The translations under genes and the position numbers were made by a program. Below are positions 1 to 42,640 of a DNA stretch of 42,640 nucleotides, piece after piece; positions within the stretch are counted from its first letter, which is position 1; the number at the start of each line of letters is the position of its first letter. The notes under the pieces were generated by a model, which made no database searches, was not told the origin of the DNA, and saw nothing but the letters and a program-made list of their open reading frames with translations. This DNA comes from a virus, in IMG/VR virus record IMGVR_UViG_3300050132_000498, positions 1-42,640 of that record. One strand, written 5' to 3'.

Positions 1-312
1 TTAGGATCGGATGTCCGGCTCGTCTTGTTTCGAGGTATCGACACAACGGCCGTTTTCGATATAGCCGTGCCAGCAGCCGCCGTGGTCAATCGACGGTGTA
101 AACGTCGGCGCCTCACGATTGCCATCCCAATGCCAGTGAGCAACGCCGCCGTTCTTACCCTGCGGATCGTGCTTCAGATCGGTGCGGCCGTGGATGCAAA
201 GGCCCCAGCAGCGCCGGTTGTGCTTCGGACAATCGAAGCTGAAGGTTTGCTCCTGACCTGGAGCCGCCTCAAGATCGTCGAAAGATGAGAATTTGACATT
301 GGCAGCGCTCAT
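1..312 (-). CDS. DUF6527-like small phage protein
   Basis: This 103-residue soluble protein has a Cys/His/Trp-rich body, with motifs such as FDCPKHNRRCWGLCIHG, HWHWDGN, PTFTPSI and CWHGYI. The pattern resembles the DUF6527 family seen at the ends of alphaproteobacterial phage late operons. Its function is unknown; the conserved Cys and His residues could bind a metal, which is inference. I chose the ATG at 312 because it overlaps the stop of the upstream ATPase gene as ATGA; an in-frame extension upstream would run through that gene. The stop codon is the first three bases of the window. Confidence 0.7.
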   Translation of the reverse strand: MSAANVKFSSFDDLEAAPGQEQTFSFDCPKHNRRCWGLCIHGRTDLKHDPQGKNGGVAHWHWDGNREAPTFTPSIDHGGCWHGYIENGRCVDTSKQDEPDIRS

Positions 313-1013
313 TGGCCGAGCGCCTTGCTCTGGTCGACTAGCCCGCCAATGCCGGCATCGGAGAAGGCCGTGAACGCGTCCCGCAGCCAAGACCTCACGT
401 AGCCCGACAGCACGCGAGACTGCGCGGGATCCGCGATGAAGGCACTGAATGCCATGCCGAGCCGCTGCACCTCGGTACAGGCCCGGGCCTCCAGATGCGG
501 GATGTTGATCAGCCGGGTTAGGCTGTTCAACGCATCGGAAAAGCGCGGGTCGGCTTCCCATTCCTTGAAGCCGGATTCGTTGATGTAGTTCTTGACCAGC
601 AGATGGACCGCGCCAGGTCCAAGCTTCGCAGCGATCGCAGAGATCTCGGAGAGGCTCGCCGCAGACGGTCCCAGCACATGCAGCAGCGCCAGATTGAACT
701 TTCCGTCGCGGACATCATCGAGCAGCCCGGTGCGACCAAGCGAATCCAGCACCTCGGTGAAGAAGCCGGCCTTGATGTCGATCAGCGTCACGCCACTCAG
801 CCGATCGAACACCCGCATCTGATCGTCGAGCGATTGCATATCGACGACGCTGGCTTCAGCGAACTGCCGCAGATCGCCGTTCGGCCATTCGCCGTCGAAG
901 ATCTTGCGGACCGCCTGGCGCTCCCCGAGGTAGACATCCAGTGCGCGGCTGACGGTGGTCTTGCCGACGCCGCCCTTGTCGGCGCCGACCATGATGACGA
1001 GTGGCTTGCTCAT
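309..1013 (-). CDS. ParA/MinD-type P-loop ATPase
   Basis: The 234-residue protein begins with a beta strand and a deviant Walker A motif, KGGVGKTT (about residues 13-20), with the signature lysine of the ParA/MinD/TraL class. A hydrophobic strand ending LIDIKAG (about residue 100) fits the switch II/Walker B region. There is no DNA-binding N-terminal extension, so it is a short-type ParA. Such ATPases position DNA or protein cargo. Here it sits at the far end of the late operon beside lysis genes, not next to a parB gene, so a role in plasmid-like partition is uncertain. It overlaps the next gene by ATGA. Confidence 0.75.
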   Translation of the reverse strand: MSKPLVIMVGADKGGVGKTTVSRALDVYLGERQAVRKIFDGEWPNGDLRQFAEASVVDMQSLDDQMRVFDRLSGVTLIDIKAGFFTEVLDSLGRTGLLDDVRDGKFNLALLHVLGPSAASLSEISAIAAKLGPGAVHLLVKNYINESGFKEWEADPRFSDALNSLTRLINIPHLEARACTEVQRLGMAFSAFIADPAQSRVLSGYVRSWLRDAFTAFSDAGIGGLVDQSKALGQ

Positions 1014-1025
1014 GAGATGACCTCG

Positions 1026-1265
1026 TTAGTTGGTGAAAAACAAAAGCCCGATAGCGATCAGGAGTACCGCCCCGCAGCCGACCAGGCCGAGACAGATGAA
1101 GCCGAGCCAGGACAACGCGGCGGCCGATTTCGCGATCCGCCATTCTTCCAGCGCCCAGACCACGAACAGCACCAGCAGCACGATTCCGCAGGCCAGCAAC
1201 ATGCGATGCAGCTCGCCGTGAAACGCCGCGGCGCTGGTCAGGATGTCAGCGGCGCGGCCGGTCAC
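1026..1265 (-). CDS. Small two-TM membrane protein (holin-like)
   Basis: This 79-residue protein has two hydrophobic segments, roughly residues 22-40 (LLACGIVLLVLFVVWAL) and 52-76 (LGFICLGLVGCGAVLLIAIG), joined by a short charged loop. The GTG start at 1265 overlaps the stop of the RlpA-like gene as GTGA, which decides the start; an internal ATG at 1202 is the alternative. Size, topology and place in the lysis region suggest a holin or antiholin, but no family-specific motif confirms it. Confidence 0.55.
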   Translation of the reverse strand: MTGRAADILTSAAAFHGELHRMLLACGIVLLVLFVVWALEEWRIAKSAAALSWLGFICLGLVGCGAVLLIAIGLLFFTN

Positions 1266-1606
1266 TCGACCGACACCCGGGCCGTGCCGCCCATGCCCAG
1301 CGCGTTGGCGCCGGCCCGGCCGAGATCGATGCAACGGCCGCGCACGAACGGGCCGCGATCGGTGACAATGGCATGGATCGATCGACCGTTGGCCAGATTG
1401 GTTACCGTGACCGATGAGCCGAACGCGCGGGTCTTGTGCGCTACGGTGTAAGGGCTGGTCGCATAGGTGTTGAACCGCGACCCATTGGCCGCGCGTTTGC
1501 CGTGATAGCCGTCGCCAACGCCGTATTGCGAGGCGATGCAGGTTTCGGCATGCGCGGAGGAGACGAGGCAGGCAAGCGCCAGCGCCGCGAAAAACAATCG
1601 CAACAT
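1262..1606 (-). CDS. RlpA-like double-psi beta-barrel protein, secreted
   Basis: The 114-residue protein has a clear Sec signal peptide (LFFAALALACLVSSAHA, cleavage probably after AHA at about residue 20). A full RlpA-type DPBB domain follows: ASQYG, ANGSRFN, TVAHKTRAFGSSVTVTNL, NGRSIHAIVTDRGPF, GRCIDLGRAGANALGMGG. The Asp in VTDRGPF matches the proposed catalytic residue of RlpA lytic transglycosylases that cut denuded peptidoglycan. It has a single signal peptide but no lipobox and no SPOR domain, unlike host RlpA. Its position among lysis genes suggests help in cell-wall breakdown; a host-derived moron is an alternative. Confidence 0.8.
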   Translation of the reverse strand: MLRLFFAALALACLVSSAHAETCIASQYGVGDGYHGKRAANGSRFNTYATSPYTVAHKTRAFGSSVTVTNLANGRSIHAIVTDRGPFVRGRCIDLGRAGANALGMGGTARVSVE

Positions 1607-1639
1607 AAATCAATCCTCTTGATGATGAATGAAAGTTCG

Positions 1640-1933
1640 TTATTTGCCGAGCATCGTCTTGAAGCCGAGCCAGAGCGTGGCGCAAACACCTGTCGCGATA
1701 ACCGAGATGACGGTGCCCCAGCCGACGCGCTCGACCTGTTCGACGCTCCTGCGCCATTTCCGCAGGTGCCGGAAATCGGCCTGCAACTCCTTGCGGTCGT
1801 CTTCCTCGATGCCGAACGAGGTCAGGATCGTCGCGATGGTCTTTAGAACGACGGTATCGATATCCTTGTTATGCAGCCGCTGCTGCTCGGCGAGAACTTC
1901 GGCAACCACTTCGCGAACGTCATGCTCCTGCAT
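1640..1933 (-). CDS. Small C-terminally anchored membrane protein of the lysis region
   Basis: This 97-residue protein has a charged N-terminal half with coiled-coil character (MQEHDVREVVAEVLAEQQ) and a KELQADFRHLRKWRRSVEQVE stretch. One C-terminal transmembrane segment follows (about residues 72-92, TVISVIATGVCATLWLGFK). This layout is common for small proteins encoded between spanins and endolysins in alphaproteobacterial phages and fits a holin-like or pinholin-like role. It stops 33 nt before the RlpA-like gene and starts 3 nt after the Rz1-like gene ends. Function is inferred from context only. Confidence 0.6.
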   Translation of the reverse strand: MQEHDVREVVAEVLAEQQRLHNKDIDTVVLKTIATILTSFGIEEDDRKELQADFRHLRKWRRSVEQVERVGWGTVISVIATGVCATLWLGFKTMLGK

Positions 1934-1936
1934 TGC

Positions 1937-2239
1937 CTATTTCCCGCCGTAGGTTTTGCGCACGCTCTCGTACCAGCCGGCGGAAGCCGACAGGCGCGCA
2001 TTGGCCTCGATCAGCGCCGTCCCCGTGAGCCGCAACGCGGCGCGGGCATCCTGGCCCTTGTAGAGCGCCGGCACCGGCACGGGATGCATCAGCCTACCGG
2101 GCGCCGGCGGCAGGCTTCGTGAAGCCGGGCCGGGATTTTCGTCGCCCAGGCACCCCGCCAAGATCGGACTCATCAAGAGCACAGGCAGGGCGAGCCTCAA
2201 GCGTCGCAATATAGGCAGCATCTTTTGAGCGTTGATCAT
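1937..2239 (-). CDS. Rz1-like outer-membrane spanin lipoprotein
   Basis: This 100-residue lipoprotein has a hydrophobic signal segment ending in the lipobox ILAGC (LPVLLMSPILAGC), followed by a Pro-rich mature part (NPGPASRSLPPAPGRLMHPVPVP) typical of Rz1 o-spanins. Its 5' part lies inside the 3' part of the Rz-like gene in another frame, the classic nested arrangement. The ATG at 2239 and the ATG at 2221 are both possible starts. Together with Rz it would fuse inner and outer membranes at the last step of lysis. The mature part is longer than in lambda Rz1. Confidence 0.7.
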   Translation of the reverse strand: MINAQKMLPILRRLRLALPVLLMSPILAGCLGDENPGPASRSLPPAPGRLMHPVPVPALYKGQDARAALRLTGTALIEANARLSASAGWYESVRKTYGGK

Positions 2240-2567
2240 TGGCTGAAGCCTCAATGGTGGTGGCACGGGCGGCTTCGTCGGCCGCGGATTTTCTGGCGTT
2301 GTCGAGATCGGCCTGCTTGTTGCGCAGTTCGGCTGCGAGTTCCCCGGCGCGGCAATCGAGCACGGCCTGGTGATGGCCGAACCACCATGACGTTATGCAC
2401 GCCGCGATGATGGCGACGGCATAGAGGCACGGCCGGCAGGACAGGATCCGCGCAACGATGTTTTGCAGGATCGGCATGGCGACCGCCGGCACCAGCACGA
2501 TCGCCGCGATGGCGCCGGCGACGCCGAGCACGCTGACGACTCCGAGAATCCAGCTGAGTGCTTTCAT
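2094..2567 (-). CDS. Rz-like inner-membrane spanin
   Basis: This 157-residue protein starts with hydrophobic segments (about residues 4-35 and 45-65). A long Ala/Glu/Arg-rich helical part follows (AGELAAELRNKQADLDNARK, then DEAARATTIEASANDQRS) that should form the periplasmic coiled coil of an i-spanin, and then a CALDESDL element seen near the C-terminus of phage Rz proteins. The ATG at 2567 overlaps the endolysin stop as ATGA. It has two or three hydrophobic stretches where lambda Rz has one. The Rz1-like gene begins within it in another frame. Confidence 0.7.
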   Translation of the reverse strand: MKALSWILGVVSVLGVAGAIAAIVLVPAVAMPILQNIVARILSCRPCLYAVAIIAACITSWWFGHHQAVLDCRAGELAAELRNKQADLDNARKSAADEAARATTIEASANDQRSKDAAYIATLEARPACALDESDLGGVPGRRKSRPGFTKPAAGAR

Positions 2568-3877
2568 TGTTTCATGTTCACCGCGGAACGGTGATCCTCC
2601 AGCCGCCGCTTGATGATGTCGCCGCCGAACTTCGCCGCGAAAAAGCCGCCGACAATCGCAAACACCCACCAATAGGATAGTGCCCATTGCCCGACGTCCT
2701 GCACGGATTCGACAACACCGCGGAAGGTCGAGATCTGGTCGGTCGAATCCTTGACAGTATCGAGCAGCCCGGTTTTTTGCGCCGTGCCGCCGCCAATGCC
2801 GAGCGTGGCCGCGATCTTGCCCCACCAGGTCAGATGATCGGCGGCCTGCACGGTGTCGGAACCGCCGTTACGCAAATCGCCGACGGTCGCGGTCGCGCGT
2901 TTTTCCGAGATCGGTTTCGGTGGCGCGGTCTTCAGCACAGCCTTGGTCGCGGCATCGACCTCGCCCGTGGTCGGGATCCCGTTGTCCGCCTGCATCGCCA
3001 GCACCGCGGCGCGGGTACCGCCGACGAATTCGCCGTCGATCGCGCCGACCATATAGCCGAGCGAAACCAGCTTCTCCTGCAACGCCTTGACCTCAAAGCC
3101 GCTGCAGCCGTAGCGCAGCACGCCATCGTCCTCCGGAACGTTTGGCGCATCGCCAGCGGCATCGTCAGCGGCGTCCTGCGCCTGCACAGCGGGATCGGCG
3201 GCCGGTGAAGGCGCCGGACGCGCGGCGTCCATCCCCTTCAGCGCCGGCCACCAGCGGCTGAACCACTGGATGCGCTGCGCTGCGCCGATCTGGCCTCCAT
3301 TGAGATGCTGGGTCACCGCATGGATATCGCCAAGCGGGAGGCCTGGTTTCGGCGAACAGAACGGCAGGCAGCCGCAAATGATGAAATCCGCCACCATGCA
3401 TTCAAGGAAATTGCCGGGATCGTTTTCCAGATCTGGATTGCCGAGCAGATCGAGGCCAGTTTTCGCCGCGAGTTTGGCATAGCCTTGCTCGCCCGTGGTC
3501 TGCGGACCGCCGCGACCGCGGAATTTCCAGCCGTCGTCGGAGCCAACGCGGTTGCCCATGCGGCCGTTATAGGCCTGGTCGGCGATGAGCTGCGGATTGT
3601 GCGCCATCCGCAGCGCCTGCGCCGCCGTGAAATGCGACGGCCACTGTTTTGTCAGCTGCTCGGCGCGGTAATTGAGGTTCTCGACCACCTCGGTGCCGGC
3701 GCCGCACTCATGGCTCATCTGCGCCATGATGTGTGCGACCTGCAGCGGCGTGACGATGCCGTTCTTCGCAAACACGGCAGCCGACGACTCCGCGATACCG
3801 GCGACCAGCCCGGGCACCTTGGCGTCGCCATGCGGCCACATCCGGCGCAGCAGCGCTTCAGAGATTGCAAGGGTCAT
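2564..3877 (-). CDS. Endolysin: GH19-type lysozyme, peptidoglycan-binding domain, C-terminal TM segment
   Basis: The 437-residue protein has an N-terminal GH19 chitinase-like lysozyme domain (about residues 1-215), with the catalytic-Glu motif SHECGAG (E57) and the GWKFRGRG/QTTG region typical of phage GH19 endolysins. Pro/Ala/Asp-rich linker residues lead to a PG_binding_1 domain (about 255-315: YGCSGFEVKALQEKL, then GEFVGGTRAAVLAMQ). Near the C-terminus is a Trp-rich transmembrane segment (SYWWVFAIVGGFFAAKFG, about 395-412) ending in a basic tail. It cleaves the glycan strands of peptidoglycan. The membrane segment is unusual for an endolysin and suggests membrane tethering, or fusion with a holin-like piece. 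It is the first gene after the moron that interrupts the late operon. Confidence 0.88.
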   Translation of the reverse strand: MTLAISEALLRRMWPHGDAKVPGLVAGIAESSAAVFAKNGIVTPLQVAHIMAQMSHECGAGTEVVENLNYRAEQLTKQWPSHFTAAQALRMAHNPQLIADQAYNGRMGNRVGSDDGWKFRGRGGPQTTGEQGYAKLAAKTGLDLLGNPDLENDPGNFLECMVADFIICGCLPFCSPKPGLPLGDIHAVTQHLNGGQIGAAQRIQWFSRWWPALKGMDAARPAPSPAADPAVQAQDAADDAAGDAPNVPEDDGVLRYGCSGFEVKALQEKLVSLGYMVGAIDGEFVGGTRAAVLAMQADNGIPTTGEVDAATKAVLKTAPPKPISEKRATATVGDLRNGGSDTVQAADHLTWWGKIAATLGIGGGTAQKTGLLDTVKDSTDQISTFRGVVESVQDVGQWALSYWWVFAIVGGFFAAKFGGDIIKRRLEDHRSAVNMKQ

Positions 3878-3966
3878 AGCGAAACCTCACCAAAAGAAGT
3901 TAGATTGAGACGGATAAGGAGCTTGGGGGCGCACAGATGCGCCGGCGCTCCACGGGAGGAGTCAGA

Positions 3967-4626
3967 ATGGAAAACGGCCTTGTCGCTGCCCTAATGATCG
4001 GAGCTTGGTTCGGGGCCGCCGCATTCGCGGCTGTCGTGCATTCTCCCGTAGAATGTCGCGGTCAGATGCTCTGGAAAAAGTACGTAACCCAGGGAAAACT
4101 CGTCGAAGCGGCGGCGGCCTGCGGGGCGATGCTGGGCGCCATCTTCATCTATCTGCAGCTGGCGGAAGCGCAGCGCTCATCGCAGAATCAGCTGCGCGCG
4201 TATGTGCTTTTCGCGCGCGGCGAATTTGCCGCCGGCAACGCTTCCAACCTCGAATTCAAAAACGTCGGCGAAACGCCTGCGTTGAACATCCGAACCTCCT
4301 GCACGATGGACCGGATTACGGACGCCGACCTCGACGGCATGAGGAGTAACGAGTATCGCGGCAGTGCCGTCCGCCGCCAGGCGTCCGATCGAGGCAAAGA
4401 CCAGATCGTTATGTTCCGTCAATGCGACGCCACGGATGCCTTTGGTTCGTCAGCCGCACCGGAATATGTTTGGGCTCAGGCAAAATTCCGCGATATTTTC
4501 GGGCGGTGCCAGCACTCCTGGGTACTGCTTAAACCGGAAAACGGAACGCTGGTCATCGAATACACCGGGACCACGGCGCCCGACGACGGCGGCGCCTGCG
4601 ATCGAAAGCAAATAACTCCTCCCTAA
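3967..4626 (+). CDS. Moron-like membrane protein of unknown function
   Basis: This 219-residue protein is encoded on the strand opposite to the late genes around it, between the tail spike and the endolysin. It has two hydrophobic segments (about residues 3-24 and 47-65). The soluble C-terminal part contains ELKF-like beta strands (NLEFKNVGETPALNI) and four Cys. The ATG at 3967 has a strong Shine-Dalgarno (GGGAGGA at 3954-3960), better than the upstream in-frame ATG at 3937. The stop shares bases with the spike stop on the other strand. Its orientation and own ribosome binding site suggest independent expression in the lysogen, as for morons. I do not recognise the family with certainty; N-terminal TM plus a beta-rich domain is common in host membrane proteins. 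Confidence 0.75.
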   Translation: MENGLVAALMIGAWFGAAAFAAVVHSPVECRGQMLWKKYVTQGKLVEAAAACGAMLGAIFIYLQLAEAQRSSQNQLRAYVLFARGEFAAGNASNLEFKNVGETPALNIRTSCTMDRITDADLDGMRSNEYRGSAVRRQASDRGKDQIVMFRQCDATDAFGSSAAPEYVWAQAKFRDIFGRCQHSWVLLKPENGTLVIEYTGTTAPDDGGACDRKQITPP

Positions 4627-7025
4627 AGATTGCCGATACTGACGCTGGTGCCCGGATTGCCGCTGACGGTCGTCATGTAGCCCTTGGACTGCCCGACGAC
4701 CGGGCTGGCATTCATGATGACCTGACCCAGCATATGCTGGCCCTCGCTTGGCGCGCCCAGGATGCTGTCGGTATATCCCGGCGAATTGTAAACCCGTACC
4801 GGCATGTCGACCATCGACAGATAGGTCGGCCAGTCATAGGTAAAATTGACGTTCATGATCTTGCAATCGGTCATAGTGACCGGCGAGGAATTGTCGTTCC
4901 GATAGGCGCGCGACCACGAAGAGCTGTGAACAACCTGCACGCTATAAACCACTTCGCTCTGGGTCCACGCGCCGATCGCCTGCACGCCGAACATCGAGGT
5001 ATAGAAACCCGACTGCGGCTCGGTGACGGTACCCGCCACTTTCGAGGCACGGACATTGCCTACCTGAAAACCGAACCGGGCGATGACGCGGGTGTCGATC
5101 TCGATCGAGCTGTCGGCCAGCGCATAGATATCGCCTGCATCCACTGCCAGCTGCACACCGATAGCGGCGTGCCGGACGCTGCCCTTGATCAGGATCTTGA
5201 TGCCATTGCCGACCACGACGCCGACACCGTAGGCATTGATGTGTTCGCCCTTGAACGACGGGATCGACACGTCCTCGCAATTGCGCACCAGCAACAGCTG
5301 ATTGTTGGTGATCGTCAGATTTCCGATTTCATCATGGACGGTCGCGGCGCCGGTATTGACGACCGACAACGCCCCGACATTGACGCCCTTCACGCTGCCG
5401 CTGATCGGCTGGCAAAACAGCTGGAAGCCCGCGCTGCCGGCGGTGACGATATTGGCCGCCCCGATCACCAGGTTCTTGATGCTCTGGTAGGTATTGTCGG
5501 CCTCGGCGTCGAAACCGCCCGGCATCAAATTGCCGCCAACTATGCCGCCAATGCGGGTGCTGCGTAGCACCCCAATCGTGACGTTATCGCCAGAGATCAG
5601 CGAAACCAGATTACGGCCGTGGTCTGCGGCGTTCTCGCCAACGATGGTACCAAAGGTCAGCGTGTCGCTGTTGGCGGAGCTGGAAATGATGTTGGCAGTG
5701 GTGATGTAGAGGCCATCACCGCTGACTTCCTTGAACGACAGGAATTTCGATTTGAAGTTGGTGACGCCGGCGAGACATAGACAGAAGGTCTGCTCGATGT
5801 CGTATTGGGCCGCCCGGTTGCCGTTGAAGTTACCGTCGACGCGGACACCATCGGCCCCCTGCACGCCGATCCCGACAAACACGTTCGATTGCATATTGAC
5901 GTCGAGCGCCGAGGCACGTGCCTTCAGCAGCAACGTACCGTCGAATACCAACTCGGTGCCGTTGTAGCTGGTGTCATTGAGCAATACGCCGGCCATCAGG
6001 AAGGAGCGGCCGCCGTCAAACGTCAGGCGCTTGCCTTTGTTCTTGTCGACAAAATTCTGCGCCTTGACGCTGTCGTCGGTGGCACCGTCGCCCTTCAGAC
6101 CCCATTGCAGGGCACGAAGCAGCGGCGCCTGCGCCAGCCAGGTCGCGCTGCCGTCGCCGCCGGTCGGCACTATGATACTGCCGGCATTATCAACATAGGT
6201 GCCCGCGGACGCGCCGGTGATCGCGGCAAAGGTCGCGCCGCCGCCATCGCCGGCCGCGTAATAGCCCTTTGTGGTCGCTATCGCGTAGCCTGAAGGCGCA
6301 ACGCTGCGAAGCGCAGCAATGGTCGCAACGCCCGTCGTGTTGGCTGCGCCGGCGGCGGCAATAGCCGCATCGCGTGCAGCGGCCGACGTTACCGCATAGC
6401 CCTGCGAGGCATCGCGCGCGGCGAGTGCGTCGGTGAGTATGCCGGATGCGTCGACCGGCGCCGAGACCAGGAGCTGGTAGTGATCGACCAGCCACGCCAT
6501 CAACACCTGCGAGCCGTTCAAAAGCGCGTTGGCCGCGAGCGACGCACCAATCGCGCTGGTGATGGCAACCGCCGAGCCGCCATTGACGGCGATGGTGACC
6601 GCCGCGGTATTGCTGGCTGTCGGCGCCAAGAGGTACAGCTTGCTTCCGGGGACGGTCGGCGTCTCGATCGCGGTTGCGACGATGGCATTGGCCGTTCCGC
6701 CCGCCACGGTCAGGCGCACGATCTCGTTGGGCAGATCGCCGAAGCGGCCCCAGGTGCCGGAACCCGCCGCGCCGCTTTTGACGTAGGAGCCGTTGTTGGC
6801 CGCTGTCGCGTCGCTATAGACCATCGCCACGGATCCGGCCGGATGGGCGAGATCGGCCAGCAACGCGGCTTTGCTGGCGTAGGCGATGTTGGCGCCGCCG
6901 CCTCGCAGATCCTCCATCATCGCGCCCCATTCGCGGATCCGCGCCTTTTCCGGCTGGTGCGGGCCGCTGGCGGGAACGCCAGATGTCTCATAGTCGCGAA
7001 AAATCTCTGCCGCTGTCTGCGTCAT
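4623..7025 (-). CDS. Tail spike/fibre with pectate-lyase-like beta-helix
   Basis: The 800-residue protein has an N-terminal virion-attachment region, beginning MTQTAAEIFRDYETSGVPASG with an EKARIREWG motif found in many phage spikes. An Ala/Gly/Thr-rich low-complexity region spans about residues 60-300. A pectate lyase superfamily entry motif, WGLKGDGATDDSVKAQ (about 308-323), leads into a long series of Val/Ile/Gly/Asn-rich beta-strand repeats typical of a right-handed beta-helix. Such trimeric spikes bind, and often depolymerise, host polysaccharide. It is the last tail gene of the late operon. No catalytic residues can be assigned by eye. Confidence 0.85.
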   Translation of the reverse strand: MTQTAAEIFRDYETSGVPASGPHQPEKARIREWGAMMEDLRGGGANIAYASKAALLADLAHPAGSVAMVYSDATAANNGSYVKSGAAGSGTWGRFGDLPNEIVRLTVAGGTANAIVATAIETPTVPGSKLYLLAPTASNTAAVTIAVNGGSAVAITSAIGASLAANALLNGSQVLMAWLVDHYQLLVSAPVDASGILTDALAARDASQGYAVTSAAARDAAIAAAGAANTTGVATIAALRSVAPSGYAIATTKGYYAAGDGGGATFAAITGASAGTYVDNAGSIIVPTGGDGSATWLAQAPLLRALQWGLKGDGATDDSVKAQNFVDKNKGKRLTFDGGRSFLMAGVLLNDTSYNGTELVFDGTLLLKARASALDVNMQSNVFVGIGVQGADGVRVDGNFNGNRAAQYDIEQTFCLCLAGVTNFKSKFLSFKEVSGDGLYITTANIISSSANSDTLTFGTIVGENAADHGRNLVSLISGDNVTIGVLRSTRIGGIVGGNLMPGGFDAEADNTYQSIKNLVIGAANIVTAGSAGFQLFCQPISGSVKGVNVGALSVVNTGAATVHDEIGNLTITNNQLLLVRNCEDVSIPSFKGEHINAYGVGVVVGNGIKILIKGSVRHAAIGVQLAVDAGDIYALADSSIEIDTRVIARFGFQVGNVRASKVAGTVTEPQSGFYTSMFGVQAIGAWTQSEVVYSVQVVHSSSWSRAYRNDNSSPVTMTDCKIMNVNFTYDWPTYLSMVDMPVRVYNSPGYTDSILGAPSEGQHMLGQVIMNASPVVGQSKGYMTTVSGNPGTSVSIGNL

Positions 7026-7062
7026 GTGACTATCCAGATTCCAGAAATGATGGGCTTTGGCT

Positions 7063-7476
7063 TTAAGCGGACCAGACGAGGCCGCTGACGTGCAGGGTGT
7101 TGGAGTTACCGCCCGGCGTCGTCGCGTTCGTGGTGTAGATATAGATCGAGGAAAGGCTTAGATCGGAACTGATGATGCCGTTGATTGATCCCACGGTTGA
7201 CCAGATCGAACCGAACAGCGAGGCATAGCGCGCGGCGGTGAACGGCAGGCTGACAATGATCGGTCCGGTCGCGTTGCCGATGGTGTTGATGGCAACGGTC
7301 GCTTCAAGCCAATAGAGTTTGCCCCACAGCTTTTTGTAATTGACCGAACTCGACGTCAGGACTCCGGTGCCGGAGCCGGTGCCACCGTTGGCATTGGTGA
7401 AGCCGCCGCCGCCGGCGGTAATCGCCGGCACAAAGGCAACCACATCGGAGCCATCGACACCCGAAAACCCGCTCAT
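7063..7476 (-). CDS. Small tail-fibre-like structural protein
   Basis: This 137-residue protein is Gly/Ser/Thr/Asn-rich with alternating beta-strand character and no charged helices. The GGGGFTNANGGTGSGTG stretch and a C-terminal LHVSGLVW strand resemble fibre-tip or receptor-binding domains. It sits between two tail genes; its start overlaps the upstream stop by one base (TGATG), and 37 nt separate it from the spike. I do not recognise a specific family; the virion role is inferred from position and composition. Confidence 0.65.
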   Translation of the reverse strand: MSGFSGVDGSDVVAFVPAITAGGGGFTNANGGTGSGTGVLTSSSVNYKKLWGKLYWLEATVAINTIGNATGPIIVSLPFTAARYASLFGSIWSTVGSINGIISSDLSLSSIYIYTTNATTPGGNSNTLHVSGLVWSA

Positions 7477-8489
7477 CAGACGTAGTCCAGATTGAACGCG
7501 GTGACATCGGCTGCGACCAGCACCGTGGTGTCGGCATCGGCGACCAGCTTGGTGAAGGCGTAGCCGATGCCGGTCGCGAATGAGAGGCCAACCGGCCAGT
7601 CGTAGACAAAGGCCTGACCGGCGGGGCAGATGATCTTTTTCCGGATCGTTGTCGTTCCCGGCACCGGCGGATTGGTGGCTGCGTCGTACAGCACAAGGAA
7701 GATGTCATAGGCGGCGTTGTTCTTGCCACTGGCCTGATAGACGCGACCGGCGCTGGTCTTGACGTTGGTGGCGTTGGTCGAGGCGGCAGCCGACGCCAGC
7801 CGCGCCGTCGAAGCAATGCCGCCGGTGGCGGCGCTGGCGTCGGCGACGGCTCGGCCGATCAGGTTGGTGCCAGCGATCGACGCTGCAATCGCCTGCACCG
7901 ATGCGCTGATCTGTTTCCAGATTGAAATGCCTGATACCGACGTGGTGTCGGTCGCCGGGCTCTTGGCGTCGGTCTTGTTTCCCATCACGCCGGCTTCGGC
8001 GGAGAACGGCGTGATGTTCGCCGACGACGGCGCCGAGGCGAGTTTCAGCTCGGTGGTTACGTTGAGCCAGAAATGGCTGACGACGGCGCCGGTGTTGGGA
8101 TCGGTGATGACGAAGTGATCGAGATAATCCCCGGTCGAATAGCCGGTGCCGGACGTGGTGGCCTGGAAACCCGAGCGATCGACGGCGAACGATGCCGCAT
8201 CGGCCGGCCGTGCGCCGGTGCCAGGCGCCGACGCCGCCGTCCCCGAAATGTCGGTCCAGGAGATGGTGCCGGCCTTGTCGACACGAACGAAATAGGTGCC
8301 GGTGTCGTCGGTCCACAGCGTATCCTCCCGCGTTGCCTGGATCGCGGTGGTGATGGCGTTGATCGCTGCCAGATCCTCGTTCGAAAGAGCAACCGGCCGC
8401 GACGATGCGGCGCCGGTGCGGCCAGGCGTCAGCGGCTTTTCGATTGCGACCGTTACGCCAGTCGCGTCCAGCACGTTCATGGTGGTCAT
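7476..8489 (-). CDS. Tail/fibre structural protein, unknown family
   Basis: The 337-residue protein is rich in Ala, Thr, Ser and Asp and low in Cys, as expected of a virion protein. The N-terminal third includes a DDTGTYFVRVDKAG beta segment. The C-terminal 120 residues (STNATNVKTSAGRVYQASGK and on through YDIFLVLYDAA to FNLDYV) form a beta-sandwich-like domain seen in phage hypothetical structural proteins. Its start at 8489 overlaps the stop of the tail-tip gene by one base. It probably belongs to the distal tail, but no motif fixes its exact place. Confidence 0.65.
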   Translation of the reverse strand: MTTMNVLDATGVTVAIEKPLTPGRTGAASSRPVALSNEDLAAINAITTAIQATREDTLWTDDTGTYFVRVDKAGTISWTDISGTAASAPGTGARPADAASFAVDRSGFQATTSGTGYSTGDYLDHFVITDPNTGAVVSHFWLNVTTELKLASAPSSANITPFSAEAGVMGNKTDAKSPATDTTSVSGISIWKQISASVQAIAASIAGTNLIGRAVADASAATGGIASTARLASAAASTNATNVKTSAGRVYQASGKNNAAYDIFLVLYDAATNPPVPGTTTIRKKIICPAGQAFVYDWPVGLSFATGIGYAFTKLVADADTTVLVAADVTAFNLDYV

Positions 8490-10126
8490 CAGATGTCCTC
8501 AAGAAGTGCGAGATATTGGCTGTCGGTCGCATAGGAGAAATCGAGGGCCGTGCCCTTGGCGACCGGCGGCAACACCACGGGTTTTGCGCCTTCGTCGGTG
8601 GCGGGGTTGTAGGCCTCGATCGTGGCGCCAGCGATGGTGATGAAATTCCAGACGATGCGCCCGGCCATCAGGTCGATTTCAGCAGCCTGAATTTCGACGA
8701 CGCAATCCTGCAGGCCGGAAACGAAAGGATATTGCAGCGGCACCCAGCGTTTGCCGAGATAGCGCAGCCCGTAGAGCGAGGTGGTAAACGAGCCCGTCAT
8801 CGCCGGATTGAGGCGATAGAGCGCGCGGCTCGCCAACCGCCGCGCCTGCGACGAACTCTGCACCCATTTCAGATCGAGCGATTGCGAGCGCACCACGCCG
8901 GTCAGGGAAATCGCGTCTTCCTGGCGCGATGGATCGATCTGCACCTGGACATAATTGGCGGACGGATCGGTGAAACTGATCTCCAGCTGGTTGACGGTCT
9001 GCTCGTCAGGCTGGCCGTAATTCAGCGCAAAGCCGAAGATGTGCCTGTCGGTCAGCGGCGGATCGGATGGCGCACGGTAGACCCCGACCGTGATCGACAG
9101 CGTGCCGTCACCGGATTCGGCCAGCCAGCCGTCGCAGGTCGACAACAGCCCGCCGATGACATCTTCCGGCTTGTTGTCGAATTGAAACCAGCCGTGCGAG
9201 CGATAGCGGGCCTCGGTGACGCCAGGCACTGAGGTGGCGACCTGCTGATCGCACAGATCGATTTCGTTGGTCCAGGCCACGATATTTGGCGCGATCACCG
9301 TGTCGTAGTCGAGGCCCATGCCTCCATCGACGCGGGTAAGATAGTCGATCAGCTGGGTGACCGGGTTATAGGAAATCACCCAAGTCGATTCATCGTCGCG
9401 GTGCTGCGCGGGATCGCGCGGATCCCACACGGGTGAGCACTGCGCCACAACCGACAGCAGCGGCAACTGATGCGGGTAGACCTTGGTAAAATCCGGCACC
9501 TGGCCGGGGCAGACGCATTTCATCGCAATCCAGGCGATGCCGTTTCCCCTATGGGCCGATGTCCAGACGTCGGCAATCGCGGGCGAGTCGGTCATCAGTG
9601 AAGGTGCAAACTGCACCGGCGCACCCAAGGCCGCCTCGAGAAATACCCATCCCGCATAGCGGCCATCGGCGTAGGTCGATGCCACCGATCCGATTACTGC
9701 GCCTGGCAGGATCGACGGCGACGTCGTCACCGGATCGTCGTGCAGATAGAGTCCGGAAATCTCGCTGATCCGCCCCGAGTGAAACGCCATCACATCATAG
9801 GATGATGCCGGCGGATTGCCGGCGGCCTCGAACAGCATGTAATAGCCGGCGAGGCGGTTGGTGCCGTAGCCGCGGATGCGCGGCGGGATCGCCTGCTTGA
9901 TCGCCTGTGAGCCGTCTTCCGGCTTCGGCAGGCTTGGCCTCAGCGCATAATTGAGTCCGATGGTCGCGCCGAGGATGGCGGCCGTTCCGACCACCGTCGC
10001 CAGGCTGATGCTGGCGGCACCGATTGAGATGGTTGTCCCCGCGAGCGTACCGAGACCTGCGATGCCGCTGCCGGCGGCGGTCGCACCTGCGGCGTCCAAA
10101 ATAAGCAGCCCGATCGTCTCAGCCAT
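8489..10126 (-). CDS. Tail tip/hub protein (gpJ-like, minor tail)
   Basis: This 545-residue protein has a hydrophobic Gly/Ala-rich N-terminus (about residues 1-62) resembling the membrane-active start of gpJ/tail-hub proteins, and then IPPRIRGYGTNRLAGYYMLFE. The central part contains the tail-tip signature region RDDESTWVISYNPVTQLIDY and CDQQVATSVPGVTEARYRSHG, with GGLLSTCDGWLAESGDGTLS as in phage hub/J proteins. It should form the central hub and tip contact at the end of the tail tube. It is shorter than lambda gpJ (over 1100 residues), consistent with host-binding functions sitting in the separate fibre and spike genes. It overlaps the NlpC-like gene by 8 nt. Confidence 0.78.
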   Translation of the reverse strand: MAETIGLLILDAAGATAAGSGIAGLGTLAGTTISIGAASISLATVVGTAAILGATIGLNYALRPSLPKPEDGSQAIKQAIPPRIRGYGTNRLAGYYMLFEAAGNPPASSYDVMAFHSGRISEISGLYLHDDPVTTSPSILPGAVIGSVASTYADGRYAGWVFLEAALGAPVQFAPSLMTDSPAIADVWTSAHRGNGIAWIAMKCVCPGQVPDFTKVYPHQLPLLSVVAQCSPVWDPRDPAQHRDDESTWVISYNPVTQLIDYLTRVDGGMGLDYDTVIAPNIVAWTNEIDLCDQQVATSVPGVTEARYRSHGWFQFDNKPEDVIGGLLSTCDGWLAESGDGTLSITVGVYRAPSDPPLTDRHIFGFALNYGQPDEQTVNQLEISFTDPSANYVQVQIDPSRQEDAISLTGVVRSQSLDLKWVQSSSQARRLASRALYRLNPAMTGSFTTSLYGLRYLGKRWVPLQYPFVSGLQDCVVEIQAAEIDLMAGRIVWNFITIAGATIEAYNPATDEGAKPVVLPPVAKGTALDFSYATDSQYLALLEDI

Positions 10127-10562
10127 TTCGTGTCCAGGCCTTCAGCGCTGGCAGCGCGATTTCGTCTGCAATCACCACTCCGAGATCCGAGGTGATGACG
10201 GCACGCATTGTTTTATTGACGCATATCCCGCCGGTCGGTCGACGCTGGATCTTGCCGCGCCGCGCGGCGTAGGGTGCCAGGACTGTCATGATGTCGCCCG
10301 GCACCGGCGCGACCACCTCGCCAAACCCGATCGCAGCGAGCCGGGCCGCCGTTGCAGTTTCGAAGCCGCCCTCGCGGCGCAGGATCCGCAGAAACTGGCG
10401 TTCGGTCGAATACGTCCCGCGCACGTCCGCGATGGGATCGCGGCCACAGATCATTACAATCCAGTCCGCCATGAACACGCCACAGTCGAGCAGACCGGGC
10501 TGCCAGCGACGACGGCGAAGGCTGGCGAGATACTCAGCTAGGGCGGCGGAAAGGTCGGCCAT
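10119..10562 (-). CDS. DUF6950/NlpC-P60-like tail assembly protein
   Basis: The 147-residue protein contains WQPGLLDCGVFMADWI and a following GRDPIADVRGTYSTERQF segment, the pattern of DUF6950 and NlpC/P60-like phage and GTA proteins. The Cys in LDCGVF would be the active-site nucleophile by analogy. A later VVAPVPGDIMTVL fits the second half of such a fold, though the usual catalytic His is not obvious. These proteins sit at the tail tip and may open peptidoglycan during DNA entry. The ATG at 10562 lies inside the 3' end of the upstream gene (25-nt overlap). Confidence 0.68.
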   Translation of the reverse strand: MADLSAALAEYLASLRRRRWQPGLLDCGVFMADWIVMICGRDPIADVRGTYSTERQFLRILRREGGFETATAARLAAIGFGEVVAPVPGDIMTVLAPYAARRGKIQRRPTGGICVNKTMRAVITSDLGVVIADEIALPALKAWTRNG

Positions 10563-11149
10563 GTCTTGTTGAATGCGTTGGCGTAAACCTGTGTCCGCTC
10601 GCAGAAGCGGTCGCCGGGAGAACGCGTCTGCTGATCCTGATTGGAGAAATACGACAGCGATGGCCGCCGCCGCGCGGTCAACAATGTTCCGCATGACAGC
10701 GTCACGGTTCGCACGATCGGCTGCATCGGATCGTCGACCGCCTGCTGAATCGCGAGATAGTCCGCAGTATAGTTGGCACACCATTTGACCGCCCCGAGCA
10801 GGGACCAATCCGATCCCATCAAGGCAAAACCGACCGCGACGCGCTTGCCCTTGACCTTTTGGGAGTCACCGCCTGAGGCGATGGCCAGGACATCGCCTGA
10901 CACGCCGCTGACGGTAAAATCTACCCGGGAGGCCTTGCCGTTGATGAGCTGATTAAAGGCCGGGACGTTCTGAATGGCGCCAAAGCCGGCATAGACCGCG
11001 CCGGTCGGATCGTAGGCATTGACGCCAGGCTCGATGTTGCCAATGCCGAGCCAGACACGCACGACCGGATTGGTGTCGAGCCGGAAGAAAACGCCAAGCC
11101 GCTGGACGCCAGATTCGAGCGCGGCGAGTTCCGCATCGTTCAGCGTCAT
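10538..11149 (-). CDS. Distal tail protein, unknown family
   Basis: This 203-residue protein starts MTLNDAELAALESGVQRLGV and contains VVRVWLGIGNIEPG, AYDPTGAVYAGFGAIQ and a C-terminal YFSNQDQQTRSPGDRFCE motif. The last resembles the end of tail proteins found next to NlpC-like genes in siphoviruses and GTAs. It probably forms part of the baseplate or tail-tip complex. Its ATG at 11149 overlaps the upstream stop as ATGA, so the two neighbours are translationally coupled. No catalytic motif is visible. Confidence 0.65.
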   Translation of the reverse strand: MTLNDAELAALESGVQRLGVFFRLDTNPVVRVWLGIGNIEPGVNAYDPTGAVYAGFGAIQNVPAFNQLINGKASRVDFTVSGVSGDVLAIASGGDSQKVKGKRVAVGFALMGSDWSLLGAVKWCANYTADYLAIQQAVDDPMQPIVRTVTLSCGTLLTARRRPSLSYFSNQDQQTRSPGDRFCERTQVYANAFNKTWPTFPPP

Positions 11150-11871
11150 ATGAATGCCTCGACGAAATCAGCGCTGGCACTGTTGAAGGTCCAGGGCGCG
11201 ATCGACAGATCCATCGAGCTCGGCTTGCCCAGCCGCATGGTGCAGCAAGGACGGTCGAATTCGAGCTGGTCGCCGTCGCTAACCGCCTCCCGCAATGGCG
11301 GCATAAAGGTAACTGTCACGTGTGCAGCGTCGATCGGCGTCACGGTCGCAATCTCGTACATCCGCCAGCCCATGGTCGGATGCTCGATCGAAAAAGCTTC
11401 ACCGCCCTGCAGCGTGCCGCAATAATTCAGGGCCAGCACCATCGACGTCGCCCGCAGCGTGGCGCCCCCAACACACGAGATATCGATGACGGACTGAAAG
11501 TAGCCGGCCGCATCGTCAAACAGCGTGTCGTCGTCATGCGTGACGATGGAGGCCGCTTGCGCCAGCCCGACCGGCCAGGGCCGGAACAGCGCGTCGTTCC
11601 GCGGCACCACGATCGCGTTGACTCCGCCGTCGCACACCTGCCTGATCGCGCGCCACAGCAGGGTCGTGATCTTCTGGCGGTCCTTACCGCGCAAGGCGCC
11701 ACCGCCGCTGAGGCTGACGTCGGACATGCTAAGGGACCAAAACCCTCCACCGTCGCTGCGGATGATCGGCGCCACCGATTGCGCGGTTTGCCCCGGCGTC
11801 ACGGCGACACCGACCAGATTCCAGCTATGGCTTTTTTCGCGCAGAAGTCGGCGCGGAAACAGCAGCGTCAT
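11146..11871 (-). CDS. Distal tail protein, unknown family
   Basis: The 241-residue protein lies directly after the tape-measure gene, where siphophages encode the distal tail protein or its partner. Sequence features are beta-rich, with a conserved-looking MTLLFPRRLLREKSHSWNLV start, GGGFWSLSMSDVSL, and VNAIVVPRNDALFRPWP. It has no membrane segment. A Dit-like adaptor between tail tube and hub is the most likely role from position, but the sequence alone does not prove it. Two nucleotides separate it from the tape-measure stop. Confidence 0.65.
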   Translation of the reverse strand: MTLLFPRRLLREKSHSWNLVGVAVTPGQTAQSVAPIIRSDGGGFWSLSMSDVSLSGGGALRGKDRQKITTLLWRAIRQVCDGGVNAIVVPRNDALFRPWPVGLAQAASIVTHDDDTLFDDAAGYFQSVIDISCVGGATLRATSMVLALNYCGTLQGGEAFSIEHPTMGWRMYEIATVTPIDAAHVTVTFMPPLREAVSDGDQLEFDRPCCTMRLGKPSSMDLSIAPWTFNSASADFVEAFI

Positions 11872-11873
11872 GG

Positions 11874-14126
11874 TTAGCTGACCCCGGTCAATTGCATGCG
11901 CTGGCTGCTGGTGATGATGCGCGCCTGGCTGTCGATCTTGCGGTGCGCGCTGACCACCGCCGCCGCGAGCCGGTCGACGGTCCCCGGGCTGACTTCGCCG
12001 GCCACCATGAAGGTGTTTTGAATATTGGCGCCGCCGCCGCCGCGGCTGCGGAGAACGTCGTTCGGAATAACCTGCGACCCTCGGGGAAGGATAACCCTTT
12101 CAGGGCCTCGCTCTCCCACGTCGGCAACGCCACCGGGAGCATAATCGGTCCCGTTCGCGAAGCCCGGAATGATGCCTTTAAGGAGACCGGCTGCGGGCGA
12201 AAGACCGCCCGCAGCGGGCGCGTTGAAGAACGAGGCAAACAGCGAATTAAGTGCCGCTTTTTCCAGCGTCTTGAGCAGACCGTTTAGCACGTCGGAAAAT
12301 TTCTTGCCATCGACGATGGCGTCGGTAAAGGCGCTCGACAGCGCAGAGCCAAGCTGCTGGCTGGCGCTATTGAGCTTCTGCAAGCTCTCGTTGGCTTTCG
12401 TGTTGGCTTCCGTGGCGGCCTTGATGCCTTCCGACGAACTTAGAAACTTTTCCTTCTGCTTTTCAGTAAGTGTGATGCTCGCAGCCTGAAGCGCCGCCGT
12501 GGCCGACATGGTCTGGCGATACTTTTCATAGGCATCGATCTGCTGCTGTGTCACGCCGCCATCGGCGCGCTTGAGCGCAGTCAATTCCTGAAACTCGGCC
12601 CGCAATCCCGCCTGCGCCGCGCTGTTCTGAAATACAGCCGCGGTATCAGCCTTTAATGTAGCAATGTGCTTTTCGACGCCGTCAACCGCGACATCGAATG
12701 GATCGCGGGTCTCGGTGTCCTTGTCTTTTTTGCGCAGCGTCGGGGCATCTCCTACGCCACGCGTCGGTGCCGCTGCCGCCTGACCTGACGGAATCGTCGA
12801 GTTGTTGATGTCGGCCGCCACCTTGGCGCGCGAGGCCAAAAGATTTTGCTTGATGAAGTCCGGCAGCTCGCCGCCATTGAGCTTGCGCGCGGCTGCGTCG
12901 GTATAGCTGAAAACCCCGGTAGAGGTGCCGTTGAGGCGATCGTCGATGTCCTTCAACATCGCGCGTTTGCTCGCCAGCTGATCGGACGCACCGGTCAGCT
13001 TATTGGCATACTCGACGGCCTTCGCCATGAGGTCGACGACGTCGGCCCAATAGCCTTTGATGGTCAGGATCACGCCGGCAAGATCGTCCCAAGCCGGCTT
13101 CATCGCCCGGGATAGCCGGTCCTGCGACAGCTTGAGCTGATCGTCGACCGCCTTAGCGCGCACCACCAATGCGTCGGAGAAAATTCCGTCGCCCGACGAT
13201 TTGAGACGTTCCATCGTGGTCAGGATTTCGGCGGCCGAAGTTTTGCCCAGGCGGATTTTATCAACAAAGGAAGCCCCGAACATTTTCTCGCCGAGATCGA
13301 GGGATGCCAGATGCTGGCCGAGGCCGTCGAGCTGCACCATCGCGGCCAGCACGGCTTTGACCTTTTCGTCCTGGGTCTGGGCGTCGCGGAACTGGGTCAG
13401 GCCGCCCAGCTGGGCGCCGGCGGGCTTCGCGAGCTGATCGTTATAGACCCGCAGCGCTAGCTCAACGTCGTTGATGCGTTCTTTGGCGACTTCCCATTTT
13501 CCGATGTCGATCGGCGATTTTTCTTTCGTCGCGTTGAAGGCGTTCGACAGCGCGCCGTCGAGGTCCTCGACCGAGACTTTCAGCTTGCGGGACTCACCCT
13601 CAAACAGTTGCAGAAATTGCGGTGAGACGTTGAGGTTTGCGGCCTTGTCCGCGACCGCGACCATCGCGGTGATTTGCTCTCGCGCCGAGCCGATCACCTC
13701 GGCGACAAGGTGGATCGCCTCGTAAACGGCGAGCGCGCGCAACGCGAGCGGGATCATGGCCTGCGCCAGGCCGGCGACGGCGGGAACGCCGACTGCGGTG
13801 AAGGCCTGAAACGATCCCTTGATCGCGGGAGAAGCCAGCACGCCGGCGGCGTTAAGCCCGACTTGCGTCGATTCCCGCACCGCGGTCTGCACGCCGCTCT
13901 GGATCAGCGGCTTGACCTTCTGGAATTCGTCTCCGACGAATTTCGCGGCGGCCTGCACGCCCGGCTTGAACTCGTCGGAACTGACGACAAGCTTGAGCTG
14001 CGCCTTCGCAAACTGCTTGAGCATGAAATCGGTCGCCACATTGGTGGCGGATTTCGCGCTTTCGATGTTCTTGTTGAACTCGTCCATGTTGATGGACAAG
14101 GGAATGCGCAAGCTGGGTGCCGGCAT
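11874..14126 (-). CDS. Tail tape-measure protein
   Basis: This 750-residue protein is the longest of the proximal tail genes. It is largely alpha-helical and Ala/Lys/Asp-rich, with hydrophobic stretches near residues 105-155 (AFTAVGVPAVAGLAQAMIPL). The C-terminus has the typical tape-measure signature FANGTDYAPGG, then VGERGPERVILPRGSQVIP. It sets tail length and passes into the host envelope on injection. At about 0.15 nm per residue, a tail near 110 nm would be expected (inference). It follows the frameshifted tail-chaperone gene, as in lambda. Confidence 0.92.
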   Translation of the reverse strand: MPAPSLRIPLSINMDEFNKNIESAKSATNVATDFMLKQFAKAQLKLVVSSDEFKPGVQAAAKFVGDEFQKVKPLIQSGVQTAVRESTQVGLNAAGVLASPAIKGSFQAFTAVGVPAVAGLAQAMIPLALRALAVYEAIHLVAEVIGSAREQITAMVAVADKAANLNVSPQFLQLFEGESRKLKVSVEDLDGALSNAFNATKEKSPIDIGKWEVAKERINDVELALRVYNDQLAKPAGAQLGGLTQFRDAQTQDEKVKAVLAAMVQLDGLGQHLASLDLGEKMFGASFVDKIRLGKTSAAEILTTMERLKSSGDGIFSDALVVRAKAVDDQLKLSQDRLSRAMKPAWDDLAGVILTIKGYWADVVDLMAKAVEYANKLTGASDQLASKRAMLKDIDDRLNGTSTGVFSYTDAAARKLNGGELPDFIKQNLLASRAKVAADINNSTIPSGQAAAAPTRGVGDAPTLRKKDKDTETRDPFDVAVDGVEKHIATLKADTAAVFQNSAAQAGLRAEFQELTALKRADGGVTQQQIDAYEKYRQTMSATAALQAASITLTEKQKEKFLSSSEGIKAATEANTKANESLQKLNSASQQLGSALSSAFTDAIVDGKKFSDVLNGLLKTLEKAALNSLFASFFNAPAAGGLSPAAGLLKGIIPGFANGTDYAPGGVADVGERGPERVILPRGSQVIPNDVLRSRGGGGANIQNTFMVAGEVSPGTVDRLAAAVVSAHRKIDSQARIITSSQRMQLTGVS

Positions 14127-14138
14127 TTTTGAAAAGCC

Positions 14139-14713
14139 CTAATGCATAGTGGCTGCGAGCAGCCCGTCGAATTCAGCGTCCGACATCGGATCGATCTTGT
14201 CCTCGCCACCATTGGCGCGGTTGTGGCCGTCGATATAGGCTATCAATTCCCAGATCGTTTGTTCTTCGGTGACGCGCGGCGGCCATCCGAAGGCGGCGCC
14301 GATGCCGATGATGGCGGAGCGTCGGAGGCGTCCGTCGTCGTGGTAGAGCCGGTTTCGTTCGCCTCCGCCGGCACCGTTTTTCCCACCGGGTCATCCTCCG
14401 GAAAGCCGAAGATGACCGATTTGACGATCTCGTAGGCAACTAGCACGCTCGGTGCGAAAGCGTTGGGCGGATCGACGTGGTTCTTGATTGCGGCCATCGC
14501 GCGTTCCGGCGTGGCGCCGCCGCCGATCAGGCCGAGGCGGATGGTCTCGCGGACATCGTTGAAATGCCAGCTGCCGCTCTCCAGCCGTGCCATGATCGTC
14601 GAAATTCCAGCGCCGCATTTATCTTCGAGATCGAAGATCTGCCCCGCCTTGGAAAGACAGAACAGATCCTCGCCGCCCGCCCAGGCAATCAGCCGCGTTC
14701 CATTTGCACTCAT
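14139..14713 (-). CDS. Tail assembly chaperone, long form by -1 frameshift (gpGT-like)
   Basis: An open -1 frame runs from inside the short chaperone gene to a stop at 14139-14141. It encodes convincing protein (RSAIIGIGAAFGWPPRVTEE, TIWELIAYIDGHNRANGGED, SDAEFDGLLAAT) but has no start of its own. A slippery heptamer GGGAAAA lies in the correct phase (codons gtG-GGA-AAA) at 14384-14378. Shifting there joins 112 residues of the short form to 79 new residues, giving about 191. This matches the lambda G/GT programmed frameshift, whose heptamer is GGGAAAG. The long form would bridge tail-tube and tape-measure assembly. Confidence 0.75.
14243..14713 (-). CDS. Tail assembly chaperone, short form (gpG-like, GTA family)
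   Basis: The 156-residue protein begins with an N-terminal domain (about residues 1-80) containing GEDLFCLSKAGQIFDLEDKCG, STIMARLESGSWHFNDV and RETIRLGLIGGG. This is the pattern of the gene-transfer-agent tail protein family located before the tape-measure gene. After the AAFAPSVLVAYEI region it ends in a low-complexity Thr/Ser/Pro/Ala-rich tail with little structure. The ATG at 14713 overlaps the gp10-like stop as ATGA. The low-complexity tail overlaps the -1-frame extension described separately, so this is probably the unshifted product. Confidence 0.78.
   Translation of the reverse strand: MSANGTRLIAWAGGEDLFCLSKAGQIFDLEDKCGAGISTIMARLESGSWHFNDVRETIRLGLIGGGATPERAMAAIKNHVDPPNAFAPSVLVAYEIVKSVIFGFPEDDPVGKTVPAEANETGSTTTTDASDAPPSSASAPPSDGRRASPKNKRSGN
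14378..14384 (-). promoter_or_regulatory. Slippery heptamer for programmed -1 ribosomal frameshift
   Basis: On the minus strand the sequence G GGA AAA fits X XXY YYZ with the zero-frame codons GTG GGA AAA. A -1 slip re-pairs on GGG AAA and continues into the open frame that ends at 14139. It differs from the lambda gpG slippery site only in the last base. Confidence 0.75.
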
Positions 14714-15102
14714 GAATTGACCGCCTCGTCGACCGCACCCTCGATCGCCTGCCTGATGTCGTCGGCACGCTCGCGATAGGTGGGATAGAAAAACGGTTCG
14801 GCCTCCTCTTTCGAGGTGCCGAACTCGGTGGCTAACGCGTAGTCGTAAGCAACGCCGGAGCCACTTCTGACTTCCTTGGTGGTGGCATCGCCGCCGGCGG
14901 TTACCACCAGGTCGGCACTGTTCTTGCCGCGCCGGACCTGCACCGAATCGCGCAGCGTGCCGGACTTGACCGGCGCTGCCGCCTTGATGGCGTCGGCCAG
15001 CCCATCGGCCTGCTCCTTGATGGTCTGGGCCAGCTTTTTCTTGACCTTGAACGAAAGGCCGTCGAGCCACCCCTGCACATCGTTGTCAGGAGATGCTGTC
15101 AC
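14710..15102 (-). CDS. HK97 gp10-like head-tail/neck protein
   Basis: This 130-residue protein carries a helical KKKLAQTIKEQADGLADAIKAAAPVKSGTLRDSVQV segment followed by YALATEFGTSKEEAEPFFYP. That is the recognisable signature of the HK97 gp10/tail-component family (APVKTGxLRxS, then VEFGTxxxxAxPFxxPA). It joins the neck to the tail or completes the tail end. It overlaps both neighbours by ATGA. Here it follows the tail-tube gene rather than preceding it, a mild variation in gene order. Confidence 0.82.
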   Translation of the reverse strand: MTASPDNDVQGWLDGLSFKVKKKLAQTIKEQADGLADAIKAAAPVKSGTLRDSVQVRRGKNSADLVVTAGGDATTKEVRSGSGVAYDYALATEFGTSKEEAEPFFYPTYRERADDIRQAIEGAVDEAVNS

Positions 15103-15518
15103 GACCGCGTCAGGATCCCGTCGCCCTCGATCGTGACGTCGAAGGTGTTGCGGCTGCCGCGGGTGCCCGTGAGCTTCAATCCGGTCAATTTGGCGGCGCC
15201 GGTCCAGACCTTTGTGTCAAGCGTGATCTGGACGTTCTTGCTCAGCGCCGAGGTGAACCAGGCATCCCAGGTATCGAAGTCTTCGCTTGCTGCCACGCCG
15301 GAGCCGGTCAGGCTCCAGGACAGCGAGGTGACGTCACTTTCGAGCCAGGACGGCGCATCCGGATCGTCGCAGTCCGGGACATTGGTGGTGTTGGTGGCGG
15401 CCTTGCGATCGAAGCCGCGGGCGTTGAGGCCGCAGGGCGCGGAAAAAACTTCCGGGCTGGCGCCATTGCCGAGCTTGATGAGGAATTTTCCAAACGTGGT
15501 GGTGGTCGCGAGGGTCAT
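15099..15518 (-). CDS. Major tail tube protein
   Basis: The 139-residue protein begins MTLATTTTFGKFLIKLGNGA and has the pattern of small siphoviral and GTA tail-tube proteins: a beta-rich body, FDRKAATNTTNVPDCDDPDAP, and a terminal NTFDVTIEGDGIL strand. It polymerises into the tail tube around the tape measure. Its place between the DUF3168 terminator and the gp10-like protein supports this. It starts 11 nt after the preceding gene. Confidence 0.8.
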   Translation of the reverse strand: MTLATTTTFGKFLIKLGNGASPEVFSAPCGLNARGFDRKAATNTTNVPDCDDPDAPSWLESDVTSLSWSLTGSGVAASEDFDTWDAWFTSALSKNVQITLDTKVWTGAAKLTGLKLTGTRGSRNTFDVTIEGDGILTRS

Positions 15519-15529
15519 AGCCTCATCTC

Positions 15530-15955
15530 CTAGTTGGCGTCGGTGAGCGCGGAAAATTTCAGGACGGCGTGGCTCGTTAGACCGTCAGGATCGCGGAGAA
15601 CTTGCGTAGATTCCAGCAACAGCGATTGCAGCTGGCCGCTGGAAAGCGCGAACGTCGCGTCGTGCAAAACAGCGGCGACCGCCTTGGCGATCTTGCGGAC
15701 CTCGGGAAAGCCGACGGCGCGCGACCAACAATGTAGCGTGACGATCGTCTCGGCCGCGTCGGTCTGCTCGCCGAGTTCGGGGAGGAGTTGAGTGTCGCCG
15801 AACGCGACATAGGGAAATGCAACGGTTGGCGTGCCATCGGGTGCGCGCGGCACGCTGTCATAGACACCGGCATTAACCAGCGCCTTGAGGCCAGAGTCGG
15901 CCTTCAGCACCGTAATGATGGCGCCCTGCAGGTTGAGGCCGGGATCGGTCAGCAT
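15530..15955 (-). CDS. DUF3168 tail completion/terminator protein
   Basis: This 141-residue protein shows the DUF3168 pattern: an N-terminal helix (LQGAIITVLKADSGLKALV), VYDSVPRAPDGTPTVAFPYVAFGD, TIVTLHCWSRAVGFPEVRKIA, then HDATFAL and a VLRDPDGLTSHAVLKFSAL end. Members cap the tail tube or join it to the neck (gpU/HK97 gp9-like). It abuts the head-tail adaptor gene directly, with no spacing between stop and start. Confidence 0.85.
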   Translation of the reverse strand: MLTDPGLNLQGAIITVLKADSGLKALVNAGVYDSVPRAPDGTPTVAFPYVAFGDTQLLPELGEQTDAAETIVTLHCWSRAVGFPEVRKIAKAVAAVLHDATFALSSGQLQSLLLESTQVLRDPDGLTSHAVLKFSALTDAN

Positions 15956-16297
15956 CTACGTCGCCACTCCAGACACGGCGAGGATTTCCAGGTGTTCCCG
16001 CTTTTCGTCGGGATTGCTGATCGCCTTGATGTCGTAGACGACATCCTTCCTGACATCGCGGATGCGCCAGTCGGCGCCGATCGCCTTGAGGGCCTCACAC
16101 ACCCTGACGGTGATCAGCATCGGCTGCACGCCCGACAGCCGCGAGGCCAGCACGGTCTCGCTGCCGAGTTTTGGCTTAATCCGCGCGGCGCAGCGGTAGA
16201 CCTCGGCAAACTCGCCGGACTGCAGATTGCCGTAGCCGTCATCGGCCATCGGCCGCGCTTCGAACGCGACGCGCTCGCGAAGCTGACCGATGGCCAT
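15956..16297 (-). CDS. Head-tail adaptor (Phage_H_T_join / SPP1 gp16-like)
   Basis: The 113-residue protein begins with the family hallmark MAIGQLRERVAFEARP, then DDGYGNLQSGEFAEVYRCAA, ARIKPKLGSETVLASRLSG, and ends with strands IRDVRKDVVYDIKAI and HLEILAVSG. This matches the head-tail adaptor family (SPP1 gp16, HK97 stopper), which closes the head after packaging. It lies in standard order after the connector. It has typical family length. Confidence 0.87.
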   Translation of the reverse strand: MAIGQLRERVAFEARPMADDGYGNLQSGEFAEVYRCAARIKPKLGSETVLASRLSGVQPMLITVRVCEALKAIGADWRIRDVRKDVVYDIKAISNPDEKREHLEILAVSGVAT

Positions 16298-16312
16298 GGT
16301 TTACCTACCGGC

Positions 16313-16723
16313 TTACAGCGCGACGGGAGAAGCGTCGAAGTCGATATTGAGCACCGTGGTCGACTGCGCCATGCCGATCAGGCAGGGATAGTCGCCCGTG
16401 GTGTTATCGGCGACAGGGCGAATGGCGCCGGCGGTGCCGGAGAGATAATAGGCGACGCCGGCGGTGAGGGTGGCGCCGATGGTGATCAGGCCCGACTTCT
16501 GGATCTTGATCGGCTGGTTGATGGCGCCGCCATTGAGCGCGATGCCGAGTGGCACCCGCGCGGCGGCTACCGCCGAATTGCAGTCCGCCAGCAGATAGAG
16601 ATGCGTGGTCGGATCCTTATAGACCGCCTGGCCGGCGGTGATGGTCTGGCCCGCTGCGCCGGTTTCAAAGGTGCCGTTGGCGCCGGGAAGAACGGAAGCT
16701 GCAGTAATCGAAAGATCAGCCAT
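16313..16723 (-). CDS. Capsid decoration/cement-like protein
   Basis: This 136-residue beta-rich, Gly/Ala/Thr-rich protein contains TITAGQAVYKDPTTHLYLLA, PLGIALNGGAINQPIKIQKSG and ATLTAGVAYYLSGTAGAIRP. The pattern recalls DUF2190-type and other small capsid-cement proteins, including the AGQAVY and GLITIGAT strands. It lies between two head-tail connector genes. A decoration or head-fibre role is inferred from composition and position; an exact family cannot be assigned by eye. Confidence 0.62.
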   Translation of the reverse strand: MADLSITAASVLPGANGTFETGAAGQTITAGQAVYKDPTTHLYLLADCNSAVAAARVPLGIALNGGAINQPIKIQKSGLITIGATLTAGVAYYLSGTAGAIRPVADNTTGDYPCLIGMAQSTTVLNIDFDASPVAL

Positions 16724-16755
16724 ATCGATAGTTCCTCAGTTGGGGGTTGGTGGGG

Positions 16756-17331
16756 TTACCAGAGTTCGTCCATCAGCAAGGCTTCGACGCCCTGCGGCAA
16801 CTCGACGGCCGTAACGCGGGCGGCGTCGATGATGACGGCCTGCCGATTTTCATAGAGATGGCCGACGATCAGCTTGATCGCGGCCTTGACGTTGCCAGGC
16901 ACGGCGGCCGGCGCGGCGCCGACGTTGAATTGAATGACGACGGGCTCCGGCGAATACGGAAACACGATCGGCCAGATGGTCGCGAATTTCGGGATGATGC
17001 CGACGCTGTGGCCGCGGGTCTGCACCACGTACAGGCTGGGATCGAGCACCACGGGCGCCTGCGTAGTCCAGTCGATATAGGTGATGGACACCACGCCGTC
17101 TTTTTTGACCGGCGCGATCGGCAGATGAATGGTCGGCCGCCAGCCGTCGAGCACCCACTCCACGGTTTGCGTCACGAAGCGGCGCTGGGTCAGGCCCTGC
17201 GCCTGCAGCGTCGCCGCCGAGATCAGGGCTGTGATCAGATCGTCATCGTCCGCAAAATCGATGCGCAAGTGCCGCTTGGCTTCGTCAAGCGAGATCGGGT
17301 CGGCGGTCGCCGGCGTCACGGTGCGAAGCAT
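16756..17331 (-). CDS. Head-tail connector (HK97 gp6/phiE125 gp8-like)
   Basis: The 191-residue protein begins MLRTVTPATADPISLDEAKR, followed by HLRIDFADDDDLITALISAA and QRRFVTQTVEWVLDGW. This is the signature of the gp6-like connector family (phiE125 gp8): PvsLdEaKaHLRvdhddeDdlI followed by a helix bundle, ending VKAAIKLIVGHLYENRQAV. It forms the ring under the portal. The start ATG at 17331 follows a strong inverted repeat at 17352-17379. Confidence 0.87.
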   Translation of the reverse strand: MLRTVTPATADPISLDEAKRHLRIDFADDDDLITALISAATLQAQGLTQRRFVTQTVEWVLDGWRPTIHLPIAPVKKDGVVSITYIDWTTQAPVVLDPSLYVVQTRGHSVGIIPKFATIWPIVFPYSPEPVVIQFNVGAAPAAVPGNVKAAIKLIVGHLYENRQAVIIDAARVTAVELPQGVEALLMDELW

Positions 17332-17351
17332 CGATCAGGTCTCCAGGAAGA

Positions 17352-17379
17352 GTCCGCCGCCGCACGCGCGGCGACGGAC
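17352..17379 (-). terminator. Intergenic hairpin before the connector gene
   Basis: A 12-bp stem (with one G-T pair) closes a 4-nt loop in the 63-nt gap between two head genes. On the minus strand it is followed by TCTTCCT, not a clean U-tract, so it may act as an mRNA-processing or attenuator structure rather than a true terminator. Confidence 0.4.
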
Positions 17380-17394
17380 GTGTGTTTGACGCGA

Positions 17395-17841
17395 TCAGAC
17401 GGTCTGCGCCTGAGAAGCGGCCTTGCTGTCGGAGGCGACGCCGTAGCGGATGTCCATGCCGAGCACGATCGCGGAGATCAGCGCGGCCGCGGTCGCTGGC
17501 GTCAGAGTCAGCCGGAACCACTTAAAACCGTTGGCGAAGTCGAGATCCTCCTGCTTGAGGTTGATCACGGCCTGCTGGTTGTCGTTGGTCGAGGCCACCT
17601 GCTGGGTGATAGCTTTGCCGGTGACATCCTTGATCCCGGTGCCGGAATTGTCGGTGGCCTGCGAGATTTTCGCATCCAGCGTGCCGGTCGCGGTGATGGC
17701 GCCGTTCTGCACGATCGCCATGAAGTTGTGGAACAGGGTGGCATCGATCCAGCCGGTGCTTTTCGCTGTGGTCGCCGACTGGCTGTCGACGGCGCCGACG
17801 ATGGCGACGCGCTGGGATGGTTTGAGATTGACGTCGGGCAT
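17395..17841 (-). CDS. Virion-associated protein after the capsid gene (decoration-like)
   Basis: This 148-residue protein begins MPDVNLKPSQRVAIVGAVDS and contains GWIDATLFHNFMAIVQNGAI, GTLDAKISQATDNSGTGIKD and FANGFKWFRLTLTP. I know similar proteins as small conserved hypotheticals encoded beside major capsid genes in alphaproteobacterial phages, but not a proven function. A head-decoration role fits its size, beta content and position. Strong hairpins flank the gene on both sides. Confidence 0.65.
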   Translation of the reverse strand: MPDVNLKPSQRVAIVGAVDSQSATTAKSTGWIDATLFHNFMAIVQNGAITATGTLDAKISQATDNSGTGIKDVTGKAITQQVASTNDNQQAVINLKQEDLDFANGFKWFRLTLTPATAAALISAIVLGMDIRYGVASDSKAASQAQTV

Positions 17842-17894
17842 AGAGCCCTCCTTGATTTGAATGACGGGAAAGGGTGAGAACGGGCGGAGCGGCG

Positions 17895-17919
17895 GGTCCG
17901 CGCGACGTTTGCGCGGACC
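17895..17919. terminator. Perfect 9-bp hairpin downstream of the capsid gene
   Basis: GGTCCGCGC and GCGCGGACC pair around a 7-nt loop. On the plus strand, GTTGC and then a run of seven T (17925-17931) follow, as in an intrinsic terminator facing plus-ward. On the minus strand, the direction of the late operon, there is no U-run, so late transcripts would pass it as a stem-loop between the capsid and decoration genes. It may block antisense transcription or protect the capsid mRNA. Confidence 0.5.
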
Positions 17920-17958
17920 GTTGCTTTTTTTGTAGACGGCTAAGCCGCCGCGACGGGA

Positions 17959-19260
17959 TCAGCGCGACTGCAGCGCGACGAAATGCGACTTGGTGTTGGA
18001 GCCGTTCGCCGGCGACACCGCTGCCGAGAGATAGGGCTGGCCGCCGAGGCGGAAGGTCCAGCGGAACGCCGACATGTTGTAGTCGAAGAACAGATGGATC
18101 GACGCCGCGAAGTCGACACCGCCGCCGATCTTGGTGGCGAGCGCATAGCCCTTCATGTCGGCCATCACCAGGTCGCCCGTGGTGGTCAACGATTGCATGT
18201 GCTCGTTGAACAGCAGCGGACGGCCGAACAGCGAACCATCCGGCGTGCCGGCGATCGCCTGGTTGGACGGCAGCCATGCCGGCTGGTTGCCGAGCGTGAG
18301 CCCGATCAGCTGCGGCAGGATGTCGGGATTGCCGAGCCACACAGGCGTGCCGCCGGTGCGCAACAGCCGCGCGTACATCTTGGCGAGGTTGGCGACCGCC
18401 AGGGTAAGCGTGGCCTGGCCGGTTTCCTTGTTCACCGTCACCAGGCTCGGCGCCTTCATGAAGCCGAGCGGCTTGCCGTTGCCGTCGCCGTTGACGACGG
18501 CATCCGACGCCTTCCATTTGATCGCCCGTGCCGCCTGCAAGGTGAGGCGGTTATTCAGGCGCGGCGCATCGTCCATCAGCTCGGAGGTGGCGATCACAAA
18601 CGCGTAGAGCTCGTGCAGCTGCAGGATGGTGCCTGTCATGGCAATCTTGCTGGCGGTCATCTGGCCGGCCTCGGCCCGCCACAACGCCTGCACGCCGGAA
18701 GCGCCCCACGGCGTGGTCTCGTCCTTTGGGATGGAGATCGTGTTCGAGTTGGTCGGCTCGGGGTTGCACATGCCCAAGAGATCGTTGTTGTCGAACACGA
18801 TGTCCCAGATCTGCTCGCGGTACTCGGTCGGCACCAGGAAGCCTTCGCCGGCCGAGCCCTGGTTCTGCTGGAAGTTGGAAGGCGCCGCGCCGAGCCGCGG
18901 ATCGTTGGCCGAGTTGGTGATCTGGTTACGAACCGCGACCGCAAACTCCGCCAGATTGTGGAAACCGGCGGTGCGATCGGGATTGAGATCGTTGACCACG
19001 GTCGACAGCGCGGCATTCGAAGTCGAGCCGAACAGCGTGGCGCGCTTGGTCTTCTTTTCCTCGGCCGCGATCTCGGCATCGAGCGCGGTCACTTCCGCCT
19101 CGATCGCGTCGACCTGCGCTTCGAGCGTTGCCAGCTGCGCGGTTTCCTCGGCGGTGAGGTTCTCCTTGTCGAGCAACGCATTCAACGCGGTGACGGCGGT
19201 CTTGCCGGCGGCGGCCTTGCTGGCCCGCGACTGGCGAAGTTTCTTCAGATCCTTTGGCAT
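17959..19260 (-). CDS. Major capsid protein, HK97 fold
   Basis: The 433-residue protein has an N-terminal coiled-coil delta domain (about residues 1-75, QLATLEAQVDAIEAEVTALD), the scaffold that is removed by the protease. The HK97 capsid fold follows: FLVPTEYREQIWDIV, ISIPKDETTPWGASGVQALW, ATSELMDDAPRLNNRLTLQ, ASDAVVNGDGNGKPLGFM, KGYALATKIGGGVDFAASIH. The ATG at 19260 has an AGGAG ribosome binding site nine bases upstream; a TTG nine bases earlier would leave no space for it. The neighbouring S49 protease and portal confirm the role. Confidence 0.95.
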   Translation of the reverse strand: MPKDLKKLRQSRASKAAAGKTAVTALNALLDKENLTAEETAQLATLEAQVDAIEAEVTALDAEIAAEEKKTKRATLFGSTSNAALSTVVNDLNPDRTAGFHNLAEFAVAVRNQITNSANDPRLGAAPSNFQQNQGSAGEGFLVPTEYREQIWDIVFDNNDLLGMCNPEPTNSNTISIPKDETTPWGASGVQALWRAEAGQMTASKIAMTGTILQLHELYAFVIATSELMDDAPRLNNRLTLQAARAIKWKASDAVVNGDGNGKPLGFMKAPSLVTVNKETGQATLTLAVANLAKMYARLLRTGGTPVWLGNPDILPQLIGLTLGNQPAWLPSNQAIAGTPDGSLFGRPLLFNEHMQSLTTTGDLVMADMKGYALATKIGGGVDFAASIHLFFDYNMSAFRWTFRLGGQPYLSAAVSPANGSNTKSHFVALQSR

Positions 19261-19284
19261 AGGGGCCAACTCCTGTTTTGAAAT

Positions 19285-19321
19285 GCCCGGACGCGAAAGC
19301 CCACGCTCCCGCGGTCCGGGC
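19285..19321. other. Inverted repeat between protease and capsid genes
   Basis: GCCCGGAC and GTCCGGGC form an 8-bp perfect stem with a 21-nt loop in the 95-nt gap upstream of the capsid start. There is no clear T-run. It could be a stem-loop that sets capsid mRNA level relative to upstream genes. Confidence 0.35.
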
Positions 19322-19355
19322 GGACGCGGGTGGAGCGACTAAAACGCGGATTGAG

Positions 19356-20219
19356 TTATTCGAACGCCAGCGCCGAGCGCCGCCGGCCCTTGCTGCCGGC
19401 CTTTTGCGAGAGCCCGCCGATGACATCGTCGAGCGTCGCAATCCGATCGACCATGCCGCGCGACAGCGCCTCGCGGGCGCCGTAGACGCGGCCCTGGCCG
19501 AATTTTTCCCGGACGTTGGCCTGCGTGGTCTTGCGACCCGACGCGACCGCCTTGATGAAATCGGTGCCGGCTTCGTCGACGCGGCCCTGCAGGAACGCCG
19601 TCGCTTCCTCGGACAGCGGCGCGAACGGATGCGCCTCGTTTTTCTGCGGCGAGATTTCGGAGCGGATCATGGTGAGCTTGATGCCCATCGATTCCAGAGC
19701 CTGCGAAAGGTCGGCGTGCAGGATCATGGCGCCGATCGAGCCGACGTCGGCGGATGGCGCCATGACGATCTCGGAGCATTGCGAGGCGATCCAGTAGGCC
19801 GCCGATGCCGCCAGGGTGTCGATCATGGCGATGACAGGCTTTTGCGCCGCGGCGGCCTTGAAGGCCGCGGCGGTCTCCGGCGTGCCGGCGACGGTGCCGC
19901 CAGGCGAGTCGAAATGCGCGATGATCGTCGAAACGTCCGGATCGGCGGCGTGGGCCGCCATCTGGCTGCGCAGCCCGTCCATGCCAGTGAAGGATCCGTA
20001 GAGGCTGCGACCGCCGCGCGGATACAGCGCACCATGCACGGGCACCACGGCAATGCTGCCGGCGCGGGCGGATCCCGCGGCCGCTGCCGTTGCAGGCGGG
20101 AGGCCGTCGCGCGCCAGGAAGGCCGCGAGGCATTTCAGATCGATGGCGCCGAGTTCGTCGATCGCAGCGAGCTGCAGGACGATGTCGGACACTTCAGGGC
20201 GTTTTGGGTTCGCCGTCAT
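19356..20219 (-). CDS. S49-family capsid maturation protease (SppA/ClpP fold)
   Basis: This 287-residue protein has the S49 signature: IAVVPVHGALYPRGG, IIAHFDSPGGTVAGT (the ClpP-fold FDSPGG loop), the nucleophile motif TLAASAAYWIAS (S139) and ADVGSIGAMI. It would cut the capsid delta domain and itself during prohead maturation. Position between portal and major capsid genes is standard for HK97-type phages that use an S49 enzyme instead of an S14 or U35 protease. Its start lies 26 nt inside the portal gene end. Confidence 0.92.
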   Translation of the reverse strand: MTANPKRPEVSDIVLQLAAIDELGAIDLKCLAAFLARDGLPPATAAAAGSARAGSIAVVPVHGALYPRGGRSLYGSFTGMDGLRSQMAAHAADPDVSTIIAHFDSPGGTVAGTPETAAAFKAAAAQKPVIAMIDTLAASAAYWIASQCSEIVMAPSADVGSIGAMILHADLSQALESMGIKLTMIRSEISPQKNEAHPFAPLSEEATAFLQGRVDEAGTDFIKAVASGRKTTQANVREKFGQGRVYGAREALSRGMVDRIATLDDVIGGLSQKAGSKGRRRSALAFE

Positions 20220-21540
20220 TTGGCTCAGCTCCTGTGCCGGACGCGTCTTTTTCGGGATCGCCGAGAACGGCGTTGGAATCCTTGGTCAGCGGATTCTTGT
20301 ATTCGTCGCCGCCCTTATCGGTGCGCGGGCTCATATTCTCGAACCGCCGGATGTCGTTGGCGGAGAACCACTCGCCCTGGCGGCCGATCAGGTAGGCCGC
20401 GTAGCGCGAGCGCAGATCGCCGCGCAGCAGCTTGGCAAAATTGAATTCGACGAACAGCTCGCCGTCGTCATTATCGAGCAGTAGATCGCGCTCCGCGGCC
20501 TGCTCGATGCCGATCGCCAGCGGCGTCAGGCAGTAGATGACGAAGTCGAGCGATTGCTGCTCGATGTTGTTGTTGGTGGCGCGTTCAAGTCGCGCCGCGC
20601 GGTGCGGCGGAAACGACCACAGGCCGAAAATCTCGGTATCGCTGCCCTTCTCGGTTTCGAGCAGCTGGGCCTCGGCGTTGGTGATCTTGATCGGCGTATA
20701 GTCGACCCCGTGGGTCAGAAGCCGATCCTTGTGCCGGTTGCGCCCGGTGCCGGCCACGCGCCAGTTGTCGAGAAAGCTGTCGCGATCGTCCTTGTCCTTG
20801 AAATTGCCCGGGTGTTTGAGAACGCCACCTGCCTGGCCGCTGTTGGCAAACCAGATGTCGCCATATTCGTGCACGGCGATGGCGCGGCCGAACACTTCGC
20901 GGGCCGATTCCCAGATGCCCTCGCCTTTGAGGCCGTCCTCGGTCAGCGGATTGCCGCGGATATGCCAGACCTCATCGTCGCGAAACCATTCCGGCTGGCG
21001 CAGTTCGCCCTCGACGATGGTGGCCGGCGGATTGAACAGATAGTAGCGGTGGCCGTCCGCGCGCTTTTCGATCCTTGCGAGGCGCCGCGGATGATAGGGC
21101 TCGATCGAACCGACCGCGTAATATTCGTCGTCGGGATCGGCATCGGCCGGATCCGGCGGCCGGATGATACAGTAGGCATTTTTCCAGAACGACAGATGCC
21201 AGGAAATCTCGCCGAAGAATTCCGCCGGCGTCTGCATCGCATTGGGCCGCGCGCCGAGCAGCTCGCTCAACGGATGGTTTGGCTGCTCGACACGTTCGCC
21301 GTTCGGCCCGCGCTTGAACACCATCACCGGCAGCGACGCCATGGCGCTGGAAAGGCCGAAGCGGACGGCCTGCACGGCGCCGAGCTGCGAGACGCGCTTC
21401 TCGCTGACGGCAACACCGGCAACCGACGTGTTGCCCATGTCGGCCCACATCCGCGGGTCGCTCGGGTCACGCTTCGGATCGCCATCGTCGAGACCGGCCA
21501 TCACCCGAATGGCCGAGCCGACCCTGCTGAAAAGTCCCAT
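20194..21540 (-). CDS. Portal protein, HK97 family
   Basis: The 448-residue protein shows the HK97-type portal pattern: VSQLGAVQAVRFGLSSAMAS near the N-terminus, HPLSELLGARPNAMQTPAEF, YYLFNPPATIVEGELRQPEW, DEVWHIRGNPLTEDGLKGEG, and a late VIYCLTPLAIGIEQAAERDL segment. It forms the dodecameric ring through which DNA enters the head. The ATG at 21540 shares one base with the terminase stop (TGATG); the in-frame TTG at 21543 is less likely. Confidence 0.94.
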   Translation of the reverse strand: MGLFSRVGSAIRVMAGLDDGDPKRDPSDPRMWADMGNTSVAGVAVSEKRVSQLGAVQAVRFGLSSAMASLPVMVFKRGPNGERVEQPNHPLSELLGARPNAMQTPAEFFGEISWHLSFWKNAYCIIRPPDPADADPDDEYYAVGSIEPYHPRRLARIEKRADGHRYYLFNPPATIVEGELRQPEWFRDDEVWHIRGNPLTEDGLKGEGIWESAREVFGRAIAVHEYGDIWFANSGQAGGVLKHPGNFKDKDDRDSFLDNWRVAGTGRNRHKDRLLTHGVDYTPIKITNAEAQLLETEKGSDTEIFGLWSFPPHRAARLERATNNNIEQQSLDFVIYCLTPLAIGIEQAAERDLLLDNDDGELFVEFNFAKLLRGDLRSRYAAYLIGRQGEWFSANDIRRFENMSPRTDKGGDEYKNPLTKDSNAVLGDPEKDASGTGAEPNDGEPKTP

Positions 21541-23276
21541 CAAATCACCGTCAGGATGTCGGCCGTCGTGATCAGCATCTGGTCCTCACCCTTGGCAGCG
21601 ATGCCGAGCGCGTTGACCAGGGCGGCGATGCCGTCGATCCGCTCGGTGGATTTGTTCTTCGCCGGCTTGATGTTATCGGCGGCATCCGGCCCTTCGACCG
21701 CAACCACCTGGGCGTGCCGGCGCAGGATCGGATGGCCGCCGTGGTGGAAGCCGTTCGACATCACCAGGCGTTCAAGTTCCTTGGATGGTGCGCCCAGCGA
21801 AGCATAGCCCTGGCCCATCAGCACGACCGGCAGGCCTTCCTGCTCCAGCTTCACGGCCGTCTCGGTTGCGTTCCAGCGATCGATGGCGAGCCCGCCTTCG
21901 TGCGCCTCGCGCTTGTAGTTACCCATATGCGCGATGCGGTAGGTCTCGGCGTCGCGGTAGATCTGCTTTTGAATGAACGCGTAATCGATCACGTTGCCCG
22001 GCGTCGCGGTCAGCGCGCCGATCTCCGGCGACGCCCATTTTTCATAAGGCAGCTTGTCGCGCTTGCCGTGCGCCTTCAGCAGCATCTGCGGCTTGAAGAA
22101 CCGCGCCAGCACCGCTGGAATTTCGAGGCCGGGCTGAATCGGAAACCACCAGAGCAGCGCCGACAGATCGATGGTCGACGACAGATCGAGGCCGCCGAAA
22201 CAGAGCTTGCCCTTCAGCTTCTCATCGAGCTCGCGCCACGGCACCGGACCGATGCAGTGATCCCAGCCGAACTTGTTGCCGTCGTCGTCGACCGCGTCTA
22301 TCGGCAGCCAGCGGACCGCCTGTTCGGTCCAGAGATTGAGCTGGTAGCGTTTGAAATCGTTTTCCAGACGCGGCAGCTGCTGCGCGCGCCGGGCTTCGGT
22401 TTCGAGCGCGTCGAGTTTCTTCGAGACGCCGAGGTTCGGATTGGCCTTGGCCCAGGTCTCCGGTTTGGTCCAGTCGTCGTCGACGCTGGCGGCATAGACC
22501 ACGACCAGGGTTTCCGGATCGTCAATGGTGCCGTCGAGCATCTTCTGGCACTCATCCCAGATCTGCTCGCCATAGCCGCCTTTCTTACCGGCGGTCGAGA
22601 TCAGGAATTCCATCGGCTGGCGCCGCGCCGATTCGGAATCGTGGATGAAGCCGTAGAGATCGCCCGACACCCATTCGTGGATCTCGTCGCCGATCAGGCC
22701 TGAGGCCGAGAGACCGTGTTTGCCGCCGGGCTTGCCCGACAGCGGCTTGAACGATGCATTCAGTGCCGGGCAGTAGATCGATGGCTTCAGGCACATCAAC
22801 TCTCCGGACAGCGTCTGCGACTTGCCGACCATCGCGGCGGCTTTGTCGAAGACCAAGCGCGCCTGGTCCTTTTCCGACGCGATCGAGAAGACCTGGCCGC
22901 CCTGCTCGGCATCGCCGAGCAGCATCAGCAGGGCGATGCCGGCGGCGAGTTCGGTCTTGCCGTTCTTGCGCGCGATCCAGACGTAGCAGCGGCGGTAGCG
23001 GCGCAGGCCATCCGCCCGCTTCCACCCGAATAGCGGCCGGACGATATCGTCCTGCTGCCAGGCTTCCAGTATGAACGGACGGCCGGCCCATTCGCCTTCG
23101 GTGAAGCACAGGTGCTCCGGAAAGAACCGCACGGCGGACTCTGCCGCGCGCTCGTCGAACCAGTAGATGCCCTCGCGCCAAACAAGACCAACATCATCCC
23201 AGGTCGCCGCAGCGCCGACGCCGCGCGGCCTGGTGCGCGGATGTTCCCTGCGCGCCGCGCCAGCTTGCGCTGCCAT
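21540..23276 (-). CDS. terL: Terminase large subunit (Terminase_1/HK97-like)
   Basis: This 578-residue packaging motor has an N-terminal ATPase with a variant Walker A WIARKNGKTELAAG (about residues 100-113) and Walker B GLIGDEIHEW (about 190-200). A C-terminal RNase H-like nuclease domain begins at CFGGLDLSSTIDLSALLWW, with the first catalytic Asp in GGLDLSS. The TAxPGNVIDYAFIQ segment and a late NNG-type SNGFHHGGHPILRRHAQV region match the Terminase_1 family. It cuts and translocates DNA together with the P27-type small subunit directly upstream. Confidence 0.96.
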   Translation of the reverse strand: MAAQAGAARREHPRTRPRGVGAAATWDDVGLVWREGIYWFDERAAESAVRFFPEHLCFTEGEWAGRPFILEAWQQDDIVRPLFGWKRADGLRRYRRCYVWIARKNGKTELAAGIALLMLLGDAEQGGQVFSIASEKDQARLVFDKAAAMVGKSQTLSGELMCLKPSIYCPALNASFKPLSGKPGGKHGLSASGLIGDEIHEWVSGDLYGFIHDSESARRQPMEFLISTAGKKGGYGEQIWDECQKMLDGTIDDPETLVVVYAASVDDDWTKPETWAKANPNLGVSKKLDALETEARRAQQLPRLENDFKRYQLNLWTEQAVRWLPIDAVDDDGNKFGWDHCIGPVPWRELDEKLKGKLCFGGLDLSSTIDLSALLWWFPIQPGLEIPAVLARFFKPQMLLKAHGKRDKLPYEKWASPEIGALTATPGNVIDYAFIQKQIYRDAETYRIAHMGNYKREAHEGGLAIDRWNATETAVKLEQEGLPVVLMGQGYASLGAPSKELERLVMSNGFHHGGHPILRRHAQVVAVEGPDAADNIKPAKNKSTERIDGIAALVNALGIAAKGEDQMLITTADILTVI

Positions 23277-23280
23277 GGCG

Positions 23281-23841
23281 TCAGTTCAGCAGACCGATGG
23301 CCGATTTCGCTTTCGACTGGTCGGCATCGTCGTGAGGCGCGCCCGGTTGCTGCGCCGCCTGGTTGGGATTGAAAAGATCGCCCGACGTTCCGGCGGCAGC
23401 GCGCGCCGCGAAGATGCGCTGGCGTTCGGCGGGGTTGAGACCGAAGCGGTCTTCGGCGGCCATCAGGTTTTTCTCCAGGCGCTCGGCGATCGAGAAGGCG
23501 GGATGGATGCGCCATAGTTTGCCGTGCGCACTCTCGCTCTCATAGAATTCCTTATTGCGATCAACGATGGCCTGCATCTTGTGCCAGCGCGCGAAGTTGC
23601 GGCAGTAGCGCGCGAACGTCTCGGCGTCGATCTGGCTCAACAGCCGTTGTGCGATCAATCGCGGCGCCAACCGATTCCACACCGTGAGGCCGGCGTTCTT
23701 CAGCCACGCCGGCGGCGAGACCTTCGACTGCGGCGCGGTGCCCTCGGCCGGTGCCGCGTCGACGCCGATCGGCCGGTGCCCGGGATTGCCTTTGGCTTCC
23801 TTGACGGCAGCAGGCTGTGGCTTTGGTCCGCGACGTCCCAT
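23281..23841 (-). CDS. terS: Terminase small subunit, P27 family
   Basis: The 186-residue protein begins with the P27-family tag MGRRGPKPQPAAVKEAKGNP, followed by a helical DNA-binding core (PPAWLKNAGLTVWNRLAPRL, ETFARYCRNFARWHKM) and a region HPAFSIAERLEKNLMAAEDRFGL typical of P27/phage terminase small subunits. It selects phage DNA for packaging. It ends 4 nt before the large subunit start. The ATG at 23841 follows the 106-nt non-coding gap that may contain the cos site. Confidence 0.92.
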   Translation of the reverse strand: MGRRGPKPQPAAVKEAKGNPGHRPIGVDAAPAEGTAPQSKVSPPAWLKNAGLTVWNRLAPRLIAQRLLSQIDAETFARYCRNFARWHKMQAIVDRNKEFYESESAHGKLWRIHPAFSIAERLEKNLMAAEDRFGLNPAERQRIFAARAAAGTSGDLFNPNQAAQQPGAPHDDADQSKAKSAIGLLN

Positions 23842-23947
23842 TACTCGGTCTCACAAAAAAAGTTTCAGAAAACCTGCGAAAAAACGCGTGTTGTTAGACC
23901 ACCGGTCCGGCGGAAAAATTCGCGAAGGAATGACCCACCCCCCACCC
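23842..23947. other. Intergenic gap between HNH and terminase genes, candidate cos region
   Basis: This 106-nt stretch lies between the HNH gene and the small terminase, where HK97-like cos phages usually carry their packaging site. It contains an A-rich part (about 23857-23885), the partial palindrome ACCGGTCCGG near 23901, and a C-rich tract around 23936-23948. No gene is visible. The cos assignment rests on position only. Confidence 0.3.
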
Positions 23948-24352
23948 CTATGCCGTTGGGTCGAGATGTCGCGTCATTTGCATTGCGACCGTGCTGTTGA
24001 GCCATAGATCGGCGATGGATATCTCACCGCGCGCGAACTGCAGCTCCAGCTTCTGTTTCACCACGTCATGGTGCCAGCTACAGGCCGGCTGCCACATCGC
24101 GGCATTCCAGAACTTGACCATGTCGCCCTTGTGAGGTTCGACGTGATCGGTGACATCGGTGGCAGTCACCCGGCCAACAGCTTCGCAGCCCAGGCACAAC
24201 GGATGACTGCGCTTAAAGCCAGCAGATGCGGTGTCCCAGCGTGCACCATAGCCACGCTCGCGCGCGCTACCGCGCCGGGCATCGTATTCGACATTGGCTT
24301 CACGGATGGTCCGCTGACTTCGCGGTATAAAACTGGGCGGACAAACCGGCAT
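23948..24352 (-). CDS. HNH endonuclease
   Basis: This 134-residue protein carries an HNH/McrA-type fold: zinc-binding CLGCEAVGRV, then TDVTDHVEPHKGD (first His of the motif), FWNAAMWQPACSWHHDVVKQK (the Asn, Cys and His end). HNH nucleases next to terminases in HK97-like phages are needed for specific cos cleavage together with TerL. Start at 24352 is the first ATG after the hairpin region; earlier in-frame codons were not considered likely. A basic N-terminus (RGSARERGYGARWDTAS) is typical of the family. Confidence 0.9.
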   Translation of the reverse strand: MPVCPPSFIPRSQRTIREANVEYDARRGSARERGYGARWDTASAGFKRSHPLCLGCEAVGRVTATDVTDHVEPHKGDMVKFWNAAMWQPACSWHHDVVKQKLELQFARGEISIADLWLNSTVAMQMTRHLDPTA

Positions 24353-24370
24353 ACCCTATGCAAATGCGAA

Positions 24371-24395
24371 AGCCCGGGCATCGCTGCGCCGGGCT
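24371..24395. terminator. Terminator-like hairpin between the NusG-like and HNH genes
   Basis: AGCCCGG and CCGGGCT form a 7-bp perfect stem with an 11-nt loop. On the minus strand it is followed by TTCGCATTT, a weak U-rich tail. On the plus strand CATTTTT follows five bases later. It lies between the NusG-like gene and the first late gene, where an antitermination target would be expected. Confidence 0.45.
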
Positions 24396-24423
24396 ATAGA
24401 CATTTTTCCGGCAGCTCGCTTGA

Positions 24424-24481
24424 CTCGGTTTTCCCGAGAAGCGATGCGCCGAAAGCCGTTTTCGCTTTCGTTCGAAGTGTG
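24424..24481. other. Cluster of small hairpins after the NusG-like gene
   Basis: Two further inverted repeats occur here: CTCGG/CCGAG around TTTTC, and CGAAAGC/GCTTTCG around a 7-nt loop. Together with the 24371-24395 stem, they fill the 143-nt non-coding gap downstream of the NusG-like stop. They may form a regulatory leader for the late operon. Confidence 0.35.
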
Positions 24482-24495
24482 CCAAGGACCGTGGG

Positions 24496-25122
24496 TCACC
24501 TGACCGCTTCGATGTCACTTTCCTGCAATTCGCTCGGAGTGATGCGCCCGAATATTTCGACTCCTATTTTGATTCGGCTATTGGAGTCAATTCGCTCGAC
24601 GAGACCACAGAACTCGCGAAAAGGCCCGTTGACGACGCGCACCAGCTGACCGACCTCGAAAGCGCGCGCGCGTTTGGACCGCGGTGTGTTGGCAATCGCC
24701 TCGATGTTACACAGATCCGAGAACATCTTAGGCGTCAGGAATGGCACACAATCTCCCATCCAATAAATGCCAATGATGCCGTCAACGCTTCGCCAGCGCT
24801 CGCTCTCGATCTCAAAATCCGGAACGATAATAACGCCTGAAACCAAAGGGGACGTGACGTTGCGGCGCTCGATCCATTCATAGCCGCGGCGATAGCGCGT
24901 GACATCTTGCATCGACGTTAGCAGCGGCACCCAGCCACTGATGTTGCGCTGGCGGAATGTTTTCATCACCTTGAGTTCTCGATTGGGGTGAACGCGCAAA
25001 AGGTACCATCGCTTCGGGATTGGCACTTCAAGAGGCCCACCTAATTGCGACAGATCGATCATCCCCACGAATTCGCCTTTTTTGTAAAGACGCTGCTCGA
25101 CCATCATCATTATCTCCAACAT
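24496..25122 (-). CDS. NusG/RfaH-like transcription antitermination factor, phage-encoded
   Basis: The 208-residue protein contains an NGN domain (about residues 37-135, RWYLLRVHPNRELKVMKTFR, then GWVPLL and a VSGVIIVPDF strand). A linker and a KOW domain follow (about 150-205, FEVGQLVRVVNGPFREFCGL and VEIFGRITPSELQ). This is the NusG/RfaH/UpxY architecture. It would bind RNA polymerase and suppress pausing or termination. It is the last gene before the late operon, making it a candidate functional analogue of lambda Q. Base composition is visibly more AT-rich than the neighbours, suggesting separate acquisition. The ATG at 25122 has GAGG eight bases upstream; several nearby ATG codons could also serve. 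Confidence 0.82.
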   Translation of the reverse strand: MLEIMMMVEQRLYKKGEFVGMIDLSQLGGPLEVPIPKRWYLLRVHPNRELKVMKTFRQRNISGWVPLLTSMQDVTRYRRGYEWIERRNVTSPLVSGVIIVPDFEIESERWRSVDGIIGIYWMGDCVPFLTPKMFSDLCNIEAIANTPRSKRARAFEVGQLVRVVNGPFREFCGLVERIDSNSRIKIGVEIFGRITPSELQESDIEAVR

Positions 25123-25175
25123 ATCGATATCCTCTCGATTGCTGGCCTTTCCCGGGTTGCGAGGCCGGGCCGTTC

Positions 25176-25206
25176 AATAAACGGTTCCGATTGAGAACCG
25201 TTTATT
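25176..25206. terminator. Perfect 12-bp hairpin upstream of the NusG-like gene
   Basis: AATAAACGGTTC and GAACCGTTTATT pair perfectly around the 7-nt loop CGATTGA. The T-rich end of the right arm on either strand makes it a plausible bidirectional terminator closing the early operon. A protein-binding operator is the alternative. Confidence 0.5.
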
Positions 25207-25294
25207 TCGTCGGGTGGATCAGGGAGGGTTGCGAAACCTCCTTTTGAAATCCGCCCGTTCAAAAACCATTGGTAGACAAGGGTTTCTTTAATAC

Positions 25295-25321
25295 TTGGGA
25301 GGATTGGGAGGATTGGGAGGG
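25295..25321 (+). repeat. Three tandem copies of a 9-nt repeat
   Basis: TTGGGAGGA occurs at 25295-25303 and 25304-25312, and as TTGGGAGGG at 25313-25321. Related GGGAGG and CCTCCC words recur to about 25460. The spacing is shorter than a helical turn. They form part of the left arm of the larger inverted repeat. Confidence 0.7.
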
Positions 25322-25405
25322 TTTTTCATATTAGGTTTCCGTGTGCGCCCGCGCACGCGCGCATGTGGCATATGAAAAATCCGCCCAATCTACCCAAACC
25401 CTCCC
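25297..25405. repeat. Long imperfect inverted repeat around an alternating GC tract
   Basis: The left arm (25297-25331) and the right arm (25370-25405) match at 30 of 35 aligned positions with one gap. The innermost ten bases (TTTTTCATAT/ATATGAAAAA) are perfect. The 38-nt centre contains GTGTGCGCCCGCGCACGCGC, an alternating purine-pyrimidine run prone to unusual DNA structure. Repeats plus a long palindrome beside a helicase-primase gene are typical of phage origins. Confidence 0.6.
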
Positions 25406-25443
25406 GAACGCTGACAACTCAACGACTTAGACGCGAATCAAAT

Positions 25444-25460
25444 CCTCCCATTATGGGAGG
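25444..25460 (-). terminator. Hairpin just downstream of the helicase-primase stop
   Basis: CCTCCCA and TGGGAGG pair around a 3-nt loop, 10 nt past the helicase-primase stop codon. On the minus strand ATTTGATT follows, a weak U-rich tail. It may terminate the early operon. Confidence 0.45.
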
Positions 25461-25470
25461 GTCGGGCGGA

Positions 25471-27627
25471 TCAGAACGGCACATCGCCCGCATCCTTCAC
25501 CTCCGTTTTCTTGCCGTCCTCTGCGATCTTGATTGGATTGCCGTGTTCATCGACGAAGTCGTGCACATGTCGAATCAGCTTGATGTCGAGAAACCATGTC
25601 ACATTGGAATGCAGCCGTTTGTACTGCCGCTCTTCCATCGCCATCGAGAAGCCCTTTTGCTTCCACGCCGTCTCGCCGGACGATTTGCACCAGGCCTCGA
25701 ACACCTGGTAGAGCACGCTCGACTGTACGCGATCGCCTGCGCTTTCCTCGACACAGGTCGACAGGAAGCGGCCGAGCGGATCGGAAGCGCTGCGATATTC
25801 CGCCGTTGCCAGTGTCACGGCTTCCGGCTCGACCAGTCCCTTGTCGCACCACAGCCGCAGGCCATCGAGCAGCCGGTTGAGAATGCCGGAGGCCTCGGCG
25901 CGCAGCTTTTCCGACAGATGGATGTCGCGCTCTTCCTTCGGGATGGTGATGTTGAACGGCACCAGCCGCAGACGACGCCAGATGCCTTCGTCGGCGCCCG
26001 ATATCGTCGGTCGGTAATTGCCGGAAATCGTCAGTTTGAACTGCGGATAGAACTTGAAGAAATCGCGGTTGAGGTGGCGCGCCTGGATCGGCTCGCCGCC
26101 GGTGACGAGCTTGACCATCGCTTCCGCCAACCGCGAATTCTTTTCCGGCTCCGACGTCCGCAGCATGCGAACGCCGGGCAGGATGGCGAGATCCGGCGTC
26201 GCCTGGCCGGCGTTGCGCTGCTTGCCATGATCGAGGAAGGTCTCGATCGGAACGGTCTCGCCATAGTCGCCGGCGACGTAGCTGACCGCATCGATCAACA
26301 CGGATTTGCCGTTCGATCCCTTGCCATAGAGAAACGCCAGTTTCTGTTCGGAGACGTCGCCGGTCAGCGACAGGCCGAGCCATTGATGCAGAAACACGCG
26401 CATGGATTCCGAGGGCTGCACCCGCGCGATGAATTTGTCGTAGTCCGGGCACAGCGCCGCCGGATCGAAATCGACCGGCGAGATCTTGCTGATCAGGTCG
26501 GCAGGGTCATGCGGCTTGAAGCTGACATAGTCTTCGCCGTCCGATTTGCGCGCCACCACCAGCGTGCCGTTGTTGACATTGATCTTCATCTTGTCGGCAT
26601 CGAGCTTTTCGACGCCAATCGCGAAATAGGGCGCACCGCGCTTTGACAGCGCGCCGAGCTTGTTGAGGGCCTCCGATGCCCTGCCCCAGCTCGCGATCTT
26701 GTCGGAGTAATAGACCGGCTGCTCTTTCACGATCGCAAACACATAGTCGCGGCCGCCAGTCTCTTCATCCTTGATGCCGCTTTCGCGGACTTCGTCAGCC
26801 TCATTCTGGATGGCGCGCACGGTGTCGTGCTCGGCGATCTTGACGAGATCGTCGGCGCCATCGCGGCTCCAGCGCTTGCCGTCCCAGGCGAGCCAGCCCA
26901 GCGCCGGACACCACAGCAGTTTATCGAGATAGCGCTCGCGGAACCGCTCGGCGTTGCCAAGGTCGGTGAGCGGGAAAAACGCCAGCCGCATGTTGCGCCG
27001 CCGCTCGGTTTCAGCCGCGCGAGGTGGCTGCGCTCGCCCCCCTGCACCCCCCGCAGAAGCAGCTTTCGGCCCGAAAACGCCCGTTTGGGAGGATTTTTCC
27101 GATTCGCCCTCCGCTGCAGGGGGCGCGGGGGAAACGGCAACAAGAGAAGACGGCCGCGAAACATCGGAAGAGGGCGCCGAAGAATCCGCAGCGGGAGAAG
27201 GTTCACGGACGGCCGCTGGTCGCGGCCGACTCAGTGCGGTCGCTTCGCGCCGCACATGATCGCGGACCTCTGACAAATCCCGCGGCTGTTTCTTACCGAG
27301 CTTGAGGCCGGCCGCGATCGCCGCCTTGACCGCGCGCGCACCGTCGTCACGGATCAGCCCGCATGCGCCGGCGACATCTTCCAACGCTGCCCGCGCGAAG
27401 CCGTCGTGCAGGGCACCGGCGGCCGCGAGCTCGCCCAGCCGCTGCGCCGCCGCCTGTAGCACGCCAGCGCGGGCCTCGCCGGCGGCCACCTTGACGGTCG
27501 CCAGCGCCTCGTTGAGCTCGGCAAGCCCGAATTTTCGTATCGCCTCCGCGATCGCCGCTGGATCCTCGACGACGTCGACGAAAGCTGGCGCGGTATCGAT
27601 CAGGCGTAGGACGGCGCTGCCACTCAT
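25471..27627 (-). CDS. D5/P4-family primase-helicase (SF3 helicase)
   Basis: The 718-residue protein has an N-terminal helical region (about 1-125), a long low-complexity Ser/Pro/Ala linker (about 130-215), a D5_N-like domain, and an SF3 helicase core. The core has Walker A LYGKGSNGKSVLIDAV, the region LAILPGVRMLRTSEPEKNSR (Walker B) and TISGNYRPTISGADEGIWRR with the SF3 motif C Asn and arginine finger. A primase-Ct domain follows. It unwinds phage DNA at the origin. The ATG at 27627 overlaps the primase stop as ATGA. No archaeo-eukaryotic primase domain is obvious; a separate DnaG-type primase lies directly upstream. Confidence 0.9.
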   Translation of the reverse strand: MSGSAVLRLIDTAPAFVDVVEDPAAIAEAIRKFGLAELNEALATVKVAAGEARAGVLQAAAQRLGELAAAGALHDGFARAALEDVAGACGLIRDDGARAVKAAIAAGLKLGKKQPRDLSEVRDHVRREATALSRPRPAAVREPSPAADSSAPSSDVSRPSSLVAVSPAPPAAEGESEKSSQTGVFGPKAASAGGAGGRAQPPRAAETERRRNMRLAFFPLTDLGNAERFRERYLDKLLWCPALGWLAWDGKRWSRDGADDLVKIAEHDTVRAIQNEADEVRESGIKDEETGGRDYVFAIVKEQPVYYSDKIASWGRASEALNKLGALSKRGAPYFAIGVEKLDADKMKINVNNGTLVVARKSDGEDYVSFKPHDPADLISKISPVDFDPAALCPDYDKFIARVQPSESMRVFLHQWLGLSLTGDVSEQKLAFLYGKGSNGKSVLIDAVSYVAGDYGETVPIETFLDHGKQRNAGQATPDLAILPGVRMLRTSEPEKNSRLAEAMVKLVTGGEPIQARHLNRDFFKFYPQFKLTISGNYRPTISGADEGIWRRLRLVPFNITIPKEERDIHLSEKLRAEASGILNRLLDGLRLWCDKGLVEPEAVTLATAEYRSASDPLGRFLSTCVEESAGDRVQSSVLYQVFEAWCKSSGETAWKQKGFSMAMEERQYKRLHSNVTWFLDIKLIRHVHDFVDEHGNPIKIAEDGKKTEVKDAGDVPF

Positions 27628-28802
27628 GCCGCTTTCCCCTGCAACACATCGTTGAAATCCTGCCCGGCCGGCGCAAATGCGATGCGGATGGTCCGATCGG
27701 CTTTGGCGTAGCGCCGCGCCGCGCGTTCCATCGCACATTGCGTCAGCACCTGCTCGCTGTCGCCGTCGCCGAGCAGGATCAGTTCCTGCACCGAATCCGG
27801 AATCGAAAGACCTCTATCATCGGGATCCGGATACGGCCCCGGCACGCGCAGCGCGCGGCCGTTGGGCCGCTTCAACTCCGGATGGGCGATGGTGTCGATC
27901 GCGCGGCCGCCGACATTGCCGAGATCGCCAGCGGCCCAGAATGCCATGTCGGAGATATCCCGGGATGCCACCTGGTGCGCAGTCCACACCGCCAGCACGG
28001 TCTCGATCCCCTCGCCGATCACCAGGCGCCGTGGCGGCTCGGCCGTGGTCGCGATCGAGATGTGCGCGCCGGTTTTCGAACCGCGCATCTTTTTGGAATT
28101 TAGCACCTCGCCATCGGCCGGATCGATGATCTCGGCTTTCGAAGGCACCGCATCCGTGGTGAGCCAGGTCATGTGCAGACCGCCGAACCTGCCGTCCGGA
28201 CGAATGAAGGCCGCGAGCATCGCAGGCCCGCTGTGGATCTGGCGCGGCGATTTGTGGCCTCTCGAGTCGACGGTTTCGCCATGCCAATACGGCGCCGATG
28301 GCAGATAACGCAGCCCGATACAGGAAGGCGGCAGCTGCAGGCCGCGGCCGCAGGCATAGGCCTCGACCGGCGTGCCCTGCAGATCCTTGACAGCCGACTT
28401 CCAGGTCCGGAACAGCCGCTTGCGTTCGGCCTCTCGATAGGTGGCTGAAGTCTTTTCCCGCTCAACGCGTTTTTTCTCGCGCGCCTCGAACAGCTTTTGC
28501 GCTTGTTCCGGATCCACCGTGGCGCGGCCGCCGAGCCGCTCGATCGCGGCGAGGAAATCGCAACCCTCGGCTTTCTCGACCAGACGGATGACGTCGCCGC
28601 CGTCCGGACATACCGCGCAGACCCAGCTTTCGCCGTTCTGCAGAATCTCGAAGCGCTGCGAGGTCGGCCGACCGCCGCAGATCGGACATGGTCCGATCAG
28701 GCGTCCGGCCGCGCGGCGCAATTTGACATAGCCGCCGGCGACGTCGGCGAGCGCGTTGCGGGCCCGGATATCGTCGAGATCCTGCGCGGTGAAACGGCTC
28801 AT
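27624..28802 (-). CDS. DnaG-type primase (CHC2 zinc finger, Toprim)
   Basis: This 392-residue protein begins with a CHC2-type zinc-binding domain: LADVAGGYVKLRRAAGRLIG, then CPICGG and CAVCPDGGDVIRLVEKAEG. A linker follows (EAREKKRVEREKTSATYREA), and then a DUF7146-like segment (YACGRGLQLPPSCIGLRYLP). The Toprim domain has RRLVIGEGIETVLAV (acidic motif) and ELILLGDGDSEQ (DxD-like). It makes RNA primers for phage replication together with the downstream helicase. Start at 28802 overlaps the preceding stop as ATGA. Confidence 0.9.
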   Translation of the reverse strand: MSRFTAQDLDDIRARNALADVAGGYVKLRRAAGRLIGPCPICGGRPTSQRFEILQNGESWVCAVCPDGGDVIRLVEKAEGCDFLAAIERLGGRATVDPEQAQKLFEAREKKRVEREKTSATYREAERKRLFRTWKSAVKDLQGTPVEAYACGRGLQLPPSCIGLRYLPSAPYWHGETVDSRGHKSPRQIHSGPAMLAAFIRPDGRFGGLHMTWLTTDAVPSKAEIIDPADGEVLNSKKMRGSKTGAHISIATTAEPPRRLVIGEGIETVLAVWTAHQVASRDISDMAFWAAGDLGNVGGRAIDTIAHPELKRPNGRALRVPGPYPDPDDRGLSIPDSVQELILLGDGDSEQVLTQCAMERAARRYAKADRTIRIAFAPAGQDFNDVLQGKAA

Positions 28803-29092
28803 GTGGCCTCGATCTCTTCGTCGCCGGTGGCCACAGCGTTGCTGGCGATCGTCGCACCGGACTGTTCGCGCATTCGCTCTTGCAGCCGATCGAGGATCAT
28901 CTTGTCGCTCATGATGACATCGAGCAGCCGCACGATGCCGGCAAAGTCGTCGCGCAGCAGCACCTGGTCGGGCATCGGCTCGGCCAGCATCTTCTCGCGC
29001 ACGCGGCCGTCCTGGCTGATCTCGATACGCTGCGCCTCGTTTTGCGCGGCGAGCTGCATCCGGAACAGAGTGGTTTTGCCGGGCGGGATCAT
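28799..29092 (-). CDS. Hypothetical early protein
   Basis: The 97-residue protein starts MIPPGKTTLFRMQLAAQNEA, is mostly helical and charged, and contains VLLRDDFAGIVRLLDVIMSD and a Met-rich KMILDRLQERMREQ helix. I do not recognise its family. The ATG at 29092 overlaps the upstream stop as ATGA, and its own stop overlaps the primase start in the same way, so it belongs to the replication block. Confidence 0.65.
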   Translation of the reverse strand: MIPPGKTTLFRMQLAAQNEAQRIEISQDGRVREKMLAEPMPDQVLLRDDFAGIVRLLDVIMSDKMILDRLQERMREQSGATIASNAVATGDEEIEAT

Positions 29093-29364
29093 TGCGCAGC
29101 ACCATTCGGTCGCAGATCGGCGGCATTGAGCCAGTCGTTGATCTTTTCCAGCGCCTGGCGCTGTGCGTCCTTGATATCGCGCGCCGGCATCCACGCGGTC
29201 GACGACGCATAGGGCAGATTGATCCTGAAACAGACCGGGTAGAGAGAGCGCGGATCATGAACGGGCCCGATCTCGCCGACCGGGATCCGGCCGAGCAAGA
29301 TCGATTCACGCCCAGGCGACAGTGGTCGAAACGCCACCACACCGTCGTGCAATTCCCCGCCCAT
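29089..29364 (-). CDS. Hypothetical early protein
   Basis: This 91-residue protein (MGGELHDGVVAFRPLSPGRE onwards) has a beta-rich N-terminal half and a helical C-terminal half (DIKDAQRQALEKINDWLNAA). The mention of consecutive strands and a short helix is all that can be said; no motif is familiar. It starts 27 nt after the ParB-like gene ends and is coupled to the next gene by ATGA. Confidence 0.6.
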   Translation of the reverse strand: MGGELHDGVVAFRPLSPGRESILLGRIPVGEIGPVHDPRSLYPVCFRINLPYASSTAWMPARDIKDAQRQALEKINDWLNAADLRPNGAAQ

Positions 29365-29391
29365 GTGCTGCGTCCCTGGTGATGCCGGCGA

Positions 29392-31365
29392 TCAGCTCTT
29401 GCGTTTTTTCGCCGAGGTTTTCTTCGCCGCCTTTTTGGTTGCGGCCGCACGCTTTACGGGTGTCTTGGTTTTGGTCGCCTTCTTGGCTACGGGCTTCGCC
29501 GGCGGCTTGCCTTTCACCGTGGGCGCCTTCGGCACCACCGCCAGCACCTTCGCCTTCGGCGGCCCGTCATAGCCCTTGGCGCGCAGCTGCGGCGGCAGCC
29601 AGCCGGTCTTCGGTACATTCTCGATCGCGAATGCAGCGATATCGCCCTTTGGATTCTTCGATTGCTGCCGCGCCAGGTCGGGCCCGCAGGCCTCCTCGAT
29701 CGCCTTGATGCAAAGCGCCTTGGCAACGCCGGCAAAATAATCCTTGGCATCGAAGGCGCCGCGCAGCGCCGCGTTCAACGCCTTGGCGTCGATCGCGTTG
29801 CAGATGGTGCCCGGACCGTTGTCATCGCGCGCAGAGACGTCGAGCGATGCATTCTGGAAGTCGAGCGCATTGGCGGCAATCTGCACCAGCAACGAAATCC
29901 GCTCCTCCGGCTTCAGCCGGCTCGCCATCGGGAGTGCCTTGGCCATCTCTTCCGATCCAAGCAAGCCACGCTCGCCGCGGGTGCCAAGGCCGTTGACGCT
30001 GACTTTAACGCCGCAGCCGTCGTAACAGCCGAACCCCGCCAGCAGAACCGACAAAGCCAGCTGCTCATCCTGGATCAGCGCGGTCGCAGCCGCCTTTGTC
30101 AGCTGCAGCGACAGCCGGTGCAGCAGCACCTGACTAATCTCCGGTTCCTCCGGGGCTTTACCGGCCGTCGGTTTTTTATTCGGACCGCCTTCGTCGCGAT
30201 CGGCACTGGCCGCGCCGCCGACAGACAGTTTCGCCTCAACCGGCTTCTTGACGCCATACATTACCACCATCCGGCCATCCTCGGCGTCGACGATGCAGCC
30301 GAGTTTTGCCCGCTTCTTGGCGTCGAAGCTGCGCGCCATCACCGGAGCTAGCAGCGTCTGGATTTCGCGTTCGAGTTTTTCCTCTTCGTCATAATCCGAA
30401 TCGTCTGAATTGCGGGAGGTCTCCAGCGCGGCGTTCAGTTTTTCATGCCGCTCGGCTTCGTCGCCCTCGAACACAATCTCCTTGTCCTTCAGTTCGGATT
30501 TCGGCCAGAACCGCGCACCATTGGGCAGGTTGGCTTCCAGTTCCGCCCAGGCCCAGCCATCCGCCTTCAGCTCGGCACATTTGGCTTCCAGCAGTTCGAT
30601 TGCCATCTGTTTCAAGAGAGGCGTGTCGCTGATGATGTGGGATGTGCCGAACAGGTCCTCGGTGACAATGCCTCCGCGGCCGCGATAGGCGTCAGCACCG
30701 ACGAAGTCGATGAGCTGGGTCACCTCTTCGTCGTTAGCGGCGGCGCCGAGTTCCTGCTTGACGCTATGTTCGTATAGTCGGCCGGCCTTCTCCAGTTTGT
30801 CGAACGCCTTGTCCTGCGTCTTCGGATCCAGCGCCAGCGTGAAGGCGCGGGCGACTTCGGCCTTGATCTGGCCACTGCGCCAGGCCTCGCGGATCTTCGG
30901 TGACAGCCTGCCGAGCGCCAGCGCCTGGCGCACTTCCTTTTCCGTCATGCCGTATTGCTGCGCGATTTCCTCCTGGGTTTTGCCGTGCTCTTCCAGCCGG
31001 GCAAACGCCTCGTATTGGTCGACAGGATGCAGCTGCTTGGCCGTGACGGCCGTGGTCAGCGAATCCTCGAACGCGCCGTCCTCGCTGACATCGCGCAGTG
31101 TGCAATTGATCGGCTGGCCGCTGTCGGGTCCGTAGATCATGTGGAACGCAGCCAGGCGCCGGTTGCCGTTGCTGACGGAATACAGCTCTTCATCCGCGCC
31201 GGCGACGCGCTTGACCACCAGATTTTCGATCTGGCCACGGGCATTGAGATTGGCCGCGAGCTCGGCGATGCCATCCTGCCGGCCGGCAACGCGGGCATTG
31301 ATGCCGCCACCATCTTCGTGGCCGAACATCAGTTTGTTCAAAGGGACTTTCATATCCATCGTCAT
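29392..31365 (-). CDS. ParB/RepB-like protein with histone-H1-like tail
   Basis: The 657-residue protein begins with a ParB N-terminal domain (about residues 5-80: DGIAELAANLNARGQIENLV, YSVSNGNRRLAAFHM). A ParB HTH region follows (about 110-170: HPVDQYEAFARLEEHGKTQE, EIAQQYGMTEKEVRQALALG). The remainder is unlike host ParB, which is about half as long. It ends in a Lys/Ala/Pro/Thr-rich tail (PAKPVAKKATKTKTPVKRAA, then KKTSAKKRKS), similar to histone H1 and bacterial Hc1-like tails that bind DNA nonspecifically. It may act as a replication accessory, nucleoid-like or transcription factor rather than in partition. It is coupled to its upstream neighbour by ATGA. Confidence 0.82.
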   Translation of the reverse strand: MTMDMKVPLNKLMFGHEDGGGINARVAGRQDGIAELAANLNARGQIENLVVKRVAGADEELYSVSNGNRRLAAFHMIYGPDSGQPINCTLRDVSEDGAFEDSLTTAVTAKQLHPVDQYEAFARLEEHGKTQEEIAQQYGMTEKEVRQALALGRLSPKIREAWRSGQIKAEVARAFTLALDPKTQDKAFDKLEKAGRLYEHSVKQELGAAANDEEVTQLIDFVGADAYRGRGGIVTEDLFGTSHIISDTPLLKQMAIELLEAKCAELKADGWAWAELEANLPNGARFWPKSELKDKEIVFEGDEAERHEKLNAALETSRNSDDSDYDEEEKLEREIQTLLAPVMARSFDAKKRAKLGCIVDAEDGRMVVMYGVKKPVEAKLSVGGAASADRDEGGPNKKPTAGKAPEEPEISQVLLHRLSLQLTKAAATALIQDEQLALSVLLAGFGCYDGCGVKVSVNGLGTRGERGLLGSEEMAKALPMASRLKPEERISLLVQIAANALDFQNASLDVSARDDNGPGTICNAIDAKALNAALRGAFDAKDYFAGVAKALCIKAIEEACGPDLARQQSKNPKGDIAAFAIENVPKTGWLPPQLRAKGYDGPPKAKVLAVVPKAPTVKGKPPAKPVAKKATKTKTPVKRAAATKKAAKKTSAKKRKS

Positions 31366-31703
31366 TCTCCAGGTTGAGTGGCTTCGTTGAGTAGCTTTGC
31401 GGCGCGGCCGAGCGGTGAGGACGGCATGCCATCGGACTTGTGCTTCATGGATTTGACGATCGCCGCCGGCGGACAGCCATACTGGATCAGCATCGACATC
31501 AGGATCGCTCCATCCGACACCAGCGCGTCCATGGTGGAATTCACCTGCTGAGCATTGACGAACACTTCGACGATCGGGCCGAGGTGCCCACGCTCGACAC
31601 AGACCAGTTCGCGGCCGAGTCCGATCTTGTAGCGCTGGCCCTCATGCTCGATCGCGGTGGTTTCTAGGTGCCGGCGGTTGGCGACGCGTTTGCGATGGGT
31701 CAT
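31362..31703 (-). CDS. TSCPD-domain-like small protein
   Basis: This 113-residue protein contains LGPIVEVFVNAQQVNSTMDA, LVSDGAILMSMLIQYGCPPA and DGMPSSPLGRAAKLL. This resembles the TSCPD domain found at the end of class II ribonucleotide reductases and in small standalone phage and bacterial proteins. Function of the standalone form is unknown; a link to nucleotide reduction is only inferred. It lacks Cys pairs for redox chemistry. Both ends overlap neighbours by ATGA. Confidence 0.65.
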   Translation of the reverse strand: MTHRKRVANRRHLETTAIEHEGQRYKIGLGRELVCVERGHLGPIVEVFVNAQQVNSTMDALVSDGAILMSMLIQYGCPPAAIVKSMKHKSDGMPSSPLGRAAKLLNEATQPGE

Positions 31704-32020
31704 GTGCCGGCCTCCGGTGTGGCGACGGCCTCGAACAGGTCCGCCGGCTCGGCGCGAAGTCCCTTACCGACGTAACCCATGGCAACAAGCGCGCGGGCTA
31801 CCAGGTGCCACACGTGGATCGATTGGCGGGGATAGTCCTTGACGTCGCCCTCACGCGTCGTAACGCCGCGATCGAACTGCTCGGCGTTCCTGCCGCGCAA
31901 GGCTGCGACATAGTAATTCCCTCGCTCGACAGATCCGCCGCTGTTGCAGATCTTCATTCGAGCGATCTCAGTGACCTTGCGGGTGATCGCGCTGTGCAGT
32001 TCGACACGAACAATGATCAT
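31700..32020 (-). CDS. Hypothetical early protein
   Basis: The 106-residue protein (MIIVRVELHSAITRKVTEIA) has an N-terminal beta strand plus helix and a region RGNYYVAALRGRNAEQFDRG. The start resembles small conserved phage proteins of unknown function in rhizobial phages. It has no membrane segment or catalytic motif that I can identify. It is coupled to the methyltransferase stop by ATGA. Confidence 0.65.
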   Translation of the reverse strand: MIIVRVELHSAITRKVTEIARMKICNSGGSVERGNYYVAALRGRNAEQFDRGVTTREGDVKDYPRQSIHVWHLVARALVAMGYVGKGLRAEPADLFEAVATPEAGT

Positions 32021-33084
32021 GCCGCCACTCCCGAAAATTCCAGCTCATCGCCCCACGACGTCCAGCCCTTGCGGATCCGGCGTGCCTGCAGCTCGAGATA
32101 ATCGCCTGATGTCAAGCGCTCGGTGCGCTCCAGCCATTCGTCGGGCTTGCGCGAATGCTCCATCACGGGTGCGACGATCAACTGCTGCACGTCGGCAAAC
32201 AGGCGCTTCGGGTTGCCCTTGGTGGCGAATAGGCAGATTTCCGGATTGGCGCGGGTCCAGTAGCCCTGGCCCATGTGAAAGCCTTCACCGGACGGATTGG
32301 TCTTTACCCAGGTGTAAGCCGTGGTGATGTGCTTGAAGCCGTAATGCGCGATCAGGTCGAGCGCATCCTGCAGGCACCAGTCGACCGCCCACATGTAGAA
32401 AGCGGAATCTTCCGCGGCGAGTTCGCCGACCGGCAGCCGCTTGATCTTGTCGACCTCTTCGGTCTTGTAATGCACGTTGGCAGATCGGCCGTCGCCCTCG
32501 GCCGATCGCGTCAGGAATTTCCACTGCGGATCGCTGCCGATCGAGCCGAACCGTTTGCCTGATAGCGCCAGCTCGCCGAGATCCTCGATCCGTCCGCCAT
32601 TCACGGTCCGTGCGGCATGGGCGGCGCGGCGCTGATCCAGCTCGGTCGACTTCTCATGGGCCTGAATCGGGTCGACCATGATCGCCTTGCTGGACGCCAT
32701 CCGCGCACGCATCTCGCGCACCACGCGTTCGAATTCCTCGACCGCCAGCGCCGCAGCGCGCTGGGCCTTCATCGACAGTTTCTTGTCGACGCCGATTTCC
32801 TTCAGCGTCGCCGGCGCCAGCTCGGCACCATCGGCCTTCGACGGACGGCCCTCGCGCAGATGCCCGGCCTCCTTGGCGGCGGCGAGCAGGGCGCCGAGCC
32901 AGCGCTCAACCCTCATCTGGAATTCGGTCGCATCCGCCAGCAGCGTTCGGTCCTGGACGCGCTTGGCGTGCGACTTCACGGACTCCAGATCGTCGCGACG
33001 TGACAGCACCACGCTGACCGACGTCGATTCCAGCGCCGCCGCTAACGCCGACATCGCCCGGTCATATTGCGCCAGCATGTTCAT
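32017..33084 (-). CDS. MT-A70 family adenine methyltransferase with N-terminal helical domain
   Basis: The 355-residue protein has an Ala/Arg-rich helical N-terminal part (about residues 1-180). The MT-A70 domain follows: catalytic motif SDPQWKFLT (DPPW is usual), then YMWAVDWCLQDALDLIAHYG, HITTAYTWVKTNPSGEGFHM and APVMEHSRKPDEWLERTERL, the MT-A70 end motif HSRKPDE. It is predicted to methylate adenine N6 in DNA, possibly against host restriction. The second Pro of DPPW is Gln. The ATG at 33084 overlaps the reverse transcriptase stop as ATGA, so it is translated with the DGR. Confidence 0.85.
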   Translation of the reverse strand: MNMLAQYDRAMSALAAALESTSVSVVLSRRDDLESVKSHAKRVQDRTLLADATEFQMRVERWLGALLAAAKEAGHLREGRPSKADGAELAPATLKEIGVDKKLSMKAQRAAALAVEEFERVVREMRARMASSKAIMVDPIQAHEKSTELDQRRAAHAARTVNGGRIEDLGELALSGKRFGSIGSDPQWKFLTRSAEGDGRSANVHYKTEEVDKIKRLPVGELAAEDSAFYMWAVDWCLQDALDLIAHYGFKHITTAYTWVKTNPSGEGFHMGQGYWTRANPEICLFATKGNPKRLFADVQQLIVAPVMEHSRKPDEWLERTERLTSGDYLELQARRIRKGWTSWGDELEFSGVAA

Positions 33085-34091
33085 GCCGGCGTCCCGTGGC
33101 GCGGCCCAGTGGATAGACCCAGACTTTCGATCAGGTTGGCGCTGTCGGCCCAGCGCGCGTGGCCGAGCCATGCCGCCAGAAACTTCCGCAGCCGTTCATG
33201 GTCGCCGGCCGCGCGATAGGCCGCGATCTTGCGCCGCGCTCGCGTCACGCTGTCCTTGCGCAGAAGCTTGTGGGTGGCCCAGATCCGGTAACCGAGGAAA
33301 TTCACGCCGCGGGAGACCGGAGCGATCTGCCATTTCGAGAACGTCAGGCCGAGCTGCCGACCGGCAAAGCTCTCGATCTCCTGCTTGACGCGCCTCAGGT
33401 GCTCGGAGCTGCGGCCCAGCACCACGATATCGTCCATATAGCGATACCAGAGCCGCTCACCCAAATTCTGCTGCAGATGCCGATCGAGCGTCGCGCCGGC
33501 ATAGAGGTTGGCAAATATCTGCGATGTCAGGCTGCCGATCGGCAGGCCCGTGCCATCCCGCGGCACCATGGCCTCGACCAGACTCAACGTCGCGCGGCAG
33601 GATATCTTGGCGTCGATCAGTTTCCACAGCACCTTGCGCTCGATCGAGGCGAAGTAGCTGCGGAAATCGGTCTTCAGGAAATAGAGCGGCTCACCGTTGC
33701 GGCTTTCGCGCCGCAATTCGCTCTGCAGCTGCACAACGCCGGCATGCGTGCCCTTGTTCGGTCGGCAGGCAAACGCGCGCGGCAGCAGGGCGCGATCGAA
33801 GATCGGCCCGATCACCAGGCAAAGCGCCTGCTGCGCCACGCGATCGCGGAACGGCAGCGCCGAGATCAGCCGTTTCTTCGGATCGAAAATGTGGAATTCG
33901 CGAGGCCGGCTTGAAACGTAGCTGCCATCCATCATCTCGCGCGCGAGGTCGGCGATATTGAGCGCCGAGAATTCCTTGAAGTCGAGATAGCCGGGTGTCA
34001 GCCGCTTGCCGGCCGCCGTGAAGCGCAGCGCCGCTTCCATGTTGCGCGGCGAGGTGATCTTGCCGATCAGGTTGCGATAGCGTTGGGTCAT
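33081..34091 (-). CDS. DGR reverse transcriptase
   Basis: This 336-residue protein has all main RT motifs: LKTDFRSYFASI (motif 3/A, catalytic Asp142), PIGSLTSQIFANLY (motif 4) and YMDDIVVLG (motif 5, residues 218-226), then FLGYRI. The IGSLTSQ form of motif 4 is the hallmark of DGR reverse transcriptases; retrons and group II introns have QG..SP. The start MTQRYRNLIGKI at 34091 begins the conserved domain; a longer in-frame reading goes back through the template repeat. It makes adenine-mutagenised cDNA from TR for retrohoming to VR. Confidence 0.95.
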   Translation of the reverse strand: MTQRYRNLIGKITSPRNMEAALRFTAAGKRLTPGYLDFKEFSALNIADLAREMMDGSYVSSRPREFHIFDPKKRLISALPFRDRVAQQALCLVIGPIFDRALLPRAFACRPNKGTHAGVVQLQSELRRESRNGEPLYFLKTDFRSYFASIERKVLWKLIDAKISCRATLSLVEAMVPRDGTGLPIGSLTSQIFANLYAGATLDRHLQQNLGERLWYRYMDDIVVLGRSSEHLRRVKQEIESFAGRQLGLTFSKWQIAPVSRGVNFLGYRIWATHKLLRKDSVTRARRKIAAYRAAGDHERLRKFLAAWLGHARWADSANLIESLGLSTGPRHGTPA

Positions 34092-34215
34092 TTGCGACCT
34101 GTCAGATGAGAAAAAGCCGGCCGCGGGTCTCGAAGAGCCGGATGGCTCCCTACGCCCCGCTCTGCCGGACCGTGAAGTGTGTTCGCCGAAGCAGGACAGA
34201 TGGGCTGACCACCCC

Positions 34216-34241
34216 GGCTTTTGGCGAGCAGCCAAAATGCC
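34216..34241. other. Hairpin in the spacer between TR and the reverse transcriptase
   Basis: TTTTGGC and GCCAAAA form a 7-bp stem around GAGCA. With a one-base bulge, GGC/GCC extends the stem to 10 bp. In BPP-1 the RNA 3' of TR is needed for cDNA priming, so a structured element here is of interest. The whole spacer, 34092-34322, has no stop codon in the RT frame. Confidence 0.5.
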
Positions 34242-34322
34242 GTCAGCGATTTCGGCGGAAAGCCGAAGCGCCATGGTCGACCGATGGAGCCGTGACCCAC
34301 ATCGAGCCGGAAAACGGGAGTC

Positions 34323-34448
34323 GTCACTGCGGCCGCGAGCGCCCAGATTATCGTTCGAATTGTCGGGCCAGTTGTACGCGACGTTCGCGTGGCGCGAGCC
34401 GGCGTCGTCGTCGTTGATCCAGGACCCGCCGAACATGGAAGCGCGCGG
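34323..34448 (-). repeat. DGR template repeat (TR)
   Basis: This 126-nt repeat matches VR at 34909-35036 except at nine substitutions and a 2-nt insertion in VR. On the coding strand it has 23 adenines, many in AAC, AAT and GAC codons, as in known TRs; all nine substitutions fall on them. The 3' end (GGCGCTCGCGGCCGCAGTGAC) is GC-rich and identical in both copies, and holds the candidate initiation-of-mutagenic-homing sequence. TR begins 6 nt after the Avd stop codon. Confidence 0.95.
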
Positions 34449-34453
34449 CTGCA

Positions 34454-34855
34454 TCATTTCCCCGCCTGCCCTATCAGACGCGCGGACGCGTCAGATGATT
34501 TTAGCTTCCGTTGCCAGGAACCAAGCATCTTCCCGGGCTCGGCCAGCAGAGTAAGGGCCGCGACGTGCTGTTTCGGGGTCAGGATGCGAATGTTGCCCTG
34601 GCTGAGGAAGCGCAGGAAAGACCGCAAGGTCGCGAACTCGGCATCGACGGCATAGAGCCGGGATACCTGTTTCGATTTTGCGGCGTGGTAGAGGCCTCCG
34701 ATCGGCACGAACAGTGCGGCCAGCACGGCGTCCCGTAGGACGCCATGCCGGCGCGGTGCGTTCTGCAGGATCGGATAGAGATAGGTCACAAAGGCCTCGT
34801 ATCGTTCCACGATCGCCAGGGCATCGGTTGAAGTGTTTTCGTCCCTGACGATCAT
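34454..34855 (-). CDS. avd: DGR accessory variability determinant (Avd)
   Basis: The 133-residue protein lies between VR and TR, exactly where Avd is encoded in the Bordetella phage DGR. It is all-helical with a basic surface: ALAIVERYEAFVTYLYPILQ, HGVLRDAVLAALFVPIGGLY, AEFATLRSFLRFLSQGNIRI and EPGKMLGSWQRKLK. These are features of the Avd four-helix bundle that forms a pentamer, binds RT and TR RNA, and is needed for retrohoming. No strong Shine-Dalgarno precedes its ATG at 34855, so translation may depend on the target gene ending just before. Confidence 0.88.
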   Translation of the reverse strand: MIVRDENTSTDALAIVERYEAFVTYLYPILQNAPRRHGVLRDAVLAALFVPIGGLYHAAKSKQVSRLYAVDAEFATLRSFLRFLSQGNIRILTPKQHVAALTLLAEPGKMLGSWQRKLKSSDASARLIGQAGK

Positions 34856-34865
34856 TGATGGTGAC

Positions 34866-35801
34866 TCAATCGCTGCCGCTGGCGCGCCAGCTAGACAGGC
34901 TGCAGGTGGTCACTGCGGCCGCGAGCGCCCAGAATATCGCTCGAATGGCCGGGCCAGTCGCACGCGACGTACGCGCGTGGCGCGAGCCGGCGTCGACGTC
35001 GTTGATCCAGGACCCGCCGAACAAGGAAGCGCGCGGGATGTCGGGGTCGCCGTCGTGACCCCACACCCACATGTTGCCGGTCGCCTGCATCAGGCCGAAC
35101 TTGCTGGTTCGCGCGGTGTCGAGACCCGTTGTCCGGGGATTACTGTCGCGTGACGTCTTCTCGGTCACACCGAATGCCGCGGCAAAAAATTCCTCGACGC
35201 TCAGTAGTCCCTTGCCGTGCGCGGCCATGACGGCGACGGCCGTCTCATAATCGAAGCGCTTGTAGCGCTTGCCCTTCGGATCCTTCGGGCAGTCGTCGCC
35301 ATCGCCAATGGTCACGCCGAACCGGCTGGTGCCATCCGCGGCGCAATCCGCGCCGGTCATGTAGATGTCGCACCAGAACTGGCCACCGGGCTTCTGCACC
35401 AGCGCCATGCCACGCGGATCGGCGCATGCGGGACGGAAATTCAGATCCCACAGTGAGCATGGATTGATCGCCGGAATATCATCGCCGCCTGCGCGCGCGA
35501 TTGCATTGCCGCCTGGTGCGAAGTGAAAGCCGGCGAAGCAAATGTCAGGCATCTCTCCGATCAGCTTGACGGCCTGCGGCACACCGCCGGCGCCGCAGAT
35601 CACGGCATAATCGGCGCCGATCTCCAGGCCGCCGGCCGGCATCATCACCTCCAGTTCCTCGGGGAAGTGATCGCCGCCAAAGCCGGTGCCGGATTTGATG
35701 GCAACGCTGTCGCGGCCCGTCACCTTCAGCGCGGGCGAATTCAGATCTGCCTTTGTCAGGATCGGCGTGGGCCCCTCTTCGATTCTCGCTTGCTTGTTCA
35801 T
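34866..35801 (-). CDS. DGR target protein, C-type-lectin fold, out of frame at its C-terminus
   Basis: The reading frame gives 311 residues from an ATG at 35801 with GGAG ten bases upstream. The N-terminal part (LNSPALKVTGRDSVAIKSGT) resembles attachment domains of phage DGR targets. The CLec/formylglycine-enzyme-like domain follows: INPCSLWDLNFRPACADPRG, FWCDIYMTG, GTSRFGVTIGDG, TGLDTARTSKFGLMQATGNM and WVWG. VR starts at about residue 256. A 2-nt insertion in VR (about 34973-34980) shifts the frame after SRHA, replacing the conserved end. Removing it would give a 302-residue protein ending GARGRSDHLQPV with a stop at 34891-34893, as expected for the family. The present product probably misfolds at its ligand-binding face, unless the insertion is a sequencing error. 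Confidence 0.88.
   Translation of the reverse strand: MNKQARIEEGPTPILTKADLNSPALKVTGRDSVAIKSGTGFGGDHFPEELEVMMPAGGLEIGADYAVICGAGGVPQAVKLIGEMPDICFAGFHFAPGGNAIARAGGDDIPAINPCSLWDLNFRPACADPRGMALVQKPGGQFWCDIYMTGADCAADGTSRFGVTIGDGDDCPKDPKGKRYKRFDYETAVAVMAAHGKGLLSVEEFFAAAFGVTEKTSRDSNPRTTGLDTARTSKFGLMQATGNMWVWGHDGDPDIPRASLFGGSWINDVDAGSRHARTSRATGPAIRAIFWALAAAVTTCSLSSWRASGSD
34878..34891. other. 14-nt palindrome downstream of VR (candidate DGR hairpin)
   Basis: GCTGGCGCGCCAGC is its own reverse complement and can form a 5-bp stem with a CGCG tetraloop. It starts 17 nt past the VR end, and its first base is shared with the stop codon of the restored target frame. Known DGRs often need a GC-rich hairpin or cruciform at this position for efficient homing. 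Confidence 0.6.
34909..35036 (-). repeat. DGR variable repeat (VR)
   Basis: This 128-nt copy of TR lies at the 3' end of the target gene. Compared with TR, coding-strand changes are ATG to TTG, GAC to GTC, AAC to TAC, TAC to TGC, AAC to GAC, GAC to GGC, AAT to CAT, AAC to AGC and AAT to ATT. All changes are at template A. There is one extra dinucleotide after CACGCG. The identical GC-rich 3' end fits the IMH. Confidence 0.95.
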
Positions 35802-35805
35802 GGTC

Positions 35806-35952
35806 TCATGCTCTCCAGGTTGAGCCGGCAAACCCTGCCGGCGGGGGAAACGTTTTCTTTCTGTCAAGCCAGGTTTGGATGGACATGATAATCAGCAGCG
35901 CCGTGTCGACGGCGGCGATCACCTGCAGCGCCTGGATTTCGGCGGCGGTCAT
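35806..35952 (-). CDS. 48-residue membrane-peptide gene upstream of the DGR target
   Basis: A short gene starts at 35952, overlapping the DUF5131 stop as ATGA, and ends four nt before the DGR target ATG. It encodes MTAAEIQALQVIAAVDTALL and on, with a hydrophobic helix (VIAAVDTALLIIMSI) and a basic tail (WLDRKKTF, FAGSTWRA). It fills what would otherwise be a gap in a tightly coupled operon. The target gene's ribosome binding site lies inside its last codons. Function unknown; it could be a leader peptide or small membrane protein. Confidence 0.55.
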   Translation of the reverse strand: MTAAEIQALQVIAAVDTALLIIMSIQTWLDRKKTFPPPAGFAGSTWRA

Positions 35953-36938
35953 CGCGCGACCTTCGGCATCGCGTTGTGGAGTTCGCCGTCGAGCAGACGG
36001 CCGGCGGCTTTCTTGCCGACGCGGAACGTCAAGCGGTTATCAGCCGTCGAAGCGAACTCGACACCGCGTTCGGCAAAGGCGTGATCCGGATGCCGATCAG
36101 GCGTGCCGCCATAGTGGAGTTTCATGCGGCCTGGTTTGACCGCCGTCGCGCCGTGGATCTTCCCGTGGCCAGGCAGGTGTTGGCCGACAGGCAGATACTC
36201 GCCCCATTGTTTGAACAGGAACGGCACGCCGGTCGACGCGCATTGATCGCGCAGCGACCGCGCCCAATCAGGCCGCATCGGTCGCGCGCCGCGCCCGCTC
36301 TCACCTCCCACGATCGCCCAATCGATCTCCGATAGGTCAGCGATTATGGGTCCGAGCAATGGCTCAAAGCTGATGCCAACCCACGGAATCGAAAGTCTTG
36401 CCTTCAATTCGCGCAGCCTTGAAAGATCGCGATCGGCTTCAGCCCGGTTGACGATACTGACGATCAGACCGGCATGCTTCGGCCAGGACGTTTCACCAAT
36501 TTCCGCAAGCCGCTTCTCGATCGCAGGAAGGCGCTTGGTGACGATCTGGATCTCGATTCGATTGCAGGACTTGATTAGGTCCCACGCTTCGGCAAACCAC
36601 TCGGTCGGCACTTCGAGATCGAAGAGATCAGACATCGACTGGATGAAGACGCGGCGCCTGTTGCCAATCGTTGGAATTGGCAGCCCGAAAGCCTTCGCGT
36701 TGCCGCGCATGCATTCGGCATCGGCCGCCCAATCGGAATAGCCATTATCGAGGCGGTGGATAAGTGCGGGCGCGCCGGCGATCTTCCGGCGCGGCACGCC
36801 GTTGCCCCAATGCGAGCCGCCGGTACGCTTGGCCCAGGTCTCCGCATAGCAATGGTCGCAGCCGGGACCGACCTTGGTGCAGCCCCACCAGAAGTTGACT
36901 GTCGCGTCGGTCCATTCGATGGCGGATCGATCGGCCAT
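35949..36938 (-). CDS. DUF5131 / phage Gp37-Gp68 family protein
   Basis: The 329-residue protein opens with MADRSAIEWTDATVNFWWGC, then TKVGPGCDHCYAETWAKR, the clear signature of the Gp37/Gp68 (DUF5131) family. A TIM-barrel-like body continues with VFIQSMSDLFD, QIVTKRLPAIEKRLAE, WVGISFEPLLGPI and WAIVGGESGRGARPM. The CxxxxxxCxxCY arrangement suggests an iron-sulfur or radical-SAM-like site, but the biochemical role is not known to me. It is coupled to both neighbours by overlaps. Confidence 0.9.
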   Translation of the reverse strand: MADRSAIEWTDATVNFWWGCTKVGPGCDHCYAETWAKRTGGSHWGNGVPRRKIAGAPALIHRLDNGYSDWAADAECMRGNAKAFGLPIPTIGNRRRVFIQSMSDLFDLEVPTEWFAEAWDLIKSCNRIEIQIVTKRLPAIEKRLAEIGETSWPKHAGLIVSIVNRAEADRDLSRLRELKARLSIPWVGISFEPLLGPIIADLSEIDWAIVGGESGRGARPMRPDWARSLRDQCASTGVPFLFKQWGEYLPVGQHLPGHGKIHGATAVKPGRMKLHYGGTPDRHPDHAFAERGVEFASTADNRLTFRVGKKAAGRLLDGELHNAMPKVAR

Positions 36939-37270
36939 TATCGTCGAGTCTCTTCTTGCGTTGAGCGCTCGTTTTGAAGCGCCACCCAGGCCTCGACGCG
37001 CAGCAGCGGAAGCACGGTGCCGGCCAGCATCAACCAGGGCGAGCCTCGCTCAGCGCCTCCGCTGTAGAATTCCTCCAGCGCGATGACGGTGACCATGGCG
37101 GCGCGCGTGGTGCGGACATTCTCGGCCGGCCGCTGGTCGGCGCCGCGAACTTCGGCCGCGAGCCCGGCGAACCGTGCATCCAGGGCAAGGCCGGAATATC
37201 GCGCGGGCCGCGTGACTGTTTCCTCGGCAAAGCCGATCAGGTCGGTGAGCGTTTCCGAAAGGTGCCTCAT
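36938..37270 (-). CDS. Hypothetical early protein
   Basis: This 110-residue, mainly helical protein (MRHLSETLTDLIGFAEETVT) contains ARFAGLAAEVRGADQRPAEN and an AAMVTVIALEEFYSGGAERG segment. No known family is recognised. Start at 37270 overlaps the preceding stop as ATGA and its stop shares a base with the DUF5131 start, which supports the boundaries. Confidence 0.62.
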   Translation of the reverse strand: MRHLSETLTDLIGFAEETVTRPARYSGLALDARFAGLAAEVRGADQRPAENVRTTRAAMVTVIALEEFYSGGAERGSPWLMLAGTVLPLLRVEAWVALQNERSTQEETRR

Positions 37271-37599
37271 GAGCGCTGCACCCCAGCCCGGCGCAGTTCG
37301 TGGCTTTCGTGGCGCACCAGTTCGACCAGCGCGCCCATCACGTGCTGCCAGCGATCCTGCCGCGCATCGCCCTCGGCGGCGGCCGTGTTCATCATCGCGA
37401 TCGTCAGGAGGCGCGCCGGATCGAGGATGGCCTTTGCGCTGGCGTCGTCGGTGACCGGGATCAGTTCGCACATCACCGAGCGCGCATTGCGGCCGAGTTC
37501 GCCGGCATCGTTGCGGCCGTCGAGAAACGCAGTCGCATGCGATACCACCTTGGCGGCAACGAAGTTGGCGTGCTCGACGGCGGTGAAGCTAGAATGCAC
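37267..37599 (-). CDS. Hypothetical early protein
   Basis: The 110-residue protein is read from a GTG at 37599 with GGAG nine bases upstream, inside the end of the preceding gene. It is helical and contains FVAAKVVSHATAFLDGRNDA, ELGRNARSVMCELIPVTDDA and a HVMGALVELVRHESHELRR end. No family is recognised. The GTG choice keeps the overlap with the upstream gene to 11 nt. Confidence 0.58.
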   Translation of the reverse strand: MHSSFTAVEHANFVAAKVVSHATAFLDGRNDAGELGRNARSVMCELIPVTDDASAKAILDPARLLTIAMMNTAAAEGDARQDRWQHVMGALVELVRHESHELRRAGVQRS

Positions 37600-37900
37600 G
37601 GCGCTTGCTCCCGGAAAGAGCGGACGGCGGCATCGCCTGAGAGGATGAAAGGCTGCCGCCGTCCGCAGCCGGCGGGGTCGCGCGTCCGCCGGAATATTTT
37701 GGGGGCGCGAAGCGCGCCAGCTGCTCGGCGGTGAAGCCGGGCATTTCACCAAAGGGATGGAAGAACGGATCGGCCGGCGGAGGGCGCCTCCGGCCGATCC
37801 GCACAGGGTCGCGCGAACGCGCGATCCCGACCGCGCACAGCAGACAGATCGCGGTGAATGCCAAGAGAATGCCGATGACGATCTTCAGCAGCGTGATCAT
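37589..37900 (-). CDS. Small membrane-anchored protein
   Basis: This 103-residue protein has one N-terminal transmembrane helix (LLKIVIGILLAFTAICLLCA, about residues 4-25). A Pro/Arg/Ser-rich cytoplasmic or periplasmic tail follows (RRRPPPADPFFHPFGEMPGF, AEQLARFAPPKYSGG). It lies early in the Cro-led operon and shares its start codon base with the upstream stop. Its role is unknown; small early membrane proteins in phages can interfere with host processes or with other phages. Confidence 0.6.
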   Translation of the reverse strand: MITLLKIVIGILLAFTAICLLCAVGIARSRDPVRIGRRRPPPADPFFHPFGEMPGFTAEQLARFAPPKYSGGRATPPAADGGSLSSSQAMPPSALSGSKRRAF

Positions 37901-38313
37901 CAGCGCGCCCTCGCTTCCAGGAGCCGCTGCTCACGGCGATCGAGATCGCGTTTCAGGCGCATCTGGTCGCGCTTGAGCTGGGCGATATCGGCGAGATCCT
38001 CGATCTCTTCAAACCAGGGCTGGCCAGCGTCGACCATGATGGCGCGCAAAAGCTCCATACCGTGCCTGGATCGCAGCAAGGCCAGCACCAGTTCGAGGTT
38101 TTCCGCGCGATGGCCGGAGAGCATTTTTTCGCAGCTCGACAACCCCATCCCGGTCAGGATGTGCAACTCCCACGCGGCTTTCTTCGCGGGCAGGATGTTC
38201 TTCACGACCTGCACCAAGGAAGAAATCGACTTCCCACTTGTGCAATTCCGCTTCCGGTTCCGGAAATGCCCGGATTTGGCCGATCGACGCGCGGGCTTTA
38301 CCTTGCGGCTCAT
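37900..38313 (-). CDS. Probable DNA-binding early protein
   Basis: The 137-residue protein has a very basic N-terminus (KVKPARRSAKSGHFRNRKRN). An HTH-like helical core follows (AAWELHILTGMGLSSCEKML, SGHRAENLELVLALLRSRHG) resembling phage proteins that follow cro, and it ends in a coiled coil (ADIAQLKRDQMRLKRDLDRR). It may be a transcription activator or replication initiator like lambda CII or O, but this is inference. It overlaps the Cro-like gene by ATGA, so the two are made together. Confidence 0.62.
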   Translation of the reverse strand: MSRKVKPARRSAKSGHFRNRKRNCTSGKSISSLVQVVKNILPAKKAAWELHILTGMGLSSCEKMLSGHRAENLELVLALLRSRHGMELLRAIMVDAGQPWFEEIEDLADIAQLKRDQMRLKRDLDRREQRLLEARAR

Positions 38314-38501
38314 GGGGTCTGTCCTGCGGTTTCGATCAAAGAAAGTTCGCGTTCCAGCGCTTTGCGAGCTGGACCGTGCCTGGGCGGCCCCTGGGTTTCC
38401 CAGCGATGGACGGTGCTCTGGTCGACGCCAAAGCGTTCGCCGAACGAGGCCTGGCTTTCGCCGACCTTCTCTCTCGCCTCGCGAATCAATTGTGCGTCCA
38501 T
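38310..38501 (-). CDS. Cro-like XRE-family repressor
   Basis: This 63-residue protein is a minimal XRE HTH: IREAREKVGESQASFGERFG, VDQSTVHRWETQGPP, with the Q-S recognition-helix layout of Cro/C1 regulators. It is divergent from the S24-type repressor gene across an operator region with three repeats; operator O1 ends nine bases before its ATG. It would shut off the lysogenic promoter and start the early minus-strand operon. Confidence 0.85.
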   Translation of the reverse strand: MDAQLIREAREKVGESQASFGERFGVDQSTVHRWETQGPPRHGPARKALERELSLIETAGQTP

Positions 38502-38505
38502 GCCG

Positions 38506-38535
38506 CTACAATGCGTTTTGCATTATTTTCGTCAA
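38506..38535 (-). promoter_or_regulatory. Probable early minus-strand promoter
   Basis: TTGACG (38535-38530) and TTGTAG (38511-38506) are separated by 18 bases. Operator O1 lies across the spacer and the -10 box, so repressor binding would block it. The -10 box is weak. Confidence 0.4.
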
Positions 38536-38570
38536 TGCCTTTTGCATGACAGTCCAATGCAAAATGCATG
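38510..38570. promoter_or_regulatory. Three repressor operators between cro-like and repressor genes
   Basis: Three 15-nt sites fit AATGC-N5-GCAT(T/G): O1 AATGCGTTTTGCATT (38510-38524), O2 AATGCCTTTTGCATG (38534-38548) and O3 AATGCAAAATGCATG (38556-38570). Centres are 24 and 22 bp apart, about two helical turns. O3 ends one base before the repressor ATG. This is the layout of a lambda-like immunity switch. Confidence 0.82.
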
Positions 38571-38571
38571 A

Positions 38572-39192
38572 ATGTCCGAAATGAACCAAAGGTTAACGAC
38601 CGCGAGGAAGGAAGCTGGCTTCACAACCGCCAGGGCGGCCGCCGAGGCGCTTGGCGTCAAAGAGCCGACCTACATCGGCCATGAGAACGGCCAGCGAGGC
38701 TTCAAGCGCGATTCCGCCGATCACTACGCGCGCAAGTTTCACGTATCGCTGGAATGGCTCCTGACCGGGAAGGGACCGAAAGAGCGCAGGCAATTGCGTA
38801 TCGACCCGGCGGCCACACGATACGTCAACCTGGTCGGCTACGTCAGCGCCGGCGCTACGACGCATTTTTTCGCTAACGACGAACCACTCGACGAAGTGAC
38901 CGCCCCCGCGGGATCGACAGAATCAACCGTCGCCGTCGAGATCCGCGGCGATAGCCTGGGATCATTCTTCGATCGTTGGCTGGTGTTCTATGACGATGTG
39001 CGGCGGCCTGTGACCACCGATCTCGTCAACAAGCTTTGCGTCGTCGGGCTGGACGACGGGCGAATCCTGATCAAGAAGATCCAGCGCAGCAAGGCAAAGG
39101 GATATTTTCACCTGATCTCGCAGACCGAAGAGCCAATTTTAGACGTCGCGATCGAGTGGGCAGCGAAAGTGAAAAACATGGTGCCGCGATGA
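38572..39192 (+). CDS. CI-like repressor with S24/LexA autoprotease domain
   Basis: The 206-residue protein has an N-terminal XRE HTH (about residues 5-65, GFTTARAAAEALGVKEPTYI, GFKRDSADHYARKFHVSLEW). The S24 domain follows: Ala-Gly cleavage site in GYVSAGATT (A93-G94), catalytic Ser in RGDSLGSFF (S128) and catalytic Lys in RILIKKIQ (K168 or K169). RecA-stimulated self-cleavage would link induction to DNA damage. Start is at 38572 or 38581; O3 lies directly before it and leaves no room for a Shine-Dalgarno, so the mRNA may be leaderless. Confidence 0.92.
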   Translation: MSEMNQRLTTARKEAGFTTARAAAEALGVKEPTYIGHENGQRGFKRDSADHYARKFHVSLEWLLTGKGPKERRQLRIDPAATRYVNLVGYVSAGATTHFFANDEPLDEVTAPAGSTESTVAVEIRGDSLGSFFDRWLVFYDDVRRPVTTDLVNKLCVVGLDDGRILIKKIQRSKAKGYFHLISQTEEPILDVAIEWAAKVKNMVPR

Positions 39193-39683
39193 TGCCAGGC
39201 CGCGAACTCTTGTTATTGTTCGCGGCCATCTCACTGACGGCCTGCGGCGGCACCAACCAGGCTTTACTGGCATCGGGAGGCTCAGCCGATTTCGCAGCGA
39301 TGAACCATGTTTCAGAAGAGTACGGCTCCGGTGACAGCGACGCCGTCGTGCCTGTCATGGTTGGCGACCAGGAATATTCGTACCGGATCTGGCTCAACCG
39401 TCCCAGAACAAAAATCATGGTGCAGACGGGATCGCTGGCCGGCACGGCCGCGGCTGGCTTCGTCCGTGGCCTTACCGCCGGCATCGTCAGCGGCGATCCT
39501 GAATATCAACCCTTCCAGGACGCGGCTATCAGCTACCTGACCTCTACTTACGGCGCGGGCTGCCGGCTTTCCAATAGCCGAAAGATCACCCGGATCGGCT
39601 TCGAGTGGAATTTTGAATGCGCGGCCCCGCAGCCGCCAAAGCCGCCGCGCCCAGCGGGCCGGAGGGCCTCCCAAATGCAGTAA
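39189..39683 (+). CDS. Lipoprotein encoded with the repressor (lysogenic conversion candidate)
   Basis: This 164-residue protein has a lipoprotein signal peptide (ELLLLFAAISLTACGG, lipobox LTAC at about residue 19). The mature domain contains YSYRIWLNRPRTKIMVQTGS, a Gly/Ala-rich hydrophobic helix (LAGTAAAGFVRGLTAGIVSG), two further Cys and a Pro-rich tail. Its ATG at 39189 overlaps the repressor stop as ATGA, so it should be made in the lysogen. A surface lipoprotein expressed with the repressor is typical of superinfection exclusion or host-modifying morons. The family is not recognised. Confidence 0.78.
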   Translation: MMPGRELLLLFAAISLTACGGTNQALLASGGSADFAAMNHVSEEYGSGDSDAVVPVMVGDQEYSYRIWLNRPRTKIMVQTGSLAGTAAAGFVRGLTAGIVSGDPEYQPFQDAAISYLTSTYGAGCRLSNSRKITRIGFEWNFECAAPQPPKPPRPAGRRASQMQ

Positions 39684-39724
39684 TGCATTTTGCATTGACT
39701 GAATGATGCAAAAGGAATTATTGA
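39682..39724 (+). promoter_or_regulatory. Fourth repressor operator overlapping a rightward promoter
   Basis: AATGCATTTTGCATT (39682-39696) is a perfect inverted repeat of the same operator class. It overlaps TTGACT (39695-39700), a good -35 box, with TATTGA (39719-39724) or TTATTG (39718-39723) as -10 at 17-18 bp. Another partial site, AATGATGCA, lies in the spacer. The promoter would be shut in the lysogen and would read toward the plus-strand genes at 40.2-41.3 kb. Confidence 0.7.
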
Positions 39725-39772
39725 TTGTCCCGTACACCCACGGGAGACCTGCCTTGCCCTGCAACCCGCCTC

Positions 39773-40117
39773 CTAATCCAGATCAGGCTCCGGCCCCTCC
39801 AGCGTCAACATCGCCGCTGCCGCCAGCAATTCCGTCGCGCTGCCATTGCGCAGAATGTCCGCTGCCGCCTCTAGCCGCAGAAGTGCAGCGGCTTTCATCT
39901 GATCTAGCAAAGCTGCAAAGGCGTCTCGATCATGACCGTCTGATCGAAGCGGCGGGCGTTCGATAATGACCGTGACGCGCACCAGTTCCGGCATTTCCCA
40001 CGTGTGGCCCGCGATTGATTTGGCTGTCGCGATCGATACCCGCCCGCGTACCAGCCCGGGCCCGGCCACCTCGATCGGCTCAATATCGTCGATCGCAAAC
40101 GTTTTCAGCGCGCTCAT
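39773..40117 (-). CDS. Hypothetical protein
   Basis: The 114-residue protein (MSALKTFAIDDIEPIEVAGP) has a beta-rich first half (LVRGRVSIATAKSIAGHTWE, RVTVIIERPP) and a helical second half (DAFAALLDQMKAAALLRLEA). The ATG at 40117 has a strong AAGGAGA eight bases upstream. It is divergent from the gene at 40216 and would be transcribed against the rightward promoter at 39.7 kb. No family is recognised. Confidence 0.65.
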   Translation of the reverse strand: MSALKTFAIDDIEPIEVAGPGLVRGRVSIATAKSIAGHTWEMPELVRVTVIIERPPLRSDGHDRDAFAALLDQMKAAALLRLEAAADILRNGSATELLAAAAMLTLEGPEPDLD

Positions 40118-40156
40118 CAGACAAGTCTCCTTTGTCAGCACCAGAGGGGATTTCAG

Positions 40157-40191
40157 GCATGCGGGCGATCTTCCGAATCGTCCGCATGCCG
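40157..40191. other. 35-nt near-perfect palindrome between divergent genes
   Basis: GGCATGCGGGCGAT and ATCGTCCGCATGCC pair over 14 bp with a single G-T pair, around the loop CTTCCGA. It lies between two divergent genes. It may be a two-way regulatory site or a terminator for rightward transcripts coming from 39.7 kb; no T-run follows. Confidence 0.55.
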
Positions 40192-40215
40192 CCTTCACTC
40201 TAGCGGAGAGCCTCC

Positions 40216-40692
40216 ATGCCGCGCGCTACCCCTGACCTCACGCCCAAGGAATTCCGCGACGCCCTGATCGACCATGGCTTCGCATACCTCACGCCGACCG
40301 GCCGCTACGTCGATATCCGGCAACGCCAACCCGGCCGCTATCTCGATCCGGTCAAGGATGAACGCGGTCGGATGCTGCGCCGGCAGACCCTGGCCGCGCT
40401 GCTCAAAGCGCGCAGCGACGCCGATGCCGCGCAGGCGCTGATCCGGCAGGCCAATGCGCGGCGCCAGGCTATCGCCGCCAAAATTGCCCCTCATGTGCTG
40501 GTGCCCTGCCGCGCCGACCTTACCGGCACCGCCGCGATCGCGCAGCTCGCCGATGATTACCTGACCCGCTTCGCTTCCGCCGGCCACGTTCAGTTTCTCG
40601 ATCTGATCCAGATGGGCTGGTCGGCCAGCCAATTAAAGGCCCATGCCGATGATGCCCGCGCGGTTGCCGATCGGAAGGCGGTGCCGGCATGA
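40216..40692 (+). CDS. Hypothetical phage protein
   Basis: This 158-residue protein begins MPRATPDLTPKEFRDALIDH and contains GRYVDIRQRQPGRYLDPVKD and AALLKARSDADAAQALIRQA. It is basic and helical, with no membrane segment. CGGAGAG precedes the ATG at a good distance. I know similar sequences as unannotated genes near rhizobial prophage integrases, but no function. It is coupled to the next gene by ATGA. Confidence 0.65.
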   Translation: MPRATPDLTPKEFRDALIDHGFAYLTPTGRYVDIRQRQPGRYLDPVKDERGRMLRRQTLAALLKARSDADAAQALIRQANARRQAIAAKIAPHVLVPCRADLTGTAAIAQLADDYLTRFASAGHVQFLDLIQMGWSASQLKAHADDARAVADRKAVPA

Positions 40693-40931
40693 CCTTGTCA
40701 CTGCGCCTGATCACCGGCGGCCGGCCCGCACCTGTCGTTCCGAACCAGGTCGACCTGGTAGCCCGCATGGCCGCCGATTTACGGCGCCTTGGCATCCCCG
40801 CGAACGAACGCGAGGCCGTGCGCGTGCTGATGGCGCTGCCCTATCCGTGGCAGCTGGTCGCCCGGCTCGCCGCCGATGCGCTCTTCGAGGCACGGCAGAG
40901 CGTCGTCAGCAAAACCATGGCAAAGTCGTGA
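40689..40931 (+). CDS. Hypothetical small protein
   Basis: The 80-residue protein (MTLSLRLITGGRPAPVVPNQ) has two helices (DLVARMAADLRRLGIPANER and WQLVARLAADALFEARQ). ATGA and TGATG overlaps with its neighbours define its boundaries. No known family is recognised. Confidence 0.6.
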   Translation: MTLSLRLITGGRPAPVVPNQVDLVARMAADLRRLGIPANEREAVRVLMALPYPWQLVARLAADALFEARQSVVSKTMAKS

Positions 40932-41131
40932 TGGCGAAATCGCCCTACCATCTGTCAGCTGAGCGCCGCGCACTCTCCTTCATGATGCGCGGCTCGCTGG
41001 TGAAGCGAAGCGGCGGCTGGCGGTTCGGCACCGCCCGGATTCCGGACGCTATCGTTGAGCGGCTGGTGGCCGCCGGAAAGGCCGTCGAAGACGACGGCCA
41101 CATCATGCTCGCCAGCCGGAGCGATCCATGA
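40931..41131 (+). CDS. Hypothetical small protein
   Basis: This 66-residue basic protein (MAKSPYHLSAERRALSFMMR) contains LVKRSGGWRFGTARIPDAIV and a winged-helix-like IVERLVAAGKAVEDDGHIML end. It resembles small alphaproteobacterial phage proteins of unknown role. The start shares one base with the previous stop; the end is coupled to the next gene by ATGA. Confidence 0.58.
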   Translation: MAKSPYHLSAERRALSFMMRGSLVKRSGGWRFGTARIPDAIVERLVAAGKAVEDDGHIMLASRSDP

Positions 41132-41325
41132 CGCCGGCGCCGACCACATTCACCGAAGAATGGCTGGTCGGCGCCATCAGCGTGATCTCGGAAGTGATCA
41201 TCGAGCACGGCGCGAAATATTCCCCCGTACTGGACCGGCTGGAGCGCGAGCTCGCCGCGATCAGGCACCAGGACGATCCGGTCAGCCGCGCGCGGCGCCA
41301 CCTTGCACGATCGAAAGCGGCCTGA
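41128..41325 (+). CDS. Hypothetical small protein
   Basis: The 65-residue protein (MTPAPTTFTEEWLVGAISVI) is acidic at first and basic at its end, with one amphipathic helix (SPVLDRLERELAAIRHQ). It overlaps the integrase gene tail-to-tail by 44 nt. No family is recognised. Confidence 0.55.
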   Translation: MTPAPTTFTEEWLVGAISVISEVIIEHGAKYSPVLDRLERELAAIRHQDDPVSRARRHLARSKAA

Positions 41326-42640
41326 CCGCATACTCCGGCATGCCGGAACGCAGCTCGATCATCTGAATATATTTCAGCTTCAACCGCAGGCCATGGCCGT
41401 CGCCGTATTTCGGCTTGCCGGTGTTGTGGCCCATCAACTCGTCTTTCAATTCTTCCGGCGTCTCGACCTCGCGCAGCCGATCCTTGAAGCCATGGCGCAG
41501 CGAATAGAGCGTATGCAGTTCGCTCGGCTTCATGCCGTTGTCAGCAAAAAATTTGTTCACGGTCGCCGACAAGGTGCCGCCATTGTCGAAGTAGCGCGCA
41601 AACCCGTTCGGGAACGCAGCCATCGCATCAAGCGAGATGCCGACCAGCGGCAGATCGCGATACGACCATTCGGTTTTCATGACGCGATCGTCGGGTCGCA
41701 CCTGGATGTGCGGGATCTCGGCGCCGAGCAGGATCCGCGCCGGCTGTAGGTTGATGATCTCGGCCGGCCGTGCGCCGGTGTTGACCATGATATGCACCAC
41801 GGCGCGCGCTTCGTCATTGAGGCCATCGAGCGCGCTGCGCCGCAAGATGACGTTGACAATGAAGCCGGCGTCGAACGGCTTGCGCGATCGCGACGTGCCG
41901 CCCTCCAACCGCGTGCCGGCGAATACCGGATCGAGCCGCAGCCGGTGGCGCTTGCTCACCGCGCGCAGCATGCCGGTGATGTGGGTGATGTTCTTATTCG
42001 CGGTGCCGACCTGGATGCCTTCCTCGGTGACGCGCTCTTCCCAGTGATCGCTGAACTTCAGTGCGTGGTCGCGGGTCAGTTCGCCGATCGCCTTGTCGCC
42101 GATCACCTCGATCAGGATATCGACCGCACGCTTCTTGGCGGATTCCCATTTGCGCAGTTGATCGGGCGAAAATTTTGCAATCGTGGTTTTCTTGGCAATT
42201 CTGTATTCGGCAAACAGCCCGGAGAGCTTGATCACCGGCAGCGCGACGCCACCGATGACGGCGGCGGCCGTCGCCGCATCATGGCGGCGCTCGCCTTTGG
42301 CCAGTTCGTCGATCCGCCGCATCAGATCTGCAGCGGCTTCCACAGCTACGTCCTCGACCGGCTTGTAATCGAGGCCGAGCGCGCGGGCACGCCGGCGCGC
42401 ATCCTCGACATCGAGCGCGGCCTGGTGCGGATCGCCGCCAGCCTTGGCGCGCCACGCAGCCTCAAGATCGAGGTTGAGCCGATCGGCAATACGGCCGGCG
42501 CGAATGCCTGTGCGATCGGAGGCAACCTTGATCTTGGTGGAGAGCTTGACGACGCCGCGGCGATCGACCCCGGCATATTCCGCCGGCACCCGCCGCGCGA
42601 AGTGCCAGACCCCGTTCCGCTTTGTCAGACGCTCTGTCAC
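41282..42640 (-). CDS. int: Tyrosine recombinase (phage integrase)
   Basis: The 452-residue protein has an N-terminal arm-binding part, a SAM-like core-binding domain (about 130-240, LSGLFAEYRIAKK, then NITHITGMLRAVSKRHRL), and a catalytic domain. Catalytic residues visible are Arg291 in VNTGARPAEI, Arg382 in TLYSLRHGF, His405 in ELMGH and the nucleophile Tyr412 in KPKYGDG. Tyr379 stands where most members have His (HxxR), a common variant in DUF6538-type rhizobial integrases. It starts with the GTG that ends the window. It integrates and excises the phage at att sites outside the window. Confidence 0.94.
   Translation of the reverse strand: MTERLTKRNGVWHFARRVPAEYAGVDRRGVVKLSTKIKVASDRTGIRAGRIADRLNLDLEAAWRAKAGGDPHQAALDVEDARRRARALGLDYKPVEDVAVEAAADLMRRIDELAKGERRHDAATAAAVIGGVALPVIKLSGLFAEYRIAKKTTIAKFSPDQLRKWESAKKRAVDILIEVIGDKAIGELTRDHALKFSDHWEERVTEEGIQVGTANKNITHITGMLRAVSKRHRLRLDPVFAGTRLEGGTSRSRKPFDAGFIVNVILRRSALDGLNDEARAVVHIMVNTGARPAEIINLQPARILLGAEIPHIQVRPDDRVMKTEWSYRDLPLVGISLDAMAAFPNGFARYFDNGGTLSATVNKFFADNGMKPSELHTLYSLRHGFKDRLREVETPEELKDELMGHNTGKPKYGDGHGLRLKLKYIQMIELRSGMPEYAVRPLSIVQGGAARG

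Follow-up and report, generated by a model that had tools for sequence, protein, structure and literature searches.

A predicted BPP-1-type diversity-generating retroelement with a frameshifted VR in a temperate tailed phage

Organization of the cassette

We analyzed the whole of a virus record from IMG/VR (IMGVR_UViG_3300050132_000498; 42,640 bases), hereafter the window. The record carries genes for an integrase, a repressor, a ParB-like protein, a primase, a helicase, and a NusG-like antiterminator, as well as for a terminase, portal, capsid, tape measure, tail fibre, and endolysin. A diversity-generating retroelement (DGR) lies entirely on the minus strand, with its parts in the order Mtd-like target, avd, TR, DGR RNA, and reverse transcriptase (RT) (Table 1). 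The original prediction, made from the sequence alone, had described a complete DGR of the order target, Avd, TR, and RT in an alphaproteobacterial prophage. Every part that it named was found, and the phage is temperate. The word complete holds for the machinery and the template, which are intact, but not for the target gene, which is out of frame as sequenced.

Table 1. Features of the DGR cassette, with positions in the window.
Feature	Position	Strand	Basis or remark
DGR RT, 336 aa, IGSLTSQ and YMDD	33081-34091	-	PDB 8ub7 match, tree, dN/dS
DGR RNA element, Rfam RF03022 Phage_DGR	34116-34256	-	between TR and RT; 74.6 bits
TR, 129 nt	34320-34448	-	TR/VR alignment
avd, accessory protein, 133 aa	34454-34855	-	NF033474, PF22296, PHROG 3206
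Mtd-like target gene, predicted receptor-binding tail protein	34866-35801	-	ATG at 35801; 311-aa ORF; frameshifted inside VR
Hairpin/cruciform after VR, GCTGGCGC-GCCA-GCGGCAGC	34872-34891	-	stem 7/8 paired, loop GCCA
VR, 131 nt	34906-35036	-	91% match to TR; 9/10 substitutions at template A
CGCGCG run with 2-nt insertion relative to TR (CGCG)	34972-34977	-	TR/VR alignment; spacing 586 vs 588

The cassette is flanked by a DUF5131 gene and an MT-A70 methyltransferase gene, with replication genes adjoining, and the tail genes are located about 20 kb or more away. Judging from gene type and position, it sits in the early/replication region and is probably transcribed early. Such a location prompts the question at which stage of the phage cycle expression of the tail-tip gene and of its mutator takes place. 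This placement recurs, since the cassette also has methyltransferase, primase, or DUF5131 genes as neighbours in three of the related loci (L004, L009, and L019). The adjoining DUF5131 gene (35949-36938; PHROG 2045, weak radical-SAM match) represents a gene type that is found repeatedly near these DGRs, yet is common in phages without a DGR.

Reverse transcriptase, Avd, and DGR RNA

The RT matched the solved BPP-1 bRT (PDB 8ub7) with 370 bits (E 9e-110), against 43.6 bits (E 1.8e-10) for the next best solved RT, that of a group II intron. In the tree, it grouped with the BPP-1 brt, and three group II intron RTs stood apart (support 100/100). The PDB match and the tree both place the RT in the DGR clade, and the predicted IGSLTSQ and YMDD motifs are present. 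The likely start is the ATG at 34091; a 458-aa ORF was rejected as the RT because the longer frame merely reads through the TR.

The Avd, recovered at its predicted length of 133 residues, scored 105 bits against NF033474 (curated cut-off 80), exceeded the Pfam cut-off for PF22296, and matched PHROG 3206. Compared with L003, dN/dS was about 0.16 for the RT and likewise for avd, indicating purifying selection on both. The spacer between the TR and the RT matched the Phage_DGR family with a score well above the gathering score of 50 (E 6e-12), and the same family was matched by BPP-1 and by the eight relatives tested. A gap of 63 nt (34257-34319) separates the TR from this element; its length varies among relatives.

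Target gene

The target is a homologue of Mtd by sequence (PDB 1yu1, E 8e-39) and by its predicted model (Foldseek E 2e-20), and it belongs to a tail protein family in PHROGs (E 4e-68). Its N-terminal part showed a dN/dS of about 0.28 against L003. A target with a CLec fold and a VR at its 3' end had been predicted; the gene is an Mtd homologue, but as sequenced its reading frame is broken inside the VR. By analogy with Mtd, the protein would act as the host-binding tip. The AlphaFold models have a low-confidence C-terminus in the window target and in an intact relative alike; therefore, they say nothing on damage to the lectin fold.

A second target was sought throughout the window and not found, leaving one VR-bearing target. 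Elsewhere, two sets of loci on the same contigs (L003/L093/L097 and L083/L094) have second Mtd-like targets away from the cassette, with hairpins of their own. One locus, on an Ideonella plasmid (L112), contains two DGR-like RTs and two avd genes in tandem, with an integrase adjoining.

TR/VR pair and adenine-directed variation

The predicted repeat is present, although the TR comprises 129 nt and not the 126 nt assigned to it, and its match to the VR is far beyond chance. Ten substitutions separate the two copies, nine of them on template adenines, of which the TR has 24 in 129 bases (hypergeometric P 5.7e-7); the remaining one, a G>C change, lies at the 3' boundary. Apart from this boundary base, the VR has no non-A substitution; hence, the last homing event was probably recent.

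The same bias is found among relatives. Across 65 loci, the VR differed from the TR at 1,118 of 2,277 template A sites (49%) and at 113 of 9,541 other sites (1.2%), and G>C was by far the commonest of these non-A changes (63 of 113). The loci L046 and L047, which come from different metagenomes and have an RT 58% identical to that of the window, are a natural control for DGR activity. None of 8,164 positions outside and none of 121 positions in the TR differed between them, against 19 of 30 A sites and 1 of 91 other sites in the VR. The adenine-directed variation that should accompany active relatives of the element is thus present, and comparisons such as this pair point indirectly to mutagenic homing, suggesting that the relatives are active. 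In the 65 TR/VR sets, adenine-directed change is recorded cleanly and in its natural setting, along with indels as its rarer by-product. In one locus (L017), the TR, which lies upstream of its RT, contains five single bases that its VR lacks, reflecting either donor decay or sequencing error.

Two-base insertion and broken frame of the target

The VR is two bases longer than the TR owing to an extra CG in the CGCGCG run, a difference that was overlooked in the original prediction. These two bases put the target out of frame inside the VR. As sequenced, the protein ends in ...GSRHARTSRATGPAIRAIFWALAAAVTTCSLSSWRASGSD, and the expected ...GARGRSDHLQPV, followed by its stop, is encoded in another frame, as is the usual stop of the family (TAG, 34891-34893). 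The conserved GARGRSDHL end is lost, and with it the R, D, and H residues that are invariant at the C-terminal end of 25 intact relatives. Translation of the TR in the frame of the target gives GSRHANVAYNWPDNSNDNLGARGRSDD, which shows that the frame of the TR is right and that of the VR is wrong.

Across the 65 loci, 92 of 95 VRs were in frame. The three exceptions are the window, L048, with a VR full of N, and L077, with a pair that is not an Mtd target. The insertion neighbours a mutated adenine and falls within the 0.3% of the record that the DGR rewrites. An exact search with 27 nt of the TR returned no second copy of this phage. In three relatives (L007, L016, and L035), the VR has in-frame losses of 3 nt where the TR has AAC or AAT codons.

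Hairpin after the VR

In the portions of PMC3240598 that deal with this structure, the BPP-1 VR is followed by a GC-rich hairpin with a 4-nt loop of consensus GRNA, and homing is efficient only with this hairpin. Both the size and the sequence of the loop are important there, and the tested loops described in those portions are CTTT and enlarged ones. The window hairpin has a pyrimidine at the second loop base. Its GCCA loop is unique among 94 GNNA-loop hairpins, a count in which a few targets present in two loci appear twice. The other 93 have GRNA loops (40 GACA, 29 GAAA, 13 GGAA, 9 GGCA, and 2 GATA). About ten further targets gave no hairpin in a simple scan, which was not exhaustive, and a scan for the GCCA loop variant found only unrelated DNA.

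The change to GCCA also creates a 14-bp perfect palindrome, which competes with the hairpin. Loss of the loop by a 6-nt deletion was considered and rejected; the ungapped alignment reveals a single base change, from a GACA-like loop to GCCA, with the stem kept. By analogy with BPP-1, this departure from GRNA could lower homing.

Host range of related elements

The Bradyrhizobium-like host proposed for the phage is unsupported, as the nearest named genomes with relatives of the RT are those of Mesorhizobium, Rhizobium, and Shinella. In the literature covered by our search, DGRs of Bradyrhizobium phages were nowhere described. When 397 genomes of the Mesorhizobium order were surveyed, the RT (E <= 1e-60) turned up in only two, one of which was the genome on which the survey was centred; the element is therefore rare in this order.

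Proposed mechanism and alternative explanations

We consider it highly probable (about 0.9) that the window carries a BPP-1-type DGR of a temperate tailed phage, with the mechanism described below and with a VR that is frameshifted as sequenced. The TR RNA, adjacent to the Phage_DGR RNA fold, would serve the RT and Avd as template for a cDNA, with misincorporation opposite template adenines during its synthesis. The cDNA would then replace the VR at the 3' end of the Mtd-like receptor-binding gene, and the GC-rich end of the VR and the hairpin after it would guide this replacement. We infer that expression, priming, and cDNA integration occur in this phage. The frameshifted target protein would be without its conserved C-terminal end. 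If the insertion is real, another round of homing that draws on the intact TR should bring the gene back into frame.

The possibility that the locus holds a retroelement of another type (a group II intron, a retron, or an antiphage RT), next to a repeat that arose by chance, draws on weak, generic RT matches to models of group II introns, retrons, and DRTs, each of them far under its cut-off. The 370-bit match to bRT, the Avd, the Phage_DGR RNA, the adenine-biased TR/VR pair, and the Mtd target all speak against it, and the RT tree together with these matches refutes it, leaving it a negligible probability. A decaying element, in which the target is frameshifted, the homing signal is damaged, and the DGR has ceased to function in this lineage, is improbable, though less remote. 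The VR frameshift would fit such decay, as would the unique GCCA loop with its competing palindrome, given the importance of the loop in the portions of PMC3240598 cited above. Conversely, the locus retains an intact RT, Avd, and RNA element, and purifying selection acts on the RT and avd. The lack of non-A substitutions in the VR suggests that the last homing was recent, and the G and A at the loop ends are kept, the tested loops in those portions being a CTTT loop and enlarged ones.

Regarding the insertion itself, we lean moderately towards a real frameshift. There is a considerable chance, somewhat below even, that the two bases are an assembly or sequencing artefact arising from merged reads of many VR variants, in which case the real target would be in frame and the DGR itself would stand. 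Variable VRs do assemble badly: the VR of L048 has several N and 4 gap bases and that of L063 one N and one gap, although their flanking sequences differ by no more than 1-2 bases over 2.7 kb; moreover, every clean relative is in frame. The window VR, however, contains zero N letters, all of its changes other than the insertion and the boundary base lie on adenines, and the major genes that were searched in the rest of the record have their full length. Ordinary replication slippage extending the CGCG run would also account for a real insertion, but an origin in homing seems likelier. For BPP-1, slippage of bRT has been proposed, and indels within AAC repeats are mentioned (PMC12875486).

As a tentative proposal, a real insertion born in retrohoming would mean that the RT slipped in the CGCG sequence beside a mutated adenine during a recent, error-prone event. 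The lysogen, in which the error would be tolerated, would be left with a dead receptor-binding protein, and the intact TR could restore the frame. If this proposal is true, the element both breaks and mends its own target, and the losses of 3 nt seen in L007, L016, and L035 would be in-frame survivors of a similar error. The frameshift, if real, would represent a natural failed diversification event retained in a lysogen. It makes testable how frequently DGR homing produces dead targets and whether the next round repairs them.

Comparison with known systems

In Bordetella phage BPP-1, a self-mutating cassette changes the host-binding tip protein. The BPP-1 DGR (mtd-avd-TR-brt; NC_005357) has the same part order as the window, with identities of 54% for the RT, 42% for Avd, and 37% for the Mtd-type target. 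The RF03022 RNA, the hairpin after the VR, and the adenine-directed changes are also common to both. The two differ in the site of the cassette, which in BPP-1 lies between the tail-fibre and endolysin genes and in the window beside the DUF5131, MT-A70 methyltransferase, ParB-like, and primase genes. They also differ in the gap between the TR and the RNA element, only 4 nt in BPP-1, in the hairpin loop, which is GAAA in BPP-1, and in the target, which is frameshifted only in the window.

IMG/VR and GTDB also contain Mtd-type DGRs that come from rhizobial and other phages and prophages (for example L003, L004, and L067-L071). They have the same module order, GRNA hairpins, adenine bias, and, in those tested, the same RNA family, and the RTs of L003-L044 and L067-L071 are 65-85% identical to that of the window. 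Two VR-bearing targets occur in 30 of the 65 loci, and all clean targets are in frame, whereas the window has one target, which is out of frame. BPP-1-type elements that diversify Mtd are thereby placed in a phage family of rhizobia and their relatives, and the window element is a new member of this well-described, already known type.
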